Program-made: the position numbers and the translations under genes
Shown: piece by piece, positions 1 through 64,000 of the stretch
Position numbering within the stretch: the first letter of the stretch is position 1
Layout: every line of letters begins with the position of its first letter
Virus record (IMG/VR): IMGVR_UViG_3300042433_000146
Coordinates: 1-64,000 of that record
Strand: one strand, 5' to 3'
Origin: a virus
Length of the DNA stretch: 64,000 nucleotides
The notes under the pieces: model-generated
What the model was told of the DNA's origin: nothing
The model's input: the letters and a program-made list of their open reading frames with translations, nothing else
Databases searched by the model: none

Positions 1-1
1 G

Positions 2-178
2 CCCTATGAATTGTCGTTGGCAGTCACCGACCGTAGCCTTCAGATGAGTTCAGCGTTCCAGACGTACAGCGCCCAAGCTCACTACGTCTATGCTCGTTTC
101 ACCGCTGTCGGTGCCAACCTCAGTGCCCTGACCGCCGGGTCTGTAGAAATTGCCGTTCGAGTTGTCCCGCTACTCTAG
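2..178 (+). CDS. C-terminal part of an unidentified phage protein (truncated by window edge)
   Basis: An open frame enters from the left edge and ends at the TAG at 176-178, giving 58 visible residues. The residues alternate small and hydrophobic amino acids (for example AHYVYARFTAVGANL), which looks like a beta-strand-rich virion or tail protein C-terminus. No family can be named from this remnant. The next gene starts 5 nt downstream on the same strand, so both are probably co-transcribed and stop at the terminator at 397-430. Confidence 0.6.
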   Translation, partial: PYELSLAVTDRSLQMSSAFQTYSAQAHYVYARFTAVGANLSALTAGSVEIAVRVVPLL

Positions 179-182
179 TAGC

Positions 183-389
183 ATGACTCATGCTCAATTC
201 AACCGTCTGGTGAACAAACTTCGAAAGAACGAAGTCACCGACGAAGAGGCGGCACATTGCGCCCGGATCATCGATTACTTTGTGGAAATGTGCGATGATC
301 TCCAGAACAGCGAAGATGGAGACGGGAATTCATACGGAGACATCTTCGGTACCGAAGGATGGCAACATCACATCGGAATCGACGACTGA
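183..389 (+). CDS. Small acidic hypothetical protein, 68 aa
   Basis: The start chosen is the ATG at 183, just after the stop of the preceding frame; an upstream in-frame ATG at 150 would overlap that gene. The protein is acidic in its second half and ends GWQHHIGIDD. I do not recognise the family. It is the last gene before a strong hairpin terminator at 397-430. Confidence 0.6.
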   Translation: MTHAQFNRLVNKLRKNEVTDEEAAHCARIIDYFVEMCDDLQNSEDGDGNSYGDIFGTEGWQHHIGIDD

Positions 390-396
390 TAAGATT

Positions 397-430
397 GGCC
401 GGGCCTTCGGGTCCGGCCTTTTGCTTTATG
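397..430 (+). terminator. Rho-independent terminator
   Basis: A 9-bp GC-rich stem (GGCCGGGCC / GGTCCGGCC, one G-T pair) closes on a TTCG tetraloop and is followed by TTTTGCTTT. It ends the plus-strand pair at 2-389. It also lies just beyond the end of the converging minus-strand operon, so it may act in both directions. Confidence 0.85.
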
Positions 431-743
431 CGGATTTCAAATGGTCCGGGTGCCCGGTAACCTGTAGGCCCACCCGATCCGTTTCCACGGCGCGAAGGGT
501 CAACGTCAACAACGGCTCTCCGTTCGGTAACCGCAACGCCACCACCGGCGCATCCAGTTCCAAATAGTCCCGGATCGGTTTGTCCTTCACGATCAGGTTC
601 ATCATCGCCCGTTTGTTGTTCAGGTCAATGGCGATTAGCTGTAAGCCAATTCCCGGAATGTAGTCGATCCGTTCCCGGTGAGCAAACCACCAATAGTTCT
701 CCGGGTTCGGCGGCGGCACGTGTGCAGTGTCAAATGATCGCAT
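426..743 (-). CDS. Hypothetical early protein, 105 aa
   Basis: Last gene of the four-gene minus-strand operon driven by the promoter at 1701-1729. Its start codon overlaps the stop of the upstream gene by one base, implying translational coupling. The protein begins MRSFDTAHVPPPNPENYWWF and is predicted globular, with alternating hydrophobic strands in its second half. No family recognised. Confidence 0.7.
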   Translation of the reverse strand: MRSFDTAHVPPPNPENYWWFAHRERIDYIPGIGLQLIAIDLNNKRAMMNLIVKDKPIRDYLELDAPVVALRLPNGEPLLTLTLRAVETDRVGLQVTGHPDHLKSA

Positions 744-1066
744 TAGGCTTCCGATCCTTCAAATTGTTTCTGCATGGCTTGGTACACCTTGACATGCTCA
801 GCAACCTTTTCGTATTCCGGCTTCGTCATCGATGTCATCGCGGTGAACATCGGAAAGCCGTTGATTGCACGCGGCCCCGCGTCCGCCATCTTTCCGTAGA
901 AGGCGAATACATCATCGGCGATCAGCTTCTCCCGCTGTTCATCAGTCAAGAAAAGGATCGGCATGAACACCATGCTCAGTATTTCCTTCGGCACTTGCGT
1001 ACTGAATAGGATTCGACCTTCCGCCCATTCGCGGGCGATGTCCTTAAGTTCCCGATCCGGCTTCAT
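743..1066 (-). CDS. Hypothetical early protein, 107 aa
   Basis: Third gene of the 1691-426 operon; overlaps its neighbours by a few bases at both ends (4 bp upstream, 1 bp downstream). Mostly helical and charged at the ends, with a hydrophobic stretch around EILSMVFMPILFL that is not a clear membrane span. No family recognised. Confidence 0.7.
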   Translation of the reverse strand: MKPDRELKDIAREWAEGRILFSTQVPKEILSMVFMPILFLTDEQREKLIADDVFAFYGKMADAGPRAINGFPMFTAMTSMTKPEYEKVAEHVKVYQAMQKQFEGSEA

Positions 1067-1248
1067 TCTTTCGATGGTATCACTTCGGCGAAGTAGCTCT
1101 CTTCGTCATCCGGGTCCAGCCCTTCTTCCGCGTTCCTTTCCGCCATCCAGTTGTCGGCAAATGCTTGCGCTTCTTCCTCTGTCTCGAACTCATCCGGGAA
1201 TTCCCCGCATGCGCTCTTTCCGTTGTCCCAATAGACCTTCCAAGCCAT
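1063..1248 (-). CDS. Small acidic protein, 61 aa
   Basis: The start is taken as the ATG at 1248, which forms a TAATG overlap with the stop of the upstream gene; a longer frame to 1314 would lie inside that gene. The sequence (MAWKVYWDNG, then EEEAQAFADNW) looks like a small alpha/beta domain of the kind common in phage early regions. Function unknown. Confidence 0.65.
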   Translation of the reverse strand: MAWKVYWDNGKSACGEFPDEFETEEEAQAFADNWMAERNAEEGLDPDDEESYFAEVIPSKE

Positions 1249-1691
1249 TAGTCGTGACTCCCGACGTGGGTTTCCCCGTGTTCTTCGCACTTGAAGGCAT
1301 ACGCACATCCACAAGCCTTCGGCGTCGCCTTCTCACAGCACGCAAAATGCTGCTTCAGTTCTTTCTCCCGGCATTCCGGCCCGCACACTCCCTGTGCCAG
1401 ATCCCGCAATGCCAAATCCAACATCGGCCCGCTCATCGCGCCACTACACACCCGGCAACTCATCAGCGGCGATTCCGGCGGCGGCATGTGCGGACCAAGC
1501 ACAACCCACGGTTCCACCGGTGTCATCACCGGCGATTCGATCCACGCTTGCACCACCGACTTGTAAGACGTGGACGGTTGAATTCCCTCACACATCGCAA
1601 TCGCTTCCGCGCGCGTGCCCACATGCACGCCATAGTCAATCGTCCGGCCCCGGTCGATCACGCTGATTCGGAATTTGTAGGTTTCGCTCAT
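1248..1691 (-). CDS. Cysteine-rich hypothetical protein, 147 aa
   Basis: First gene after the palindromic promoter at 1701-1729. Only 9 nt separate the -10 box from the ATG, so the mRNA should be leaderless or nearly so. The second half carries many Cys residues, including CRVC, CGPEC, CCEK and CGCAYAFKC, suggesting one or two zinc-binding knuckles. Function unknown. Confidence 0.75.
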   Translation of the reverse strand: MSETYKFRISVIDRGRTIDYGVHVGTRAEAIAMCEGIQPSTSYKSVVQAWIESPVMTPVEPWVVLGPHMPPPESPLMSCRVCSGAMSGPMLDLALRDLAQGVCGPECREKELKQHFACCEKATPKACGCAYAFKCEEHGETHVGSHD

Positions 1692-1700
1692 GACATAACC

Positions 1701-1729
1701 ATCATAGCAAACGCTGACATATATGTCAA
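1701..1729 (-). promoter_or_regulatory. Early promoter with palindromic operator
   Basis: On the minus strand TTGACA is followed by a 17-nt spacer and TATGAT. The -35 lies in the palindrome TTGACATATATGTCA. The ATG of the gene at 1691 follows the -10 by 9 nt. Confidence 0.85.
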
Positions 1730-2172
1730 GGCTTCTCTGGCTCCCACGGGAGTCCTACATCTTCACACTTCACAATTGCGGGCGGCTTCCCGAACACGTA
1801 GCGGGAAAGCCAGTACCCGATGCCGTCGCGTGTCATCGGCGATTTCCTGCTCTGTCGATAGAGCTTGATGTCCGGGTTCTGGTTCAGGATCTCGATTTCG
1901 GCGTAAATCAACTGTAGCGCCCCGGCGCATTCCCGCTTCTCTGTCCCTTCCGGCACCACCTTGGTCGATCCGTACTCAGTGCTCCCCGGATCGCTGGCAT
2001 GACACACCATCCCCGGCGCTTCCCCGGTGCGCATCCCGTTCCACAATCGTTTGAGGTTCGCCAGCTTGTACCACCCCGCCGGATGCTTGGTCCCTTGCAG
2101 CTTTTTCCGCCACGGGCAAGTTGCACACACCGATAACGTCTTCTGTGGTTCCGTCTTCTCTTTCATCAACAT
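1726..2172 (-). CDS. DUF6283-like cysteine protein, 148 aa
   Basis: Start is the ATG at 2172, directly after the upstream gene's stop. The motif CATCPWRKKL near residue 18 and, further on, PGMVCHASD recall the phage family that pairs a CxxCPWR knuckle with a downstream MxCH. These could form a metal site. Function of that family is unknown. Second gene of the operon from the promoter at 2537-2565. Its 3' end overlaps the neighbouring promoter palindrome. Confidence 0.7.
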   Translation of the reverse strand: MLMKEKTEPQKTLSVCATCPWRKKLQGTKHPAGWYKLANLKRLWNGMRTGEAPGMVCHASDPGSTEYGSTKVVPEGTEKRECAGALQLIYAEIEILNQNPDIKLYRQSRKSPMTRDGIGYWLSRYVFGKPPAIVKCEDVGLPWEPEKP

Positions 2173-2173
2173 C

Positions 2174-2527
2174 CTATCGGCCTTCCTTCTCTGCCAACCA
2201 TGCCTGATACACCGGGTCATTATTCCGCCGGTACAGGAACAGCGACTTGTTGTTTTCAGCCCACGACTTCTCTCCGTTCACTTCGATGTCATCGATCAGT
2301 TCGTCCCGTAGACCGTGTAGGAGCGTCGCGGCGGCTTCGTCGTGCGCTACATGGTGCGCAGCACCCCACAACAGTCCGGTCGCTTCCCGGCCCTCTAACG
2401 TGAACAACTCCATCCGCTCTTCGTCGGAATACTTCTTCGGGTCTTCTTTGTAGTACTCAGACTTCGGCGTCATGTGCCCAAGAACGGTACCGGTCGCGGT
2501 CTTCAGGATGTGGACGCTGTTACTCAT
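2174..2527 (-). CDS. Hypothetical early protein, 117 aa
   Basis: First gene behind the promoter at 2537-2565, with 9 nt from -10 to ATG, so probably leaderless. Begins MSNSVHILKTATGTVLGHM; the middle contains AAHHVAHDEAAATLLHG, a helical His-rich segment. No family recognised. Confidence 0.7.
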   Translation of the reverse strand: MSNSVHILKTATGTVLGHMTPKSEYYKEDPKKYSDEERMELFTLEGREATGLLWGAAHHVAHDEAAATLLHGLRDELIDDIEVNGEKSWAENNKSLFLYRRNNDPVYQAWLAEKEGR

Positions 2528-2536
2528 GACACCCTT

Positions 2537-2565
2537 ATGATGTCACACCACGACATATATGTCAA
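2537..2565 (-). promoter_or_regulatory. Early promoter with palindromic operator
   Basis: TTGACA, 17-nt spacer, CATCAT on the minus strand. The element CGACATATATGTCAA keeps the palindromic core GACATATATGTC. The downstream ATG at 2527 follows the -10 by 9 nt. Confidence 0.75.
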
Positions 2566-2942
2566 TAGGCGGCGATCAAGAATTCTTGTGCGATCTCCGG
2601 GTGAGAAGGGAACCACGCGGCCCACTCCGTCTTCAGAAGTTCCTTGGCGATGTCCGGCGGCACCGGACAGTTATGCATGCTACCCTTCCGGTCTTCCAGA
2701 AAGAATGCCATCCGCCCTTCGGACAGATACTCTGCCAACAGATCCCGCGCATTCTGTACGGCCAGCCGTTTCGAACGATGAGCGGCACACGGGCGCGCAT
2801 AGCTACGGAACATCACCGCTCCTTTCTTGTCCCGGTGCAGAACACACACTATCGCTTCCAGATAGGAATAATTCTTTGCCGCACCTTTGACAATGGCGTT
2901 GCCAACCGTTATCACGACCGGCGGTTTCGATTGATTCTCCAT
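2562..2942 (-). CDS. Hypothetical protein, 126 aa
   Basis: Begins MENQSKPPVVITVGNAIVKG. Its start codon is embedded in the late-promoter box (CATAAATA) of the divergent gene at 2954, so late transcription on the plus strand begins at its translation start. No family recognised; probably globular alpha/beta. Confidence 0.65.
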   Translation of the reverse strand: MENQSKPPVVITVGNAIVKGAAKNYSYLEAIVCVLHRDKKGAVMFRSYARPCAAHRSKRLAVQNARDLLAEYLSEGRMAFFLEDRKGSMHNCPVPPDIAKELLKTEWAAWFPSHPEIAQEFLIAAY

Positions 2943-2953
2943 AAATACCCTCT
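2942..2953 (+). promoter_or_regulatory. T4-type late promoter, leaderless
   Basis: TAAATA at 2942-2947 (within CATAAATACC), followed by 6 nt and the ATG at 2954. In T4 the start site lies about 6 nt past this box, so the mRNA should begin at or next to the ATG. Confidence 0.75.
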
Positions 2954-3241
2954 ATGTTGACATTTGCCGAATTCTGCGAACAGGACCAACCCCTCAACAA
3001 ACCCATGCGCGGGGACGTTAAGAAGTTCAAGGTCTATGTGAAAGATCCCGATACCGGCAACGTCAAAAAAGTAAACTTCGGGGACAAGGACATGGAAATC
3101 AAGCGCGACGATCCCGAACGGCGCAAGGCTTTCCGTGCCCGGCATAACTGCGACGACGCCAAAGACAAAACCACTCCCCGGTATTGGTCTTGCCAGATGT
3201 GGCGCGCCGATAAGAGTGTCAGCGACTTGTTGGACCGCTAA
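2954..3241 (+). CDS. Conserved small phage protein with capsid-targeting-like N-terminus, 95 aa
   Basis: A lone plus-strand late gene among minus-strand early genes. The N-terminus MLTFAEFCEQ fits the pattern M-x-T-[YF]-x-x-F-x-E of the T4 capsid-targeting peptide MKTYQEFIAE. The body (KKFKVYVKDPDTGNVKKVNF, then FRARHNC and KTTPRYWSC) resembles a short family often seen in T4-like and other large phages, with two conserved Cys and a basic centre; its function is not known. I infer a virion-internal protein possibly cleaved by a prohead protease after the Glu. The 3' end overlaps the converging gene by 23 bp. Confidence 0.75.
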   Translation: MLTFAEFCEQDQPLNKPMRGDVKKFKVYVKDPDTGNVKKVNFGDKDMEIKRDDPERRKAFRARHNCDDAKDKTTPRYWSCQMWRADKSVSDLLDR

Positions 3242-3593
3242 ACGCCCGCCTCAGCGCAATCGTGACTTCGAGGAAGTGAATCTCTTCCGGCACCAGATTG
3301 TCGCGGTTCTCTGCCAAGTAGGTTTCGACTTCCGACACATCCTTGTGCTCTTGGGTGAACGCGGCAACGTCGCGTTCGTTCTCCACTTCCAGCACGCGGT
3401 CTAAGGCGTCACTGTACGCGGCCTTCAGCCGCCGCTGGTCATCGGTCAACCCTTCTTCCCCGGCGCGCGTGTGGGGCTTCCCATCGCGACAGGAACGCAA
3501 TCCACACGTGATGCACTCCCGGCATACCGTACAGTATTCGTGATCGGCATAGGCGTCCGCGTCGCCGATGTGGGTGTATTCTTCGTCGTTCAT
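3219..3593 (-). CDS. Zinc-knuckle hypothetical protein, 124 aa
   Basis: The start is the ATG at 3593, which overlaps the upstream gene by 4 bp (ATGA). Near residue 20 is CTVCRECITCGLRSC, a dense Cys cluster likely to bind zinc. The rest is helical and acidic. Last gene of the operon from the promoter at 4727-4755. Function unknown. Confidence 0.7.
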   Translation of the reverse strand: MNDEEYTHIGDADAYADHEYCTVCRECITCGLRSCRDGKPHTRAGEEGLTDDQRRLKAAYSDALDRVLEVENERDVAAFTQEHKDVSEVETYLAENRDNLVPEEIHFLEVTIALRRAFSGPTSR

Positions 3594-3955
3594 CGTGGCT
3601 CCATCATACCACTCATATGTCGCCCCGGACAAACATCCCAATGTGCCCGGAACAGATCCGCCGGATACCGCCGCATACAGAAGTTGCACGTGCGCTTGTT
3701 CTGCTCAATCGTCCCGGTGAACTCTTCCTTACATTCCGGGATCTTCCCTAGCATCGTCGTCGGCAACGGCTTCTCCCCGCTAATGAAGTCCACCGCGTCC
3801 GCCAGCGCTTCCTTCTTCCCGTACACCCCGGATGTCCACGCTTTGTTGTTTGCTTCGTTGGTCAGGATGATGTACCACGTTCGACCGACCGAACAGCGTA
3901 CCGTGGCGGTCAGTTTCCCGTGGCGGAATTCGAATTCGTTCTGGCGGCGCGGCAT
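3590..3955 (-). CDS. Zinc-finger-like hypothetical protein, 121 aa
   Basis: Third gene of the 4706-3219 operon. The C-terminus contains CNFCMRRYPADLFRAHWDVC, a C-x2-C...H-x3-C arrangement typical of a small C2HC zinc finger. The N-terminal part reads as a beta-rich domain (KLTATVRCSVGRTWYIIL). Function unknown. Confidence 0.72.
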   Translation of the reverse strand: MPRRQNEFEFRHGKLTATVRCSVGRTWYIILTNEANNKAWTSGVYGKKEALADAVDFISGEKPLPTTMLGKIPECKEEFTGTIEQNKRTCNFCMRRYPADLFRAHWDVCPGRHMSGMMEPR

Positions 3956-3958
3956 CGG

Positions 3959-4303
3959 TTACTCCTGTGGGATCATCAGCTTCGGCATGCGGCACCCGCT
4001 GTACCCGCATTCAATCTGCATGGGTTTCGTTTCGCCCCGGAACAGCGTACAGGTCACGTAGCCGTCCGCGTCCGTGTCGTAGCGGTTGCATTCAATGCTG
4101 GTCACTCCCGGCACGTGCGCGGCGTACTTCGTCGCTTCCTTGGTCGCAAGTTCCTGCATCCCGCCGGATAGGTTCCACAACCACGATCCAACCACCAGCG
4201 CAAACACGGCGGCGAAGAAAATGCCGAAGATGCTGAACGTACAGCCGAACAGCTTGAAGGGGAAACGGGGTCCGTTGTCGATGTTAAAGTTACGCGATCT
4301 CAT
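3959..4303 (-). CDS. Membrane-anchored hypothetical protein, 114 aa
   Basis: One membrane segment is visible at about residues 19-45 (FGCTFSIFGIFFAAVFALVV), followed by a domain with several Cys (SIECNRYD, VTCTLF, IECGYSGCRM) that could form disulfides if periplasmic or external. It overlaps the upstream gene by 14 bp. Function unknown. Confidence 0.72.
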   Translation of the reverse strand: MRSRNFNIDNGPRFPFKLFGCTFSIFGIFFAAVFALVVGSWLWNLSGGMQELATKEATKYAAHVPGVTSIECNRYDTDADGYVTCTLFRGETKPMQIECGYSGCRMPKLMIPQE

Positions 4304-4706
4304 ATGTCTCCAGAAAGTTAGCGTAGGCGGCGCGGTCTTCAGCGCTCAGGCGTCCGATCATCCGCTCATAGTCCGCCATCGTCATGTGGTTCAGGTGAGC
4401 CGGTAGCTCATTGCGGTAGGCACCGGCGTAGAAGTTCAGGTGACGTTCAATGTGCATCACCAGCGTAGGGGCATCGGCGTAGGAGCGGTCGCGGCTCAGA
4501 TCGTACCGCCCGCTGTACGTTTCACCATCAACGAACGTTACCTTGAAATCACACTTGTGGTACCCACCGTTATCCGGCGCGGTACGTGCCCACCGGGTCA
4601 GTGTCTCTTCGGCGGCGGCGAAGTTCGGCACCGTCACCACCACACATTCACTCACCAGCCCTTCGGCGCGTTCAAGTTCAATGCTCTTTACGGGAATCTT
4701 ACTCAT
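4290..4706 (-). CDS. Hypothetical early protein, 138 aa
   Basis: First gene of its operon; the ATG at 4706 is preceded by GGAGAG at a good distance, and the promoter lies at 4727-4755, so this gene has a short true leader. Alpha/beta composition, no recognised motif. Function unknown. Confidence 0.75.
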   Translation of the reverse strand: MSKIPVKSIELERAEGLVSECVVVTVPNFAAAEETLTRWARTAPDNGGYHKCDFKVTFVDGETYSGRYDLSRDRSYADAPTLVMHIERHLNFYAGAYRNELPAHLNHMTMADYERMIGRLSAEDRAAYANFLETYEIA

Positions 4707-4726
4707 GTCGTTTTCTCTCCACTCAC

Positions 4727-4755
4727 AGAATAGCAAAACCCGACTTATATGTCAA
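4727..4755 (-). promoter_or_regulatory. Early promoter with palindromic operator
   Basis: Minus strand TTGACA, 17-nt spacer, TATTCT. The palindrome is imperfect here (GACTTATATGTC on the plus strand). A 20-nt leader with GGAGAG follows. Confidence 0.85.
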
Positions 4756-4789
4756 CACAGAATTTGATCCGATCTCAAAATTGATACTC

Positions 4790-4800
4790 TAACTATTGGT
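4790..4800 (+). promoter_or_regulatory. Possible late promoter variant (TAACTA)
   Basis: TAACTA at 4790-4795 lies 5 nt before the ATG at 4801, the same spacing as the TAAATA boxes elsewhere. An overlapping TACTCT could instead be a sigma70 -10 box, so the class is uncertain. Confidence 0.4.
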
Positions 4801-5634
4801 ATGTCTATCGTACACGCCATCAAATCCCTGCTAGCTCTTTCAGTTGGAGACGCTTTCGGGGAAAACGAGTTACGGATCGTCCTGCCACGCGACGGCGGTC
4901 CACAGCGATATTTCTGGACCGACGATACCGCAATGGCAATCTCTATCGTCCGGTGTCTGGCGGAAGACGGTCGTATCCTTCAGGACAAACTAGCCGGGTA
5001 CTTTGCCGAACGGTACCATGCCGATCCTCAGCGCGGATATGGTCGCGGTACGGCCAGTATGTTGGATGCCATCTATCAGACGGGTGAATGGCGGCAACTC
5101 TCAGCGAATTGGTGGGGCGAAGGTATTGGGTCATTCGGCAACGGCGCGGCTATGCGCGTCGCTCCCCTTGGCGCATTCTATACCGACATCGACACCGTGG
5201 TGCAAGAGGCCCGCTACAGTGCGCAAGTGACCCACGACCACCCGGAAGCCATCGCGGGCGCTATCGGCGTCGCTGTGGCCGCATTGCTGGCAACGCATAG
5301 CACATGGTCATGGGACGCAATCATCGGCGCAATCCCTCCGTCCGTCGTCCGGGATCGTACCGTCCACGTGAGTCAAATGGGAAGGGAATCTCATCTTACA
5401 GTCGCGGGCGCGGTCGGTAAAGGATCTGAAGTGTCGGCAATGGACACCGTACCGTACTGTCTATGGGCGGCGCATCGGGCGTTGGTTGTTAATGACTTTG
5501 CGGAATCCATGCAACAGATCACCAGCGTGGGCGGTGATACCGACACCAATTGCGCCATCGTCGCGGGCATTATCGGCAATCGTGTCACCATCCCACAAGA
5601 TTGGATCGACCGGACGGAGAAGTTCAATGTTTGA
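4801..5634 (+). CDS. ADP-ribosylglycohydrolase family protein (DraG-like), 277 aa
   Basis: Full-length match to the ADP-ribosylglycohydrolase fold. Visible are GDAFGEN (about residues 16-22), the metal-binding WTDDTAMA (39-46), NGAAMRVAPLG, THDHPEAIAGA and the C-terminal metal site GGDTDTNCAIVAG (from about 244). These Asp/Thr residues bind two Mg ions that hold ADP-ribose. The enzyme removes ADP-ribose from proteins or nucleic acid. Start at 4801 gives the usual N-terminal helix before GDAFG. It stands alone on the plus strand and overlaps the next gene by 8 bp. Likely counteracts host or phage ADP-ribosylation; the substrate is not determinable. Confidence 0.93.
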   Translation: MSIVHAIKSLLALSVGDAFGENELRIVLPRDGGPQRYFWTDDTAMAISIVRCLAEDGRILQDKLAGYFAERYHADPQRGYGRGTASMLDAIYQTGEWRQLSANWWGEGIGSFGNGAAMRVAPLGAFYTDIDTVVQEARYSAQVTHDHPEAIAGAIGVAVAALLATHSTWSWDAIIGAIPPSVVRDRTVHVSQMGRESHLTVAGAVGKGSEVSAMDTVPYCLWAAHRALVVNDFAESMQQITSVGGDTDTNCAIVAGIIGNRVTIPQDWIDRTEKFNV

Positions 5635-5830
5635 AGTTCACATCAAAGGATTCAAAACGCTCGAAGCGGCGCAACAGTTTGCCTCATGGTTCGACAACCA
5701 AGGCGAACAGGACATCACCTATTGGTGGGAACCCCGGCTTGATGAAGGTATGCCGGTCGGAAAGGCACCCCGGACGAAAGGTCCGGCGGATACCACCGGC
5801 AACGTCGTCACAATGACGGTTTCGAATTGA
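5627..5830 (+). CDS. Small hypothetical protein coupled to the glycohydrolase, 67 aa
   Basis: The ATG at 5627 lies inside the last codons of the glycohydrolase gene, so translation is probably coupled. The sequence MFEVHIKGFKTLEAAQQFAS looks like a small ferredoxin-like alpha/beta domain. Function unknown. The 3' end overlaps the converging gene by 23 bp. Confidence 0.65.
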   Translation: MFEVHIKGFKTLEAAQQFASWFDNQGEQDITYWWEPRLDEGMPVGKAPRTKGPADTTGNVVTMTVSN

Positions 5831-5993
5831 ACCGCCGGGCGGTGTCCGTCAGTTCTTCCTCAGTGGGGATATGATCGAAGCACGTGGTCACCGCGCGCGT
5901 CGTCTCCCGGCACGTGACGTTCCACCACCGTTCGTTCAGCGGGTGTTGCTCAACAATCACCCGCACCCCTTCAATCGTTCTGTCTATCCTCAT
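5808..5993 (-). CDS. Small hypothetical protein, 61 aa
   Basis: Start taken at the ATG at 5993; an in-frame TTG at 6026 would extend it through the palindrome at 6003-6014. Sequence MRIDRTIEGVRVIVEQHPLN suggests a short beta-hairpin domain. Last gene of the 7827-5808 operon. Function unknown. Confidence 0.6.
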   Translation of the reverse strand: MRIDRTIEGVRVIVEQHPLNERWWNVTCRETTRAVTTCFDHIPTEEELTDTARRFNSKPSL

Positions 5994-6002
5994 TCTCACC
6001 CC

Positions 6003-6014
6003 GACATATATGTC
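6003..6014. promoter_or_regulatory. Operator palindrome without an obvious promoter
   Basis: GACATATATGTC is a perfect copy of the palindrome found at the early promoters, but TTGACA is not formed here and no good -10 lies on either side. It may bind the same regulator and modulate the last gene of the operon. Confidence 0.5.
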
Positions 6015-6015
6015 G

Positions 6016-6531
6016 TCACTTGACAAAGGTTTTCTTGGCCGGGTCCCACGTGACGGTATTCAGATCCACCCCGGCGGTCAGCATCAATCGGCGTTGCTCT
6101 TCCCTTTCCTTTCCGCCGGGAATGTTGTACAGCCGGGCGGACGGGTCGGCAAAGGGTAACGTAATGGTTTGGCCGGGATTGGTCGTGATGGACCGTTCAC
6201 ACTGCCTAATGCACCACTTGTTTATGTACGTGGCGTTCGGGATTGTGGTTGCCGCTGGTTTCCCGTCACCACCTTCCCACGTCTGCGGGTGAGACGGGGC
6301 GGTACTGACTTCGTTGTCGGCAAGGAAAGCGTAGTCGTCAAAGTTTTCCCGGTCGATTCCCCGATAGATGGTATTGCTCCCTGCGTCGTTACAAGCCCGC
6401 TCCCCGATGACGGCACCGTTCGAGTCGAAATAGACGGCGGGGCGCAAATTGATTCCCCATGCCTTGTCACACCGTCCGTCGCACGATACCACCTGTAGTT
6501 TCCCAAAGTAGGGAATCGTTTTGCTTAACAT
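6016..6531 (-). CDS. Conserved phage hypothetical with cysteine motifs, 171 aa
   Basis: The ATG at 6531 follows the upstream gene's stop by a few bases. The motifs VVSCDGRCDKAWGIN, APSHPQTWEGGDGKP and NKWCIRQCERS belong to a type of small phage protein I have seen in other large phages but whose role is unknown. The paired CxxxC groups may bind a metal. Operon member between 6877 and 5808. Confidence 0.72.
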   Translation of the reverse strand: MLSKTIPYFGKLQVVSCDGRCDKAWGINLRPAVYFDSNGAVIGERACNDAGSNTIYRGIDRENFDDYAFLADNEVSTAPSHPQTWEGGDGKPAATTIPNATYINKWCIRQCERSITTNPGQTITLPFADPSARLYNIPGGKEREEQRRLMLTAGVDLNTVTWDPAKKTFVK

Positions 6532-6535
6532 TGTC

Positions 6536-6877
6536 TTAATCCACCTTGAAATCGGCCTTGAGCCGGTCATAGATGTCGCCCCGTTCGGCGGGCGGCAACT
6601 TCTCCAACAGCGCGATCAGCTTGAAGGCTTCATCGGCGTCCACGTAGACGAACCCGTACTTACGCGGCGGGCGATTGTCTGCGTGGTAGTCGCGGGCCAT
6701 GCGCACGATGAAATCACCGCGTCCAATTTCTCCGCGTTCCCGCTTCTCCATCGGGATAATATCGGTCACCCGGTACCCGTCCACGAATTCCTGTTTGAAG
6801 GCGGCGCGGGCGGCTTCGCCTAAAACGGCGGCGGTCAGTTCGGCGTACCGCATTGGTTCTTTGTTATCGAGTGGCAT
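6536..6877 (-). CDS. Hypothetical early protein, 113 aa
   Basis: Overlaps the upstream gene by 14 bp. Helical, charged; contains YGFVYVDADEAFKLIALLEKL. No motif recognised. Confidence 0.7.
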   Translation of the reverse strand: MPLDNKEPMRYAELTAAVLGEAARAAFKQEFVDGYRVTDIIPMEKRERGEIGRGDFIVRMARDYHADNRPPRKYGFVYVDADEAFKLIALLEKLPPAERGDIYDRLKADFKVD

Positions 6878-7247
6878 TGTAGTCCTTCCAGATGTCGATC
6901 CACGTGGTCCACACAGGATTGTAGTTCGTCGCGTAGTAGGTTAACAGTTCGGCGTGCTTCCGGTCCAGTTCCGCCATGTCGTTGATTTTGAACAGGGATG
7001 CCAGCGTACCCGACGACAACGATCTCAGATCGCTCATCAGTCCGGTATGGGGCGCGGGATCGGGCGGAATCACCGGAACCGGTTCCGGTGTAGCAGTCAC
7101 CGGCGTGACATTGGCCGGGACAGCCGTCACGGGTTTCACCGGGCGGCGTACCGGCGTGAGTGTCTTCCGGTCCAGTTCGATACCAAGGACCATCGGAACA
7201 TCCATGTCCCGGACTTTCAGTTTGTCAGGATTGGGGCGGCGTGCCAT
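6864..7247 (-). CDS. Hypothetical protein with Pro/Val/Thr-rich linker, 127 aa
   Basis: An N-terminal basic part, then a low-complexity proline/valine/threonine segment of roughly 35 residues (PVKPVTAVPANVTPVTATPE), then a helical C-terminal domain (MAELDRKHAELLTYYATNYN). The architecture suggests two modules joined by a flexible linker. Function unknown. Confidence 0.7.
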   Translation of the reverse strand: MARRPNPDKLKVRDMDVPMVLGIELDRKTLTPVRRPVKPVTAVPANVTPVTATPEPVPVIPPDPAPHTGLMSDLRSLSSGTLASLFKINDMAELDRKHAELLTYYATNYNPVWTTWIDIWKDYNATR

Positions 7248-7248
7248 G

Positions 7249-14305: not shown

Positions 14306-14497
14306 TCACAGTTCAAAAACGTCCACTAGCGTGGATAGGTGCGTGTATTCGCCATAGGCGCGGTTGATTTCTTCGCCCTTCCCTTCGACTTGGGACCAGC
14401 CGTCGCGCGCGGTGAATCCGAATTCGGCTTCGAGTTCGGTTTGGCGGCGTTCGATGTAATCGATCAGGGATTGCTTGCTGAACCGTGGCTTAGGCAA
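14306..14497 (-). CDS. Small helical protein, 63 aa
   Basis: No ATG fits; the TTG at 14497 has AAGGTGG 6 nt upstream and lies in the last codons of the upstream gene, so that start is chosen. Sequence LPKPRFSKQSLIDYIERRQT is helical. Function unknown. Confidence 0.6.
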   Translation of the reverse strand: MPKPRFSKQSLIDYIERRQTELEAEFGFTARDGWSQVEGKGEEINRAYGEYTHLSTLVDVFEL

Positions 14498-14687
14498 TGG
14501 GAACCACCTTGCCGGTGACACCGGTTGATAATGTCCTGATGCGCTGGACGAAGACGGCGGCATCGGCTTGAGTCATGCGCCGGGCGTTGGCCTTGTTGGT
14601 CGTGTGATCGGTCTTGCAGTGGGATGCGGCGGGATAGTAGATCGCCTGACCGTTGTACATTTCGACAGTGCAGTTCTTTGGGGCCAT
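14490..14687 (-). CDS. Small basic protein, 65 aa
   Basis: First gene behind the promoter at 14696-14725, 8 nt from the -10 box, probably leaderless. MAPKNCTVEMYNGQAIYYPA, then KANARRMTQADAAVFVQRIR. Function unknown. Confidence 0.7.
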   Translation of the reverse strand: MAPKNCTVEMYNGQAIYYPAASHCKTDHTTNKANARRMTQADAAVFVQRIRTLSTGVTGKVVPIA

Positions 14688-14695
14688 GAATCTCT

Positions 14696-14725
14696 AGTGT
14701 ACAACGGCGGCGACTTGTATGTCAA
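14696..14725 (-). promoter_or_regulatory. Early promoter with palindromic operator
   Basis: TTGACA, 18-nt spacer, TACACT. The palindrome core reads GACTTGTATGTC on the plus strand. Confidence 0.78.
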
Positions 14726-15330
14726 GCGGTGGCCTGAAACTCTTCGGGGCGTTCGCCTTTATCGTAGTAGTGGCGTTCGCGGATGCTACGGAGCGCATCG
14801 ATCAGCTTGGCGTACATACGTTCATCGAACCGGTTCCGGCGGATGTGCCAGATGCGATCTTTGACATCATAGGCCATTGTCCACGAACCGTGTTCGGACA
14901 GGGTGTGTTCGAAGATGTCGAATAGGATGATGCCTTCATCGTGGCCGATCTCTTTGATGGGTTTAATCGCGGGCAACAGGAGTTGTATGCCTTCGGCCAT
15001 TTTTTCGAGGACGGCATCGCCGTCTTTGCTGTACAGCATGATTTGTACCGCGCTCTGATTGGTGTCGGGGAAATAACCGGACGCGCGAAGGTAGTACTGT
15101 TTCAACCACGCGGCCAAGAGTTTCCGTTGCGTGGCGGTTTGGTTGAATCCGTTATCGAGCAATTCGGCGATGGGAACGTCGGTACGATCAGCCCACATCG
15201 ATTCCCGGATACTTTCCTCTTCTTTGCGAAGTCGAATGATGGTATCGTTCGTTCGTTGCTGTTGTTCGAACAAAGTTTTCAGCACACGTTGGATCGTGTC
15301 CAGTCGTCGTTGTTTGGTATTGCTCAGCAC
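14722..15330 (-). CDS. Hypothetical protein, 202 aa
   Basis: The GTG at 15330 lies 6 nt after a TACCCT -10-like box, the leaderless spacing seen elsewhere; an in-frame ATG at 15348 lies upstream of that box. Coiled-coil-like N-terminus (RRLDTIQRVLKTLFEQQQRT) then a globular domain rich in Asp and aromatics (IILFDIFEHTLSEHGSWTMA). Function unknown. Confidence 0.68.
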   Translation of the reverse strand: MLSNTKQRRLDTIQRVLKTLFEQQQRTNDTIIRLRKEEESIRESMWADRTDVPIAELLDNGFNQTATQRKLLAAWLKQYYLRASGYFPDTNQSAVQIMLYSKDGDAVLEKMAEGIQLLLPAIKPIKEIGHDEGIILFDIFEHTLSEHGSWTMAYDVKDRIWHIRRNRFDERMYAKLIDALRSIRERHYYDKGERPEEFQATA

Positions 15331-15395
15331 CACTACAGGGTACCACATTGGGGAACCGAGTTTCGCCTACATGTCATGTTGCTAAAATAGTGCTA

Positions 15396-16223
15396 ATGCT
15401 AGTTCCTGATTTGATGGTGGTATTGACGAAGGACGGTCTTCGGATGGTGTCCCAAGTGAAGGTGGGAGACGAAGTATGGACCGGCAAGAATTGGGCGGCG
15501 GTCAAGTCCATATCGAACAATGCCAGCGCGCGATTCTACGACTATGATTTCGGCAACACGACCTTCCGGGCGAACGCAGCGGCGCGGATCTGGCAACCGA
15601 ATGGATCGAAGTGTCCAGCGCAACTGTATCAGTTGAACGCGGCATTGGGGCCGGACGGTGACTATGCGCCGGACGCAGTAGCGGAATGGGATGGATACTT
15701 TTGGGCGGTCGGTGATTGGATCGATTCGTTGAACAAGCCGTGTGTGAACACAATGGACGCGGCACGGGCGGACAAACTGATGCCGTCTGATGCGGTGGTG
15801 AAGTTGCGGAACTTGTATGTCCACCGGGCGACGCGCATTCCCCGGAAGTCGTATGAGAAGCGGGCGGTGATCCCGGCGACGTACATGTATGCGGAGTTGC
15901 CGGTGTTGCGGTCCTTCTTGCGGGGCTTCGTGATTGGGAAGGCCGAATCGGACGGGACGATGGAATTGTCCAGCGACCGGCACGCATGCACAATGCAACT
16001 GGCCTTGAACGCAATCGGGATTGAGACAGACCGGCGGCAAAGTAGCAAGGTGTTGTCATTCTCGAACACGATCCATGTCAATCGGTCGATGGAAACGGAG
16101 TTTGAAGAGCGGGAGACGAAGGCGGCGGGACAGCTTCAGGCGGTGGCGGCTAAGGGCGAACTGAAGTGTTTTTCTTGGGACGTGGATGCTTGCTGGATGT
16201 CGGGGATTGTTCTTCAGAACTGA
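15396..16223 (+). CDS. Free-standing intein-like (Hint + LAGLIDADG-like) protein, 275 aa
   Basis: The N-terminus LVPDLMVVLTKDG, then VSQVKVGDEVWTGKNW, reads as the first block of an intein, with the start Met exactly where the catalytic Cys1 would be. The C-terminus SWDVDACWMSGIVLQN reads as the last intein block ending in the terminal Asn, with the TGA stop where the +1 Cys/Ser of an extein would be. In the middle, VLRSFLRGFVIGKAESDGT followed by MQLALNAIGIETD resembles a LAGLIDADG endonuclease. Cys1, the TxxH motif and the penultimate His are missing, so splicing is unlikely. I infer an intein that became a gene of its own. A TAAAAT box lies 7 nt before the ATG. Confidence 0.68.
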   Translation: MLVPDLMVVLTKDGLRMVSQVKVGDEVWTGKNWAAVKSISNNASARFYDYDFGNTTFRANAAARIWQPNGSKCPAQLYQLNAALGPDGDYAPDAVAEWDGYFWAVGDWIDSLNKPCVNTMDAARADKLMPSDAVVKLRNLYVHRATRIPRKSYEKRAVIPATYMYAELPVLRSFLRGFVIGKAESDGTMELSSDRHACTMQLALNAIGIETDRRQSSKVLSFSNTIHVNRSMETEFEERETKAAGQLQAVAAKGELKCFSWDVDACWMSGIVLQN

Positions 16224-16323
16224 ACCACGAAAGGAAGCGGTGAACGATGCCGCGCTTTTGAGGCGGCGGTGGGGCCGGGGCATAGACGCGGATGCGCCGG
16301 TCGAACGCGGATCGATAGATCAT
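16150..16323 (-). CDS. Possible small protein, 57 aa
   Basis: A 58-codon frame (MIYRSAFDRRIRVYAPAPPP, basic end) starts at 16323. A TACCCT box lies 6 nt upstream, the leaderless spacing seen elsewhere. It overlaps the 3' end of the intein-like gene on the other strand by 74 bp. Real expression is uncertain. Confidence 0.4.
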   Translation of the reverse strand: MIYRSAFDRRIRVYAPAPPPPQKRGIVHRFLSWFSSEEQSPTSSKHPRPKKNTSVRP

Positions 16324-16344
16324 GATCCAAGGGTAACATGCACG

Positions 16345-16493
16345 AAAAAGCGGTTTGGGAATCCTTCGCGTTTAGGTTGTCGCCCATTGTGGTCGGATCT
16401 GGCAAAGCATTCAGCCCGCCAAACCTTTCCACCGACGAACCCCGCTCCAATGGGACAGAGCGTGAGACACGAAAGATTTCCAAACCGCTTTTT
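16345..16493. ncRNA. Rod-shaped structured RNA candidate
   Basis: AAAAAGCGGTTTGGGAATC at 16345-16363 pairs with GATTTCCAAACCGCTTTTT at 16475-16493: 19 bp with one G-T pair. Inside, TTCGCGT/ACACGAA (one mismatch), CCCATTG/CAATGGG and GTCGG/CCGAC nest, giving a long rod. Either strand would fold and end in a T-run. The gap 16224-16664 holds no well-supported protein gene apart from the short minus-strand frame at its left. The rod shape recalls 6S-type RNAs, but no homology can be claimed. Confidence 0.6.
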
Positions 16494-16664
16494 CAAAACT
16501 CCAGTGTCACGCCGAATGGAGTCGCGCGAACTCTCGAATTCCGGTCACGGTGATTACTCCGAAGAGGGTCACCATCACTCATCACTATTGATCCCGCGTG
16601 ATCCGGTTATAATCCGGGCCGCATTTGGTAGCGAAGTAGCCACTCAAGACTATCAGTGCTTTTC

Positions 16665-17027
16665 TTAAGCAACTTCTTCAGTCTGGAACAATTTCAAGTC
16701 GCCGGTTGACAACACCCGCCCCGTCTGATATGATGGTTTTGTGTCCGCCGGATGTTTCGGCTCACTATTGATGATGAGAGTTTTCACGGCGATAACGATA
16801 TCATCCCCGGCATAGCGGGTACTGATGCTGATCGTCGCGGATTGTTGGTCCCATGAGAACCACCAGTTGTTGCCGGGATTGTCGATAGACCAGCGGGCTT
16901 CGCCGGGAGATATTTCGTGGAGAGTATCTTCACCGGATACGATCATGGCGGCGCGTTTGGCGATGATCTGAACGGTATCGAGGTTGTTGTCGCGATCCCC
17001 TAATTTGATACGGGCGGTAATGGGCAT
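16665..17027 (-). CDS. Hypothetical protein, 120 aa
   Basis: ATG at 17027 lies 6 nt after TATCAT, a possible leaderless start; an in-frame ATG at 17045 lies upstream of that box. Beta-rich (MPITARIKLGDRDNNLDTVQ; WWFSWDQQSATISIST). Function unknown. Confidence 0.62.
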   Translation of the reverse strand: MPITARIKLGDRDNNLDTVQIIAKRAAMIVSGEDTLHEISPGEARWSIDNPGNNWWFSWDQQSATISISTRYAGDDIVIAVKTLIINSEPKHPADTKPSYQTGRVLSTGDLKLFQTEEVA

Positions 17028-17090
17028 GCCCGCATGATAGCACATGAAGAAGAAGATGGGGCGCGGAGCGGAGCTTCGACGCGCCCGGAA

Positions 17091-17165
17091 TGGGGTGATC
17101 GGTGAGAATTGAACTCACATGGACGGATTCACAGTCCGCCGCCTAAACCATTCGGCCACGACCAC
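17091..17165 (-). tRNA. tRNA-His (GTG)
   Basis: Acceptor GTGGTCG/CGATCAC, anticodon loop CTGTGAA, T-loop TTCAATT, C discriminator and encoded CCA. The C73 discriminator fits histidine, but the base at -1 is T rather than the usual G. First tRNA at the left end of the cluster. Confidence 0.9.
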
Positions 17166-17195
17166 AATCGATGCCCCGGAAGAGTGGGGCGAACT

Positions 17196-17525
17196 TTATG
17201 AGTGCGCATAATGCTCTATGGCATGACAATTGGCACAAAGAATATCACACTTGGAAATTTCTTTTTCAATTCGTTTGATCGACCAGCCTTCGTTCACCGC
17301 TTTTGCGATACATATATCTTTTTCGATTGGATTTCGGTGATGAAAGTGTAGTGCCGCCGGATGATCGAATCCACATCGTTCACATTGAAGCGTCTGCTTG
17401 TGTTCTTTGAACCATTGATATATCGCTTGTTTGCGTTGATTTTTCTGGTCGATGACTTGTTGTCTATTTCTTTGATACCATCGTCGTGAAGCCGCGCGCG
17501 TATCTTCGATGTTGCGATATGCCAT
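17196..17525 (-). CDS. HNH endonuclease, 109 aa
   Basis: Basic helical N-terminus (RAASRRWYQRNRQQVIDQKN), then CERCGFDHPAALHFHHRNP and CDILCANCHAIEHYAH: the two CxxC pairs and the H-N-H catalytic core of small HNH nucleases. Located inside the tRNA cluster, a typical site for homing endonucleases in T4-like phages. A late-type TAAGTA box lies 6 nt before the ATG. Confidence 0.9.
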   Translation of the reverse strand: MAYRNIEDTRAASRRWYQRNRQQVIDQKNQRKQAIYQWFKEHKQTLQCERCGFDHPAALHFHHRNPIEKDICIAKAVNEGWSIKRIEKEISKCDILCANCHAIEHYAHS

Positions 17526-17537
17526 CAAAAATACTTA
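17526..17537 (-). promoter_or_regulatory. Late promoter variant TAAGTA
   Basis: On the minus strand TAAGTA (17532-17537) lies 6 nt before the ATG of the HNH gene. Confidence 0.5.
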
Positions 17538-17556
17538 GACGACACCGACACAAAAT

Positions 17557-17630
17557 TGGCTCCGGGTCAGGGATTCGAACCCCGATAGGAGGCTTCAAAG
17601 ACCTCCGTCCTACCTTTAGACGAACCCGGA
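17557..17630 (-). tRNA. tRNA-Gln (TTG), class I
   Basis: Acceptor TCCGGGT/ACCCGGA, anticodon loop CTTTGAA, short variable loop, T-arm GGGG-TTCGAAT, discriminator G, encoded CCA. Confidence 0.92.
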
Positions 17631-17636
17631 ATGAAT

Positions 17637-17719
17637 GGTCAGGTACGGGAGTCGAACCCGCATTGTCGCCTTGGATTGTGCGCGCCGTTGCGACTTCTTA
17701 CCGATTAGAAGAACCCGAC
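17637..17719 (-). tRNA. Atypical tRNA-like gene with expanded anticodon loop
   Basis: Acceptor GTCGGGT/ACCTGAC, D-stem TTCT/AGAA and T-arm GCGGG-TTCGACT-CCCGT are normal. The anticodon stem GTCGC/GCGAC encloses 20 nt instead of 7, so no anticodon can be assigned, and no CCA is encoded. It is either a tRNA with an insertion, a pseudo-tRNA or a distinct small RNA. Confidence 0.6.
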
Positions 17720-17727
17720 CACAAACT

Positions 17728-17815
17728 TGGCTGGCGCGGGTGGAATCGAACCACCGATGTCACGTGGACACTAGTTTCAGAGACTAGCGGCTTTACCAAC
17801 GTCGCCTACACGCCA
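17728..17815 (-). tRNA. Class II tRNA with anticodon CTG
   Basis: Acceptor TGGCGTG/CGCGCCA, anticodon arm CTAGT-CTCTGAA-ACTAG, a long variable arm (TGTC/GACA stem), T-arm GGTGG-TTCGATT-CCACC, G discriminator and encoded CCA. The anticodon CTG reads the Gln codon CAG, but the long variable arm with G73 is a serine-type body. Confidence 0.8.
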
Positions 17816-17820
17816 ATATA

Positions 17821-18033
17821 CTAACCTTCGAACTCAGCGGGCCGTCCTTGGACGGCCCACTTTTCATGCTTGGCCGCATGCTGGTGGGTTTGCCCGAACG
17901 CGATGAGCGAACCGGGGCATAGATCACAGCCGACATACGGGAAATGTGGTGGGGCATCCCATCCAGCACGGAAGGCTTCTTCCGCGTCGCTGAATTGTTT
18001 CTCGAAGCCACAGCACTGACATTTCAGAGTCAT
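17821..18033 (-). CDS. Small zinc-ribbon protein, 70 aa
   Basis: CQCCGFEKQFSDAEEAFRAG, then PHFPYVGCDLCPG: a C-x-C-C and C-x2-C pair with the DAEEAF/AGWDAPP signature of a small phage family of unknown function. Located between tRNA genes. Confidence 0.8.
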   Translation of the reverse strand: MTLKCQCCGFEKQFSDAEEAFRAGWDAPPHFPYVGCDLCPGSLIAFGQTHQHAAKHEKWAVQGRPAEFEG

Positions 18034-18053
18034 AGTACCACTCTATCACTGAT

Positions 18054-18127
18054 TGGCTCCCGATCATGGATTCGAACCACGATTAAGTGAGTCAGAGTCA
18101 CCCGTCCTACCGTTAGACGAATCGGGA
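18054..18127 (-). tRNA. tRNA-Gln (CTG), class I
   Basis: Acceptor TCCCGAT/ATCGGGA, anticodon loop CTCTGAC, short variable loop, discriminator G, encoded CCA. Confidence 0.9.
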
Positions 18128-18131
18128 ATGT

Positions 18132-18221
18132 TGGCTGCGGCGGAAGGAATCGAACCTTCGATGCTCACATGGAGCGTCTGTTTCAAAGACAGGTGGCTTT
18201 ACCAGCGTCGCCTACACCGCA
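18132..18221 (-). tRNA. Class II tRNA with anticodon TTG
   Basis: Acceptor TGCGGTG/CGCCGCA, anticodon loop CTTTGAA, long variable arm (GCTC/GAGC stem), T-arm GAAGG-TTCGATT-CCTTC, G discriminator, encoded CCA. The body closely resembles the class II tRNA at 17728-17815. The first anticodon-stem pair is a C-A mismatch. Confidence 0.78.
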
Positions 18222-18228
18222 ATGGAGT

Positions 18229-18305
18229 TGGTAGCGTAGACGGGATTCGAACCCGCGATTTCCACTTTGAGAGAGTGGTGACTTAAGCCTCTTGTCAACT
18301 ACGCC
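18229..18305 (-). tRNA. tRNA-Glu (CTC)
   Basis: Acceptor GGCGTAG/CTACGCT, anticodon arm CCACT-CTCTCAA-AGTGG, T-arm GCGGG-TTCGAAT-CCCGT, encoded CCA. Its 5' end overlaps the 3' end of the gene at 18299 by 7 bp. Confidence 0.9.
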
Positions 18306-18685
18306 ATGTTGTAACTTGTATATGCGTCTTCGGGTTTGCGTGGAGCACAGAACCGACACAACTGAACTTCGAGCGGCACCACGATGAGAAGCATACTGGC
18401 ATTCCGTCCGCATTTGGTACAGTGCATCGGGCCGGAATTGCTAGTCTTGCGTAACTTGCTATGATCCTTCATCACCATGTCGTGTTTGGTCGGCATCATG
18501 ATGTTGTCTTCATCGACCAGTAGAGCCGTCTGTTGATTCTGATGGAACCGTTGTCGGGACCGGCGGAACTTCTTTTCGCCGCGTTTCTTTTTGGCGGCAC
18601 CATGTTTTCCCCGGCAATGGTCACCGGGCGGGCAAGTGTAATCTCGTTCATCGACGAAGTTTCGGTTGTGATTTGTCTTCGGCAT
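18299..18685 (-). CDS. Basic zinc-ribbon protein, 128 aa
   Basis: N-terminal part has CPPGDHC and a run of basic residues (KKKRGEKKFRRSRQRFHQ). Near the C-terminus HCTKCGRNA and, about 20 residues on, LCRFC form a four-Cys zinc ribbon. The stop codon lies within the tRNA-Glu gene. Likely nucleic-acid binding; function unknown. Confidence 0.7.
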   Translation of the reverse strand: MPKTNHNRNFVDERDYTCPPGDHCRGKHGAAKKKRGEKKFRRSRQRFHQNQQTALLVDEDNIMMPTKHDMVMKDHSKLRKTSNSGPMHCTKCGRNASMLLIVVPLEVQLCRFCAPRKPEDAYTSYNMA

Positions 18686-18690
18686 GATGT

Positions 18691-18767
18691 TGGTAGGCCC
18701 GGCTGGATTTGAACCAACGTTTGTCGCTAATCAGGCGACCGTTCTGATTCCGCTGAACTACAGGCCC
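18691..18767 (-). tRNA. tRNA-Ile (GAT)
   Basis: Acceptor GGGCCTG/CGGGCCT, anticodon arm GTCGC-CTGATTA-GCGAC, T-loop TTCAAAT, encoded CCA. Confidence 0.88.
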
Positions 18768-18788
18768 ATGAGAAACTAAATTTGACTA

Positions 18789-18941
18789 ATGTTTATCACT
18801 GCTTTCTTCTTCTACTTGATCGTTGCGATTGTTGCTCGAATGATCCGTTCTTATGCGAATCACCAGTGGTACATCTTTCAGATCGATGACCAGTATGAGA
18901 AGTATTTTGGTCCCGAAGTCGGTAGTCGAAACCGCATCTGA
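18789..18941 (+). CDS. Possible small membrane protein, 50 aa
   Basis: A plus-strand frame begins MFITAFFFYLIVAIVARMIR, a good single membrane span with a positively charged flank, and ends inside the opposite-strand tRNA at 18908. No ribosome site is visible. Real expression is uncertain. Confidence 0.4.
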   Translation: MFITAFFFYLIVAIVARMIRSYANHQWYIFQIDDQYEKYFGPEVGSRNRI

Positions 18942-18983
18942 CGGTCCACAGCCGTCCGCTTTTGCCGCTTAAGCTACATCGGG
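18908..18983 (-). tRNA. tRNA with anticodon GTG (His-type, degenerate)
   Basis: Anticodon arm GACGG-CTGTGGA-CCGTC. Acceptor CCCGATG/CTTCGGG has one T-T mismatch and the T-stem one mismatch; discriminator A, encoded CCA. A second GTG tRNA besides 17091; the A discriminator argues against normal histidine charging. Confidence 0.7.
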
Positions 18984-18989
18984 AGTTTT

Positions 18990-19067
18990 TGGTGTTCCTG
19001 ACCGGATTCGAACCGGCGTTCTCACCTTGAAAGGGTGGCGTCCTAGACCAGACTAGACGACAGGAAC
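18990..19067 (-). tRNA. tRNA-Glu (TTC)
   Basis: Acceptor GTTCCTG/CAGGAAC, anticodon loop CTTTCAA, T-loop TTCGAAT, discriminator A, encoded CCA. Confidence 0.9.
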
Positions 19068-19079
19068 ATTGAGGGGTGG

Positions 19080-19190
19080 TTAGTCCGCCCGGTTGCGCTT
19101 CCACAGTTTGTATGCCGTGACCGCGCCGATTACTGCGAAGTCACCGAAAGCCAGCGTAGCCCCGGCGACGTACAGCAAAGTCTCTTCCAT
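19080..19190 (-). CDS. Small membrane protein, 36 aa
   Basis: MEETLLYVAGATLAFGDFAV continues into VIGAVTAYKLWKRNRAD: one membrane span followed by a positive tail. GGGGAG lies 7 nt before the ATG at 19190. Too short for family assignment. Confidence 0.6.
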   Translation of the reverse strand: MEETLLYVAGATLAFGDFAVIGAVTAYKLWKRNRAD

Positions 19191-19214
19191 TGTTCGTTCT
19201 CCCCGGATTGAATT

Positions 19215-19292
19215 TGGTAGCGTGTATGGGATTCGAACCCATGATCTCCGATTTGAAGGACCGGCGGCTTAATCCATCTTGCCTAACACGCC
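19215..19292 (-). tRNA. tRNA with anticodon TTC (Glu-type), C at position 33
   Basis: Acceptor GGCGTGT/ACACGCT, anticodon arm CCGGT-CCTTCAA-ATCGG, T-arm ATGGG-TTCGAAT-CCCAT, encoded CCA. The base before the anticodon is C instead of the near-universal T, so decoding may be impaired. Confidence 0.78.
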
Positions 19293-19412
19293 ATGACGAT
19301 CACTGGCCGGTGGGGTATCCGCCGTTTGTCCTACCCGGACACGTGCTACCCATCCTCCGTTTGCTTGTCTTGCCAGCGAACTACACTGTTGAGCGCTACA
19401 ACAGCGATCTTG

Positions 19413-19613
19413 TTACCACGACCGAAGTGTCACATCTTTGCCACAGTTGGCACAGACGATCCATTCGCGTCCATCGGGTCCACCACTGATATCCTTACCG
19501 GAGTACTTCATGATGTCATTCTGGACGAATTCCAGTGTGGCACCACAAGAGCGACAAACCGCTCTTTGCCGAACTTCGACAGGTGGATCGATGCTGATGA
19601 TTTTGACGGCCAT
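19413..19613 (-). CDS. Small zinc-ribbon protein, 66 aa
   Basis: MAVKIISIDPPVEVRQRAVC, then CRSCGATLEF and VCANCGKDVTL: a four-Cys zinc ribbon in a 66-residue protein. Start at 19613 keeps it clear of the tRNA at 19621. Function unknown. Confidence 0.72.
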   Translation of the reverse strand: MAVKIISIDPPVEVRQRAVCRSCGATLEFVQNDIMKYSGKDISGGPDGREWIVCANCGKDVTLRSW

Positions 19614-19620
19614 GTGATTT

Positions 19621-19698
19621 TGGTACCAGCGGGGTGAATCGAACACCCGACCTCTTCGTTATGAGCGAAGCGCTCTGAACCTGCTGAGCTACGCTGGC
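19621..19698 (-). tRNA. tRNA-Met (CAT)
   Basis: Acceptor GCCAGCG/CGCTGGT, anticodon arm CTTCG-CTCATAA-CGAAG, T-loop TTCGATT, encoded CCA. Elongator type; an Ile2 (modified CAT) identity cannot be excluded. Confidence 0.9.
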
Positions 19699-19786
19699 AT
19701 GGGCGCGGGCCGAACCTTTCAGTAGAACCGTGCATGGTTTTTAACGGAGCCGACCGCCTCATGCACGCGGACACCGCGATAAAGAA

Positions 19787-20224
19787 TCATTTGGTGGTCG
19801 TGGATGGACTTGAACCATCTGCCTCAGTCTTATCAGGACTGCGCTCTGCCAGTTGAGCTACACGACCATATTCGGTTTCCAGCATATCTATCACTTCGTC
19901 GCCATACTGTCTGAAATGTTCAATGGCTTTGCGGTGCATTTCTTCCGCTTCGAGCCATGTGGAGCATCGGGTTTGATAACTTTCCCAATCGCGTTCCCAT
20001 TTCTCACTATAGACTTCGTGTTCCATGTCGATCCACGCCATCGTTTCGAACAGGATGGGCGGACCATCACCGAACTGGTGATTGATACCAAGGAAAACCG
20101 TTGAGATTGTTACCGGGCCAACTTTTGTGAGAGCTACCCGGCGGGACGAATCATCTTCAAACATCATTGCCAATTCCAAAGGGCTTTCCACCGGGACGGG
20201 TGTCTGTCCTATGAGAATGTACAT
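19787..20224 (-). CDS. Conserved phage protein whose 3' end runs through a tRNA gene, 145 aa
   Basis: Start at 20224 (MYILIGQTPVPVESPLELAM). The core VGPVTISTVFLGINHQFGDG, then PPILFETM, matches a widespread small phage family of unknown function (TVFLGLDH.FG...LFETM), followed by the usual TW..AE..H helix. The frame then continues through the whole tRNA-Ile at 19792-19867 on the same strand, so the last 20-odd residues are tRNA sequence translated. Either the stop was lost, or the tRNA was inserted into the gene's end. Confidence 0.8.
   Translation of the reverse strand: MYILIGQTPVPVESPLELAMMFEDDSSRRVALTKVGPVTISTVFLGINHQFGDGPPILFETMAWIDMEHEVYSEKWERDWESYQTRCSTWLEAEEMHRKAIEHFRQYGDEVIDMLETEYGRVAQLAERSPDKTEADGSSPSTTTK
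19792..19867 (-). tRNA. tRNA-Ile (GAT)
   Basis: Acceptor GGTCGTG/CACGACC, anticodon arm CAGTC-CTGATAA-GACTG, T-arm GATGG-TTCAAGT-CCATC, encoded CCA. Lies wholly within the 3' end of an open frame on the same strand. Confidence 0.92.
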
Positions 20225-20264
20225 GTGATGCCGCGATGATCGCATATCAAGAGCCTATCATGTT

Positions 20265-20356
20265 TGGTGGATGGGGTAGGATTTGAACCTACAGTGTTTC
20301 CCGCAAGGGGTGGCGGTTTTACAGACCGCTGCCTTCACCATTCGGCGCACCCATCC
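20265..20356 (-). tRNA. tRNA-Tyr (GTA), class II
   Basis: Acceptor GGATGGG/CCCATCC, anticodon arm GCGGT-CTGTAAA-ACCGC, long variable arm, T-loop TTCAAAT, discriminator A, encoded CCA. Typical bacterial class II tyrosine tRNA. Confidence 0.93.
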
Positions 20357-20377
20357 ATGTTGGTTAGTCGATGAGTT

Positions 20378-20467
20378 TGGTGGGCGTGGCTGGATTCGAA
20401 CCAGCAAGGCTCCGAAGGAGCACCGGGGTTACAGCCCGGCACCGGGACCAGTTCCGATATCACGCCC
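20378..20467 (-). tRNA. Second tRNA-Tyr (GTA), class II
   Basis: Acceptor GGGCGTG/CACGCCC, anticodon arm CCGGG-CTGTAAC-CCCGG, long variable arm with CTCC/GGAG, T-loop TTCGAAT, discriminator A, encoded CCA. The sequence differs clearly from the neighbouring Tyr tRNA, so it is not a recent copy. Confidence 0.88.
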
Positions 20468-20480
20468 ATGAAAACTCGTT

Positions 20481-20738
20481 TCACCGACCGCGCCACACAT
20501 CCGCCGGGTGCTTATGGATCGTCGCACCTTCATAAGAGTAGTCGAACATACTACGATCCTTTTCCCGGCCAATGTGATACGCATGGCAGTACCGGCATCG
20601 ATAGACCTCATACGGACGGCCTTGCCGGATCTGCTCAAGGTTGTACGCGGCGGCTGTTGCCTTTACCGGGGTTTGGTAGCGGGTCTTATCTCCGCATCCA
20701 CGCTCCCGGTCGATGCGCGCATCTCCCTTGATCTTCAT
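20481..20738 (-). CDS. Small zinc-knuckle protein, 85 aa
   Basis: The ATG at 20738 has AAAGGA upstream. KIKGDARIDRERGCGDKTRY, then EVYRCRYCHAYHIGREKDRS: a CxxC-H-x2-H zinc motif typical of small phage proteins (CxYCHxxHxGR). Function unknown; first gene upstream of the tRNA cluster on this strand. Confidence 0.75.
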   Translation of the reverse strand: MKIKGDARIDRERGCGDKTRYQTPVKATAAAYNLEQIRQGRPYEVYRCRYCHAYHIGREKDRSMFDYSYEGATIHKHPADVWRGR

Positions 20739-20855
20739 GGTTTTTCCTTTTGGCGGGCGCACGATCACGCCCGCCATTTCATATTACCTTTGGCATCTTC
20801 CTCTTCAGTTGTCAAATATCGGTGCTTCACTGTCCACCGGACAGCTAGGCTACTG

Positions 20856-21089
20856 TCAACCACCACCGGGCTTTGGTTTTGCCCGGTCGCGTTCAGCCTT
20901 TTCCATCGCCCACGGCATTAGGTCCATGAGGACGACGTTCACTGGATCAAGCGTTTTGATACCAAGTCGATGCGCTTCCGTCTCAACGACGACACGCACT
21001 ACTTTTTCAACAAACGGGTGACCCAACTTCAGTTTTTCAAGCTCAGACTTCGAGCGGTCATACAACACATGCGCTTCAGTACGTTGCAT
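20856..21089 (-). CDS. Hypothetical protein, 77 aa
   Basis: The ATG at 21089 lies 6 nt after a TAAATG late-type box; the ATG at 21098 overlaps that box. Helical and charged (RSKSELEKLKLGHPFVEKVV). Function unknown. Confidence 0.65.
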   Translation of the reverse strand: MQRTEAHVLYDRSKSELEKLKLGHPFVEKVVRVVVETEAHRLGIKTLDPVNVVLMDLMPWAMEKAERDRAKPKPGGG

Positions 21090-21101
21090 GCCAAGCATTT
21101 A
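21090..21101 (-). promoter_or_regulatory. Late promoter variant TAAATG, leaderless
   Basis: On the minus strand TAAATG (21096-21101) precedes the ATG at 21089 by 6 nt. Confidence 0.55.
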
Positions 21102-21174
21102 GCTTTGCGTGCGATACCTGTGCAAGCGTTCTAGCAACTGAACTGTTAGGGGATTTTAGAGAGGGGAGGGAACC

Positions 21175-21320
21175 GTGATAGGTGTGTTTTCCGCTACGCC
21201 CAAGCATCCGCCGTTCGGTTCAGCGCCAGATGCTTGTTGGGCATCGGCGCTAGCCGATATGTTCTTGGCGATACTGATACATGGAGCGGATCATGTCGCG
21301 TTTCCTGATTCTATTTATAC
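21175..21320 (-). other. Non-coding stretch with TATAAATA box and hairpin
   Basis: Between 21090 and 21364 no convincing gene is seen. A perfect T4-type TATAAATA lies at 21312-21319 on the minus strand, followed by a 14-codon frame (from 21294) and then an imperfect hairpin pairing CCCAACAAGCATC with GATGCTTGGG. It may be the leader of the gene at 21089 or a small RNA. Confidence 0.45.
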
Positions 21321-21364
21321 CGCGTCCTTGGCGTGATGTCAAGGTTTGCGAAAGATTTTTTGCG

Positions 21365-22474
21365 TTAGGTGCTAATTTTTATGCCGGTCTGGACGGCATT
21401 GACTTGAGAGAGGGTCCAGTCGGCTGACGTGTTTGGATTTTGCGGCCAGATTTCACCGACGTAGATGTAGTCTGAGTACAGCTTGGATTCCGGTCCTTCG
21501 TAGGTGGTGCCGCCGGTCTTCAGCAAGGGCTTGACTTTGCGGTTGCCCACGTCGTCTTTACGGACGGCGGTGTTGACTTGAACGGCATAGATGGTCCCGT
21601 CGCGGGTAAAGTCGGCATGTTGGTACAGATCGACGGCGTTGAGCACATCAGAGATATTGTACTGTGCGGGGTTTCCGTTTTGAGTTCCATTTTCACCAAA
21701 CTGTGTGGTGCCGTCTACATTGGCGGCGTTGTTGGTTCCGACCGATGGAAGCCAGTCGTTGACATCGCCTTCGGCGGTTGCGGTGACGTATTCAATGCGG
21801 GATTCGCCAATCGGATCGTTCACGTGGGAACCAGTACCATCGGCGATGTACAGATCATCCATATCATACCCGGAATTGAATTGAGACACACCCATCCACC
21901 GAACGCCGATGTAGCTGGACGCGCCGCCACTAAGGGTTGTCAGGCCGGTCATAGAAGTCAACAATTCACTATCCACATAGATGTCCACGGTGCCGGTCGT
22001 GGAGACAGCGACTTCAAAAAAGAACCACAGGCCGAACGGCGGAACGAAATCCGTATCGGGGTACCACGTTGGTGGAATAGTTGTTGGATCGATCCCGGAT
22101 ACTGTTATCGGCCATGTGGGATCAGCCAAACCGCATCGAATTCGTCCGGTGTTGGCTTCCATGAAGAACTGGACTTGATGTCGAAGGTTGTCACCGCGAA
22201 TGGCAAGGAAAGGATGGAACGCCACACTGGTGGAAACGCCAGCATCGAATCGAAGAGCCGCACCGGTGATGATTTTGCTTGTACCGCCGGGGTGGGTAGT
22301 TTTTGAGGCACCAGTCCAAAATAGTTGGAAGAGGCTACCGGAACCAGCGGGGCGCATTTTGTTTCCATATCCAAATCGACCCGGTGCGGAAATTACCATA
22401 CCGCTTTGGTCATCCCATTTCTTCTTGGCAGTGGGAGAGAAGAAATAGTGGTCGAAACCGTCGATGAACTTCAT
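21365..22474 (-). CDS. Lectin-like tail/adhesin protein (GFDHY family), 369 aa
   Basis: MKFIDGFDHYFFSPTAKKKW, then a beta-sandwich pattern (LWFFFEVAVSTTGTVDIYVD) and a C-terminal motif VNTAVRKDDVGNRKVKPLLK. It is a clear paralogue of the plus-strand proteins at 30262 and 31279 (GFDHY start; RKDDVGNR/RKDDVGAR near the end). The fold resembles concanavalin/LamG-type domains, so it is probably a receptor- or glycan-binding virion protein. The second ATG of MAMKF is chosen because TAAGGG is 7 nt upstream of it. It is isolated from the other fibre genes, on the opposite strand. Confidence 0.8.
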   Translation of the reverse strand: MKFIDGFDHYFFSPTAKKKWDDQSGMVISAPGRFGYGNKMRPAGSGSLFQLFWTGASKTTHPGGTSKIITGAALRFDAGVSTSVAFHPFLAIRGDNLRHQVQFFMEANTGRIRCGLADPTWPITVSGIDPTTIPPTWYPDTDFVPPFGLWFFFEVAVSTTGTVDIYVDSELLTSMTGLTTLSGGASSYIGVRWMGVSQFNSGYDMDDLYIADGTGSHVNDPIGESRIEYVTATAEGDVNDWLPSVGTNNAANVDGTTQFGENGTQNGNPAQYNISDVLNAVDLYQHADFTRDGTIYAVQVNTAVRKDDVGNRKVKPLLKTGGTTYEGPESKLYSDYIYVGEIWPQNPNTSADWTLSQVNAVQTGIKIST

Positions 22475-22503
22475 TGCCATACCCTTACTTATGTTCTGAC
22501 CGA

Positions 22504-22533
22504 TTGACATATACGTCGATGGGGTGCTACAAT
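22504..22533 (+). promoter_or_regulatory. Early promoter with palindrome, leaderless
   Basis: TTGACA, 18-nt spacer, TACAAT at 22528-22533; ATG at 22541 is 7 nt later. The palindrome reads TTGACATATACGTCG. Confidence 0.88.
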
Positions 22534-22540
22534 TTCGGGC

Positions 22541-23086
22541 ATGCGATACGATCATCCATCGGCCATCTATCCGGGGTCTTTTGATCCACCGACGAAGGCG
22601 CACATCGATTTGCTGTTCACTGGTATGCGGATGTTTCCACACGTCACGGTGATCGTGGCGGCGAACGCGGAGAAGAAGCCGTGGTTTACGGCGGCGGAAC
22701 GGGTCCAGATGTTTTGGGATCTTCTGAAGACCGATGAGGGACAATACCCGGAAGGGGTGAAGGTAACCAGCACGGAGAAAGTCTACGTGCCGATGATGGC
22801 GGAAGCGAAGATGTCGTCCTTCGTGATTCGTGGGTTGCGCACGTCGATGGACTTCGATTATGAGACGCGGTTGATGCGTCTGTATCAGCGGATGAATCCG
22901 CGCCTTCAGCCGGTGTACATTCCGACATTCCCGACCAACGACATGGACTTGATCTCTTCGAGCATGGTGAAGTCGTATGTGGGGCCGGACGGGTGGGAAG
23001 AAGTGACGAAGCCGTTCCTGACGCCGAAGATCCACGCGAAATTCGTGGAGCGGGCGACACAACGGTTGTTGCAACCGCAAGGCTAG
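22541..23086 (+). CDS. coaD: Phosphopantetheine adenylyltransferase, 181 aa
   Basis: Nucleotidyltransferase of the CoaD type: AIYPGSFDPPTKAHIDLLFT carries the TxxH nucleotide-binding motif (the usual TxGH Gly is Ala here), VIRGLRTSMDFDYETRLM matches the CoaD signature, and DLISSSMVKSYV is the ISSSxxK motif. It makes dephospho-CoA from ATP and phosphopantetheine. Slightly longer than bacterial CoaD (about 160). A phage-borne CoaD is unusual; it may supply CoA or related cofactors during infection. It has its own strong promoter with no leader. Ends with a 4-bp convergent overlap. Confidence 0.9.
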   Translation: MRYDHPSAIYPGSFDPPTKAHIDLLFTGMRMFPHVTVIVAANAEKKPWFTAAERVQMFWDLLKTDEGQYPEGVKVTSTEKVYVPMMAEAKMSSFVIRGLRTSMDFDYETRLMRLYQRMNPRLQPVYIPTFPTNDMDLISSSMVKSYVGPDGWEEVTKPFLTPKIHAKFVERATQRLLQPQG

Positions 23087-23445
23087 GAGTACTCTAGCTT
23101 CTGTCCATTCAGGGCGCGCATGGCATTGCTATCGCTGCCTTGTTGTCCCCATCGCCCATAGAGCATTTTGCGGTTGGACTGTTTCCGCAAGTCGATAGTG
23201 GCACACGACCCTTCGCCTTTCAGAATGCGTTCTACGGCGTCGTGTAGAAGTTCCTGACGCAATTCCACGTCGATGGTGGTCCGGTCGATGCGTTCTTGAA
23301 GAACGGGAAGGTTCAGGTCAATGTCTACTGTGCCGCCTTGGACGAAAGCCCGGCGGCATGGATGACAGTAGGCATGAATGCCGTTACCCGTTTGCTGTGG
23401 CTGTTTCTTGGTGTTCGTTCCCTTGCATCGCGGACATGTAATCAC
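23083..23445 (-). CDS. Zinc-ribbon hypothetical protein, 120 aa
   Basis: CPRCKGTNTKKQPQQTGNGI, then YCHPCRRAFVQGG: a four-Cys ribbon near the N-terminus. The GTG at 23445 is the best start before the first Cys, giving a 62-bp overlap with the upstream gene; a TTG at 23484 is an alternative. The rest is helical. Function unknown, perhaps DNA or RNA binding. Confidence 0.62.
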   Translation of the reverse strand: MITCPRCKGTNTKKQPQQTGNGIHAYCHPCRRAFVQGGTVDIDLNLPVLQERIDRTTIDVELRQELLHDAVERILKGEGSCATIDLRKQSNRKMLYGRWGQQGSDSNAMRALNGQKLEYS

Positions 23446-24679
23446 ACTGGTCGATGAGGAACTGGACGAATTCGTTTTTTTCAATGGGTAGCCATCCTTG
23501 CTTCACATAAGAGTCAATCGTTTTCCGACTCACATGAATGAGGTTCGAAATCACGCTTCGGGAGAGTACTTCAGGAAGCGCCCGGTGCATCGTCTGGAAG
23601 TATTCCTTCCGTTTCCGGGTGCTCAATTCTAACAGGCTTTGAACGAAACCGTCCAGTGCTTTGGTTTGGCCTTTGGTGCTTGGGATGACGATCTTCTTGG
23701 TGAAGACGATGCCATGTTTGTCGCGGATGGTCTTGACGAATTTCTCTGTGCGGGATTGGCCTTTGGCTTTGAGAATGCGCCGGACATCAGCGATGCATCC
23801 TTGATTGTCTTTCAGGAGTTGAACGATTTCGGCTTCATCGTCGCGGAACCGATAATTGGTTCCGTTGCCGACGTTGAGTTCCTTCATGCGCCGTTCGACG
23901 GCCCACACCGGCCAGTCGATGATGCTACCGACCTTGGTGAATTCTCCGGGATAGGTGCGCATGACCTTATCGATTTCCGGGGTGGCGTGATACTTGGGAG
24001 AGCCGACCGGACGACCGTGCCCGATTTCTTTCCGTCGTTTCCAGATGGCTTGCCGGGGCCATCCGATCTGTTGGGCGATGTCTTTGGTCGGAGTCTCAGA
24101 AATGATGAGGGCATCGATTTCAGGTGTTGACACGTATTTTCTCTGACGTTCCTGTTTTGCTTGGGGCGGTTTGGGTGGATTCTTCGGACGACCTTTCCGG
24201 CCTATGCGGGCGATCAGATCCTCTTCAGTGAAGACGCCCAAGCTCAACCCGTATCGCATGACCCGTTCGGCGGACCAGTCCAGTTCCTTGGCGGCGCGGG
24301 ACGTATGCAATCCGTGCTTGTGTAGGATGGCAATTTCCTCTTCGGTGCATTTCAACTTTTCCGGGCGGCGGAACCGGTCATACTTGGGTGGTTCTGTCTT
24401 GGTTGATTCTGGCCGGAACGTCAACAGTACCGGGACCAACCAAGGACATCGAACGAAAAATTCCATCCACGACAAAAACAGTTTGCGGCTGGCACAAAAT
24501 GTGGCGAATAAAAAGGCAGTGCGGCTATTTTTCGTTCTTTCTATTTCGAGGGCAAGACGACGATTGGCCTTTTCTTCCTTCTTCTGTTGCTTTAACAGCC
24601 GGGCGGCTTCTTTCTCCGCTTCTCTGGCGAAACGCCGCCGCATGGAAGCGGCGTGCCGTTCGAGTCGTTTGTTCCACAT
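23384..24679 (-). CDS. Multi-helix-turn-helix DNA-binding protein, 431 aa
   Basis: A basic coiled-coil start (RRRFAREAEKEAARLLKQQK), then several homeodomain-like repeats recognisable as ALxxHG-T-RAAKELDWS..RVMRYG, PTKDIAQQIGWPRQAIWKRR, and SRSVISNLIHVSRKTIDSYV near the C-terminus. RKYVSTPEIDALI and KYHATPEIDKVMRTY show an internal repeat. Probably a site-specific DNA-binding protein, perhaps a transcription regulator. Related in style to the gene at 26878. AAGGA before the ATG; divergent from the ligase gene at 24734. Confidence 0.75.
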   Translation of the reverse strand: MWNKRLERHAASMRRRFAREAEKEAARLLKQQKKEEKANRRLALEIERTKNSRTAFLFATFCASRKLFLSWMEFFVRCPWLVPVLLTFRPESTKTEPPKYDRFRRPEKLKCTEEEIAILHKHGLHTSRAAKELDWSAERVMRYGLSLGVFTEEDLIARIGRKGRPKNPPKPPQAKQERQRKYVSTPEIDALIISETPTKDIAQQIGWPRQAIWKRRKEIGHGRPVGSPKYHATPEIDKVMRTYPGEFTKVGSIIDWPVWAVERRMKELNVGNGTNYRFRDDEAEIVQLLKDNQGCIADVRRILKAKGQSRTEKFVKTIRDKHGIVFTKKIVIPSTKGQTKALDGFVQSLLELSTRKRKEYFQTMHRALPEVLSRSVISNLIHVSRKTIDSYVKQGWLPIEKNEFVQFLIDQCDYMSAMQGNEHQETATANG

Positions 24680-24720
24680 TCCTTGAACATTCTACCACAA
24701 CGACTCGTTTCTCAATGTGA

Positions 24721-24738
24721 TACAATGACTTGTATGTC
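24721..24738 (+). promoter_or_regulatory. -10 box and operator over the start codon
   Basis: TACAAT at 24721-24726 precedes the ATG at 24734 by 7 nt. The palindrome variant GACTTGTATGTC (24727-24738) covers the start codon rather than the -35 region. Confidence 0.6.
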
Positions 24739-25768
24739 TGATCTGCTCAGTCGTGATGAATTTCGAGAAGGCGTATTCCGCCGGGACGGTCATAAGTGTG
24801 TGATCTGTCAGGCGGCGGCACAAGACGCCCATCACATCCTTGAACGACGATTGTTCCACGACGGCGGCTACTACATGGATAACGGTGCGTCATTGTGTGG
24901 TGATTGTCACATGAAAGCGGAACAGACTGTTCTGTCGTGTGATGACATTCGGCGGGCCGCTGGTATCACGCGGGTGGTGCTACCGGAGCACATGTACCGT
25001 GACGCGATCTATGACAAATGGGGAAACATCGTCCAGCCCAACGGAACACGAATTCCGGGCGAACTGATGGAAGACGAATCTGTGCGGAAGGTGATGATGC
25101 CTTTGATCGCGGCGGGCATATTCGTCAAATATGTCAAGTACCCACGGACATATCATGTGCCGTGGAGTGAAGGGATCACTGATGATGAACGCGCCTTTGA
25201 CGATCCCGACCGGCTCTTCTGTGGGAAAGAAATCGTCATCACGGAGAAGATGGACGGAGAGAACACGACGCTGTACAGCGACTATCTTCACGCACGAAGT
25301 ATCGATAGCGGTTCGCATCCGTCGCGGGGTTGGGTCAAGAATCTCCACGCGCAAATTGCTCATCATATCCCGACCGGATGGCGGATTTGTGGAGAGAATC
25401 TGTATGCCCGGCACACCTTGCCGTATGATGATCTCCCAAGTTTCTTTCTGGCATTTTCGATTTGGGATGATCGAAATGTTTGTCTCTCTTGGGACGCCAC
25501 AGTCGAGTATGCATCAATCTTAGACCTTCACATGGTCCCGGTGATGTACCGTGGGCCGTATGATGGCAAGCTGGTGCGGGAGATTCACACACGACTCGAT
25601 TTGAAGCGACAGGAAGGGTATGTGATGCGGGTGGCTGATGAGTTTCCCTATCGGGCCTTCCGGCAATCCGTGGGGAAGTTTGTGCGCCGGGCACACGTCG
25701 GCACCGCACACAACTGGATGATGCAAGCCGTGGTTCCGAATGCGATGAAGCGGTCAGTTACTCTCTGA
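24734..25768 (+). CDS. HNH domain - RNA ligase fusion, 344 aa
   Basis: Residues 15-65 form an HNH/zinc domain: CVICQAAAQDAHHILERRLF, then SLCGDCHMKAEQ. Residues from about 165 form a nucleotidyltransferase: VITEKMDGENTT with the adenylated Lys at 172, GWRICGENLYARHTLPYDDL (motif III), EGYVMR near 294 (motif IV), and KFVRRAHV (motif V). This is the RNA-ligase fold of the Rnl2-like class. The start at 24734 is leaderless, from the TACAAT box. T4-like phages use RNA ligases to repair tRNAs cut by host anticodon nucleases; the attached HNH is unusual. Ends with an 11-bp convergent overlap. Confidence 0.85.
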   Translation: MSDLLSRDEFREGVFRRDGHKCVICQAAAQDAHHILERRLFHDGGYYMDNGASLCGDCHMKAEQTVLSCDDIRRAAGITRVVLPEHMYRDAIYDKWGNIVQPNGTRIPGELMEDESVRKVMMPLIAAGIFVKYVKYPRTYHVPWSEGITDDERAFDDPDRLFCGKEIVITEKMDGENTTLYSDYLHARSIDSGSHPSRGWVKNLHAQIAHHIPTGWRICGENLYARHTLPYDDLPSFFLAFSIWDDRNVCLSWDATVEYASILDLHMVPVMYRGPYDGKLVREIHTRLDLKRQEGYVMRVADEFPYRAFRQSVGKFVRRAHVGTAHNWMMQAVVPNAMKRSVTL

Positions 25769-25940
25769 CCAGATCGGCGCACGATGTCTTCGCAATGGAT
25801 GCCCGGAATTGCTCTTTCGTCACGTGGTATTCTTCGAGTATCTGATCGAACCGGCGTTGAGCATCATGGTGTTCAACGTCGCTCATCGAAAGCGCTTGTA
25901 AGGCGCGAACCAATTCAGTCATTGTTACAGGATCAATCAT
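25758..25940 (-). CDS. Small helical protein, 60 aa
   Basis: MIDPVTMTELVRALQALSMS, helical throughout. The ATG at 25940 shares the CATG with the plus-strand start at 25939; an internal ATG at 25922 is an alternative. Function unknown. Confidence 0.6.
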   Translation of the reverse strand: MIDPVTMTELVRALQALSMSDVEHHDAQRRFDQILEEYHVTKEQFRASIAKTSCADLVRE

Positions 25941-26436
25941 GGTCATAAAACCGCCCGTTCCTACAGAGCATTTATCCCGACGCCGATATTCACCTATCGT
26001 GTTTCTGGCGGGGAGCATTGAGCAAGGGAAGGCGGCGCTATGGCAGGATGATGTGATTCTGGCGGCGGGCGAATCGACACCGGAGAACACGGAAGTGCTG
26101 TATCTGAATCCGCGCCGGGACGAATGGGACCCGACGTGGGTGCAATCGATCAACAATCCCGACTTCAACTATCAGGTGAATTGGGAAATGGATGGTATCG
26201 AAATGGCCGATATCGTCTTCTTCTATTTCCAGCCGGACACACTAGCACCGGTGACGATGCTTGAGTTGGGAGAAGCGTTAGCCAGCGGCAAGCGTTGTAT
26301 TGTCGTCTGCCCGGAAGGATACTGGCGGAAGGGCAATGTAGACATCGCTTGCCACCGGCGTGGGGTGACGGTCTATGAAACGCTGACGGAAGGCATCGCG
26401 GCGCTTGAGGATGCGTTCATTGGGGATTGGGACTGA
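25939..26436 (+). CDS. Nucleoside 2-deoxyribosyltransferase-like protein, 165 aa
   Basis: Motifs of the deoxyribosyltransferase fold: PIVFLAGSIEQGKAALWQDD, YLNPRRDEWDP, NYQVNWEMDGIEMADIVFFY, MLELGEALASGK and the C-terminal VCPEGYWRKGNVDIACHRRG. Such enzymes exchange bases on deoxynucleosides or hydrolyse the N-glycosidic bond; the activity here is not known. Its end overlaps the converging HD-domain gene by 64 bp. Confidence 0.85.
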   Translation: MVIKPPVPTEHLSRRRYSPIVFLAGSIEQGKAALWQDDVILAAGESTPENTEVLYLNPRRDEWDPTWVQSINNPDFNYQVNWEMDGIEMADIVFFYFQPDTLAPVTMLELGEALASGKRCIVVCPEGYWRKGNVDIACHRRGVTVYETLTEGIAALEDAFIGDWD

Positions 26437-26927
26437 TAGCTGAACAAGCTGTCCAGTTCTCCCCACATACCGGCGAACTCATCTTCCCGGCGAAGGGCGG
26501 CGCGGAAGCCGGGGTATTCTTTCCGGTACATGGCGAACATGCCGGGGTTGTTGTCCTTGGCGTTGCGGGAGTTCGCCAGCCGGTCGGCAAGTTTCAAAGC
26601 GACCCGTCGTTCGTCTTCCCGGATTTTGGGATACGTGCGGATGGCTTTCTCTTTCCGGTTGTTTCCCGGCTCATTGGTGACGCCTTCTACCAGCCCGGCG
26701 ACATCGACACCGAACCGGGCTTGGATCTCTTGGATGGCGACGCCGCAATCTTCGACGACATCGTGTAGATGACCAGACGCCAGTAGTTCTGGATCGTCAT
26801 CGAAGTTGTATTCGATCAGGACATCAACGACAGCATCGGTGTGGGTGGTGTATGGTTGGTGGCCGTAGGTTTGGCCTTTATGCGCTTGCGCCGCGAACAG
26901 CCGCGCTTGTTCGACCAGATTTTTCAT
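26373..26927 (-). CDS. (p)ppGpp hydrolase-like HD protein, 184 aa
   Basis: RelA/SpoT hydrolase (MESH1) pattern: AQAHKGQTYGHQPYTTHTDA, SGHLHDVVEDCGVAIQEI with the HD and ED metal ligands, LVEGVTNEPGNNRKEKAIRT and VALKLADRLANSRNAK. MESH1-like proteins are of similar length and hydrolyse ppGpp or NADPH. In a phage this could blunt the stringent response. The second ATG of MTMKN is chosen since AAGGAAG is well spaced from it. The end overlaps the gene at 25939. Confidence 0.87.
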   Translation of the reverse strand: MKNLVEQARLFAAQAHKGQTYGHQPYTTHTDAVVDVLIEYNFDDDPELLASGHLHDVVEDCGVAIQEIQARFGVDVAGLVEGVTNEPGNNRKEKAIRTYPKIREDERRVALKLADRLANSRNAKDNNPGMFAMYRKEYPGFRAALRREDEFAGMWGELDSLFSYQSQSPMNASSSAAMPSVSVS

Positions 26928-27528
26928 GGTCATCTTCCTTTAGATCAAACGTTAGAATGCCAATCAGCCAGTACTTATCGACCTTGGTGATATCGATTTG
27001 TTCCGGGTGTTTGGCGATGAATCGTCTGATCTCTTCCTTGGTGTAGTGCCAGTCGCGCCCGTTCGGTTTCGTTCCGTGGATGATCCCGGTTTGGGTCATC
27101 TTTTCAATAGAGGGCTTGCCGATATGTAGATGCTTCGAAAGTTCCGTGGCATTGTAGCCATTGGCGTATAGAAGCTCACGGACGCCGCCGATACGTCCAA
27201 TCCGGGCCACGATAGCCGAAAGGGTGCGCGGAGTGTCAGGGAACGCCTTATTGAATAGCTGATGAAGTTGAACAGGTGCCGTGGCGATGTTTTTCCACAG
27301 GAAGTCGTCTTCTTCCGGCGACCAGAAAAAAGCCGACTTGCGCGGTTTGGTCAGGCCAAGTTCAATCGCGCGCCGGTTGACATCGTTTTCACTGTAGACC
27401 TTTTTAGTCTTCGAGCGAATCTCATCGATGGCAATGAGCGCGCAATTGTTACCTTTGTCCCGATGGTAGACATCCATGACGATGATGTCGATATCGGGAG
27501 TGAATGTGCGGGTGCTAGTTCGCGGCAT
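26878..27528 (-). CDS. Helix-turn-helix DNA-binding protein, 216 aa
   Basis: Contains two or three homeodomain-like segments: WSPEEDDFLWKNIATAPVQL, TLSAIVARIGRIGGV and YNATELSKHLHIGKPSIEKM followed by DWHYTKEEIRRFI. Similar in style to the 431-residue protein at 23384. Probably a phage transcription regulator. Overlaps the downstream HD gene by 50 bp and the upstream gene by 14 bp. Confidence 0.72.
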   Translation of the reverse strand: MPRTSTRTFTPDIDIIVMDVYHRDKGNNCALIAIDEIRSKTKKVYSENDVNRRAIELGLTKPRKSAFFWSPEEDDFLWKNIATAPVQLHQLFNKAFPDTPRTLSAIVARIGRIGGVRELLYANGYNATELSKHLHIGKPSIEKMTQTGIIHGTKPNGRDWHYTKEEIRRFIAKHPEQIDITKVDKYWLIGILTFDLKEDDHEKSGRTSAAVRGASA

Positions 27529-27733
27529 TGGCGGTGCTCACGCCGACCGCTGTCAGACCATTACGCATACGGACGGAGTACCGTTCTTGCGGTGGTACCA
27601 TTTGACGGATCAATTTCATCAGGGTCGTCGAAGTGATACCGTACTTGCGCATCAGATCGTTTTGAGACAGCACCCGGTAGTCTGCCCGGAACTGGTCCGG
27701 GTCGATTTCAACCGTATTGGCTTTACGACTCAT
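27515..27733 (-). CDS. Small helix-turn-helix protein, 72 aa
   Basis: MSRKANTVEIDPDQFRADYR, then QNDLMRKYGITSTTLMKLIR, a clear helix-turn-helix of the resolvase/Hin-like kind, and a basic C-terminal tail. A TACCCT box lies 7 nt before the ATG, so leaderless expression is possible. Probably a DNA-binding regulator. Confidence 0.72.
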   Translation of the reverse strand: MSRKANTVEIDPDQFRADYRVLSQNDLMRKYGITSTTLMKLIRQMVPPQERYSVRMRNGLTAVGVSTANAAN

Positions 27734-27757
27734 AATCTCTAGGGTAACAGACATTTG

Positions 27758-28051
27758 TTATGCGTGCGGCAAATAGATGCCGCGTTCCTCTTTCCTTGGG
27801 GTGATAGCGTAGTCCGGGGCAAGGTCAACCCACATCCGCCGGGCCGCGTCTCCACTCCGCTTCCGTCGCACGACGGCATTCCGCATATGCTTCCAGCCGT
27901 CTTTCTTTGTGAACCTTTCCCGTAGTGTTTTCAAGATGTTAGCCGCCCCGTCACCGGGAATCACTACCAGTCGGACTTCAGTGCTAAGTGACTGAAAAGA
28001 AATGCCGTCCGCCCGGCGTTCGCACAAGATTTGGTTGGCCTTATCCTTCAC
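27758..28051 (-). CDS. Hypothetical basic protein, 97 aa
   Basis: GTG start at 28051 placed 6 nt after the GATAAT box of a near-consensus promoter, so leaderless. Basic, with VVRRKRSGDAARRMWVDLAP; could bind nucleic acid. Function unknown. Confidence 0.75.
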   Translation of the reverse strand: MKDKANQILCERRADGISFQSLSTEVRLVVIPGDGAANILKTLRERFTKKDGWKHMRNAVVRRKRSGDAARRMWVDLAPDYAITPRKEERGIYLPHA

Positions 28052-28057
28052 GATTCC

Positions 28058-28086
28058 ATTATCACCTATTCTGACGCATATGTCAA
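28058..28086 (-). promoter_or_regulatory. Early promoter with palindrome, leaderless
   Basis: TTGACA, 17-nt spacer, GATAAT on the minus strand; the palindrome is GACATATGCGTC. GTG start 6 nt after the -10. Confidence 0.85.
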
Positions 28087-28123
28087 GCCTTTTTCTCTCC
28101 GGGCACGATCCTACATAACTTGT

Positions 28124-28702
28124 GTGAGCGAAAGGACTTTTGACATCGAAACAAAGCTAATCGGCCTCTTGCGTCTATCCGAATCCAAAACGGAAGGCAC
28201 GGAGCACGAAGCGGCGCTGGCGCTCGAAACGGCGATCCGGTTGGCGGCAAAGCACGGCATCAAGCTGTCGTCGTTGAATGATAAGAGAAACGAGTTTTCC
28301 AACACGAAAACATGGTTCCGGGGCGGCACTGCATCCAGTTCAGAGACGACTGAATATGTCGCGCCGGAATTCGTACAGGTCGCCCGGTGGTGTAAGTTTG
28401 CGGAAGCGAATGGGTGGACCCGTTTCCGGCGGACGTATGACGCCAAGGAAGGGACGATCTATGCATATCGTATCGAGGGACGGACACCAAAACTTGAACT
28501 CCGTATCTTTGATCGACCGTGGGGTGATGTTGAATTTGAAGTCGTTCGCAACCCGGACCCGATCATCGGACAGTTCGAAGTGTGGATGAACAACATTTTC
28601 GACGTGATTCATCTTGGAGTGACCTATGAAGACCTTCGAGAGTGGGTGAATATGAATGGGCGGGCATTGCCTTCGACAACGCCCCTAAATACTGGTGCAT
28701 GA
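28124..28702 (+). CDS. DUF2786-like protein, 192 aa
   Basis: GTG start at 28124, 6 nt after TACATA. The first part, FDIETKLIGLLRLSESKTEG, then EHEAALALETAIRLAAKHGI, matches the DUF2786 pattern (KI..LL.LA.S.n.hEA..A...A..L..k+gi) found next to many phage and plasmid replication genes. The rest is alpha/beta. ATGA overlap with the small terminase gene suggests coupled translation. Confidence 0.75.
   Translation: MSERTFDIETKLIGLLRLSESKTEGTEHEAALALETAIRLAAKHGIKLSSLNDKRNEFSNTKTWFRGGTASSSETTEYVAPEFVQVARWCKFAEANGWTRFRRTYDAKEGTIYAYRIEGRTPKLELRIFDRPWGDVEFEVVRNPDPIIGQFEVWMNNIFDVIHLGVTYEDLREWVNMNGRALPSTTPLNTGA
28686..28698 (+). promoter_or_regulatory. T4-type late promoter, leaderless
   Basis: TAAATA at 28686-28691 is 7 nt before the ATG of the small terminase gene and lies in the end of the upstream gene. 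Confidence 0.75.
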
Positions 28703-29181
28703 AGCCACCTATTTCCGACCGGATCAACGACGCATTAGGGTTATCGTCGTTTGAAGAATCCGTCGAAGCGATGTCGCCAACAGTGGATGTTGTTGCACCG
28801 GTGCCGACAGATGAGATAGCCCCGGTGTGTGTCGCTACGGGTGACCCGGAGCGGGATGCGGACGCCGATCTCCAGTATGCGCGGCAAAATCTTCGGGTGA
28901 TGCAAGAGAAGGCGCAAGAAGCTGTGGACGCTTGTATGGACTTCGCCCGGCAATCGGACAACCCGAAAGCCTATGAAGCACTGGCACAAATCCTACAGGC
29001 GGGCATTACAGCATCCACGGCTCTGATGGGAGTCAACAAGACCCGCACCGACATTCGACTGAAAAGCGGCAAGGATGGTTCTGTCGCTCCGAACGTAAAT
29101 AATACAGCCGTCGTGATTACGACTACGGATCTTTTGAAAATGGTCCGGGAATCCAACGAAGTTATTGACGCGGAGATATAG
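28699..29181 (+). CDS. Terminase small subunit (T4 gp16-like), 160 aa
   Basis: The central region DADADLQYARQNLRVMQEKA, then QEAVDACMDFARQSDNPKAY, EALAQILQAGITASTALMGV and NKTRTDI matches the coiled-coil core of T4-type small terminases (D..YAR.NL..+...gqeA...l..A..s..pRaYEv...l). It oligomerises and recognises DNA for packaging. A late promoter directly precedes it. The acidic N-terminus is variable in this family. No large terminase is in the window. Confidence 0.8.
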   Translation: MKPPISDRINDALGLSSFEESVEAMSPTVDVVAPVPTDEIAPVCVATGDPERDADADLQYARQNLRVMQEKAQEAVDACMDFARQSDNPKAYEALAQILQAGITASTALMGVNKTRTDIRLKSGKDGSVAPNVNNTAVVITTTDLLKMVRESNEVIDAEI

Positions 29182-29184
29182 AAA

Positions 29185-30252
29185 GTGCCTAATCCCAACA
29201 CAGCCAAATTCCCATCGGAGTTGCCGACCGATAACGATCTGCAAGTCGCCTCACGGCGCGCAATCGGTAATCTTGACGAAGACATCACAACCAATAGCAC
29301 CACGTTTCGTATCAAGGTTGGGCAAGGCTTGCGCTTTCAGGTACCCTGTCTGATTCAAGTCGATCAGGAAATCATGCGGGTCAAAGCCAAGACCGGCGAC
29401 ATTCTCCAACAGATCGACCGTGGATTCGCGGGATCGAATGCGACACCGCACTCCAACAACACCGAAATCCGTGGCTACATTCTGGACTGGCACCACAATC
29501 AGATGGCGGCGGAAATCAAAGCCATCGCTCAGGCGCTTGGTATCAACTTGGCGAATGTGGTGCGACACGTCGATGTCACGTCCAACGGAGACATCACAGG
29601 TGTGTTCAACAACCTTGTGCTGAAGCCGGTTGGCACAGCGGGCACATATGGCGGCGCGGGCAAGTGGCTACAGATCACAACCGACTCGAAAGGTCGGGTG
29701 GTCTTAGCGACGAATCAAGACGGATACCGATACTTCCCGATCTTCTACAAGGCGGCAATCGTTCAAGGAACAAATGCGGTCCTTGGTTTTTCATTTGCTA
29801 ACGTGGATGCGCCGAACGCGGTTCCGGTGACGGGAACAAACGGAAGTCTCTTCGCGGTGGCATCATTCACACAGACGAATGAGTATTGGGTACAGGACCA
29901 TTTCACGCTCCCTGAAGATTGGGATGACGAAGAGCCGGTGACCGTGGATATCATCTGGCGCATCAACGCAACGTCTGGCAATGTGAAGTGGAAGCTGTGG
30001 ACGACTTCGATGCGCAACGGATCGGATTCCGATCCGGCTTTCCAGTTAACGCCGGACAGTGTAACGACTACCGTACCGACCCCGGCCTATACGGTTGTGC
30101 GGTCGATCATTCCGGCGATGCATGTGAATGGATTCCAAGCCGGGGATGAAGTCTTTTTCAAGTTCGCCCGTGCTGATGACGACACAGCGGCGGCGGCGGC
30201 GGAATTGATTGCTCTGCGGTTCAACATCGCACGTAAGTTCACTTTGTTCTAA
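29185..30252 (+). CDS. Tail fibre/adhesin protein, 355 aa
   Basis: GTG start 3 nt after the terminase gene. The N-terminal 120 residues (PNPNTAKFPSELPTDNDLQV, then CLIQVDQEIMRV and DRGFAGSNATPHSN, WHHNQMAAEIKA) are paralogous to the start of the protein at 39937 and are a common particle-attachment module of large phages. The C-terminal half is a beta-sandwich (DDEEPVTVDIIWRINATSGN) of carbohydrate-binding type. Probably part of the host-recognition apparatus. Confidence 0.8.
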   Translation: MPNPNTAKFPSELPTDNDLQVASRRAIGNLDEDITTNSTTFRIKVGQGLRFQVPCLIQVDQEIMRVKAKTGDILQQIDRGFAGSNATPHSNNTEIRGYILDWHHNQMAAEIKAIAQALGINLANVVRHVDVTSNGDITGVFNNLVLKPVGTAGTYGGAGKWLQITTDSKGRVVLATNQDGYRYFPIFYKAAIVQGTNAVLGFSFANVDAPNAVPVTGTNGSLFAVASFTQTNEYWVQDHFTLPEDWDDEEPVTVDIIWRINATSGNVKWKLWTTSMRNGSDSDPAFQLTPDSVTTTVPTPAYTVVRSIIPAMHVNGFQAGDEVFFKFARADDDTAAAAAELIALRFNIARKFTLF

Positions 30253-30261
30253 GAGGTACTG

Positions 30262-31275
30262 ATGGCACTACAGTTCATGGAAGGATTTGACCACTACACG
30301 ACAGGCCAAGCCGGTCGCAAGTGGACTTCTGTCGTCGGAAACGGGGCAATCGTCGCGCCGGGCCGCTTTGGTGGTCAGGCGTGGCAGTTCAACAATGTCG
30401 GCACCACCAGCTATTTGGAACAGAACCTCACCGCACGGGATACCTTCATCCTTGGTGTGGCGCTTCAGATCGGCTACGGTGATGCGACCACGCCGATCAT
30501 TCGGTTCATGGATGACAACAACGACCAAGTAGACATCCGTGTCACATCAACCGCCGGGTTTCAATTCACGCGCGCCGGTGTTCCATTAGGGACCACGGCG
30601 GACAACGTGATCGCGTTCGGTTACTTCAACTACATCGAAGCCAAGGTATTGGTTGATAACACGGTTGGATACGTTCAGTTGCGTATTAACGGCGCGGAAG
30701 TACTGAACGTTCCGGCGCTGGATACACAAGCAACTTCAAACTCCCGGATCAACAAGATTCGATTCCAGCCTTTCTCAAACAGCGGTTCGTATGATATGCG
30801 GTTGGATGACATCTACATCTTGGACGATACGGGAACATTCGACAATGCCTTTCTTGGTGAATGCCGGGTTGAGACTCGGTTTCCGTCCGCCAATGGTGCA
30901 TTTGTAGAATTCACACCGGTTGGCGCGGGATCGAATTTTCAATGTGTCGATGAGACGACCAGTAACGAAGATACCGACTACACGCAAGGAAACATCGTCG
31001 GCAACCGCGATTTGTTCACTGTTTCAACCTACAGCTTTGTGGGTCAGGTGTATGGTGTTCAGGTCAGTGTGACCCATCGGAAAGACGACGTAGGTAACCG
31101 TATTGTGGCACCGCTGGCGCGGGTCAATAGCACGCTATACGAAGGATCACAGGATACGTGTTTGAGCCAATACAAAATGGCAAAGAAGATTTGGGAGAGA
31201 AACCCGAACACAAACGCACAATGGACCGTAGCTGACGTGAATGCGGGACAGTACGGAATTATCGTCAAGGGATAA
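30262..31275 (+). CDS. Lectin-like fibre protein (GFDHY family), 337 aa
   Basis: AGAGG ribosome site before the ATG. MALQFMEGFDHYTTGQAGRK, beta-sandwich core (VGYVQLRINGAEVLNVPALD), and VSVTHRKDDVGNRIVAPLAR near the C-terminus. Paralogue of the next gene and of 21365-22474. Probably a receptor/glycan-binding virion protein. Confidence 0.8.
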   Translation: MALQFMEGFDHYTTGQAGRKWTSVVGNGAIVAPGRFGGQAWQFNNVGTTSYLEQNLTARDTFILGVALQIGYGDATTPIIRFMDDNNDQVDIRVTSTAGFQFTRAGVPLGTTADNVIAFGYFNYIEAKVLVDNTVGYVQLRINGAEVLNVPALDTQATSNSRINKIRFQPFSNSGSYDMRLDDIYILDDTGTFDNAFLGECRVETRFPSANGAFVEFTPVGAGSNFQCVDETTSNEDTDYTQGNIVGNRDLFTVSTYSFVGQVYGVQVSVTHRKDDVGNRIVAPLARVNSTLYEGSQDTCLSQYKMAKKIWERNPNTNAQWTVADVNAGQYGIIVKG

Positions 31276-31278
31276 AAA

Positions 31279-32397
31279 ATGGCTCTGCTCTTCATGGATG
31301 GTTTCGACCATTACAACTACAACGGGACCGCACAGAAGAAATGGGACAATCCAATTGCCTTCAGCGGGTATACCAGTGGCGCTTCATCGGGTCGATTCAG
31401 TACTGGTGGAGTCAGCCCGAATGGATCGGGAAACCTCTTCTGTCATCAGTGGGCCGGGATGAACAAGACATTCGTTTGGACTCCCACTCCCCCATCGGAA
31501 CTCATCATTGGATTTGCAGCGAAGTTTGATTTCACTTCAGAGGTTCATCCTTTTCTTCAGATCCTTGGCGACAACGGCAGACCGCAAGTTCAGTTTTGGT
31601 TAGACGCGATTGGCGGCGATATCAAACTGGTTCTGGCTGATCCAGCGGCGCTTGCCGTTCCGGTGAGTGATACTCCTTTTCCGACCGGCACGCTCATTGC
31701 GAACACCGGGTTTGTTCCGCCGATTGGTTTGTGGTTCTACTTCGAAACGAAGATTCTTTTCAGCACAGGATCAACGGGGCGAATTGACATTCAGTTGGAC
31801 TCTACTCCCTTTGTGAGTATCACCAACATCAAAACATCCAACACCGGGACCAGCTATTTCAAGGGATGGCGGATCACGGGACTAGAACAGTTCAGTTCCG
31901 GCTTCACCATCGACGATCTTTATATCGCGGACAATCTTCCGGGCAACATAACGGATTTCGTGGGTGAAGTACGGGTACAGACCATGTATCCCGATGCGGA
32001 AGGGTTCCAGAACGATTTCTTTCCTTCAACCGGCACCAACAATGCTACCAACGTCAACTTGGCCCGGACAAACTGGACGGAAACGACTCCGACCGCGAAG
32101 TATAACTTCTCAGGCACGATCAACGCCATCGACCTGTACAGCATCGGCAACTACACCATCGCCGGAACCATCTTTGGCGTCCAAGCGAATTTGTCTCATC
32201 GTAAAGATGACGTAGGCGCGCGACGTGTCGCACCTATTCTTCGAACGGGTGGAAACATCTACGTCGGGGATGATGTGCCGCAATACTCCGACTATACGTG
32301 GGCCGGGCACATTTGGGAAGAGAATCCGGCACTAGCCTTGCCGTGGACTTTGACCGAACTGAATCAGGCCGAATTCGGTATCAAGATCGTCAGCTAA
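31279..32397 (+). CDS. Lectin-like fibre protein (GFDHY family), 372 aa
   Basis: MALLFMDGFDHYNYNGTAQK, beta-sandwich with GRIDIQLDSTPFVSITNIKT, and LSHRKDDVGARRVAPILR near the end. Second copy of the family, 3 nt after the first. The transcript ends at the terminator at 32417-32457. Confidence 0.8.
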   Translation: MALLFMDGFDHYNYNGTAQKKWDNPIAFSGYTSGASSGRFSTGGVSPNGSGNLFCHQWAGMNKTFVWTPTPPSELIIGFAAKFDFTSEVHPFLQILGDNGRPQVQFWLDAIGGDIKLVLADPAALAVPVSDTPFPTGTLIANTGFVPPIGLWFYFETKILFSTGSTGRIDIQLDSTPFVSITNIKTSNTGTSYFKGWRITGLEQFSSGFTIDDLYIADNLPGNITDFVGEVRVQTMYPDAEGFQNDFFPSTGTNNATNVNLARTNWTETTPTAKYNFSGTINAIDLYSIGNYTIAGTIFGVQANLSHRKDDVGARRVAPILRTGGNIYVGDDVPQYSDYTWAGHIWEENPALALPWTLTELNQAEFGIKIVS

Positions 32398-32416
32398 GAC
32401 AGACCATAAAAACACA

Positions 32417-32457
32417 GCGGCTCACCATCAACCGGTTTGGTGGTGAGCCGCCTTTTT
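32417..32457. terminator. Bidirectional rho-independent terminator
   Basis: GCGGCTCACCA and TGGTGAGCCGC form a perfect 11-bp stem. CTTTTTG follows on the plus strand; on the minus strand TTTTT begins 4 nt after the stem. Confidence 0.9.
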
Positions 32458-32616
32458 GTGCCCGAACCGAAGTCTTGGAGCATTCATCCTTTCGTCAAAA
32501 CGCTGTTCGTTGTATCCCGAATCTTTTTCTATCCCAATAGACTTTTGAGCTTGTGGCCCTACTCTGGCCGGTTCAGTTTGAACGGAAGATCGCGACCCGG
32601 AATCGTCTTCAACCAT
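32428..32616 (-). CDS. Small hydrophilic protein on an antisense unit, 62 aa
   Basis: MVEDDSGSRSSVQTEPARVG, hydrophilic, ending in the terminator hairpin. It lies opposite the otherwise empty gap between two fibre operons and has its own near-perfect promoter (32627-32655), 10 nt from the -10 to the ATG. Function unknown. Confidence 0.55.
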   Translation of the reverse strand: MVEDDSGSRSSVQTEPARVGPQAQKSIGIEKDSGYNEQRFDERMNAPRLRFGHKKAAHHQTG

Positions 32617-32626
32617 TCACATTTTG

Positions 32627-32655
32627 ATTGTATCCGACACCTACCCCTATGTCAA
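32627..32655 (-). promoter_or_regulatory. Near-consensus sigma70-type promoter
   Basis: TTGACA, 17-nt spacer, TACAAT on the minus strand, without the usual palindrome. It points into the antisense unit ended by the terminator at 32417. Confidence 0.85.
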
Positions 32656-32662
32656 TCCCTTC

Positions 32663-32677
32663 TAAATAGTTTTCGAA
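32663..32677 (+). promoter_or_regulatory. T4-type late promoter
   Basis: TAAATA at 32663-32668, 9 nt before the ATG at 32678. It restarts late transcription after the terminator at 32417. Confidence 0.75.
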
Positions 32678-33562
32678 ATGAGCCTTCAATACGCAACTGG
32701 AACGAACGTCCATGCTACGGTCGCGGCGGACAACAAGACCACACTGATCGGAAACATCCAAACGCAACTCACAACCGCCGGATGGACCGTGGTTTCCGGC
32801 GGCGGCACAACTGACGTAAGAATGGCATGCGCGGCGACTCCCCAAGGAAATCAAATCCGCGTTCGGATCTTCGACGGCGGCGGCAACTGTGTTCGCATCC
32901 GGGTCATGAATGTCGCGGAAACCATTGTCATGACCGACAGCGGATACCTTCTTCCGGCGACCAGCAAAACCTTCATCATCAACGCTACCCGTCATCAGTT
33001 TGCGATTTGGTGCGGCGGATCAGACAGCACGCGCGATTTTGTGATGGTGTCAGCAATGTACATTCCGACGCATCTGACCGGTATCACCACACTAGCCTTT
33101 CTGATGAGTCAATCGGTCAACGATACCGACACGACCGACCGTGGCAGTTTCCGGGTCAGCACTTCCTTGCGTCACCCGTCGAACGGATTCAATGGAAATT
33201 TCTTCGGCTTGGTCAACAGCACGGTTATGGAACATGTCGGTGATGGCACTACGACCGCAAGACAGGGCGTGCCGGGGCTTCTCTTACCCCGCCCGGCGGA
33301 TAACACAACGACGCCACAGCAAGCGATGTGGCACGACTCTTCGTCGTTCATCTTGGAGCCGCTGATGGGATGGGGTCTTTCGGACATCAATGATCCGTGG
33401 CGGATCTACGGCCAAATCTGGAATGCGGCGATCAACACCGAAGCGTTCACGATGGATCAGGTGCCGACCGCATTCAACGGGAAGAACTGGATCAACCTGA
33501 CCAGCAACAACACCGGCAACAACTATTCGGCCCGTGGAAGCCTGTTCTTGACCACACCGTAA
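32678..33562 (+). CDS. Fibre/virion protein, 294 aa
   Basis: MSLQYATGTNVHATVAADNK; the block TAGWTVVSGGGTTDVRMACA, then ATPQGNQIRVRIFDGGGNCV and a long C-terminal region containing MWHDSSSFILEPLMGWGLSD is shared with the larger proteins at 34382, 35606 and 36862. This appears to be a minimal version lacking their N-terminal GPYTI domain. Probably fibre or decoration protein; exact role unknown. Confidence 0.78.
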   Translation: MSLQYATGTNVHATVAADNKTTLIGNIQTQLTTAGWTVVSGGGTTDVRMACAATPQGNQIRVRIFDGGGNCVRIRVMNVAETIVMTDSGYLLPATSKTFIINATRHQFAIWCGGSDSTRDFVMVSAMYIPTHLTGITTLAFLMSQSVNDTDTTDRGSFRVSTSLRHPSNGFNGNFFGLVNSTVMEHVGDGTTTARQGVPGLLLPRPADNTTTPQQAMWHDSSSFILEPLMGWGLSDINDPWRIYGQIWNAAINTEAFTMDQVPTAFNGKNWINLTSNNTGNNYSARGSLFLTTP

Positions 33563-33581
33563 TCGGGAGAGACACAACTGA

Positions 33582-33968
33582 ATGTCCCAACTATCAGACT
33601 ACGCGGAAAACGCCCTATTCAATGCTCTCTTGCGCAACGTAGCTTTTACGTCGCCTACGACAGTGTATGTCGCACTTTTCACAACCAACCCGACCGATGC
33701 CGGGAGTGGCACAGAAGTTTCGGTTGGTAACTACGTCCGCCAGCCTGTGACCTTCGGGGCACCGTCGAACGGCGTGGGTTCAAACAGTGGACAAGTCACA
33801 TGGGACCCGGCTTCGGTTGCATTTGGAACGATCACGCACGTCGGTCTATACGACGCGGCGACCAGTGGCAATCTGCTGATGCATGCGGCGTTAGCGGCAT
33901 CGAAAGTCATTGGCGCGGGAGACATTTTCCGTATCTCGATTGGATCACTGGTCGCAACGTTTGCTTAA
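33582..33968 (+). CDS. Phage tail-fibre-like protein, 128 aa
   Basis: MSQLSDYAENALFNALLRNV, then TTVYVALFTTNPTDAGSGTE and a GNYVRQPVTF/ITHVGLYDAATSGNLLM pattern. This matches the small phage fibre family (yxALfT..PT..G.GtEvs...YaRq.v) sometimes called gp80-like. Ribosome site GGGAGAG upstream. Paralogue of the next gene. Confidence 0.82.
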   Translation: MSQLSDYAENALFNALLRNVAFTSPTTVYVALFTTNPTDAGSGTEVSVGNYVRQPVTFGAPSNGVGSNSGQVTWDPASVAFGTITHVGLYDAATSGNLLMHAALAASKVIGAGDIFRISIGSLVATFA

Positions 33969-33980
33969 GAGGTAGCTACT

Positions 33981-34382
33981 ATGCCAATGAGTTTCTACCT
34001 TCAGAATCGGGTCCTGCAAGCTACGCTCCAAGGGGATGTTTTCACTTGGCCCACAGCTATGTTTGTCGGACTCCACACCGCCGATCCAACAGCATCAACG
34101 GCGACAGCATTGACCACGGAAGTCACGGGTAATGGATACCTTCGCCAAGCGGCGACGTTCACGGAGCCTGACGGAAGCTATTTGACGTTCAACACGGCGG
34201 ATATCACGTTCGGCCCGGCGAATCCAAATGCATGGGGAGCGATTACGTTCATAAGTATTTGGGACGCGGCATCAAGCGGAAATCTTTTGTACTACGGAGC
34301 ACTGAGTTCAACCGTCACGATCAATGCTCTTGATTCATTTTTGTTGGCAAGTGGCGGGTTGAGTATACAGTTCACAATCTAA
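33981..34382 (+). CDS. Phage tail-fibre-like protein, 133 aa
   Basis: MPMSFYLQNRVLQATLQGDV, then PTAMFVGLHTADPTASTATA, NGYLRQAATF and ITFISIWDAASSGNLLYYG. Same family as the preceding gene (FVGLhT..PT; YlRq; WDAASSGNLLY). The stop overlaps the next ATG by one base. Probably virion surface. Confidence 0.82.
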   Translation: MPMSFYLQNRVLQATLQGDVFTWPTAMFVGLHTADPTASTATALTTEVTGNGYLRQAATFTEPDGSYLTFNTADITFGPANPNAWGAITFISIWDAASSGNLLYYGALSSTVTINALDSFLLASGGLSIQFTI

Positions 34383-35599
34383 TGGCAATTCAGTACGTTG
34401 ACAGAAATGGTGACGCGGTAGGAACGGTTTCCGGGCCTTACACGATCAGTGCGTCCAATGATAAGCTGACATTCACCATCGATGGTGGCGCTGCACAGAA
34501 CTTCACTTTGACAAGTGGAACCAGAACAGCCGCTCAAATCGTTGCGGACTTGGCGGGATTGACCGGGGCGACTGCTAGTGTAGTTTCAATTCCGGGCGGC
34601 GCTGAATATGTTCGAATTCGAACGACCAGCGCTCTTGGAACCGGTTCCACAATTCTTGTTGGAGCACCGGCCAATAATGCCAATGCGACGCTTGGTTTTT
34701 TGGCAACAACCTACAACGGTGGAGCAAACGTTAGCGCTTCATTCGTGACTAGCACAAAAGCCAACATTCGAGACAACCTTGAAACTCAATTACTTGCCGC
34801 CGGGTGGCTCACAATTTCCGGGTCGGGTACGACGAACCTTCTAATGCAATCTGCGATGACTCCGCAAGGTCTTCGCATGCGGCTTCGTATCCGTGACAAC
34901 GGCAACACATGTTTGGTTCTGTCTATCGAAAACGCACAAGGTTCGCGCGCGCACGCAAGCAACACGAACAGCGGAGCACAATTGAATCCGGGATCAAGCC
35001 GGAACTGGCGAATCATCGCTAACAAGTATCAAGCCTTTTTGTTCGAACCGGGCGGGAATGTGGCACGTGGTTATGCTGGATGGGGTGTGTTGTGGATTCC
35101 ACCGTGGTTGGAAGGCCAAATTTGGGAATGTATTTGGTTGAGTAGCAATGCTTCGAGCGATTCCGATACAACCGTTCGCGGAAGTTTCCGGGGAGAATTC
35201 GGGACGCGCGGGGCGACGAATCAAACAGGCAACCAACAGATCATTGGCAATGGGAACATGTGGGAGAATGCCAACAACACCGGAAACGACAATATAACCT
35301 TAATCAACTTGCTTGTTTTGTGGCAAGGATGTAACATGGCCCGCAATGCGCTGTCGTGGTACCGGTGGCACGACGATGCCGCTTTGATACTCGAACCCTT
35401 CATGGCATTCACAATGGTGGCTAACATTGCTGAAGAAGCCAAAGTAAGAGGAACTCTTTGGGACGCTTTCATTTCGATGGAGCAATACGCCATCGATACA
35501 ACCACGACAATGGATGGACGGAACTGGTGGAACATCACGAATAACAATGCTGGCGGCACAGATACCGCTCACGGATCTCTTTTCATCGCAACATCGTAA
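34382..35599 (+). CDS. Large fibre protein, 405 aa (paralogue 1 of 3)
   Basis: N-terminal domain MAIQYVDRNGDAVGTVSGPY and TISASNDKLTFTIDGGAAQN, resembling flagellin-type or fibre beta-domains, with GTRTAAQIVADLAGLTGATA; then AAGWLTISGSGTTNLLMQSA, TPQGLRMRLRIRDNGNTCLV and a C-terminal module (LSWYRWHDDAALILEPFMAF, GRNWWNITNNNAGG). The same order occurs in the next two genes. Likely host-recognition fibre. Confidence 0.8.
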   Translation: MAIQYVDRNGDAVGTVSGPYTISASNDKLTFTIDGGAAQNFTLTSGTRTAAQIVADLAGLTGATASVVSIPGGAEYVRIRTTSALGTGSTILVGAPANNANATLGFLATTYNGGANVSASFVTSTKANIRDNLETQLLAAGWLTISGSGTTNLLMQSAMTPQGLRMRLRIRDNGNTCLVLSIENAQGSRAHASNTNSGAQLNPGSSRNWRIIANKYQAFLFEPGGNVARGYAGWGVLWIPPWLEGQIWECIWLSSNASSDSDTTVRGSFRGEFGTRGATNQTGNQQIIGNGNMWENANNTGNDNITLINLLVLWQGCNMARNALSWYRWHDDAALILEPFMAFTMVANIAEEAKVRGTLWDAFISMEQYAIDTTTTMDGRNWWNITNNNAGGTDTAHGSLFIATS

Positions 35600-35605
35600 A
35601 CTACT

Positions 35606-36841
35606 ATGTCCATTCAATACGTTCCAGAATACGCCCGCATTGTGACGACCAATCCCGCCCCATACAATCTGACAGGATCAAACAACATTCTTCAGATCAA
35701 AGTAGACGGAGGATCTACACAGACAGTTACGCTCACAACCGGCGGATCGCGCACAGCGGCCAACATCGTTTCAGATTGTGGTGTCTTGACGGGTGTAACC
35801 CCGGCGGTCGTCACCGTTAACGGACAGGATTTTGTGTCTTTCACAACGACAACTAGCAACGGAAGCACATCATCCATTGAAGTTCTCAGTCCAGTCAACA
35901 ATGTGAATGCAACATTTGGTATCGCCACGGTTGACGGGACACCAAGATATTCAACAATCATTGGACCAGTAACGACCAAACAACAAATCATCGATGCGAC
36001 CGAAGCGGCATTGCTTCGGGTAGGATGGTCTACGATCAGCGGATCGGGTAGCACCAATCTTCTAATGCAATCTTCGATGACACCACAAGGACTTCGATTC
36101 CGCCTTCGGGTTAGAGATAACGGTGGGAACAACGCTTGTTTTGGTATCGAAAATGTAGCCGGAACAAGAGTCGGAACCAGCAATATAAACGGAATTGGTC
36201 TGATTTTTCCGGCCAGTCGCACATACCGGATCATTGCCAACAAGTATCAATTCTTCATATACGAAGAAAATTCAGGACAGGTAAACGCCACTTCCGCTCC
36301 TTTTCGAAGCAATGTATTTTGTGGTGTTCCTTGGATTCCATCCAATCTAACGGGAACGCTCTACGAATCCATCTGGTTAATTGCTAATGCTTCATCTGAC
36401 GGAGATAACTCTACGCGCGGAAGTCTTCGAGAAGTTCTAGGTTCTCGAAATAGCAACGTAGGCGGCAACGGCAATCTCACTGTTATTTGCAACAACAACA
36501 TTTGGGAAAGTTTTGTCAACTCCAATATGAATGGCATTGGCATGCCTTGTCTGATTACGATATGGCAGGGATGTCGTATTCAAAGACAAGCCTATTCATG
36601 GTTTCGGTGGCACGACGATAGTGAGTTTATGGTTGATCCGCTAATCGCATGGGGTCTTACTTCACAGAATGACGAAGCTAAAATTCGTGGGATGTTGTGG
36701 GATTCTTTCATTCAGGTGGGCGGTCCATATGAACCGGGGTTATCAGTTTCGATGGGAGGAAGAACATTCATGCCAATCACCATCAACAATTACGGGTCTA
36801 ACGAAAATGCGCGCGGTGCGCTGTTTACAGCCATCAGCTAA
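35606..36841 (+). CDS. Large fibre protein, 411 aa (paralogue 2 of 3)
   Basis: MSIQYVPEYARIVTTNPAPY, GSRTAANIVSDCGVLTGVTP, STISGSGSTNLLMQSSMTPQ, then SWFRWHDDSEFMVDPLIAWG near the C-terminus. Same architecture as its neighbours but divergent loops. Confidence 0.8.
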   Translation: MSIQYVPEYARIVTTNPAPYNLTGSNNILQIKVDGGSTQTVTLTTGGSRTAANIVSDCGVLTGVTPAVVTVNGQDFVSFTTTTSNGSTSSIEVLSPVNNVNATFGIATVDGTPRYSTIIGPVTTKQQIIDATEAALLRVGWSTISGSGSTNLLMQSSMTPQGLRFRLRVRDNGGNNACFGIENVAGTRVGTSNINGIGLIFPASRTYRIIANKYQFFIYEENSGQVNATSAPFRSNVFCGVPWIPSNLTGTLYESIWLIANASSDGDNSTRGSLREVLGSRNSNVGGNGNLTVICNNNIWESFVNSNMNGIGMPCLITIWQGCRIQRQAYSWFRWHDDSEFMVDPLIAWGLTSQNDEAKIRGMLWDSFIQVGGPYEPGLSVSMGGRTFMPITINNYGSNENARGALFTAIS

Positions 36842-36861
36842 GAGAGGAAAAAGAGAAACAC

Positions 36862-38091
36862 ATGGCAATTCAATACGTCGATAGAAACGCGGATCTTTGC
36901 TGCAATGTTGCGGGGCCGTATGTCGTCACTGGATCTAACAATCAGCTATCGATCAATGTCAACGGAACCGGCAATCAGGTTTTCTCCCTGACCACAGGGA
37001 CGCGAACGGCGGCGGATATTGTTGCTGATTTGAGCGGTCTGACCGGAGCGACGGCTAGTGTCATCACAGTGAACACTGCAACCTATGTGCGCATCCGCAC
37101 GACTAGTGCAACGGGACTTAGCTCAACGATTGTAGTCAACGCCCCGACCAACAACTGCAACGCTTTGCTTGGGTTGATCGCAACGACTTACCACGGTGGT
37201 TCAAATGTCGCCAGCAACTTTGTCGGATCAACCAAGCAACAGATCATCAACGGAATTGAAACAGCGATGCTGGCGGCTGGATGGATCACGATTTCAGGTT
37301 CGAACACGACGAACTTGTTGATGCAATCTTCCCTTTCGCCCGATCCACAGAATCTTCGCATCCGGGCGCGTATTCGCGACAACGGAAACAACTGTGTTGT
37401 TATCTCTATCGAAAATGTTCCGGGCAGCAAAGTTGGAGCAAACGGAACCGGCAACGGAATTCAGTTGTTGCCGTTAACAGCACGCGGCTGGCGGGTGATC
37501 GCCAACAAATATCAAGTGTTTGTCTTATCGCCGGGAACACTCGAAAATCGAACATTCGGTGCTTTTGGTGTGCCATATCTTCCTTCGTTCCTGTGTGGGA
37601 AAATTTGGGAGGCGGCATGGCTTCAGGCCAACGCAAACTCTGATACCGATACGTCAAGTGCCGGATTTTATGGATGTCGTCTTTGCTTCCGTGTCATTCT
37701 TGGTACCGACTACAACTACACATTCAATGGTGCTGTCCAAACACAGAATCTTTGTAATGGATATCTGTGGGAAAATCAGGTAGCATCTTCTTCGGCCAAT
37801 CAACAACTAATGTCGATGTTTTCTTCTTACAACGGAACGGTGCCTAGCGCACACCGTTACTGGCATGACGGTAGTGCGATTCTATCCGATCCCCTGATTA
37901 TATGGGGAACAACTAACACCACGGAAGGAACTATCAAAGGACAGCTTTGGGATGCTTTTGTGTCATCCGACACCTATGTCATGGACACGATATTGTCCAA
38001 CATCGATTCGCGCAACTGGCAAGTTATCACCCACAGTAACGTTGGTATTGCCAATCCTATTCGTGGATCTCTAGTAGTTGCGGTCCCATAA
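36862..38091 (+). CDS. Large fibre protein, 409 aa (paralogue 3 of 3)
   Basis: GAGAGGAAA-type ribosome site. MAIQYVDRNADLCCNVAGPY, GTRTAADIVADLSGLTGATA, TISGSNTTNLLMQSSLSPDP, then HRYWHDGSAILSDPLIIWGT. Same architecture; extra Cys residues (DLCCNV, FYGCRLCFRV) distinguish it. Confidence 0.8.
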   Translation: MAIQYVDRNADLCCNVAGPYVVTGSNNQLSINVNGTGNQVFSLTTGTRTAADIVADLSGLTGATASVITVNTATYVRIRTTSATGLSSTIVVNAPTNNCNALLGLIATTYHGGSNVASNFVGSTKQQIINGIETAMLAAGWITISGSNTTNLLMQSSLSPDPQNLRIRARIRDNGNNCVVISIENVPGSKVGANGTGNGIQLLPLTARGWRVIANKYQVFVLSPGTLENRTFGAFGVPYLPSFLCGKIWEAAWLQANANSDTDTSSAGFYGCRLCFRVILGTDYNYTFNGAVQTQNLCNGYLWENQVASSSANQQLMSMFSSYNGTVPSAHRYWHDGSAILSDPLIIWGTTNTTEGTIKGQLWDAFVSSDTYVMDTILSNIDSRNWQVITHSNVGIANPIRGSLVVAVP

Positions 38092-38106
38092 GAAGGAAAC
38101 ATCGGA

Positions 38107-39924
38107 GTGCCGGGAAGACAGACATTCACGCTTCAGCTAATTTCGAATAGCTGGACAGCGAATACGACAGCAATTCAAGCCATCAGCACAGACATGCGCG
38201 GTGGCTTTGTTGCTATTCCGTCTTCCCTTTCCTTCACATCGGCTAGCAAGCTATCGCGGGGCGGCGGTGGTGTTTTTGACTTTGTGTCTAGTAATGGATT
38301 GCGTCCTGATGCAAATGCAATTGGTACCTACAAACTCTGGACGGGTACCGATGACACGGACGTTCCACAATTCCTTACAGTTATACCCACAACTGTCAAT
38401 TTGTTCACCACAGCACCGATTTTTACTGACACCGAATTCATATTTGTTGTGTACGGTTCGTGGGATGACAGTATTTTCACATGGAACGATGGTGATAGTG
38501 TCTGGACGGCAGGGTGGAGTGCAATTCCGTCGTCTCTTTCTTTCACAGCGACCAGTAAGCTGTCACGGGGCGGTGGCGGCGTCATTAGTATTCTCAATAG
38601 TCGTAACAGCGTTACTAACGAAGGAAACGTTTTCGGAAACTATTTCTTTGAAACCGGCACACTACAGGCATCGGGCGGCGGTGACGTTATCAATGGCACC
38701 GCTGCGATCACCGTTTCGTTGCAAGTCGGGGCGGGTGTTCTCATCAACGGGGCGGCATCTTTTTCTGCCACTGGAAATCTTACCGCAATCCTGACCAAAG
38801 AAGAAACCGGCGTACCATCTTCCGTCGCGGTAGCGGGAACTCTCACCTGTAACGCGAATGCTTCCGTGACGATTGAAACGGGAATGTATGGCGGCATCGT
38901 GACCAACAACCGGTTTGTAGAACCACAAGAAACCATTGCCGGATCGATGGTGCTCAGCGGAGTCACGGCGCGTTTCAGCGATCTATACTCCGGTTACTAC
39001 GACCGTCGCTTGGTGTGGGGGTATACGAACTACCCCGCCGCCAACTTTAGACAGCCCCGTTCTGTCTTGATGACCGGGTATGATTGGAGTTCAGTCAATC
39101 TGAACGTCTACAGTGTCATGGAAGAAGATGTTACCCCAACGTCCAGTACGTTGGGCGGCGTCACATCATGGACATCAGATTTCTATTCGGGATACACCGC
39201 AAATCAAGTCGGTACGTTAGACACCCTGACTTATGCAAGAGCTACACAAGTCGTTAGCGAAGTGCTGGCGCAAGTCAGTTCTAATGCTCGGTTATCACAG
39301 GTCGCACATGAAGTTTTGGTGTCACCGGGGAGCCGGGCGCGCCACACTCAAACGGCGGTTGAAGTTCTCCGTCAAATTAACGTTGGATGGATTCAGCAAG
39401 AAGCGGTTGAGGCCATTGGCAATCAGATCAGCGCATTGCGGTATGCGTTAATCCAACAATGCGCCGTGGAAGTCATGTACTCCATCAAGGCCAAAGTCAA
39501 TCTGACCCAAGTCGCAACCGAACTTCTGAAGGGAGCAAATCCGAATCCGCCTGTGAACGTCACTTCGGTGGCGACGGAAGTACTTCGTCAAAGAACAGAA
39601 ATCGACACAACCCCGTCTTTCGTGCAACAGGTGGCTCTTGAATCTTTGCGGAACGCTCCGAACCCGCCCGCCGTTATCAACCACATGGCGCTGGAATATG
39701 TCGTTCAGCCGTACCCGCCCGCCGTTATCAATCATGTGGCGCTGGAATGGTTCCGTAACGCAACAAGCATCCCGGCGGTCATCAATCACGTGGCGCTCGA
39801 AAAGAGCCGAACGGCGGATATTACACCGGCATTGGTTCATCACATCGCCGTCGAAATACTGGTCCGGCCAGAATTCGACCCAACGGTGTCGAGCCTTATC
39901 AACAACCCGAAGTTTTACTTCTAA
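38107..39924 (+). CDS. Repeat-rich fibre/virion protein, 605 aa
   Basis: GTG start after AGAAGGAAAC. The N-terminal third has a duplicated segment (AIPSSLSFTSASKLSRGGGG near residue 38 and AIPSSLSFTATSKLSRGGGG near 140). The C-terminal third consists of about eleven 20-30-residue repeats ending in VA.E.L, for example LSQVAHEVLVSPGSRARHTQ and AVINHMALEYVVQPYPPAV. These look like a helical solenoid or trimeric stalk. Probably a fibre shaft; function unproven. Confidence 0.78.
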   Translation: MPGRQTFTLQLISNSWTANTTAIQAISTDMRGGFVAIPSSLSFTSASKLSRGGGGVFDFVSSNGLRPDANAIGTYKLWTGTDDTDVPQFLTVIPTTVNLFTTAPIFTDTEFIFVVYGSWDDSIFTWNDGDSVWTAGWSAIPSSLSFTATSKLSRGGGGVISILNSRNSVTNEGNVFGNYFFETGTLQASGGGDVINGTAAITVSLQVGAGVLINGAASFSATGNLTAILTKEETGVPSSVAVAGTLTCNANASVTIETGMYGGIVTNNRFVEPQETIAGSMVLSGVTARFSDLYSGYYDRRLVWGYTNYPAANFRQPRSVLMTGYDWSSVNLNVYSVMEEDVTPTSSTLGGVTSWTSDFYSGYTANQVGTLDTLTYARATQVVSEVLAQVSSNARLSQVAHEVLVSPGSRARHTQTAVEVLRQINVGWIQQEAVEAIGNQISALRYALIQQCAVEVMYSIKAKVNLTQVATELLKGANPNPPVNVTSVATEVLRQRTEIDTTPSFVQQVALESLRNAPNPPAVINHMALEYVVQPYPPAVINHVALEWFRNATSIPAVINHVALEKSRTADITPALVHHIAVEILVRPEFDPTVSSLINNPKFYF

Positions 39925-39936
39925 ATACCAGTCAGC
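39922..39936 (+). promoter_or_regulatory. T4-type late promoter
   Basis: TAAATA at 39922-39927 includes the stop codon of the preceding gene and lies 9 nt before the ATG at 39937. Confidence 0.75.
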
Positions 39937-40914
39937 ATGGCGAACCCAAATACTTCAACATTCCCGTATGCGATCCCCACGGATTCTATCCTCATGGTCG
40001 CATCGGACAATGCGCAATCCCCACTCACGGCGGATATCGACGACACCCAAACTTCGATCCCTGTCAGCGACGGTTCGGTGTTTGAAACGCCGTGTCTCAT
40101 TGGCATCGACGACGAAATCATTTCCGTAGCCGGTCGGAGCGGGAACAATCTCACTCCATGCATTCGCGGTGTTAGCGGCACCACGGCGGTAGCCCACACC
40201 GACAATACCCCGGTATTGGGTTATGTCTTTGCATACCACCACAACCAAGTCGCGGCGGAAATTCAATCGTTGAGCGGATTCACTTTTCAGAACGCCATGC
40301 GCGGGTTGGATCGGCTGGAAAACCTTCTCTCCTACAGCGAAGAATTAGAAAATGTGGCGTGGAACAAATACACCGGGACTACGGTACCGGCCACAAATAT
40401 CGCGGCACCGAACGGGACCAATACCGGGCGGCGGCTCTTGGAAGGAAGTGGTTCGGGTCGTCATGGTGTGGGAGCCAGCTATAGTACTCTGACCGATGGC
40501 ACGGCTATCGTCATCAGCGTCTATGCCAAGAAACAATCTTTGGATTGGATTTGTATCGGCCAAAACATCAACGGAGAAACCGGTCGCCGGGCATGGTTCA
40601 ACATCAACACCGGAACGATTGGCACCGTAGGAGCCAGCGCTAAGGCCACCATCGTCGATGTTGGCAACGGATGGTACCGCTGTTTGGTCGAAACAACCCA
40701 AACTACGAACGTCACCAAAACATTCGATATCGTCATGACAACGGGCGATAGCACGGTGACGTATAACGGGACTTCCACAAATGCCACCTACTTTTGGGGA
40801 GCACAAGTTCGGCAAGGAACCATGAACGAAAAACAGCAGTACGTTGTCACCACCGGAACCACGGTTTCCGTACAACAGGGCGGCATCGTCCTAGATGAAG
40901 GGGATTTGAGCTAA
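39937..40914 (+). CDS. Fibre protein with carbohydrate-binding-like domain, 325 aa
   Basis: The N-terminus ANPNTSTFPYAIPTDSILMV, then CLIGIDDEIISV, IRGVSGTTAVAHTDNTPV, HHNQVAAEIQ is the same attachment module as in the protein at 29185. From about residue 130 a beta-sandwich resembling a carbohydrate-binding module follows (ENLLSYSEELENVAWNKYTG, then VISVYAKKQSLDWICIGQNI, WYRCLVETTQTT, TYFWGAQVRQG). One-base overlap with the next gene. Confidence 0.82.
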   Translation: MANPNTSTFPYAIPTDSILMVASDNAQSPLTADIDDTQTSIPVSDGSVFETPCLIGIDDEIISVAGRSGNNLTPCIRGVSGTTAVAHTDNTPVLGYVFAYHHNQVAAEIQSLSGFTFQNAMRGLDRLENLLSYSEELENVAWNKYTGTTVPATNIAAPNGTNTGRRLLEGSGSGRHGVGASYSTLTDGTAIVISVYAKKQSLDWICIGQNINGETGRRAWFNINTGTIGTVGASAKATIVDVGNGWYRCLVETTQTTNVTKTFDIVMTTGDSTVTYNGTSTNATYFWGAQVRQGTMNEKQQYVVTTGTTVSVQQGGIVLDEGDLS

Positions 40915-42560
40915 TGGGCGTACCTATTCAACGGCGGGGCGGCACTACGTCCCAACATTCGAGCTTCACCGGCAAACCGCGTGAAGTGACCATCGACACG
41001 ACCAAATGGACTGTAGTCGTACATGACGGGTCCACGCTTGGCGGTTATCCGTTAGCAAAGGAAATCCACGTCCACGGAAATGCAACGACCAGTGTGGCTG
41101 GATTCATGTCAGCGACGGACAAAACAAAACTAGACAACCTTCCAAGCTCTGTCGTCTATCAGCAAGTCCAAACCAACAACACACCGGGGCCAACGCGGTC
41201 GGCACTCAACTTCACGGCGTCTTTCGCAGTAACCGATGACAACGCCGGAAACAAAACCACCATCGATCTGAGCGATCTTGGCATTGTCCCGGCACAGTAT
41301 ACGAAGGTCACGGTGAGTGCGCAAGGCCGGGTGACCGCTGCAACTGTTCTTTCAGCGGCGGACATTCCAAGTTTGACATCGGCCAAGATCACCGATTTCA
41401 ATGCGACAGTCCAGACCAACCGGTTAGACCAACTGACCGGTCCTACTGGTTCGGTCAATCTCAACTCACAGAAGATCATCAACCTGTTGGACCCGACAAA
41501 TCCACAGGACGCGGCGACAAAAGCATATGTCGATTCCGCGCGCGTCGGTTTGGAGTTCAAAGAGTCTGTCCGGGCAGCGACGACGGCGAACATCAACTTG
41601 ACTTTGCCGGGCACCACTATCGACGGTGTAACGCTGGTCAACGGGGATCGGGTCTTGCTCAAGGATCAGACCACGACATCACAAAATGGCATCTATGTGT
41701 TTGCGGGACCGTCAACACCCCTCAGCCGGGCGGCGGACTCGAATACAAACGATGAAATGTTGCCGGGCACATTCGTGTTGGTCACTGAAGGCTCTACCAA
41801 CGGCGACACGGCATGGGTTCTTGCTACGGATGCTCCGATCACTTTGAACACTACCGGATTGGATTGGGTACAGTTCTCCGGGGCGAACAACGTGGCGGCG
41901 GGCGATGGTCTATCCAAAGTCGGCAATACTTTGAGCGTGCGCACATCGAACGCAAGCCGTATCGTTGTGGGTGGAACGGGTGTGGATTTGGCGACCACGG
42001 GTGTCGGGGCGGGCACATACAACACGCTGACAGTTGATGTCTACGGGCGAATCACCGCCGCGACAAACACGGCCTTCCAAGCACAGAACACTCTACTGAC
42101 CAATTTGGTTGGTTTGGGATCTTCTATCGGCATTGTGGCGAAAACTGCTACCAGCACGGTGGCGACGCGCACCTTGACCGCTGGTACCGGTATCAGCATC
42201 ACCAACGGCGATGGCGTCAGTGGCGATCCTACCATTGCACAGGCGGCGGATACAGTCGTTCAGCGCTTGCGTCTATCGAAAGGCGGCACACTGGTCGGAA
42301 CCCGGCGGGAACTCAACTTCATCGACGGATCTGGTATCAGTATTGATGTGGTGGATGACACTCCAACGAACCGGACCAACGTGACGATCAATCAGACAGG
42401 CGGCGTCTCTTCGAGCGCACAGTTCGTCTGTCTGGCAAACGACGGAACCCTTTCCAATGAGCGTGTCTTGACCGCTGGCACCGGCATCAACATCACCGAT
42501 GGCGGTGCGGGCAATAACGTGACGGTCGCAATTGTTCAAGACCTTGGCGCGGTGCCATAA
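40914..42560 (+). CDS. Tail fibre protein, 548 aa
   Basis: N-terminal VTIDTTKWTVVVHDGSTLGG is the start typical of many phage fibre/adhesin proteins (hyaluronan-lyase/Mtd-N-like VHDG.t.GG). KIINLLDPTNPQDAATKAYV is a classical fibre linker motif, and ANINLTLPGTTIDGVTLVNG, then DRVLLKDQTTTSQNGIYVFA is the fibre repeat (G..vl.gDrvLvkdQt....NGiyv). Repeats of AGTGISITNGDG/AGTGINITDGGA follow. Likely receptor-binding fibre. Confidence 0.88.
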   Translation: MGVPIQRRGGTTSQHSSFTGKPREVTIDTTKWTVVVHDGSTLGGYPLAKEIHVHGNATTSVAGFMSATDKTKLDNLPSSVVYQQVQTNNTPGPTRSALNFTASFAVTDDNAGNKTTIDLSDLGIVPAQYTKVTVSAQGRVTAATVLSAADIPSLTSAKITDFNATVQTNRLDQLTGPTGSVNLNSQKIINLLDPTNPQDAATKAYVDSARVGLEFKESVRAATTANINLTLPGTTIDGVTLVNGDRVLLKDQTTTSQNGIYVFAGPSTPLSRAADSNTNDEMLPGTFVLVTEGSTNGDTAWVLATDAPITLNTTGLDWVQFSGANNVAAGDGLSKVGNTLSVRTSNASRIVVGGTGVDLATTGVGAGTYNTLTVDVYGRITAATNTAFQAQNTLLTNLVGLGSSIGIVAKTATSTVATRTLTAGTGISITNGDGVSGDPTIAQAADTVVQRLRLSKGGTLVGTRRELNFIDGSGISIDVVDDTPTNRTNVTINQTGGVSSSAQFVCLANDGTLSNERVLTAGTGINITDGGAGNNVTVAIVQDLGAVP

Positions 42561-42573
42561 ACCGCACACGTCC

Positions 42574-42584
42574 TAAATGTCTTT
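42574..42584 (+). promoter_or_regulatory. Late promoter variant TAAATG, leaderless
   Basis: TAAATG at 42574-42579 is 5 nt before the GTG at 42585. Confidence 0.6.
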
Positions 42585-43055
42585 GTGCAACTAGGACAGC
42601 AATTCGTTCTGCTCTACAAAGAGTCTAAGGGACCTTCACGGGCTTTCGCATGTGAAATCATTCACATAGAAGAGAAAGACGTGAAGGTCGCTGTGTTTCA
42701 TCCCGGCGAAGACTTCCGTATCATCAACGCGACGATGGAAGGAAAATTTTTGATCGGTCCACGCGACACGTACATGGAACTCAAAGATCCGAACGTCAAA
42801 GAGAAAGTGACCATCGCCAGATTCCGGGATACTGTACTTGCCCGGCTAACAGAGGCCGAACGGCGCGCCTATGAGAATCCGGCGGGCGACAAGAAAAAGA
42901 AACCGAAGTCCACAGCGGTTCTTCCCGTACAGGAATCTATACCGGAGCCGCCCAAGGTGACCAAGAAAGCAAAGGAACCCGCGCCAGCTAAAAAAGCCCC
43001 GGCGAAAAAAGCCACTAAGAAAGCGGCCAAGAAAAGTCCGAAGAAAAAAGCCTAG
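42585..43055 (+). CDS. Protein with histone H1-like basic tail, 156 aa
   Basis: GTG start. The first 100 residues form a beta-rich domain (QFVLLYKESKGPSRAFACEI, VKVAVFHPGEDFRIINATME). The last 50 are Lys/Ala/Pro-rich, such as AKKAPAKKATKKAAKKSPKK, like histone H1 or bacterial Hc1 tails. I infer DNA or RNA binding, or condensation, possibly in the virion. Ends with a 4-bp convergent overlap. Confidence 0.78.
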   Translation: MQLGQQFVLLYKESKGPSRAFACEIIHIEEKDVKVAVFHPGEDFRIINATMEGKFLIGPRDTYMELKDPNVKEKVTIARFRDTVLARLTEAERRAYENPAGDKKKKPKSTAVLPVQESIPEPPKVTKKAKEPAPAKKAPAKKATKKAAKKSPKKKA

Positions 43056-43234
43056 TCGTCTTCTGTGTTTTCGTGGTTATATCCACAGCGCGGGCACTTG
43101 GATGGATAAGCGGGAATACCGCGCAATCGCGCCACAAGATTCACGATACCGTTCACCAGCATTCCCAAGAGGATGAAGCATCCGATGAACACCCAAAAAC
43201 CACTGGTAGCGAATTTCAGAAGGTCAAGAAGCAT
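43052..43234 (-). CDS. Small membrane protein with zinc knuckle, 60 aa
   Basis: One long hydrophobic segment (FWVFIGCFILLGMLVNGIVN), then CPRCGYNHENTEDD at the C-terminus. Preceded by a late-type TATAAAAA box 5 nt from the ATG. Function unknown. Confidence 0.72.
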   Translation of the reverse strand: MLLDLLKFATSGFWVFIGCFILLGMLVNGIVNLVARLRGIPAYPSKCPRCGYNHENTEDD

Positions 43235-43247
43235 ACTACTTTTTATA
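43235..43247 (-). promoter_or_regulatory. Late promoter variant TATAAAAA
   Basis: On the minus strand TATAAAAA lies 5 nt before the ATG of the 60-residue membrane protein. Confidence 0.5.
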
Positions 43248-43574
43248 CCACTTCTGTTCGTCTAGCTTGATTCCCTTTGACAGACAGGCGTCATGAAACT
43301 TCTGATAGAACTCTTGCGCATAGGTTTGGCTGTCCATGTTGATCGGCCAGTGCCACGGCGCTCCTAACAAGTCTTCGACGATGCTGTCGATCAAGATGTC
43401 CCGGTCGATGGTATCGCACACATCATCCGGCGAATCCCGCTTGGTGACCGGATGCCGGTCGGAGTACAGCTTGATCTGTTCGTTGGTGAGAATGATGCCA
43501 AAATGACGTTGCATCGTTTCCCGAACGTTGGTGTAGACCGGCGGCGCGGCTTTCTTCGTTGCGGCTTTTGCCAT
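43236..43574 (-). CDS. Hypothetical protein, 112 aa
   Basis: Basic N-terminus MAKAATKKAAPPVYTNVRET, then a helical domain with HWPINMDSQTYAQEFYQKFH. Leaderless: 6 nt from the TACTCT -10 of the shared divergent promoter. Function unknown. Confidence 0.75.
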   Translation of the reverse strand: MAKAATKKAAPPVYTNVRETMQRHFGIILTNEQIKLYSDRHPVTKRDSPDDVCDTIDRDILIDSIVEDLLGAPWHWPINMDSQTYAQEFYQKFHDACLSKGIKLDEQKWYKK

Positions 43575-43580
43575 GAAAAA

Positions 43581-43623
43581 AGAGTATCACATATTGACTT
43601 GTATGTCAAATGTGTGGTATACT
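43581..43623. promoter_or_regulatory. Bidirectional promoter sharing one palindrome
   Basis: TTGACTTGTATGTCAA carries a -35 box on each strand. Plus strand: TTGACT, 18-nt spacer, TATACT, 6 nt, ATG at 43630. Minus strand: TTGACA, 17-nt spacer, TACTCT, 6 nt, ATG at 43574. Both transcripts should be leaderless. Confidence 0.85.
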
Positions 43624-43629
43624 CTTCTC

Positions 43630-44148
43630 ATGAACGAAGAAAAACTTCTCAGGCTTCCCGTCCCGCTGGCGACAAAGATGCTTGAATATGGGTGGATCGT
43701 CACAGGCGTGCCATCCATCGGAATTGCCTACACGGTCGGTCTGATGGAGAAGTTCAACCATCCTGAAATCGCCATCCACGGACTTCCGGTTCAAACATCT
43801 TACGGCTTCCTCCAATCGATTGTGAAGATGATCCGTGACGGCAAACGGTTCGAACCCGGCCAGAACTACGATGAAATCGCGGCCAACTTCCCCACACAGT
43901 TCGTCGTTGTGGACCGGGAGAATGCGTCGTGGGTCGGTATGGTCTACAACTACAACGGCCCGATGTTCAACGCACTTCAGATGATCTGGACGGACACGAA
44001 AGGAAAGTTTCCGTGGGAACCCGACTTCGAAGAGCGGTTCCGCGACAAACAACATGTCCTCAATGTCCCGGTGCCATACCCCGAATCCGGCGATAGCTGT
44101 TGTGACGCAAATTGTGCGTGCAATTCGAAAAACAATCCGGTCCACTGA
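43630..44148 (+). CDS. DUF4262 family protein, 172 aa
   Basis: IGIAYTVGLMEKFNHPEIAI, then HGLPVQTSYGFLQSIVKMIR and GKRFEPGQNYDEI match the DUF4262 pattern (yTiGl....HpElii.Glp....a...ln.....v..G..f.pG). Such proteins are found in many bacteria and phages; function unknown. The C-terminus is Cys-rich (CCDANCACNSK). Followed by the terminator at 44205-44236. Confidence 0.82.
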   Translation: MNEEKLLRLPVPLATKMLEYGWIVTGVPSIGIAYTVGLMEKFNHPEIAIHGLPVQTSYGFLQSIVKMIRDGKRFEPGQNYDEIAANFPTQFVVVDRENASWVGMVYNYNGPMFNALQMIWTDTKGKFPWEPDFEERFRDKQHVLNVPVPYPESGDSCCDANCACNSKNNPVH

Positions 44149-44204
44149 TGTATAATGATGGGTGAGCGTGTGCTGTGAGAGGTTCGCGCTTTCTCTTGCT
44201 TGAC

Positions 44205-44236
44205 GGCGGGCCAGTGTATCGGCCCGCCATTTTTAT
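44205..44236. terminator. Rho-independent terminator, probably bidirectional
   Basis: GGCGGGCC and GGCCCGCC pair around AGTGTATC, followed by ATTTTTATTT on the plus strand. The converging minus-strand gene stops at its edge. Confidence 0.87.
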
Positions 44237-44991
44237 TTGGTCACCGTGACGGAAGGCGTCGCCGCCCGGTTGATATTGAACCAAATCAAAGTGCCGTTCG
44301 CGGCATAGCCGATCACCCGGTCGTACCACTTCGGCTTCGTGAGCCTGTCGATGTTGGATGTTATGTTGCTGGTGTTCTGGACAATGATGGGGAACTGTGT
44401 AGCGAAGGCGTCCGTGCTCTTCCTGACATCGGAAGCAACCAAAGGAATGGTCGTCGAAATCCCTTGCATGGTGGCCGATGTATCCCGGCTGGCGGCACGG
44501 AAGGAAACCATTGAATCGGTCACAAGGTTCTGCCAACAGAAATCATTCTCCGCACAGTTCGTGAATGGCTTCAGTGAAGTGTCCAGACGATCCGGTATCG
44601 CCGCATAGGTCTTCGTCAGATCATTCACCCCGCCCGCTACGTTGGTCAGGTTTCGGTCAGCGGATGCCACCAACTGATCGACCCGCTTCAAGGTTTCCCC
44701 TTCCAGTGCGACTAGATGACGATCCGTGGTCTTTTCCAGACTGCTGATGCGACGATCCGTGGTGGTTCGGATCTCTGTTAACTGTTGCTCCGTGGTCGCT
44801 CTCCAATCGGTCAACTGGCGATTCGCGGTTGTTTCTAAGGAAGACACCCGCGTGTCAATTAGCGCACGGGTTGCGGTCATTTCTGTTTTGATGATGTCGG
44901 GAACAATCCACAGAAGGCGGGCAACAAAGAGCAAACAGAGAACAGAAGCGAAGTAGAAGGACGCTTTCGCAACGGCTAAAATCTTATCCAT
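44233..44991 (-). CDS. Membrane-anchored coiled-coil protein, 252 aa
   Basis: N-terminal membrane segment (FYFASVLCLLFVARLLWIVP, residues 11-31), then a long Thr-rich coiled coil with 11-residue-type repeats: SSLETTANRQLTDWRATTEQ, QLTEIRTTTDRRISSLEKTT, DRHLVALE. Two Cys in a middle loop (NCAENDFCWQN). Resembles phage tail or bacterial membrane coiled-coil proteins. A TAAGTA late-type box lies 6 nt before the ATG. Role unknown; could be a lysis or tail accessory protein. Confidence 0.75.
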   Translation of the reverse strand: MDKILAVAKASFYFASVLCLLFVARLLWIVPDIIKTEMTATRALIDTRVSSLETTANRQLTDWRATTEQQLTEIRTTTDRRISSLEKTTDRHLVALEGETLKRVDQLVASADRNLTNVAGGVNDLTKTYAAIPDRLDTSLKPFTNCAENDFCWQNLVTDSMVSFRAASRDTSATMQGISTTIPLVASDVRKSTDAFATQFPIIVQNTSNITSNIDRLTKPKWYDRVIGYAANGTLIWFNINRAATPSVTVTK

Positions 44992-45003
44992 AAAAGCTAC
45001 TTA
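44992..45003 (-). promoter_or_regulatory. Late promoter variant TAAGTA, leaderless
   Basis: TAAGTA on the minus strand (44998-45003), 6 nt before the ATG at 44991. Confidence 0.55.
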
Positions 45004-45028
45004 GCGGCCTTACTGGATAACTAATTGG

Positions 45029-45316
45029 CTATTCTGCGGCGACGACTTCACTCAAAATATCCCCGGTGGCGATCAAGTTTCCAGTCGCATCGATCTTCAT
45101 CAGATGCGGAACTTTGCGGATCGAAAACCGGCGGACCAAATCCGAAGAAGAGTTGACATCCACAAATAGCGCTGTGATTTTGGTCGGGTCTAATCCACCT
45201 ACTCGTTTCACCATGCGTGCGCTTAGCACACTGCCGGGCATCACAAATACAAGGAGAATGGGGAGTTTCGATGCTTTGATAGCGGCATCAATGGTGTTGG
45301 CGTCAACGGTGGTCAC
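45029..45316 (-). CDS. Thioredoxin-fold protein lacking the CxxC motif, 95 aa
   Basis: GTG start. The fold is recognisable from LPILLVFVMPGSVLSARMVK in the position of the W-C-x-x-C loop, ITALFVDVNSSSDLVRRFSI and RKVPHLMKIDATGNLI with the cis-Pro. The redox Cys pair is replaced by PGSV, and the protein has no Cys, so it cannot act as a normal thioredoxin. T4-like phages carry thioredoxin/glutaredoxin genes; this one may be structural or a binding partner. Confidence 0.78.
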   Translation of the reverse strand: MTTVDANTIDAAIKASKLPILLVFVMPGSVLSARMVKRVGGLDPTKITALFVDVNSSSDLVRRFSIRKVPHLMKIDATGNLIATGDILSEVVAAE

Positions 45317-45327
45317 ACACCTATTTA
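45317..45327 (-). promoter_or_regulatory. T4-type late promoter, leaderless
   Basis: TAAATA on the minus strand (45322-45327), 5 nt before the GTG at 45316. Confidence 0.7.
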
Positions 45328-45330
45328 GGG

Positions 45331-45609
45331 CTAGACCAGTGCGTCAGCTTGTTCCATCGTAGGGTTGATGTAGCAGGATTGGCCGGTGGCCGCTTCCTGT
45401 TGCTCACGGAAGATCGAAACGATGGCCCACGGAACGATTCCTTCTTTCCGGCAATTCCATCCGTGATCCCACGCCTCTTTGTAGTACCCATCCCGATGCG
45501 GATTGTCAGTGATGGGTTGATTATCGCGATGGGCGGCGAATCCTTTTTTGGTGGCCCAATTTTCCCCGCTTCGAATGTAAGCGGCTTCAGCGGCATACGC
45601 TTGGCACAT
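45331..45609 (-). CDS. Hypothetical protein, 92 aa
   Basis: MCQAYAAEAAYIRSGENWAT, then YYKEAWDHGWNCRKEGIVPW. A helical start and an aromatic-rich centre; no family recognised. Follows the phosphatase gene by 4 nt. Confidence 0.68.
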   Translation of the reverse strand: MCQAYAAEAAYIRSGENWATKKGFAAHRDNQPITDNPHRDGYYKEAWDHGWNCRKEGIVPWAIVSIFREQQEAATGQSCYINPTMEQADALV

Positions 45610-45613
45610 GGAG

Positions 45614-46069
45614 TTATGGTATCACGATGAGTGGTTCTGGCGTTTCTGAGAGGCGCAACCCGGTCGCACAATACGATTTGCCGGAACGATAGATCGCTCC
45701 CGCCGGACTGATTTTCGAACGCCGGGTTGCAATGTAGTTCAGCGCGGCATCGAAGTTCTGAAAATGCCCGGCCTTCACCAGATAGCATGCTGTAATCATC
45801 GGCGACCGGCTGATCCCGGCGGCACAGTGGATCAACACGCGCTGTCCCGCACGGATTCCGTCATGGATCAAGGACACGGCCCGGTGGATGATTTTGTTGT
45901 CAACGGCCAAACCATCGTGGAAACCGACTTGCCAACTATCTGCACATTTGTGCTTCAGTTCGTATTCGTTGCATACGGCAATCGCGCGGTCGATGCGTTC
46001 TCCCAACTGTGGGTCGGTGGCATCAGCAAGATCGCCCAAAAACAACTTATCGAAAATGATAGAATCCAT
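45614..46069 (-). CDS. Dual-specificity protein phosphatase, 151 aa
   Basis: The signature VLIHCAAGISRSPMITACYL contains the catalytic Cys82 and Arg88 of the HCx5R loop; the likely general acid Asp lies in HDGLA near residue 52. LFLGDLADATD at the N-terminus is typical of DSP domains. It may dephosphorylate host Ser/Thr/Tyr phosphoproteins. Placed directly downstream of the baseplate hub gene with a one-base overlap. Confidence 0.92.
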   Translation of the reverse strand: MDSIIFDKLFLGDLADATDPQLGERIDRAIAVCNEYELKHKCADSWQVGFHDGLAVDNKIIHRAVSLIHDGIRAGQRVLIHCAAGISRSPMITACYLVKAGHFQNFDAALNYIATRRSKISPAGAIYRSGKSYCATGLRLSETPEPLIVIP

Positions 46070-47301
46070 TACGGGTACGCCTCAAATACGGAGTCCTTGA
46101 CCAGTTCGAGCACCGTCACATATTGCTTTTGGTCTACCTTGTGTCGAATGCCGGAAATCAAAAACTTCCCTCTGTAGTGTTTATCGACCATCTGTTGATT
46201 GTTTTGCGGTGGCTCTGGCGACGGCATCTCAAATTTCACAACATCGCCTACTTTCAGATTGCTGTTGCCGGGCACGCTCACGCTCAACTTGATGTTCTGT
46301 AGCTGTTGTAATTGTGACACACGATCCAACAGCCAACGGTCCACTTGGTTCACGAAGGGAGCGACGCCGGTGCTGTACATCTTGAACTTGTTCGCTTTGT
46401 TGTGCAAGTCTGACCGGGAGTTCGAGTACAGTTTGTTGCCGGGATACAGGTGTTTGTGCTTGTCGAAATTCGCCGTGTAGTCCCATGTGAAGCGTTCCCA
46501 CTTCTTCCGCACATGGCTGTGTGTGATGAGTTCGGAAGCATACATGCCTTGCTCTTGATTCTCTCGAACGTCGCTGTAGAAATCGACCGTGTAGGCTTGG
46601 ATGGCTTCCATGTCTTGATTGATCGTCCGGGCGTGATGCGTCCCCGATTCCCTGACGTTGGCCGGTTGATAGATGATGTCTTGTACCGGTCCCTTCTCCA
46701 GACACTTTTCAATGGGAATCCAATAGAACTTGTCGAAGGTCTGATAGTAGAGATAGTTCGCGCCGTTGTAGCTCGAAGGATTGGCGCGCGTAGACAACCA
46801 CTGAATCCCTTGGATCGGGTGGAGATTCGGGATTATGATGTGATGGATGTACTTCGATGGTTCAATCTCGATAGCGCCGCCGCCAAGCCATGTGTTGTGT
46901 AAGTCGGCTACGATCTCATGGATTTGCTTGCTCTTGTATGATTTGCTGACACGGACCTTGTAGTTCTTCCATGCCTCATCCGCACAGAAATTGAGGATGT
47001 ATGCCAAGTTTCGATCTTTGCCAAGGTGCCGGTCGGTCGCGCTGTAGACACGAAATTGTTTCGTCAATAGTCCTTTGCCGGGCGTTTCAAGTCCGATGGT
47101 CAGGGTTTCAAATCCGAAGATCGGAAAGTTCGCCAGCCGGTTCTGTGTGTCGGAAATGAGCACGGTACCGCTCATCGTCGGGGACCAGATGTCTTCGAAG
47201 ATATTGAGTTCGTGGTAGATGTAGCGAATATCCCAAATCTCACCCGTGCAAAGCGTCAGGGTCAGTTCTTTGAGGTTATAATCCTTCGGGAAATCGGCCA
47301 T
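46069..47301 (-). CDS. Baseplate hub protein (gp27-like), 410 aa
   Basis: MADFPKDYNLKELTLTLCTG, then IWSPTMSGTVLISDTQNRLA, LAYILNFCADEAWKNY and the C-terminal YRGKFLISGIRHKVDQKQYV plus TVLELVKDS. This is the hub/gpD-like pattern of T4-type baseplates (double beta-barrel; c-terminal GkylI..irH.....Y...leL.kD). It would form the centre of the baseplate under the tube. Follows the gp53 gene by 1 nt. Confidence 0.8.
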   Translation of the reverse strand: MADFPKDYNLKELTLTLCTGEIWDIRYIYHELNIFEDIWSPTMSGTVLISDTQNRLANFPIFGFETLTIGLETPGKGLLTKQFRVYSATDRHLGKDRNLAYILNFCADEAWKNYKVRVSKSYKSKQIHEIVADLHNTWLGGGAIEIEPSKYIHHIIIPNLHPIQGIQWLSTRANPSSYNGANYLYYQTFDKFYWIPIEKCLEKGPVQDIIYQPANVRESGTHHARTINQDMEAIQAYTVDFYSDVRENQEQGMYASELITHSHVRKKWERFTWDYTANFDKHKHLYPGNKLYSNSRSDLHNKANKFKMYSTGVAPFVNQVDRWLLDRVSQLQQLQNIKLSVSVPGNSNLKVGDVVKFEMPSPEPPQNNQQMVDKHYRGKFLISGIRHKVDQKQYVTVLELVKDSVFEAYP

Positions 47302-47302
47302 T

Positions 47303-47857
47303 TTACACCAACTTGTTTTCCTTCATGAGCCGGATCAACTGGTCTTCCAGCATCGGCGTATGTTTCTTGTCGATCAATCGAATGTTCCGCTTCGCGTCGT
47401 TCTCTGCCACCAAGAAATCATATAGTGTCACCCGCTTGCGTTCGTTCACCGGGGTACGGACAAACGTGTCGTAGTCGATCTGGACGCCGTGGATGTCTTC
47501 GTAGTGATGAAGGGTCTGATAGGTATAAATCAGACCGTCTTGCTGTGGCGTGGTGTATTGCGCCCGAATGTATGCGATGAAATCTTCATAGGACAGCGGC
47601 CAGTCGGTGTACGGGTTGATGATGTCATTCGCCAGAAGAACGATCCAGTGATACCCGGTCCAGCCGTAATAGCGATGGGCTATGTCTTCGATCCGTTCGC
47701 CATCCTTGACGGAGTACTCATACATTTCGAGCATTTCCGTCTTGATGACATCGCGGATCTTCACCCGCTGAAGGATGTTCACCGTCGCCCGAAGGTTGTT
47801 GTCGTCCAACATGTCGTATTGGACAAACGGAATCGTTGAAAAGAAAGGAGTCGGCAT
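47303..47857 (-). CDS. 53: Baseplate wedge protein gp53, 184 aa
   Basis: MPTPFFSTIPFVQYDMLDDN, then MYEYSVKDGERIEDIAHRYY and GWTGYHWIVLLANDIINPYT, DWPLSYEDFIAYI: the LysM-like core and the wedge-type end of T4 gp53. In the baseplate it links wedges to the hub. Its partner genes 4 and 2 lie next to it, as in T4, but on the opposite strand here. Confidence 0.85.
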   Translation of the reverse strand: MPTPFFSTIPFVQYDMLDDNNLRATVNILQRVKIRDVIKTEMLEMYEYSVKDGERIEDIAHRYYGWTGYHWIVLLANDIINPYTDWPLSYEDFIAYIRAQYTTPQQDGLIYTYQTLHHYEDIHGVQIDYDTFVRTPVNERKRVTLYDFLVAENDAKRNIRLIDKKHTPMLEDQLIRLMKENKLV

Positions 47858-47872
47858 CGCTTCTGGTATTTA
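47858..47872 (-). promoter_or_regulatory. T4-type late promoter
   Basis: TAAATA on the minus strand (47867-47872), 9 nt before the ATG of gene 53. Drives the baseplate/phosphatase run. Confidence 0.7.
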
Positions 47873-47894
47873 CCTACGACCCCGGAACCGCCCA

Positions 47895-47906
47895 TAAATA
47901 ACCTAT
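47895..47906 (+). promoter_or_regulatory. T4-type late promoter, leaderless
   Basis: TAAATA at 47895-47900 (CATAAATAACC), 6 nt before the GTG at 47907. Divergent from the promoter at 47867. Confidence 0.75.
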
Positions 47907-48347
47907 GTGCCGTGGCAAGGACAGTTTCGACCCAAGAATCCGGGCAAATACGTTGGCGACGTAAACGCCATCTACTACCGCTCATCGCTGGAATACCGGC
48001 TGATGAAGCATCTTGACGCTCACCCGGATGTCCTGCATTGGAATTCGGAAGAAGTGGTCGTCCCGTATGTAAAGCCGACCGATAATCGCATCCACCGATA
48101 TTTCGTGGACATGGTGGCACAGGTCAAAAGGCAAGACGGTCAGATCAAAACCTACTTGATCGAAGTCAAACCCTACGACCAGTGTTTCCCGCCCAAGCAA
48201 CCGAAGACGCGCAAACAGAGCGCCCGGTACTTAGGCGAAATGGCTACCTATGCTGTCAATCAGGCGAAGTGGAACGCCGCCAAAGAATTTTGCAAGAAAC
48301 AGGGTTGGGAATTCACTGTGATGACCGACCGGGAGTTGAGATACTAG
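47907..48347 (+). CDS. 4: Head completion protein gp4, 146 aa
   Basis: GTG start. WQGQFRPKNPGKYVGDVNAI, then YYRSSLEYRLMKHLDAHPDV, WNSEEVVVPYVKPTDNRIHR, YFVDMVAQVK, LIEVKPYDQCFPPK and QAKWNAAKEFCKKQGWEFTV fit the T4 gp4 (gp50/65) family with a nuclease-like core (E..VvPY, D, E-V-K). It completes filled heads before tail joining. One base before the next gene. Confidence 0.9.
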   Translation: MPWQGQFRPKNPGKYVGDVNAIYYRSSLEYRLMKHLDAHPDVLHWNSEEVVVPYVKPTDNRIHRYFVDMVAQVKRQDGQIKTYLIEVKPYDQCFPPKQPKTRKQSARYLGEMATYAVNQAKWNAAKEFCKKQGWEFTVMTDRELRY

Positions 48348-48348
48348 G

Positions 48349-49515
48349 ATGCCGCGTAAACCGAGTAGCGACATCACACAGATTGTCAAGGACAAGGCGA
48401 AGAAATCTACGCCGAAGGCCAACGTGTCTGTGAAACCGGAACCCGCGCCGAAGATCCGTCTTCCGAAGGGGACGCCGGATGATGTTCGGGCAATTGTCAA
48501 GAAGTATCTTGAACCGTCCCCGAAGAAAGTTTCGCGCGCGGATGTTCTGAAGGACATTCAGAAGATCGTCAAGTCGTTTGCCAAAAAGACTCCCGGCCAA
48601 GAGAAGGCGAAGGTTCCACCGGCACCGAAAGCAACGACGCGACCCAAGGCAACCCCGCCGCCACCACCCGCACCGGAACCGCCCAAACCGACCCCACCGT
48701 CTCCGAAAGACGACGTTCGAGCTATCGTCAAGTCCAAGGCGAAGAAAGCCGCGACCATGCATGTCGCACCGCCGAAGACGAAACCAAAAGCCAAGCCCGT
48801 TCCGCCATCCCCGGCGAAGCCAAGCCCGGCGGCGGATATCGCGAAGGCCAAGACCAAGAAGACCAGCGTACCGGATCTTCACCCGCGCATCTATCCAACC
48901 GATGATCGTCCGCTGACGTTCTTCGACAAGGTGAAGAATCGCATGCGCCGGGAAGGAATTCCGTTGCTGACGAAGAAGGCCCGCGCTTGGATGAAACAAA
49001 CATTGACCAATATGCGGACACCAAGCCGCAAAGGGTTGGTGAACAACGGAGAAACACTAGCCGATGTTTTGATCGGCAACATGTTCTTCTTCTTCTACGA
49101 CGCCAAGCACAAGAAGACGCTTCCGTATTGGGACCGTTTTCCGATGATCTTTCCTTTGGAACTGTACGACGATGGTTTCCTTGGGATCAACCTACACTAC
49201 TTGGATCGGACACTTCGTTTGAGGCTGTTCGACAAGTTGATGCAATTCAAGAACAACGACCGGTACGATGACTCCACGAAGTTGAAGTTGAGCTATGCTT
49301 TGTTGTCTTCCGTCGCCAAGTTCCCCGAAGTGCGACCGTGCGTGAAGCGGTATTTGTCCAGCCACGTGCGTTCGCAGTTCTTGCGTGTTCATCCATCAGA
49401 GTGGGAAATCGCTCTGTTCTTACCCGTGGAAATGTTCCAGAAACAGAGTGCGGATTATGTGTGGTCAGATTCACGTCGCAAGATCCGCTCATTCACCAAG
49501 AAGAAGAGGAAATAG
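48349..49515 (+). CDS. DNA end protector-like protein (gp2-like), 388 aa
   Basis: Residues 1-175 are low-complexity Lys/Pro/Ala-rich with DDVRAIVKKYLEPSPKK, DVLKDIQKIVKSFAKK and DDVRAIVKSKAKKAA repeats, a very basic DNA-binding-like tail. The C-terminal 200 residues hold the conserved core MFFFFYDAKHKKTLPYWDRF, PMIFPLELYDDGFLGINLHY and LDRTLRLRLFDKLM, which I recall from T4-like proteins labelled DNA end protector. Position beside gene 4 and gene 53 agrees with T4 order. It would cap packaged DNA ends against RecBCD-like nucleases; assignment moderate. Confidence 0.65.
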   Translation: MPRKPSSDITQIVKDKAKKSTPKANVSVKPEPAPKIRLPKGTPDDVRAIVKKYLEPSPKKVSRADVLKDIQKIVKSFAKKTPGQEKAKVPPAPKATTRPKATPPPPPAPEPPKPTPPSPKDDVRAIVKSKAKKAATMHVAPPKTKPKAKPVPPSPAKPSPAADIAKAKTKKTSVPDLHPRIYPTDDRPLTFFDKVKNRMRREGIPLLTKKARAWMKQTLTNMRTPSRKGLVNNGETLADVLIGNMFFFFYDAKHKKTLPYWDRFPMIFPLELYDDGFLGINLHYLDRTLRLRLFDKLMQFKNNDRYDDSTKLKLSYALLSSVAKFPEVRPCVKRYLSSHVRSQFLRVHPSEWEIALFLPVEMFQKQSADYVWSDSRRKIRSFTKKKRK

Positions 49516-49518
49516 ATT

Positions 49519-50388
49519 ATGTCATTCACCCTACCGCGTGTCGGAGATATTCCGCGTCTTGGGTTACCGCCCTTGCCGCCATTTCAGCCGATTGCGATCA
49601 GTTCGATTCCGCCGCGCCTGACAAACTTCGAAGCGTTCGTTAACAACTCTCCGCGTCTGGTGTTGGATCATCCAAACTACGCAAACATCACCAATTTCAC
49701 CGCAACGATGTTTGCCAGCAACGTGTTTGCCCGGCCCAATCGGTTTCGGGTAGAAGTAGCGACACTCAATCTATTTCAAAATTTGGACCGCACTATCGGC
49801 CCGCCCGGATACGACCAGAATTGGGCACAGTGGTTCGGTGCCAAAGACGCTATCGAAACCGGCAACCGGCTGATGTTCTATTGTTTCAATGCCGAAATCC
49901 CCGGCGTGTCTTATCAGACCGACGACAACCGCATCTATGGCGCACAGTTCAAGGTTCCATACATGCCGCAATACAACGACATCGATCTTGAATTCTATGT
50001 CGGGGACGACATGTTCGAGCGGTGGTTCTTCGAGGGATGGATGCATTCCATCATGGACCCACAGACGCAAGACTTCAACTACATCGGCGAATTTTCAACC
50101 GGCATCACGATCACTCAAATGGATCTGAACGATCAAGACGTGTACACTTGTACGCTACTCGAAGCGTTCCCCATTGCAATCAATCAGATGGATCTGAATT
50201 GGGACACCCAAAATGAAATCCATCGGGTGTCGGTGACATTCACCTACAAGCGGGTATTGACCGTGGATCTGGACGAACGCACTCTCAGTGTCAACAATGA
50301 TGCTGGTCGCGGCAACCGCGAACGTTTCCGTGAAACAGTGATTACACCGGCTCAGCGTCAGGCACAACAAAACCAACCCCGGTCCTAA
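49519..50388 (+). CDS. Baseplate tail-tube initiator-like protein (gp54/gp19 type), 289 aa
   Basis: The centre and end follow the tube-protein fold: LMFYCFNAEIPGVSYQTDDN, QFKVPYMPQYNDIDLEFYVG, FFEGWMHSIMDPQTQDFNYI and EAFPIAINQMDLNWDTQNEI followed by VSVTFTYKRV. T4 gp54 has the same order (PE..LSYETDW...iSFrmD...M.dWv.svqDP.tg...aPelsyd...T.dVtFaYR). It would start tail tube assembly on the baseplate. Could instead be another tube-like baseplate subunit. Confidence 0.65.
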   Translation: MSFTLPRVGDIPRLGLPPLPPFQPIAISSIPPRLTNFEAFVNNSPRLVLDHPNYANITNFTATMFASNVFARPNRFRVEVATLNLFQNLDRTIGPPGYDQNWAQWFGAKDAIETGNRLMFYCFNAEIPGVSYQTDDNRIYGAQFKVPYMPQYNDIDLEFYVGDDMFERWFFEGWMHSIMDPQTQDFNYIGEFSTGITITQMDLNDQDVYTCTLLEAFPIAINQMDLNWDTQNEIHRVSVTFTYKRVLTVDLDERTLSVNNDAGRGNRERFRETVITPAQRQAQQNQPRS

Positions 50389-50431
50389 TCTTTCGCGCGC
50401 ACATCTCCGGGTGGGCGCGCGATTTGCCTAC

Positions 50432-50444
50432 TAAGTAATTGCTG
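50432..50444 (+). promoter_or_regulatory. Late promoter variant TAAGTA, leaderless
   Basis: TAAGTA at 50432-50437, 7 nt before the ATG at 50445. Confidence 0.55.
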
Positions 50445-51215
50445 ATGAGCAACCTTCCATTACTCAAAACGCCGGAATATGAATTGACTATTCCTTCTTC
50501 CGGCCAGCGGGCGGCGTTCCGTCCATTTCTAGTCCGGGAAGAAAAGATCCTCTTGATGGCTATGCAGAGCGAAGATGAGAAACAAGTCATCCGCGCTGTT
50601 GAAGACATCATCAAGTCGTGTCTGATCGGAACCATTGATCTCAGCAAGTTGTCGATGTTCGACATCGAATACATCTTCCTGAAGATCCGCTCCAAGTCCA
50701 TCGGCGAAATCGTCGAAATGCGGTATCAGTGCCAGCGGGAAATCCCGAAGACCGTGCGCGACGAACACACCGGCGAAACACAGGTGGTCAACCGCCCGTG
50801 TGGTACGAATGTGCCGATCAAAATCCATCTGGATGAAGTGAAAGTGGACAAGGACCCGAACCATACCACTCAAATCAAATTGACTGATGAAGTCGGGTTG
50901 ACTATGCGATATCCCAACCTTTCGTTGGCCCGCAAATTGCAAACCGAAGGCCGGAATACAGAAGATGTTGGTCAGGCACTCGATTTGATCGCGGCCTGTA
51001 TCGAATCGGTCTTCGACGCCGATCAGGTCATCACGGAGTTCAACCAAGCTGAAATGGTCAAATGGTTGGAAACTCTGACGCAGCAACAGTTTGCCGAAAT
51101 TCAGAAGTTCTTCGACACGATCCCGCGCCTTCGCCACACGGTCCACTTCCAGTGCCCGGCATGTGGACATGAGCAAGACATCGTGATCGAAGGCATTCAA
51201 AATTTTTTCGGATAG
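50445..51215 (+). CDS. 26: Baseplate hub assembly protein gp26-like, 256 aa
   Basis: ATG at 50445 (an upstream TTG would lengthen it by two residues). LPLLKTPEYELTIPSSGQRA, AFRPFLVREEKILLMAMQSE, CLIGTIDLSKLSMFDIEYIF and LKIRSKSIGE are the hallmark of the T4 gp26-type baseplate family (y.l.lPs.gk...yRPflVkEEK.Ll.A.es.d). Two Cys pairs (YQCQ, CPACGHEQD near the end) form a zinc site in this version. Needed for hub assembly. Confidence 0.9.
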   Translation: MSNLPLLKTPEYELTIPSSGQRAAFRPFLVREEKILLMAMQSEDEKQVIRAVEDIIKSCLIGTIDLSKLSMFDIEYIFLKIRSKSIGEIVEMRYQCQREIPKTVRDEHTGETQVVNRPCGTNVPIKIHLDEVKVDKDPNHTTQIKLTDEVGLTMRYPNLSLARKLQTEGRNTEDVGQALDLIAACIESVFDADQVITEFNQAEMVKWLETLTQQQFAEIQKFFDTIPRLRHTVHFQCPACGHEQDIVIEGIQNFFG

Positions 51216-51220
51216 TCCTG

Positions 51221-51412
51221 TTGCACAATTCCCTAGCGAACTACTACGAAGTACAGTTCGCCTTGGCTCAACACCATAAATACTCGATTACGGAAATCGA
51301 ATCCTTGATGCCGTGGGAGCGGGACATATACGTGACCATGCTGAACAATTGGGTCAAGGAAGAGCAAGAAAGGATGCGTTCCGAACAGGCACGCCAAAAA
51401 ACGGGTAGGTGA
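51221..51412 (+). CDS. 51: Small baseplate hub assembly protein (gp51-like), 63 aa
   Basis: TTG start at 51221. LANYYEVQFALAQHHKYSIT, EIESLMPWERDIYVTMLNNW, ending in a basic helix. The protein is in the position of T4 gp51, which follows and overlaps gp26, and has the short helical gp51-like pattern (l..lp..E.e.y..ml..w..ee). Assignment rests on position and pattern. Confidence 0.7.
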   Translation: MHNSLANYYEVQFALAQHHKYSITEIESLMPWERDIYVTMLNNWVKEEQERMRSEQARQKTGR

Positions 51413-51418
51413 AGAGCT

Positions 51419-51646
51419 ATGAAATGGTGGATTGATTTTGTACATGGATTCAACACTCCAGCGGGCAATTTGGTTGCCTGTCTGGTTCTGGTCCTTTTTC
51501 TGACCCCATTCCTGATTCAAAACAATCCGAAAGCGTGGGAAGCGTTGACATTCATCTTGGGAGTAATCGGTGGTCTGGTTCGGGGTGCAAATACGAACTC
51601 TGAACCGCCACCGCCCGCCCCGAAGCAACAGGATGAAGAAGAGTAA
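51419..51646 (+). CDS. Small membrane protein, 75 aa
   Basis: Two hydrophobic segments (NLVACLVLVLFLTPFLIQNN and ALTFILGVIGGLVRG) and an acidic, Pro-rich C-terminus (EPPPPAPKQQDEEE). The topology is holin-like, but its place just ahead of the tape-measure/lysin gene also fits a tail accessory membrane protein. Role not proven. Confidence 0.65.
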   Translation: MKWWIDFVHGFNTPAGNLVACLVLVLFLTPFLIQNNPKAWEALTFILGVIGGLVRGANTNSEPPPPAPKQQDEEE

Positions 51647-51649
51647 AGA

Positions 51650-54600
51650 ATGTCCAAGTTCCAAGATTTTGTCGTTGGGTTGAACGAATCCGCCGGTATC
51701 ACCCCGGCGGGCGCTATTCTTTTGTCGCAATTCGGAGCCGACGAAAAGAACAAAGCTATCAGTTCCATCAAATCTCAAGTTCGTGGCGCATTTCAGGGTA
51801 TTCGTTCTATCGTCGGAAAACGAGAACCCGGTAATGACGACGCGGCTCAAGCCGTTGCGTATGCACGCCGGGCATCCCGTGTGCGCGGTACCGCCGAAAA
51901 CTTTCTGATGATGCAGACCGGTCTTCTCCGGTCGGTATCAAAGAACATCAGCACGATGAATGATTGGATGGCGTCTCTGTACAAACAGATGGCGTCACCG
52001 TCCGCCCCTGCAACTCCGACAAAAACCACCCCAACAACCGCCCGCCGGACGCCTATGCGCGATCCAATCACGGGGCGGTTTGTCGCACGTGAACTAACCG
52101 CATGGGAGCGGATCGCTAAGTCATTCGAATCTTTCCGGGCAAACATGAAGCCTGTCGCTTCGACTGCCCCGGTTCCACTTCAGCGCGATCCGAAAACCGG
52201 ACGGTTCCTTCCGCGCACAGCGGAACAGACACCAAACACATGGATGAATATCACTGACGTGCTCATGAAGCCGCTCAAGGGTATTCGTGTGTCTCTTCAG
52301 GAAATCCAAAAGAAACAGATCCAACCGTTGTTGGATAAGGGCATTCGTTTGCGGGACAAAGGCAAAGACTTTGCGGAGTCCATGCGCAAAATGATGTCGC
52401 CTTCCGAATGGTCGAAGAGACTGCAATCAGTTTTGACCAAGCCATTCCAGCCGCTCATCAGTATATTTCGGCGATCAGGTGCGACTACACAGGTCACACC
52501 TGAAGGAACCACGTCGGCACCGAACGTATTCACCGAAGAAACGAAGAAGACCGGCGGCTTATTGAGCCGCATGACGAATTTCATGGAGAGTGTCCGGGAC
52601 ACTTTCAATGATCTCCCCGGCGTCGGTGCGGTCACATCTCTGATGGTCATGAAAGTGACCAAGGCACAAACTGAAGAGCTAGTGAAGATTCGCGAAATCC
52701 TTGAGCGAACCTTCAAACTCGAACAATCAGCGGAAGCCCGCGCCGAACGTGCGGAAGATGCCAAAGAAGAAACTTCATTTGAAAGCCGGGCCGGACAAGC
52801 CCGCGTCATGCCGACATTCGACAAACTGAAAAAAGAAAAGGGTGGCGGTGGATGGTTCGGCGGACTCATACAAACCATCTTGGGTGAATTGGTTGAAGGT
52901 GCAATGCTTCGCTATGGCCTCAAAGGTCTTGGTGGAAAACTCCTGTCAAAGTTCCCGGTCTTAGGTAAGATCGGTGACCTATTCAAAAAGATTCCCGGTG
53001 TCGGAAAGCTGTTGGGCATGTTCAAAGGTGGCGGTGCGGCGGCGGGTGGCGTTGGAATTCTTGCCAAACTAGGCGGCATTGGCGAATGGCTCAGCGGTCT
53101 GACCAAAGTTTTTACGAAGATCCCCGGCCTTGGCAAGCTGCTAGGACTAGGCAAAGGTGTGCTTGGCAAACTGGCTTGGCCGCTCACCGTCATCATGGCT
53201 ATTTTCGACTTCTTCAGCGGATGGAAAGACGCGGGAAAGGTTCTTGGTAAAGCCGAAGATCAGTTGACAATGATGGACCGCCTTGGCGCGGGCGTCGGAA
53301 GTATTCTTGGCGGTCTGGTCGGGATTCTCGATAGTGTCCTTGGATTGTTCGGAATCAAAACCGACATGGGTGGTTTCGTCAAGAAGTGGTACGCGAAAAT
53401 CTATTCAACCATCGCCAACTTCCTTGTCGATTCCATCATGAAACCATTCACAGCGCTTGGTGAACAAATTGCCAAGGTGTTTGGTTTCCGCTCATTGCAA
53501 AGCGCACTTGACTTCGTTCAGTTCAAATTGGACAAGGGCACGAAGTTCATCAAAGAAGCCTTCACCAAAATGGCGACGACCGTTGGTGAATACATCGACG
53601 GATTGAAGAAGCGGGCTATCGAGGGCATCAAGAGCATTGGTGCGGCCATCGGCGACTTCTTCACGAAGACAATCAATTGGGCAACCGAAGGCGTCAAAAA
53701 TCTGGCCGGTGCTATCGGCGAAAAATTCGTCGGTATCGGCGACAGCGTGGCGAAGTATCTTGGATTCGACAGCATGAAGTATGCCTACGAATCGTTGCGG
53801 GATAAGATCACAGGCGTCTTCTCTGGCATCGGTGCTGGCGTCGCTAAGCTGTTAGGATTCGAAAACTTCGATGCGTTAGTGGATCGCGTCATGGCATTGA
53901 AGGATATGATCCTCAAACCGTTCACCTACATTCAAGAAAAGATCGGTGGGTTTGTCAAGGGTCTTGGCAAGATTGCCGGATACTTGGGCTACAACGACAA
54001 AGAGTTTGCCGACTATGAAAAGAAGGTGAACGAAGACCGGGCGGCGAATGAACGCGCCCGTCAACAGAAAGCACAACAGGCACGGGAAGCCGCTCAGCGG
54101 GCCGAACAGCGACCGAATGAACCCATTCAGGTTCCTACCACCCCGGCGTCTACACCGGCACCGGCGCTCGAAACACAGAACTACGATCCGGCACTGGATA
54201 CCAGCCGTCAAGTGGATATTCCCGCACCGACACGGATGCCCGCCGCTGGCGCGCCGCCCGTTTCTCAAACTCCAACCACAGAAGGTCAAGGGTCAGAATG
54301 GGTGCGCCCACTCATGACTGGTGTGACATCCGACTTCGGTATGCGTAATCACCCGGTCACCGGTCAGGAAGCCAAAATGCACGAAGGTACCGACTACGCT
54401 GGCAAGATGGGTGATCCCGTCAAAGCGGCGGGAGACGGGGTTGTGCAATTGGCCTCTTCGCTTAGAGGGTATGGCAACGTTGTCTATCTCAACCACAAGA
54501 ACGGATATCAGACGCGCTATGCGCATTTGTCATCATTCGCCCCGCTCAGCATCGGTCAGGAAGTCAAAGCTGGTCAGGTGATCGGCGCGGTCGGCAATAC

Positions 54601-55762
54601 CGGCATCGGTACCGGCCCACATCTACATTTCGAGGTTCGCAAGGGTTGGTCGTTGGCGAACAATCAGACCAAACCGGAGAACCCGGAAATCTTCTTCCGG
54701 TCACAACAAGAGACACAAGAACAGGATCACTCACAGCGGCCCTCAGCGGTCCCTGTACAGCGTCCGCCACGTGATCCTGATGTGATGACTGGATGGAAAC
54801 GTCCGAACCCTGTAGCGTCCGCTATCAGTACCGGCATCGGTCGTATAGCGGATACCGTCCTATCCAAAATTCCACGCGGTTCAACCCGTCCTGTCGTCCC
54901 GCCGCGTGATCCGTCGATGCGGACACCGGGACCGGGTGGACCGGGAAGCGGCGGAATCAACTACCGCCCCGGACAAGTTCCGCCTGAAATCGCGGAAATG
55001 GCCGTCAAGATGGAAAAGGAAACCGGCATCCCGGCGGCGGTCACTATCGCACAGTGGGCAACGGAAAGCGGTTGGGGACAGAAAGGCATCGGCAACAATG
55101 TCTTCGGTATGACCAAAGCGCGCCGCCACACCAAGAGCCAAACGAAGAGCACAACCGAAGACATCACCTACGATCAGTTGATGAAGTTCAGCCCGGCGGA
55201 ACGGGCATCTGTTCGCACGCTGGACGGACAGCCGATCAATGGTCCGTGGCAAGGCAAGATGAAAGTCAAAATGGATCGGGAGTTCGCAGACTTCGATACA
55301 CTCGAAGACGCATTCCGGGACCATGCCCGTTTGTTGTCTGCCAACACGGGACCGTACAAGACAGCGTTCGACCGGTATAAGATGACCGGCGATGTTCAGG
55401 GATTCATCCGCGACATCGCACCGACCTACGCTACCGACCGAAACTACAGCAATGTGATTGGCCGCATCGCCGGTCAGCGGAATGTCATGGATGCGATTGG
55501 CAGTTCACGCAATGCCTTGGGCGTCGCGCCGCCGCCGGTCACCGTGGCACAAGCTCCGACGATGGGACGGGACATCATGCGAACCTCAGCGGAAAATGCA
55601 CAGATGGCCCGCTCATTGGCACAACAGGCACAAGGCGGCACACTGAATGTTGCTCCGGTGAACGTCAATCAGAACACCACCAGCATCGTGGCGGATCTGA
55701 AGGCGCGCAACACAGAGAACACCCACAAGCGCATCATGGACCGGGAATACTACCGGACCTAA
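51650..55762 (+). CDS. Tape-measure-like protein with M23 and glucosaminidase domains, 1370 aa
   Basis: Residues 1-410 are coiled-coil/basic with two DPxTGRF motifs (RDPITGRFVARELTAW and RDPKTGRFLPRTA). Residues 415-560 are Gly-rich hydrophobic (GKLLGMFKGGGAAAGGVGIL), a probable membrane-inserting region. Residues 560-880 contain repeated helical blocks with KVFGFRSLQSALDF, KYLGFDSMKYAYES and KLLGFENFDALVDR. Residues 885-1005 are an M23 endopeptidase (MHEGTDYAG at about 910, HLHFEVR at about 990). Residues 1110-1275 are a glucosaminidase (TIAQWATESGWGQKGIGNNV). It would be a tail protein that cuts peptidoglycan during DNA entry. Confidence 0.85.
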   Translation: MSKFQDFVVGLNESAGITPAGAILLSQFGADEKNKAISSIKSQVRGAFQGIRSIVGKREPGNDDAAQAVAYARRASRVRGTAENFLMMQTGLLRSVSKNISTMNDWMASLYKQMASPSAPATPTKTTPTTARRTPMRDPITGRFVARELTAWERIAKSFESFRANMKPVASTAPVPLQRDPKTGRFLPRTAEQTPNTWMNITDVLMKPLKGIRVSLQEIQKKQIQPLLDKGIRLRDKGKDFAESMRKMMSPSEWSKRLQSVLTKPFQPLISIFRRSGATTQVTPEGTTSAPNVFTEETKKTGGLLSRMTNFMESVRDTFNDLPGVGAVTSLMVMKVTKAQTEELVKIREILERTFKLEQSAEARAERAEDAKEETSFESRAGQARVMPTFDKLKKEKGGGGWFGGLIQTILGELVEGAMLRYGLKGLGGKLLSKFPVLGKIGDLFKKIPGVGKLLGMFKGGGAAAGGVGILAKLGGIGEWLSGLTKVFTKIPGLGKLLGLGKGVLGKLAWPLTVIMAIFDFFSGWKDAGKVLGKAEDQLTMMDRLGAGVGSILGGLVGILDSVLGLFGIKTDMGGFVKKWYAKIYSTIANFLVDSIMKPFTALGEQIAKVFGFRSLQSALDFVQFKLDKGTKFIKEAFTKMATTVGEYIDGLKKRAIEGIKSIGAAIGDFFTKTINWATEGVKNLAGAIGEKFVGIGDSVAKYLGFDSMKYAYESLRDKITGVFSGIGAGVAKLLGFENFDALVDRVMALKDMILKPFTYIQEKIGGFVKGLGKIAGYLGYNDKEFADYEKKVNEDRAANERARQQKAQQAREAAQRAEQRPNEPIQVPTTPASTPAPALETQNYDPALDTSRQVDIPAPTRMPAAGAPPVSQTPTTEGQGSEWVRPLMTGVTSDFGMRNHPVTGQEAKMHEGTDYAGKMGDPVKAAGDGVVQLASSLRGYGNVVYLNHKNGYQTRYAHLSSFAPLSIGQEVKAGQVIGAVGNTGIGTGPHLHFEVRKGWSLANNQTKPENPEIFFRSQQETQEQDHSQRPSAVPVQRPPRDPDVMTGWKRPNPVASAISTGIGRIADTVLSKIPRGSTRPVVPPRDPSMRTPGPGGPGSGGINYRPGQVPPEIAEMAVKMEKETGIPAAVTIAQWATESGWGQKGIGNNVFGMTKARRHTKSQTKSTTEDITYDQLMKFSPAERASVRTLDGQPINGPWQGKMKVKMDREFADFDTLEDAFRDHARLLSANTGPYKTAFDRYKMTGDVQGFIRDIAPTYATDRNYSNVIGRIAGQRNVMDAIGSSRNALGVAPPPVTVAQAPTMGRDIMRTSAENAQMARSLAQQAQGGTLNVAPVNVNQNTTSIVADLKARNTENTHKRIMDREYYRT

Positions 55763-55995
55763 GCTGTCATCGTTTCATCCATCTGTGCAATGATTGATTC
55801 AATTTCTTCGTTGCACAGATGGTTCTCATCGTCCGACACATATGGATCTTCGATAGATGCCATCACATCATCGGGGATCTGGATTGATCCAAAATACAAT
55901 TGCGCCAATCCCGTATAACATGAGATTTCTTCACGGGTCAACCCAAGACGAACAAAGTATTCGTCACCACCCGGCCCACTGTACTTCCAAGCCAA
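55759..55995 (-). CDS. Hypothetical acidic protein, 78 aa
   Basis: MAWKYSGPGGDEYFVRLGLT, then REEISCYTGLAQLYFGSIQI; acidic C-terminus. Overlaps the converging lysin gene by 4 bp. Function unknown. Confidence 0.65.
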   Translation of the reverse strand: MAWKYSGPGGDEYFVRLGLTREEISCYTGLAQLYFGSIQIPDDVMASIEDPYVSDDENHLCNEEIESIIAQMDETMTA

Positions 55996-56239
55996 CCGGC
56001 CCGCCCACGGATGGTCTGCCGGAAAAACAGACGATTTCGGATACCTTGATTTTATTTCGTGTCTCTTCGACCAATGGATTTTTTTCTTCCAGAAGATCGA
56101 AGTACTTCTGCATATCGTCCGGTCTTGGATGACGATAAACTTGGGTTTCCTTTCGAGTGATGTGGTCGTAGCTATAGCAGTAGTGCTGGTGAATACACGC
56201 GGCCCTCACCAAATCTCTCAAGCGATCTTCGAGGATCAT
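55964..56239 (-). CDS. Hypothetical protein, 91 aa
   Basis: MILEDRLRDLVRAACIHQHY, then DHITRKETQVYRHPRPDDMQ. Divergent from the endolysin gene; overlaps the next gene by 32 bp. Function unknown. Confidence 0.65.
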   Translation of the reverse strand: MILEDRLRDLVRAACIHQHYCYSYDHITRKETQVYRHPRPDDMQKYFDLLEEKNPLVEETRNKIKVSEIVCFSGRPSVGGPVGLEVQWAGW

Positions 56240-56259
56240 ACATTATCTTAGTTCGGACC

Positions 56260-56272
56260 TAAATACGGTTCA
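56260..56272 (+). promoter_or_regulatory. T4-type late promoter, leaderless
   Basis: TAAATA at 56260-56265, 7 nt before the ATG of the amidase gene. Confidence 0.75.
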
Positions 56273-56953
56273 ATGTTGACCTTTAACACATCCCGCTTGC
56301 ATCAGCCGTCGATGTACTTTCAGACCAAGTTTCCGAAAGACGGCATTGTATTGCACTTCACAGCGGGGACGACCGCCAGCGGCGCGATTGCGACGTTTGA
56401 ATCGTCTCCACGAATCAACAAGTACCCGATGTCCGTACCCTACGTGATCGGGAACGACCCGGCGGCGACGGTTTTCAAACTGTTCGACGATGAGTTTTGG
56501 GCATACAATCTGGCAATCACCGGCCAGTGGGCACAGCGACACAAACATGACAAGCGTACAGTTGCGTTTGAAATTGTCAACCCCGGCCCGCTTCGCAAGG
56601 TTGGAGACAAGATGTGTTTCTGGCCGAAGAACTGGACAGCACCATACTGCTCTGTCAGCGAAACGGACAAGTACATCGAAGTGCCCGCGTACCGTGGTGA
56701 GAAGTTCTTCGCCACGTATACACTCCAACAGATCGCCAATACCGTTGCGCTGTGTGAGATGATGTGCGACAAGTACGGTATCCCGAAGGTGATTCCACCA
56801 GCGGCGAAACGCATGGCCTTCGACATGCCCTACTTCGATAAGTTCAAGGGTGTGTTCACGCACGTCAACGTCCGGCCCGACAAATGGGATTTGGGTCCGG
56901 CGGGTGAATCGATCTGGCAAGCCCTTCTGAATGCGGGATACCGGGAAGCCTAG
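56273..56953 (+). CDS. N-acetylmuramoyl-L-alanine amidase endolysin, 226 aa
   Basis: Amidase_2 pattern: KDGIVLHFTAGTTASGAIAT with zinc ligand His28, VPYVIGNDPAATVFKLFDDE, WAYNLAI, KRTVAFEIVNPGPLRKVG, and the C-terminal GVFTHVNVRPDKWDLGPAGE with the second His and the Asp. It cleaves the amide bond between muramic acid and L-Ala at lysis. No cell-wall-binding domain or signal peptide is visible, so a holin is needed. Confidence 0.92.
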   Translation: MLTFNTSRLHQPSMYFQTKFPKDGIVLHFTAGTTASGAIATFESSPRINKYPMSVPYVIGNDPAATVFKLFDDEFWAYNLAITGQWAQRHKHDKRTVAFEIVNPGPLRKVGDKMCFWPKNWTAPYCSVSETDKYIEVPAYRGEKFFATYTLQQIANTVALCEMMCDKYGIPKVIPPAAKRMAFDMPYFDKFKGVFTHVNVRPDKWDLGPAGESIWQALLNAGYREA

Positions 56954-56960
56954 TAACCCA

Positions 56961-56974
56961 TAAATATCACCCGA
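56961..56974 (+). promoter_or_regulatory. T4-type late promoter, leaderless
   Basis: TAAATA at 56961-56966 (CATAAATATC), 8 nt before the ATG at 56975. Confidence 0.72.
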
Positions 56975-57304
56975 ATGGAAATGCTAACACCACAAGAACA
57001 AGAATCGTTACAGATGGCGACGATCTGTAGCGAATGCCGTTGGGGAATCTTTCATCGTGAAGAGCACGATGGACTAATCGTTCGGATGGAAACTCCACTT
57101 TGCGGCCACCAAAGTTCATTGATCGGTCGTAACTTCGTCACTGGTGAATTCAAATTCAAGCCGTGCGAAACCATCAATCAAATCGGCAACTGTCACATCT
57201 TTGAACCGAAGCTGCATCCGAATCAGGAAAACGTCATCGCCCATGATGGTGTTTCGTTCAATGACGATCAAGAAATACTGGACGGAGACGACGACACTCA
57301 GTAG
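56975..57304 (+). CDS. Small Cys-containing acidic protein, 109 aa
   Basis: ATICSECRWGIFHREEHDGL, then TPLCGHQSS and KPCETINQIGNCHIFEPK: five Cys, plausible zinc site. Acidic C-terminus. A similar short protein with (C.kC.h......C....) appears next to phage tail genes; function unknown. Followed by the terminator at 57325-57358. Confidence 0.72.
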   Translation: MEMLTPQEQESLQMATICSECRWGIFHREEHDGLIVRMETPLCGHQSSLIGRNFVTGEFKFKPCETINQIGNCHIFEPKLHPNQENVIAHDGVSFNDDQEILDGDDDTQ

Positions 57305-57324
57305 GAAAAGCGACAACTAAAGAA

Positions 57325-57358
57325 AAAAGCCCGGCATTTCTGCCGGGCCTTTCTTTTT
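57325..57358. terminator. Bidirectional rho-independent terminator
   Basis: GCCCGGCA and TGCCGGGC with a TTTC loop; CTTTCTTTTT follows on the plus strand and TTTTTTC on the minus strand. It ends both the tail run and gene 32. Confidence 0.9.
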
Positions 57359-57370
57359 CCTAAAGGACTT

Positions 57371-58318
57371 TTAGTCCTTCTCCACCAGTGCGGCGAATGC
57401 ATCTTCCTCTTCCTGTTGCCGGGAAGTGGAAGCGCCGCCACCCTTGCCACCCTTCGAGGGAGTCACGTCGAACGGAGGATCGTCGTCATCTTGCGGCAAC
57501 ACAGTGCGGGTCGTCGCCTTCGCAGCGGACGCCTTTGCTGGTGCCGGGGTGGGAGCGGACGCGGAAGCGCCGCCAGCCACACCCATGACTTCTTCGAAGC
57601 GCTTCTTCAACTCTTCGTAGCTCTTGAACCGGTTCGGGTCCAAGAATTCCTTCAAGCTGTACTCCGAATCCCAAATGTTCTGGATCTTCTTCTCATCGCC
57701 ACCGAACATCGGAGCGGGAGAGTCGAAAACCGAAGAGTCGTAGTTGGGATATCCTTCCACGTTCTTGACCTTCAGACGGAAATTCGCACCGCCGAAGAAA
57801 CAGAACGGGTCCACAGACGGATCATCCTTGAACGGGGGTTCGATCATGTCCTTGATCTTGGTCATGACCTTCTTGCCGTACTTCCACAAGAACACCTTGC
57901 CTTCGTTCTCCGGGTGAGCCGGATCACTGATGACCAGAATGTTGCTGATGTAGTGGGTACGACGGGCACGCTTACGGGCCAAGGCAATGTTGGCTTCTTC
58001 GCCAGTCTGCCACAGCTTGCTGTTCTCTTCCGCCACCGGGTCGGTCTTTCCGATGGTCTGAAGGCTCTCTTCCACGTACCACTTACCAGTGGGACCTTGG
58101 AAGCCGTAATCGTAGGTGGGAATGTACGGGGTGTCTTCGTCAGCGCGGGCCGGAAGGAACCGGATGATTGCGCTACCCGTACCGCTCTTATCGCGCTCCA
58201 GATTCCAGAAGCGCGTATCCTTGGCGCGTCCTGCACCGGAATTCGTTTCTTCCATCTTCCGGCGAAGCGCGTCCTTGTTGGCCTGCATATTGGCCTTGAG
58301 TTCTGCAAGACTTTTCAC
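57371..58318 (-). CDS. 32: Single-stranded DNA-binding protein gp32, 315 aa
   Basis: N-terminal self-interaction helix (SLAELKANMQANKDALRRKM), core OB-type domain (FWNLERDKSGTGSAIIRFLP, NILVISDPAHPENEGKVFLW, KYGKKVMTKI, PFCFFGGANFRLKVKNVEGY, PNYDSSVFD), a Pro/Ala-rich linker and the acidic tail EEEDAFAALVEKD. The zinc ligands of T4 gp32 (His/Cys3) are not present: only one Cys is visible, in FCFFGG. It coats ssDNA and recruits gp59. The late box at 58451-58456 gives a long (about 130-nt) leader, as expected for an autoregulated message. Confidence 0.92.
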   Translation of the reverse strand: MKSLAELKANMQANKDALRRKMEETNSGAGRAKDTRFWNLERDKSGTGSAIIRFLPARADEDTPYIPTYDYGFQGPTGKWYVEESLQTIGKTDPVAEENSKLWQTGEEANIALARKRARRTHYISNILVISDPAHPENEGKVFLWKYGKKVMTKIKDMIEPPFKDDPSVDPFCFFGGANFRLKVKNVEGYPNYDSSVFDSPAPMFGGDEKKIQNIWDSEYSLKEFLDPNRFKSYEELKKRFEEVMGVAGGASASAPTPAPAKASAAKATTRTVLPQDDDDPPFDVTPSKGGKGGGASTSRQQEEEDAFAALVEKD

Positions 58319-58449
58319 TGTGTTGTTCTCCTATGTGTCTGTCCAATCCTTTCTGCCGAACGTGCTTGAATTTGGCTTTCGCCCGCCGTCCGACGTACTT
58401 TGGCTAACTTCTGACTTTGATCGTAACGTGGGTTCTACCCACGCAAAAA

Positions 58450-58692
58450 CTATTTAGACACCGGCTTTTGATCGCCGGAATCTTTTTTCTCACCGGATTC
58501 AACAACGATTCCGGCTTCCTGTAATCGATGCCGAAGCATCGAATTCTCTTTGAAAAGAGACTTCAATTGATCTTGAGCCTTCGAAAGCTCTTCGAGCAAA
58601 AACAGATTCTCTTCGTGCGATCCGCACAGTTGATCCATCAACGTTTGGATATACAGGTCCTTACGTTCCGGGCTTACCTTCGTGACAATCAT
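58450..58692 (-). CDS. Small coiled-coil protein, 80 aa
   Basis: MIVTKVSPERKDLYIQTLMD, then a coiled coil (EELSKAQDQLKSLFKENSML). Sits between gp59 and gp32, where T4 has none. Function unknown; may assist replication proteins. Confidence 0.68.
   Translation of the reverse strand: MIVTKVSPERKDLYIQTLMDQLCGSHEENLFLLEELSKAQDQLKSLFKENSMLRHRLQEAGIVVESGEKKDSGDQKPVSK
58451..58456 (-). promoter_or_regulatory. T4-type late promoter for gene 32
   Basis: TAAATA on the minus strand, overlapping the stop of the upstream gene and 132 nt before the gp32 ATG. The long leader contrasts with the leaderless pattern elsewhere. Confidence 0.6.
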
Positions 58693-59319
58693 CTATGCAA
58701 TGTACCCCTTGAGAATGGTTTTCAGGCGTTCCTGATTGATATTTAGCCGGGTCAGGAAGGCCGCGTATTTGATCGCGACCATGCGCTTTTCTTTCCATGC
58801 CAAGTCCAATTGGTCAAAGTAGGCATCCATCACAGTGATGATCTTCGGTTGAAAGTGAACCAGCCAAGCGAAGGTTTCCATCGATATCTGGCCGGACATC
58901 AGCAAGGTGTACAGCATTGGCTGTGCGTCGCTATCGCCCCGGATCGACTTCTTCAACGAACCGGCACGCCGCCTAATGACAGTCAGGTCGTCTTCGAACT
59001 GAACGTGCATGGTGTGGAGCCGCCCCACCCATTTCTGATAGCACTCCAGATCGTAGAGGTTTCCATATTCCTTGGGTGACCGAGTAACCATCACCGAAAG
59101 AAAGTGATCCCGCATGTCATCGATCTTCTTGAACCGGCGGGTCAGTGCGATCCAAAACGTTTGTTTGCTTGGATGCTCTTGCCACTTCTTCCAGAAGTGT
59201 CGCCGGATGATCGGGTTTGACACTTGGTTGAAATAGTCGAATTTCGGTTCAGTCAGGTGCTTGTAGAGTAAGCCCCGTGTGTAGTAGGTTTCAAATGGTT
59301 CAAAGAGCATGTCGCTCAT
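58693..59319 (-). CDS. 59: DNA helicase loader gp59, 208 aa
   Basis: FEPFETYYTRGLLYKHLTEP, KFDYFNQVSNPI, KKIDDMRDHFLSVMVTRSPK, PMLYTLLMSGQISMETFAWL and KYAAFLTRLNINQERLKTIL follow the helical gp59 fold (y..Y...K.HF....yDyfky...........f.kr.d....f..L......e....y......isp.tl.il). It loads the gp41-type helicase on gp32-coated forks. Order gp33-gp59-gp32 as in T4. Confidence 0.85.
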   Translation of the reverse strand: MSDMLFEPFETYYTRGLLYKHLTEPKFDYFNQVSNPIIRRHFWKKWQEHPSKQTFWIALTRRFKKIDDMRDHFLSVMVTRSPKEYGNLYDLECYQKWVGRLHTMHVQFEDDLTVIRRRAGSLKKSIRGDSDAQPMLYTLLMSGQISMETFAWLVHFQPKIITVMDAYFDQLDLAWKEKRMVAIKYAAFLTRLNINQERLKTILKGYIA

Positions 59320-59561
59320 GTGAAGCGCAAGCGGGCCGTCTTTTTCACCATATGATGCTTTTCGGCATCGTCCTGAAGTTTGTCGCGTAGAGTCGGGGTT
59401 AACAACGTCGCCGCAAATTGGGGTTCCATGTTTTCCTTCCCGGCCACCGCCAAAATTGCGTCAATGATGCGCATCCCACGACCAGAACGTGCGATTCGTT
59501 CTACCTCTTCGGAGAATCGCAAAATGCTGTTTTCATGATCCAGCGGGTCATAGATTGCCAT
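59316..59561 (-). CDS. 33: Late transcription coactivator gp33-like, 81 aa
   Basis: MAIYDPLDHENSILRFSEEV, RGMRIIDAILAVAGKENMEP, QFAATLLTPTLRDKLQDDAE. Short helical protein overlapping gp59 by 4 bp in the exact T4 position of gp33, which bridges RNA polymerase and the sliding clamp at late promoters. A hydrophobic C-terminus (ARLRFT) would fit the clamp-binding tail loosely. Assignment relies on position and length. Confidence 0.75.
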   Translation of the reverse strand: MAIYDPLDHENSILRFSEEVERIARSGRGMRIIDAILAVAGKENMEPQFAATLLTPTLRDKLQDDAEKHHMVKKTARLRFT

Positions 59562-59600
59562 ACCTCATTAGTTTAGCGTCGAAGTTGACACCATCGAATC

Positions 59601-59611
59601 TAAATGACGGT
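59601..59611 (+). promoter_or_regulatory. Late promoter variant TAAATG, leaderless
   Basis: TAAATG at 59601-59606, 5 nt before the ATG at 59612. Confidence 0.6.
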
Positions 59612-60001
59612 ATGAAACAAAAACCCGCGCAAATCGATTCCGTGAGCGTTCGCCGCGCCACTGACTTCGCGCGCACCACCGGGGACGCTACCGTCGCCAA
59701 AGCAATCAAATTTCTGGACGATCCAGAACGCCTACAGCGGATCAAGGATTCACAGTGCAAGACATGCTACTACATCCTTCGGTCGCGCCTTGGCGGTCCT
59801 ACGGCCACAGAACGGCCATGCGGCATTTGTGGCAAAAACGAAATCTACGACACCACCACAACCGATCCCATCTGTTTCGATTGCGCTGTGAAAAACGAAC
59901 TGTGTAAGCGTTGCGGCGGCGACATTCACATGCGGCCCCGCCGGTCATACCGGCCCGATGATGAACGAGAACAACCCAAGCCCCTCACCCGCCCTGCCTA
60001 G
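59612..60001 (+). CDS. Four-CxxC zinc-ribbon protein, 129 aa
   Basis: MKQKPAQIDSVSVRRATDFA, helical start, then CKTCYYI, CGICGKNEIYDTTTTDPICF, FDCAVKNELCKRCGGDIHMR: four CxxC-like pairs forming two zinc ribbons in the style of small phage proteins. Basic C-terminus. Late promoter TAAATG 5 nt before the ATG. Function unknown, probably nucleic-acid binding. Confidence 0.8.
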   Translation: MKQKPAQIDSVSVRRATDFARTTGDATVAKAIKFLDDPERLQRIKDSQCKTCYYILRSRLGGPTATERPCGICGKNEIYDTTTTDPICFDCAVKNELCKRCGGDIHMRPRRSYRPDDEREQPKPLTRPA

Positions 60002-60060
60002 TATATTAGGCAAATCTACATCAACCGGCCCGGATGTCTAGTATATTAGGCATCCGGGCC
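60002..60060. promoter_or_regulatory. Duplicated operator-like repeat with hairpin
   Basis: CTAGTATATTAGGCA occurs twice, about 37 bp apart, each half-palindromic. The second copy lies in the loop of a perfect 10-bp hairpin (GGCCCGGATG/CATCCGGGCC) just upstream of the TATAAT at 60061. It looks like a regulatory site for the NADAR gene, or a terminator with an operator. Confidence 0.65.
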
Positions 60061-60073
60061 TATAATGGAACCA
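60061..60073 (+). promoter_or_regulatory. -10 box, leaderless
   Basis: TATAAT at 60061-60066, 7 nt before the ATG at 60074. No good -35; the operator repeats lie there instead. Confidence 0.65.
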
Positions 60074-60574
60074 ATGATAAAGTTCTGGAAAGTCCTTGAC
60101 AAGTGGGGAGAGTTTTCAAACTTCTACCGCCGCGAAATCGTGATCGATGGCCGCAAATGGAAATCGACCGAACACTACTACCAAGCGATGAAATTCTACC
60201 CCGATGCCACCATCACCCTTGGCACGGAACCGCCTTCACTCGAACCCTACACCATCACTCTTCACGACTACATCGCCGGGTTAAACAGGCCACGCGAAGC
60301 CGCCGATGAAGGGCGGCGTCGTGACTTCCCGATGCGACCAGATTGGGATGATGTCAAAGACGACTTCATGCGCCGGGCGATCCATGCCAAGTTCACACAG
60401 CATGCGGATCTCCGCGAAATCCTTCTCAGCACCGGCGACGACATCCTGATCGAAGACAGCCCGTTCGACTACTATTGGGGATGCGGTCGCGACGGAAGCG
60501 GCAAGAACATGCTTGGCGTGCTCTTGATGGAACTCCGGGATCAACTTCGAACAACGTCAGTATCCTTTTCGTAG
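60074..60574 (+). CDS. NADAR (YbiA/RibX-type) N-glycosidase, 166 aa
   Basis: ATG at 60074 fits the leaderless pattern; the ATG at 60065 lies in the -10 box. KWGEFSNFYRREIVIDGRKW, STEHYYQAMKF, GRRRDFPMRPDWDDVKDDFM, HAKFTQHADLREILLSTGDD, EDSPFDYYWGCGRDGSGKNM, LGVLLMELRDQL: every NADAR motif is present. Members cleave N-glycosidic bonds of ADP-ribosylated nucleotides, and some reverse guanine ADP-ribosylation by DarT-like toxins. Probably counters host NAD-based or DNA-ADP-ribosylation defence. Confidence 0.92.
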   Translation: MIKFWKVLDKWGEFSNFYRREIVIDGRKWKSTEHYYQAMKFYPDATITLGTEPPSLEPYTITLHDYIAGLNRPREAADEGRRRDFPMRPDWDDVKDDFMRRAIHAKFTQHADLREILLSTGDDILIEDSPFDYYWGCGRDGSGKNMLGVLLMELRDQLRTTSVSFS

Positions 60575-60757
60575 CTCTGTTGTGGGGAACAATTTGCCTT
60601 CACTCTTCGAACACTGTTCACAGTAATAGACGAACATAGTGAATCGCTGTGTTCCCCACGTTTTCGATTTGATCCCACTGGACGCATTGTCCGGCACATC
60701 CTCTCCACATTTCTCACAAACCATACCAAAGGCCCGGCGTTTTTCAAGTTCCGTCAT
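60557..60757 (-). CDS. Zinc-ribbon protein, 66 aa
   Basis: MTELEKRRAFGMVCEKCGED, then YYCEQCSKSEGKLFPTTELR: a four-Cys ribbon. The ATG at 60757 lies 7 nt after a TAAATT late-like box; a longer frame to 60808 is possible. Converges on the NADAR gene with an 18-bp overlap. Function unknown. Confidence 0.72.
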   Translation of the reverse strand: MTELEKRRAFGMVCEKCGEDVPDNASSGIKSKTWGTQRFTMFVYYCEQCSKSEGKLFPTTELRKGY

Positions 60758-60849
60758 CGAAACAAATTTATCCAAGCCCGAAAAACAGTACTTCCGTACT
60801 ATTGGCATTCTCGGTCAAACGAGCGATCATGAAGGTGGAGAGAATGACG

Positions 60850-61290
60850 ATGAAACTTGCCTTGAACAAATCCTGTTTCGTGCTCGAAGCGACCTATGAT
60901 GAATTTCAGTCCGCCAAGGCCGCTGGTCTGAACTACACCGGTTTCAAGTGGGACCGGGAAGCCCGCCAGTGGAAATCGCCCCATGTGATCGCCGCCGCCC
61001 GCGTCGTCAAGAGCTACCGCGAACTCAACAACGTCGAACTCGAAATGACGCCCGAAGCCGCTACGTTCTACGCCGCCGAAGTCGAGCGGGTCAAGTCGCT
61101 TCCCAAGTGCGGTCGGTGCGCCGGAACCGGCATGTTCGTCACAATGGTTCTGAATGGCCGTCCTACCGGCCCCGGCGGGATCTGCTACCGCTGCAATGGT
61201 AAGGGTGTCCAGAACGCCCGCGACGAAGAACGCAACGACAACTACGACCAGTATGCCTTCACTCAGGCTCTTCGCTCCATGATGGCGTAG
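60850..61290 (+). CDS. DnaJ-type zinc-finger protein, 146 aa
   Basis: The ATG at 60850 has GGAGAG 7 nt upstream. MKLALNKSCFVLEATYDEFQ, alpha/beta N-terminal part, then CGRCAGTGMFVT and CYRCNGKGVQNARDEERNDN: the CxxCxGTG/CxxCxGKG zinc repeats of DnaJ. No J domain. Similar proteins occur in actinophages and large phages; function unknown. Ends just before the terminator at 61304. Confidence 0.85.
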   Translation: MKLALNKSCFVLEATYDEFQSAKAAGLNYTGFKWDREARQWKSPHVIAAARVVKSYRELNNVELEMTPEAATFYAAEVERVKSLPKCGRCAGTGMFVTMVLNGRPTGPGGICYRCNGKGVQNARDEERNDNYDQYAFTQALRSMMA

Positions 61291-61303
61291 AGCATCAGAA
61301 ATC

Positions 61304-61350
61304 AAAACGGGCCGGAACGTTCATGAGGCGTTCCGGCCCGTTTCGTTATT
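61304..61350 (+). terminator. Rho-independent terminator
   Basis: AAACGGGCCGGAACG pairs with CGTTCCGGCCCGTTT; CGTTATTGG follows. Strong long stem after the DnaJ-type gene. Confidence 0.88.
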
Positions 61351-61514
61351 GGTATCAGCTTGCGGCGTTGTTTCTCCGCTCCCCGGTGCTTCGTGTCGCC
61401 GGGTTGGTGGCCCCATCACTGACCGCCGGTTTACGCACACCCCGGCGCGGTGCTCATAACGCCATCGTCAGCTAGTCCAGCACGAACCAGACCAACAGAC
61501 CGGCGACCGCGATT

Positions 61515-61591
61515 TGGTAGCGGGAGTGGGAGTTGAACCCACCTAGTACAGCTTATGAGACTGTCGTGCGCACCCGCTCAGCTTTCCCGCA
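61515..61591 (-). tRNA. tRNA with anticodon CAT (Met or Ile2)
   Basis: Anticodon arm ACAGT-CTCATAA-GCTGT, T-arm GTGGG-TTCAACT-CCCAC, acceptor GCGGGA/TCCCGC, discriminator A, encoded CCA. The first acceptor pair is a T-T mismatch, a feature shared with initiator tRNAs, but the GC-rich initiator anticodon stem is absent. Isolated from the main cluster by 41 kb. Confidence 0.85.
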
Positions 61592-61607
61592 TCACTTTTA
61601 TATAGTA

Positions 61608-61775
61608 TCACAGGTTCTTGATGCCATCGATCAACGCTTGACCGTGCCGGACATCATCAGCACAGGCCGGGCATTCGAAGTAGTGCTCTTCAAATTCACC
61701 CACCAGCGGCTCTGGCAATTCCCTTAACAGGTACCGTTCGACGACTTGGCCGGACACAGCGTCTTCGTGTGACAT
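61608..61775 (-). CDS. Mini anti-sigma-type zinc-finger protein, 55 aa
   Basis: MSHEDAVSGQVVERYLLREL, then EEHYFECPACADDVRHGQAL: the H-x3-C-x2-C zinc anti-sigma (zf-HC2) motif with the usual YLLGEL-like helix. Bacterial anti-sigma factors have a membrane segment after it; this one ends, so it is a soluble mini version. It overlaps the membrane-protein gene upstream by 80 bp in another frame. The promoter at 61783-61811 gives a leaderless start. It could titrate a host sigma factor. Confidence 0.75.
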   Translation of the reverse strand: MSHEDAVSGQVVERYLLRELPEPLVGEFEEHYFECPACADDVRHGQALIDGIKNL

Positions 61776-61959
61776 GTTCATCATTGTACACGAACACTGG
61801 AATCCCGACAACCAAAATGATCGCGGCCATCAAGCCGATCAACCATGATTGATACATGGTCATGACGATCATGAGCACCGTCCACAGTGCATAGATGACC
61901 CTCTGGTGCGCCGGGCGCGTTCGGGCGATGTGAACATAGGCGGCGCGAATCGAATTCAT
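61696..61959 (-). CDS. Small membrane protein, 87 aa
   Basis: Two hydrophobic segments (VIYALWTVLMIVMTMYQSWL and IGLMAAIILVVGIPVFVYND) between basic ends (AYVHIARTRPAHQR; RRRCVRPSRR). The C-terminal part is shared, in another frame, with the zinc-finger gene. Function unknown. Confidence 0.62.
   Translation of the reverse strand: MNSIRAAYVHIARTRPAHQRVIYALWTVLMIVMTMYQSWLIGLMAAIILVVGIPVFVYNDEHVTRRRCVRPSRRTVPVKGIARAAGG
61783..61811 (-). promoter_or_regulatory. Sigma70-type promoter for the zinc-finger gene
   Basis: TTGTCG, 17-nt spacer, TACAAT on the minus strand, 7 nt before the ATG at 61775. It lies within the coding sequence of the membrane protein. Confidence 0.7.
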
Positions 61960-61979
61960 CTGACAACCTCTATGGGTGT

Positions 61980-62267
61980 TTATACACGCGGAAGCCAAAT
62001 TTCTTCCATGATCGACAAGTGCCGGTTCCGTTGTTCTTCCGTCAATGGCGGTTGATTGACCAACTTCATCCGGTATTCGTCCATGATCTTCTTCAGATAT
62101 TCTGCTGCCACTCCCGAATGTGGACGGTGGCCGGTTATCAAAATGCCAGCCGGGAAAGGCTTTACTTCCGGGTGTGCGGCCAGAAACCTTTTGGTGTAGC
62201 TCCCGCATCCCGTTGTGGAAAAAGCGAAAGCCCCGGCAATCACCGCGAACAGGTTACGTCTAGTCAT
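61980..62267 (-). CDS. Lipoprotein candidate, 95 aa
   Basis: TRRNLFAVIAGAFAFSTTGC resembles a lipoprotein signal with lipobox STTGC; the twin Arg is also Tat-like. The mature part is helical and basic (LKKIMDEYRMKLVNQPPLTE). If exported, it would sit on the cell envelope and could act in superinfection exclusion, as some phage lipoproteins do. Function unproven. Confidence 0.72.
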   Translation of the reverse strand: MTRRNLFAVIAGAFAFSTTGCGSYTKRFLAAHPEVKPFPAGILITGHRPHSGVAAEYLKKIMDEYRMKLVNQPPLTEEQRNRHLSIMEEIWLPRV

Positions 62268-62271
62268 AGGA

Positions 62272-62574
62272 CTAGTTTAGCGGCACCCGAACGAACTTGG
62301 TTTCCGTCGCGATGTTCGGCGTCGCCGGGACCAGTGTGTACACCTTGGTCGATCCGTCAGAGTAACGGAACCGCATCATTTCCAGACCGACGCAACTGAC
62401 ATTCGGAGTGGGATTGGGAACGGGATCTTTGCAGACTCCCCACTCCACCACCTGTGGAATCTTCGGGGAACGTTGGTCCGTGCTCAACTGTGTTTGAACC
62501 AAAGCGAACACTCCGGTGGCTGAAACCAACACAGAGAAAAAAATCAACGTACAGACGTACAAACGTATCATCAT
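62272..62574 (-). CDS. Secreted or membrane-anchored protein, 100 aa
   Basis: [20 protein letters not shown] is a signal peptide or anchor. The mature region has two Cys ([20 protein letters not shown]) probably forming a disulfide and an [13 protein letters not shown] strand. Gap of 4 nt to the downstream lipoprotein gene suggests one operon. Start at 62574 is 6 nt from a TACGAT box. Confidence 0.7.
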
Positions 62575-62614
62575 AAAGGAATCGTAACACGGTTTTGGCA
62601 TTTTTCGTCCGGTC

Positions 62615-62628
62615 TACAATACAAGTAC
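62615..62628 (+). promoter_or_regulatory. -10 box, leaderless
   Basis: TACAAT at 62615-62620, 8 nt before the ATG of the ClpP gene; no clear -35. Confidence 0.6.
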
Positions 62629-63222
62629 ATGCAGAACACTCTAATCCCAATGGTCGTAGAACAGTCTCCGCGCGGTGAACGCTCCTACGACATCTATTCC
62701 CGTCTTCTCAAAGAGCACATCATTTTCCTTGGCACCGCCATCGACGACGACGTTGCCAATCTGGTCGTCGCACAGCTTCTTTTCCTTGCGGCGGAAGACC
62801 CGGACAAGGACATCAGCATGTACATCAATTCGCCGGGCGGATCGATCACGGCGGGCCTTGCTATTCTCGATACGATGAATCTGGTCAAGCCCGACATCGT
62901 GACCTATTGCGTCGGTCAGGCCGCGTCGATGGGTGCTGTGTTGCTGGCGAACGGTGCCAAAGGGAAACGCTTTGCCTTGCCGCACGCACGCATCCTGATT
63001 CACCAGCCGTTGATGCGCGGACTCAGCGGACAGGCCAGCGACATCGACATTCACGCGAAAGAAATCTTGCGCATGCGCGAAATTCTCAACGGAATCTTAG
63101 CGACCAAGACCGGACAACCGCTCGAAAAGATCAGCGCGGACGTGGATCGCGACTACATCTTGGAAGCGGATGCCGCTGTCAAGTATGGCCTTGTGGACAA
63201 GGTGATCGAGAAACAGCCGTAA
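62629..63222 (+). CDS. clpP: ClpP-family serine protease, 197 aa
   Basis: Full Clp[61 protein letters not shown] with the nucleophile Ser100, [20 protein letters not shown] with His125, and [20 protein letters not shown] with the third triad Asp near 175. Length and order match bacterial ClpP. In phages such enzymes may serve in capsid maturation or reshape host proteolysis with host ClpX. Leaderless from TACAAT at 62615. Terminator follows. Confidence 0.95.
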
Positions 63223-63262
63223 CGAAAAAAGCCCCGGTCGTAACCGGGGCTTTCGTTTTATA
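63222..63262. terminator. Bidirectional rho-independent terminator
   Basis: CGAAA..AAGCCCCGG and CCGGGGCTTTCG pair around TCGTAA; TTTT follows on the plus strand and runs of T on the minus strand. Serves clpP and the converging structural gene. Confidence 0.88.
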
Positions 63263-63743
63263 CATCTGACATTGGAAGTGGTGACGGTGGAACAAAACTG
63301 GTATCGACCTGAAGACCGTAATCGCCCGGTGCGACATCATGAATGGACCCCGTGATTGTTGTAGGATTCGGTAAAATCATGAACCCGATTTCGCCGTTCA
63401 ACTCATAAGTGAAATCAAGAGAAGATGTTCCCGAACCAGACACATAAGAGAGTTCGACGATTGATGAATGCATATCATCTTCAATATCCATCGTGATCGT
63501 CGGGACGCCCACAACAATGACCGGTTCGCTGTATTGAACCCGAAGCCGGAACGTATCGCCCGTTCTGTAGATACCCTTGTTATCGACAACGAAAACGTTA
63601 CGAATGACCGCCGCGCCGGTGCGTCGATCAAGGGAACCGATGGTCACCAGAACTTCACCGGTGTCAGGATTCACCCATCCTTTCGGAGTTGCAATCGCCT
63701 TCGGTGCCCACGACGGCGGATTCGATAGATTCCACAATGCCAT
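63258..63743 (-). CDS. Virion structural protein, 161 aa
   Basis: WNLSNPPSWAPKAIATPKGW, then VNPDTGEVLVTIGSLDRRTG: the PSWAK.A.PT..GW.dP.TGElL pattern recurs in small neck/tail-region proteins of large T4-like phages, including marine ones. Beta-rich second half (VPTITMDIEDDMHSSIVELS). The exact role is unknown. A late promoter lies 6 nt before the ATG. Confidence 0.78.
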   Translation of the reverse strand: MALWNLSNPPSWAPKAIATPKGWVNPDTGEVLVTIGSLDRRTGAAVIRNVFVVDNKGIYRTGDTFRLRVQYSEPVIVVGVPTITMDIEDDMHSSIVELSYVSGSGTSSLDFTYELNGEIGFMILPNPTTITGSIHDVAPGDYGLQVDTSFVPPSPLPMSDV

Positions 63744-63755
63744 AACCTGTATTTA
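63744..63755 (-). promoter_or_regulatory. T4-type late promoter, leaderless
   Basis: TAAATA on the minus strand (63750-63755), 6 nt before the ATG at 63743. Confidence 0.72.
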
Positions 63756-63781
63756 GGTCATCCCCATCCCGGAGGGACGAC

Positions 63782-63792
63782 TAAATCTTGGT
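63782..63792 (+). promoter_or_regulatory. Late promoter variant TAAATC
   Basis: TAAATC at 63782-63787, 5 nt before the GTG at 63793, the same spacing as the standard late boxes. Confidence 0.45.
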
Positions 63793-64000
63793 GTGACTAG
63801 ATCCCAAGCCGGGCGGCTAGGTGCCGCAATTACAGCCCACCGATTCCGACAGGAAGCCATCAGATCATACTACGAATCTCCCAATCGATGTTTGCATTGT
63901 GATGAAATCATCCATGTTTCAGAAGGCGCGCGGGTCGCAGAGATTCGAAAAAAGAAGTTTTGTGGGCAATCTTGTTCAGCAATCTACAACAACACACGAC
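63793..64000 (+). CDS. HNH homing endonuclease, N-terminal part (runs off window)
   Basis: GTG start. SYYESPNRCLHCDEIIHVSE, then KKKFCGQSCSAIYNNTR: the typical start of phage free-standing HNH endonucleases (Y..nP..C..Cg..i.......+kfCs.sCaa.yNN.+). The HNH core is expected beyond the window edge. Confidence 0.8.
   Translation, partial: MTRSQAGRLGAAITAHRFRQEAIRSYYESPNRCLHCDEIIHVSEGARVAEIRKKKFCGQSCSAIYNNTR

Follow-up and report, generated by a model that had tools for sequence, protein, structure and literature searches.

The window analysed here, the whole stretch of 64,000 nucleotides, is part of a virus record of 184,632 bases in which 44 tRNA matches were found, 42 of them above the family cut-off. 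Matches to PHROGs families for single-strand DNA-binding, tail tube, baseplate hub, baseplate wedge and head-closure proteins elsewhere in the window lead us to infer that the source is a large tailed phage. A tRNA array on the minus strand, by position one of at least three in the record, holds one class I and one class II glutamine tRNA for each of the anticodons CUG and UUG. The features discussed below are the following.

17091–20467, minus strand: tRNA array holding the class I and class II Gln tRNAs (14 ARAGORN calls)
17557–17630, minus strand: class I tRNA-Gln(UUG); 4-nt variable loop, Glu-like D-arm TCGTCTA, U1-A72, C2-G71, G73
17728–17815, minus strand: predicted class II tRNA-Gln(CUG), anticodon at 17780–17778; U1-A72, G2-C71, G3-C70, G73, CCA encoded
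17756–17770, minus strand: variable arm of the tRNA at 17728; 15 nt, stem TGTC/GACA, 5-nt loop
18054–18127, minus strand: class I tRNA-Gln(CUG); 4-nt variable loop, Glu-like D-arm TCGTCTA, U1-A72, C2-G71, G73
18132–18221, minus strand: predicted class II tRNA-Gln(UUG), anticodon at 18186–18184; U1-A72, G2-C71, G73, CCA encoded
18160–18176, minus strand: variable arm of the tRNA at 18132 (TTG register); 17 nt, stem GCTC/GAGC, 5-nt loop

Several other features of the window were noted. An Rfam tRNA match at 13538–13624 (minus strand, 36 bits) is absent from the ARAGORN list. The open reading frame at 24653–25768 (plus strand) has a Pfam RNA_ligase domain (PF09414, residues 192–343) and an N-terminal part that by eye resembles an HNH nuclease; the T4 RNA ligase 1 family (PF09511) gave no match in the record, in a search whose control was also without any match. 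The frame at 4801–5634 (plus strand) encodes an ADP-ribosylglycohydrolase (PF03747) and that at 22541–23086 (plus strand) a relative of phosphopantetheine adenylyltransferase. A near relative of the phage (G006; 224,490 bases) has a 100% identical baseplate hub protein, as found among the best 80 of 572 matches. It seems to have two of the arrays in common with the phage, as judged from equal tRNA scores, and has an extra array with Pro, Leu and Ile(UAU) tRNAs. From the position of the hub gene, this relative apparently starts about 26.7 kb into the window and so would leave out the array studied here.

The two long-arm tRNAs, referred to below as 17728 and 18132, were found by ARAGORN at exactly 17728–17815 and 18132–18221. 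Both also exceed the Rfam tRNA gathering score of 29 bits (47.8 bits, E = 6.4e-8, for 17731–17815; 45.9 bits, E = 2.1e-7, for 18135–18221), so that chance is an unlikely source. Each has seven acceptor pairs (TGGCGTG/CGCGCCA in 17728 and TGCGGTG/CGCCGCA in 18132), five T-stem pairs and a five-position anticodon stem, and the canonical anticodon loops, CTCTGAA in 17728, read CAG and CAA, respectively. The original prediction had described long variable arms, a G discriminator and adjoining class I partners with the same anticodons (18054, CTG; 17557, TTG), all of which are borne out by variable regions of 15 and 17 nt, by G73 in both tRNAs and by the 4-nt variable loops of the partners. Because their variable regions do not have the 4–5 nt of class I tRNA-Gln, 17728 and 18132 are filed here as tRNA-Gln variants and not as typical members.

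The anticodon of 18132 depends on the register in which its stem is read. ARAGORN itself labels 18132–18221 as Phe(GAA), and this register offers an anticodon stem of five pairs, compared with four in the TTG register, where there is a C-A mismatch at 27-43. However, the GAA register needs a linker of 3 nt, not 1, between the D-stem and the anticodon stem, and its folding energy of −23.9 kcal/mol is 3.5 kcal/mol poorer than the −27.4 kcal/mol of the TTG register, which is also the unconstrained minimum-energy fold. The TTG register gives the loop CTTTGAA, of the same form as in the sister tRNA 17728, together with the 17-nt variable region. A tRNA-Phe is further contradicted by the acceptor stem, which is classified as Gln (see below), and by the combination U1-A72/G73, which occurs in 0/28 and 0/17 phage Phe tRNAs in two samples. 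We therefore consider a phenylalanine tRNA hardly credible, and 18132 is taken as Gln(UUG), with the anticodon originally predicted for it. The label serves as a warning that ARAGORN can displace the anticodon in class II tRNAs of this kind.

To place the two tRNAs by amino-acid identity, they were compared with phage tRNAs from two samples. The control set comprised 1,114 tRNAs from at least 120 viral loci (L068–L187) fetched with a class I Gln(UUG) pattern. The second, independent sample came from loci fetched with a class I Asn pattern (L405 onward) and provided 832 distinct tRNAs among the matches listed, 832 of 842 being kept after the removal of tRNAs present in earlier sets. Calls of unknown isotype were left out of the classifier, arm-geometry, U34, independent-sample and two-architecture counts, and identical tRNAs were counted once in the classifier, arm-geometry, U34, independent-sample, nearest-relative and G2-C71 counts. 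In the control counts of U1-A72/G73 for Asn and Gln, tRNAs with fewer than six acceptor pairs were left out and identical tRNAs were not collapsed; nor were they collapsed in the total and the class counts of the control set.

A long variable arm with G73 is the usual description of a tRNA-Ser, and both tRNAs have it. The long arm and the G discriminator had been read as marks of serine. G73 alone is no such mark, as it is also carried by Gln and Asn tRNAs of the control set. Among the matches listed there, U1-A72 with G73 is present in 47/47 Asn tRNAs and in 137/147 Gln tRNAs, the latter figure being inflated by the selection of most of these Gln tRNAs with A72-G73 in the pattern. It is present in 28 of the 57 Gln tRNAs that match no selection pattern (two samples pooled), made up of 22/31 for Gln(CTG), which was not chosen by the class I pattern, and 6/26 for Gln(TTG) outside the pattern, where the exclusion itself lowers the figure. 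U1-A72/G73 is a common but not universal mark in phage Gln tRNAs. It was found in none of the distinct phage tRNA-Ser (0/65 and 0/60 in the two samples, 0/125 together), and at least 45 of 54 control-set Ser tRNAs have G1-C72 where 17728 and 18132 have U1-A72 instead. 'Long arm plus G73' must not be taken as serine.

A naive Bayes classifier learned 15 acceptor positions from phage tRNAs typical of their isotype (those of an atypical class being left out); it recovered 95/128 Gln, 57/65 Ser and 619/994 tRNAs of all isotypes when these were held out. It assigns both tRNAs to Gln, 17728 by 19.1 bits over Ser and 18132 by 19.9 bits. Without the acceptor the isotype is ambiguous, with Gln minus Ser at −6.1 bits for 17728 and −8.7 bits for 18132; the class II bodies outside the acceptor stem are not Gln-like. 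In global alignments the closest tRNA to each window copy is the other, followed by the L039 class II Gln; for both copies the top three also include the class II Asn of L404. The ten nearest tRNAs include no Ser for either copy, and those of 17728 also include Pro, Leu and Lys tRNAs. An origin from tRNA-Leu, prompted by the D-arm TGGTGTAATTGGCAACACG in several phage class II Gln tRNAs, was dropped because the nearest tRNAs are mainly Gln and Asn and because this D-arm is also usual in some bacterial tRNA-Gln.

The geometry of the variable arm was compared with a single parser. The stem is rooted without an unpaired base before nt 48 in 54/70 phage Ser and 30/46 class II Leu tRNAs, and with two unpaired bases in 18/28 phage Tyr tRNAs. 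At this point 17728 has one unpaired base and 18132 has two, which is not the usual Ser rooting. In the class II Gln set (n = 23) there are five tRNAs with none, five with one, six with two, three with three and four with no stem.

These comparisons bear on the original proposal that the two tRNAs put serine, or another residue, at CAR codons as a missense or recoding system. Host SerRS, which is blind to the anticodon, would charge them through the long arm and G73, so that Ser would appear at some CAR codons. The passages on serine identity in PMC9976931 and PMC7609411 name these two features as the main SerRS determinants, G2-C71 is compatible with Ser (128/133 Ser tRNAs have it), and the body features favour Ser over Gln by the 6.1 and 8.7 bits given above. 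Set against this are the 19–20 bits toward Gln in the acceptor stems, the absence of U1-A72/G73 from the phage Ser tRNAs sampled and arms rooted otherwise than in most Ser tRNAs. The codon use of the phage ClpP gene (62629–63222, plus strand), aligned with one bacterial homologue, is also contrary to it: six of the seven aligned CAR codons are opposite Gln and one is opposite Arg. In the eight columns with Ser in the homologue the phage has Ser four times, with TCN codons, and CAR not once; six of the 11 columns with Gln in the homologue are CAR and five hold other residues. CAR thus never falls at the sites where the homologue holds the proposed new residue. As the comparison is of one protein with one homologue, it counts against wholesale recoding and not against rare misreading. 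Acceptor identity, arm geometry and codon use all led us to reject serine recoding at CAR, and we regard recoding to serine as unlikely and serine missense through SerRS as quite improbable. PMC9976931 ascribes serine identity mainly to the variable arm, with contributions from G73 and, in E. coli, from determinants in the acceptor stem, so some serylation may occur, and a low level of Ser mischarging of 17728 and 18132 is possible. The alternative offered in the same prediction, a variant Gln set, is supported by the Gln anticodons, U1-A72 and G73, the acceptor-based Gln call and the Gln and Asn nearest relatives.

Class II tRNA-Gln was also sought in other genomes. Two pattern scans of viral contigs, in which A72-G73 was required by construction, gave 57 loci, of which 29 were left out as not folding by the set thresholds or as lying at a contig edge. 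The remaining 28 viral contigs hold 22 distinct forms that fold, with G2 in 21/22, and for 14/22 the stretch fetched showed no class I tRNA-Gln of matching anticodon. In the independent sample, among the matches listed, class II accounts for 30/32 Tyr and 42/65 Leu tRNAs; Ser is always class II in both samples (66/66 and 60/60 among the matches listed). The remaining isotypes together contribute 18/675, including a Thr of L514 that is probably a false call. Gln, which belongs to this group, accounts for 1/28, the single case having G1-C72 and A73, unlike the window tRNAs. Class II tRNA-Gln is real and recurrent, but uncommon.

Two observations on other isotypes were made in the same samples. 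Class I forms make up 52/100 predicted phage Leu tRNAs in the control set and 23/65 in the independent sample, among the matches listed. Variable arms of 21–24 nt are frequent in phage tRNA-Ile(UAU), many of them with the motif AGATTA or one like it (L402:5149–5240, L080, L120, L411, L429 and others), and 7/12 and 6/12 distinct UAU tRNAs in the two samples are class II. Odd class II forms were enriched among U34 anticodons in the first control set (23/305 versus 10/414, p = 0.002), as if from anticodon nucleases. This idea was dropped as the independent set gave a stratified chi-square of 0.74, Ile(UAU) excepted.

On the bacterial side, class II tRNA-Gln was called in eight MAG contigs among the 119 loci listed; in three of the eight (L241, L252 and L282) the variable region has 10 nt and forms no clear stem. 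Three of the five MAG genomes searched (G001, G004 and G005) also have a class I-spaced Gln(UUG) match, and the other two (G002 and G003, for which completeness is not stated) have the class II Gln match alone. These matches do not establish that any bacterium depends on class II tRNA-Gln. Class II tRNA-Gln with the D-arm TCGCCAAG..., an ordinary bacterial Gln D-arm, are found on gut bacterial MAG contigs, possibly within mobile elements (L224:1911–1999, L276:4114–4203 and L293:1259–1348); the neighbours in L293, a reverse-transcriptase-like open reading frame among them, have by eye the look of a mobile element.

Outside the window, the same phage has further predicted class II tRNAs of unusual isotype.

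L010:1125–1214: class II tRNA-Asn(GUU); U1-A72/G73
L010:542–629: class II tRNA-Arg(ACG); U73
L010:5812–5897: class II tRNA-Arg(CCG); U73

The phage also has a class I Asn(GUU) (L010:3897–3972), and ARAGORN called no class I CGN-reading Arg in its three arrays. Unexpected class II forms are five of the 40 non-Tyr ARAGORN calls in these arrays (two Gln, one Asn and two Arg); this count takes 18132 as Gln and leaves out a malformed His call whose variable region has 11 nt. This phage is rich in class II tRNAs of unusual isotype. Swollen anticodon arms were seen by eye in three further tRNA-like genes of the phage (17637–17720, minus strand; L010:2180–2302; L009:677–775). One has a loop of 20 nt, one is 123 nt long with about 50 nt inserted, and one is class II-like with a 13-nt loop; inserts, introns or decay may account for these forms.

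The malformed look of these genes would fit a reading in which 17728 and 18132, transcribed or not, take no part in translation. They would then be decoys that sequester a tRNA nuclease or a modification enzyme of the host, or drifting duplicates made redundant by the class I copies with the same anticodons, and the C-A mismatch at 27-43 in 18132 would suit decay. Yet both keep seven acceptor and five T-stem pairs, a canonical anticodon loop and the CCA, the class recurs as 22 distinct forms with intact stems, and for most of these forms (the 14 noted above) the stretch fetched shows no class I counterpart with the same anticodon. A decoy or a decaying copy therefore seems unlikely.

The reading that we prefer, and hold to be probable, is that 17728 and 18132 are genuine Gln-accepting elongator tRNAs on a class II fold. 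The host would glutaminylate both, through GlnRS or through GluRS and GatCAB, the latter using U1-A72. The charging enzymes would tolerate the long variable arm, and the two tRNAs would then decode CAR as Gln alongside the class I pair. According to PMC9976931, U1-A72 is a mark used by the amidotransferase and GluRS2, and one GluRS acts on tRNAs whose D-stem is lengthened and which lack nt 47. Searches of the record, possibly a fragment, found neither the GlnRS/GluRS type (PF00749) nor the SerRS type (PF00587), and we infer that charging of the phage's tRNAs rests on the host. The long arm would be a body variant of phage tRNAs; in this phage it is also predicted for Asn and Arg tRNAs, and elsewhere for Gln tRNAs on other phage contigs, most of them large. 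As to its purpose, a second Gln set for another charging route and escape from a nuclease are leads only.

The first of these leads comes from two architectures among the Gln tRNAs. In the window the class I copies combine a Glu-like D-arm (TCGTCTA) and a 4-nt loop with C2-G71, and the class II copies have G2-C71. In other phages G2-C71 is present in 23/24 class II and 105/173 class I Gln tRNAs (p = 0.0004), with no clear difference for G3-C70 (15/24 versus 76/173, p = 0.13). Class I Gln tRNAs that share a locus with a class II Gln have G2-C71 in 3/15 cases, compared with 102/159 elsewhere (p = 0.0015), and a Glu-like D-arm in 8/15, compared with 43/159 (p = 0.04). Over all class I Gln tRNAs, however, the Glu-like D-arm is not associated with the absence of G2-C71 (p = 0.61), and both types occur in 7/30 loci that hold at least two Gln tRNAs, none of them class II. 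The pattern was noticed post hoc and its counts include related sequences; we treat it as a lead. From the preferences of GluRS, GluRS2 and the amidotransferase described in parts of PMC9976931, each set may fit a charging route of its own, class I with its TCGTYTA D-arm for GluRS and GatCAB and class II for GlnRS, such that Gln decoding would continue if the host changed or if a tRNA nuclease attacked one body type. The contrary results (p = 0.61 and 7/30) slightly lowered the already small probability that we gave to two routes, which we put forward as a tentative and rather doubtful idea. In a wider form of this idea, large phages may switch tRNA class as an adaptive move.

The portions of PMC11555353 and PMC10264068 that concern phage tRNAs describe evasion of tRNA-cutting defences through tRNA supply and anticodon-loop changes, and nothing on class II Gln was found in those portions. 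We recognised no description of a phage class II tRNA-Gln in searches of open-licence PMC full texts, and one may exist in print. Phages are predicted to have long-arm forms of Gln, Asn, Arg, Thr, Lys and Ile tRNAs, as well as Leu tRNAs that lack the arm, which suggests that the class of a phage tRNA can vary. These odd-class tRNAs would allow a test of which synthetases need or tolerate a long arm, and of whether phages escape tRNA-cutting defences by changes to the tRNA body, beyond those in the anticodon loop.

Judged by sequence and fold, 17728 and 18132 are probably a natural class II-fold variant of tRNA-Gln that is charged with glutamine. In bacteria a long variable arm is taken as belonging to Ser, Leu, Tyr and Sec tRNAs. 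With the class I tRNA-Gln of bacteria and phages the window tRNAs share YUG anticodons, U1-A72, G73 and CCA, but their variable regions are 15 and 17 nt with a stem of their own, not 4–5 nt, and their D-stem has three pairs. With class II tRNA-Ser they share the long variable arm, G73 and G2-C71; they differ in the Gln anticodon, in U1-A72 rather than the usual G1-C72 and in having one or two unpaired bases at the foot of the arm, where most Ser tRNAs have none. An engineered class II E. coli tRNA-Gln, reportedly charged by GlnRS, is said to have been described by Nissan, Oliphant and Perona in RNA in 1999. It likewise places Gln identity on a class II fold, although it was made in the laboratory, whereas the window tRNAs are natural. 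Rogers and Soll are said to have swapped identity from Ser to Gln. The class II tRNA-Asn of another phage record (L404:9867–9955, in G010) has the same TAGGCGACGYTGGTAAAGCC D-arm as the window class II Gln tRNAs, together with U1-A72, G73 and a long arm, and differs in its anticodon, GUU; the same record holds a CTA-anticodon tRNA (L404:4286–4362), labelled 'Pyl' by ARAGORN, that is possibly amber-reading. The allo-tRNAs and selC tRNA-Cys, as presented in the relevant part of PMC7609411, also carry the class II shape beyond its usual isotypes, but they do so with longer acceptor and anticodon stems, whereas the window tRNAs keep seven acceptor pairs, five T pairs and a five-position anticodon stem.
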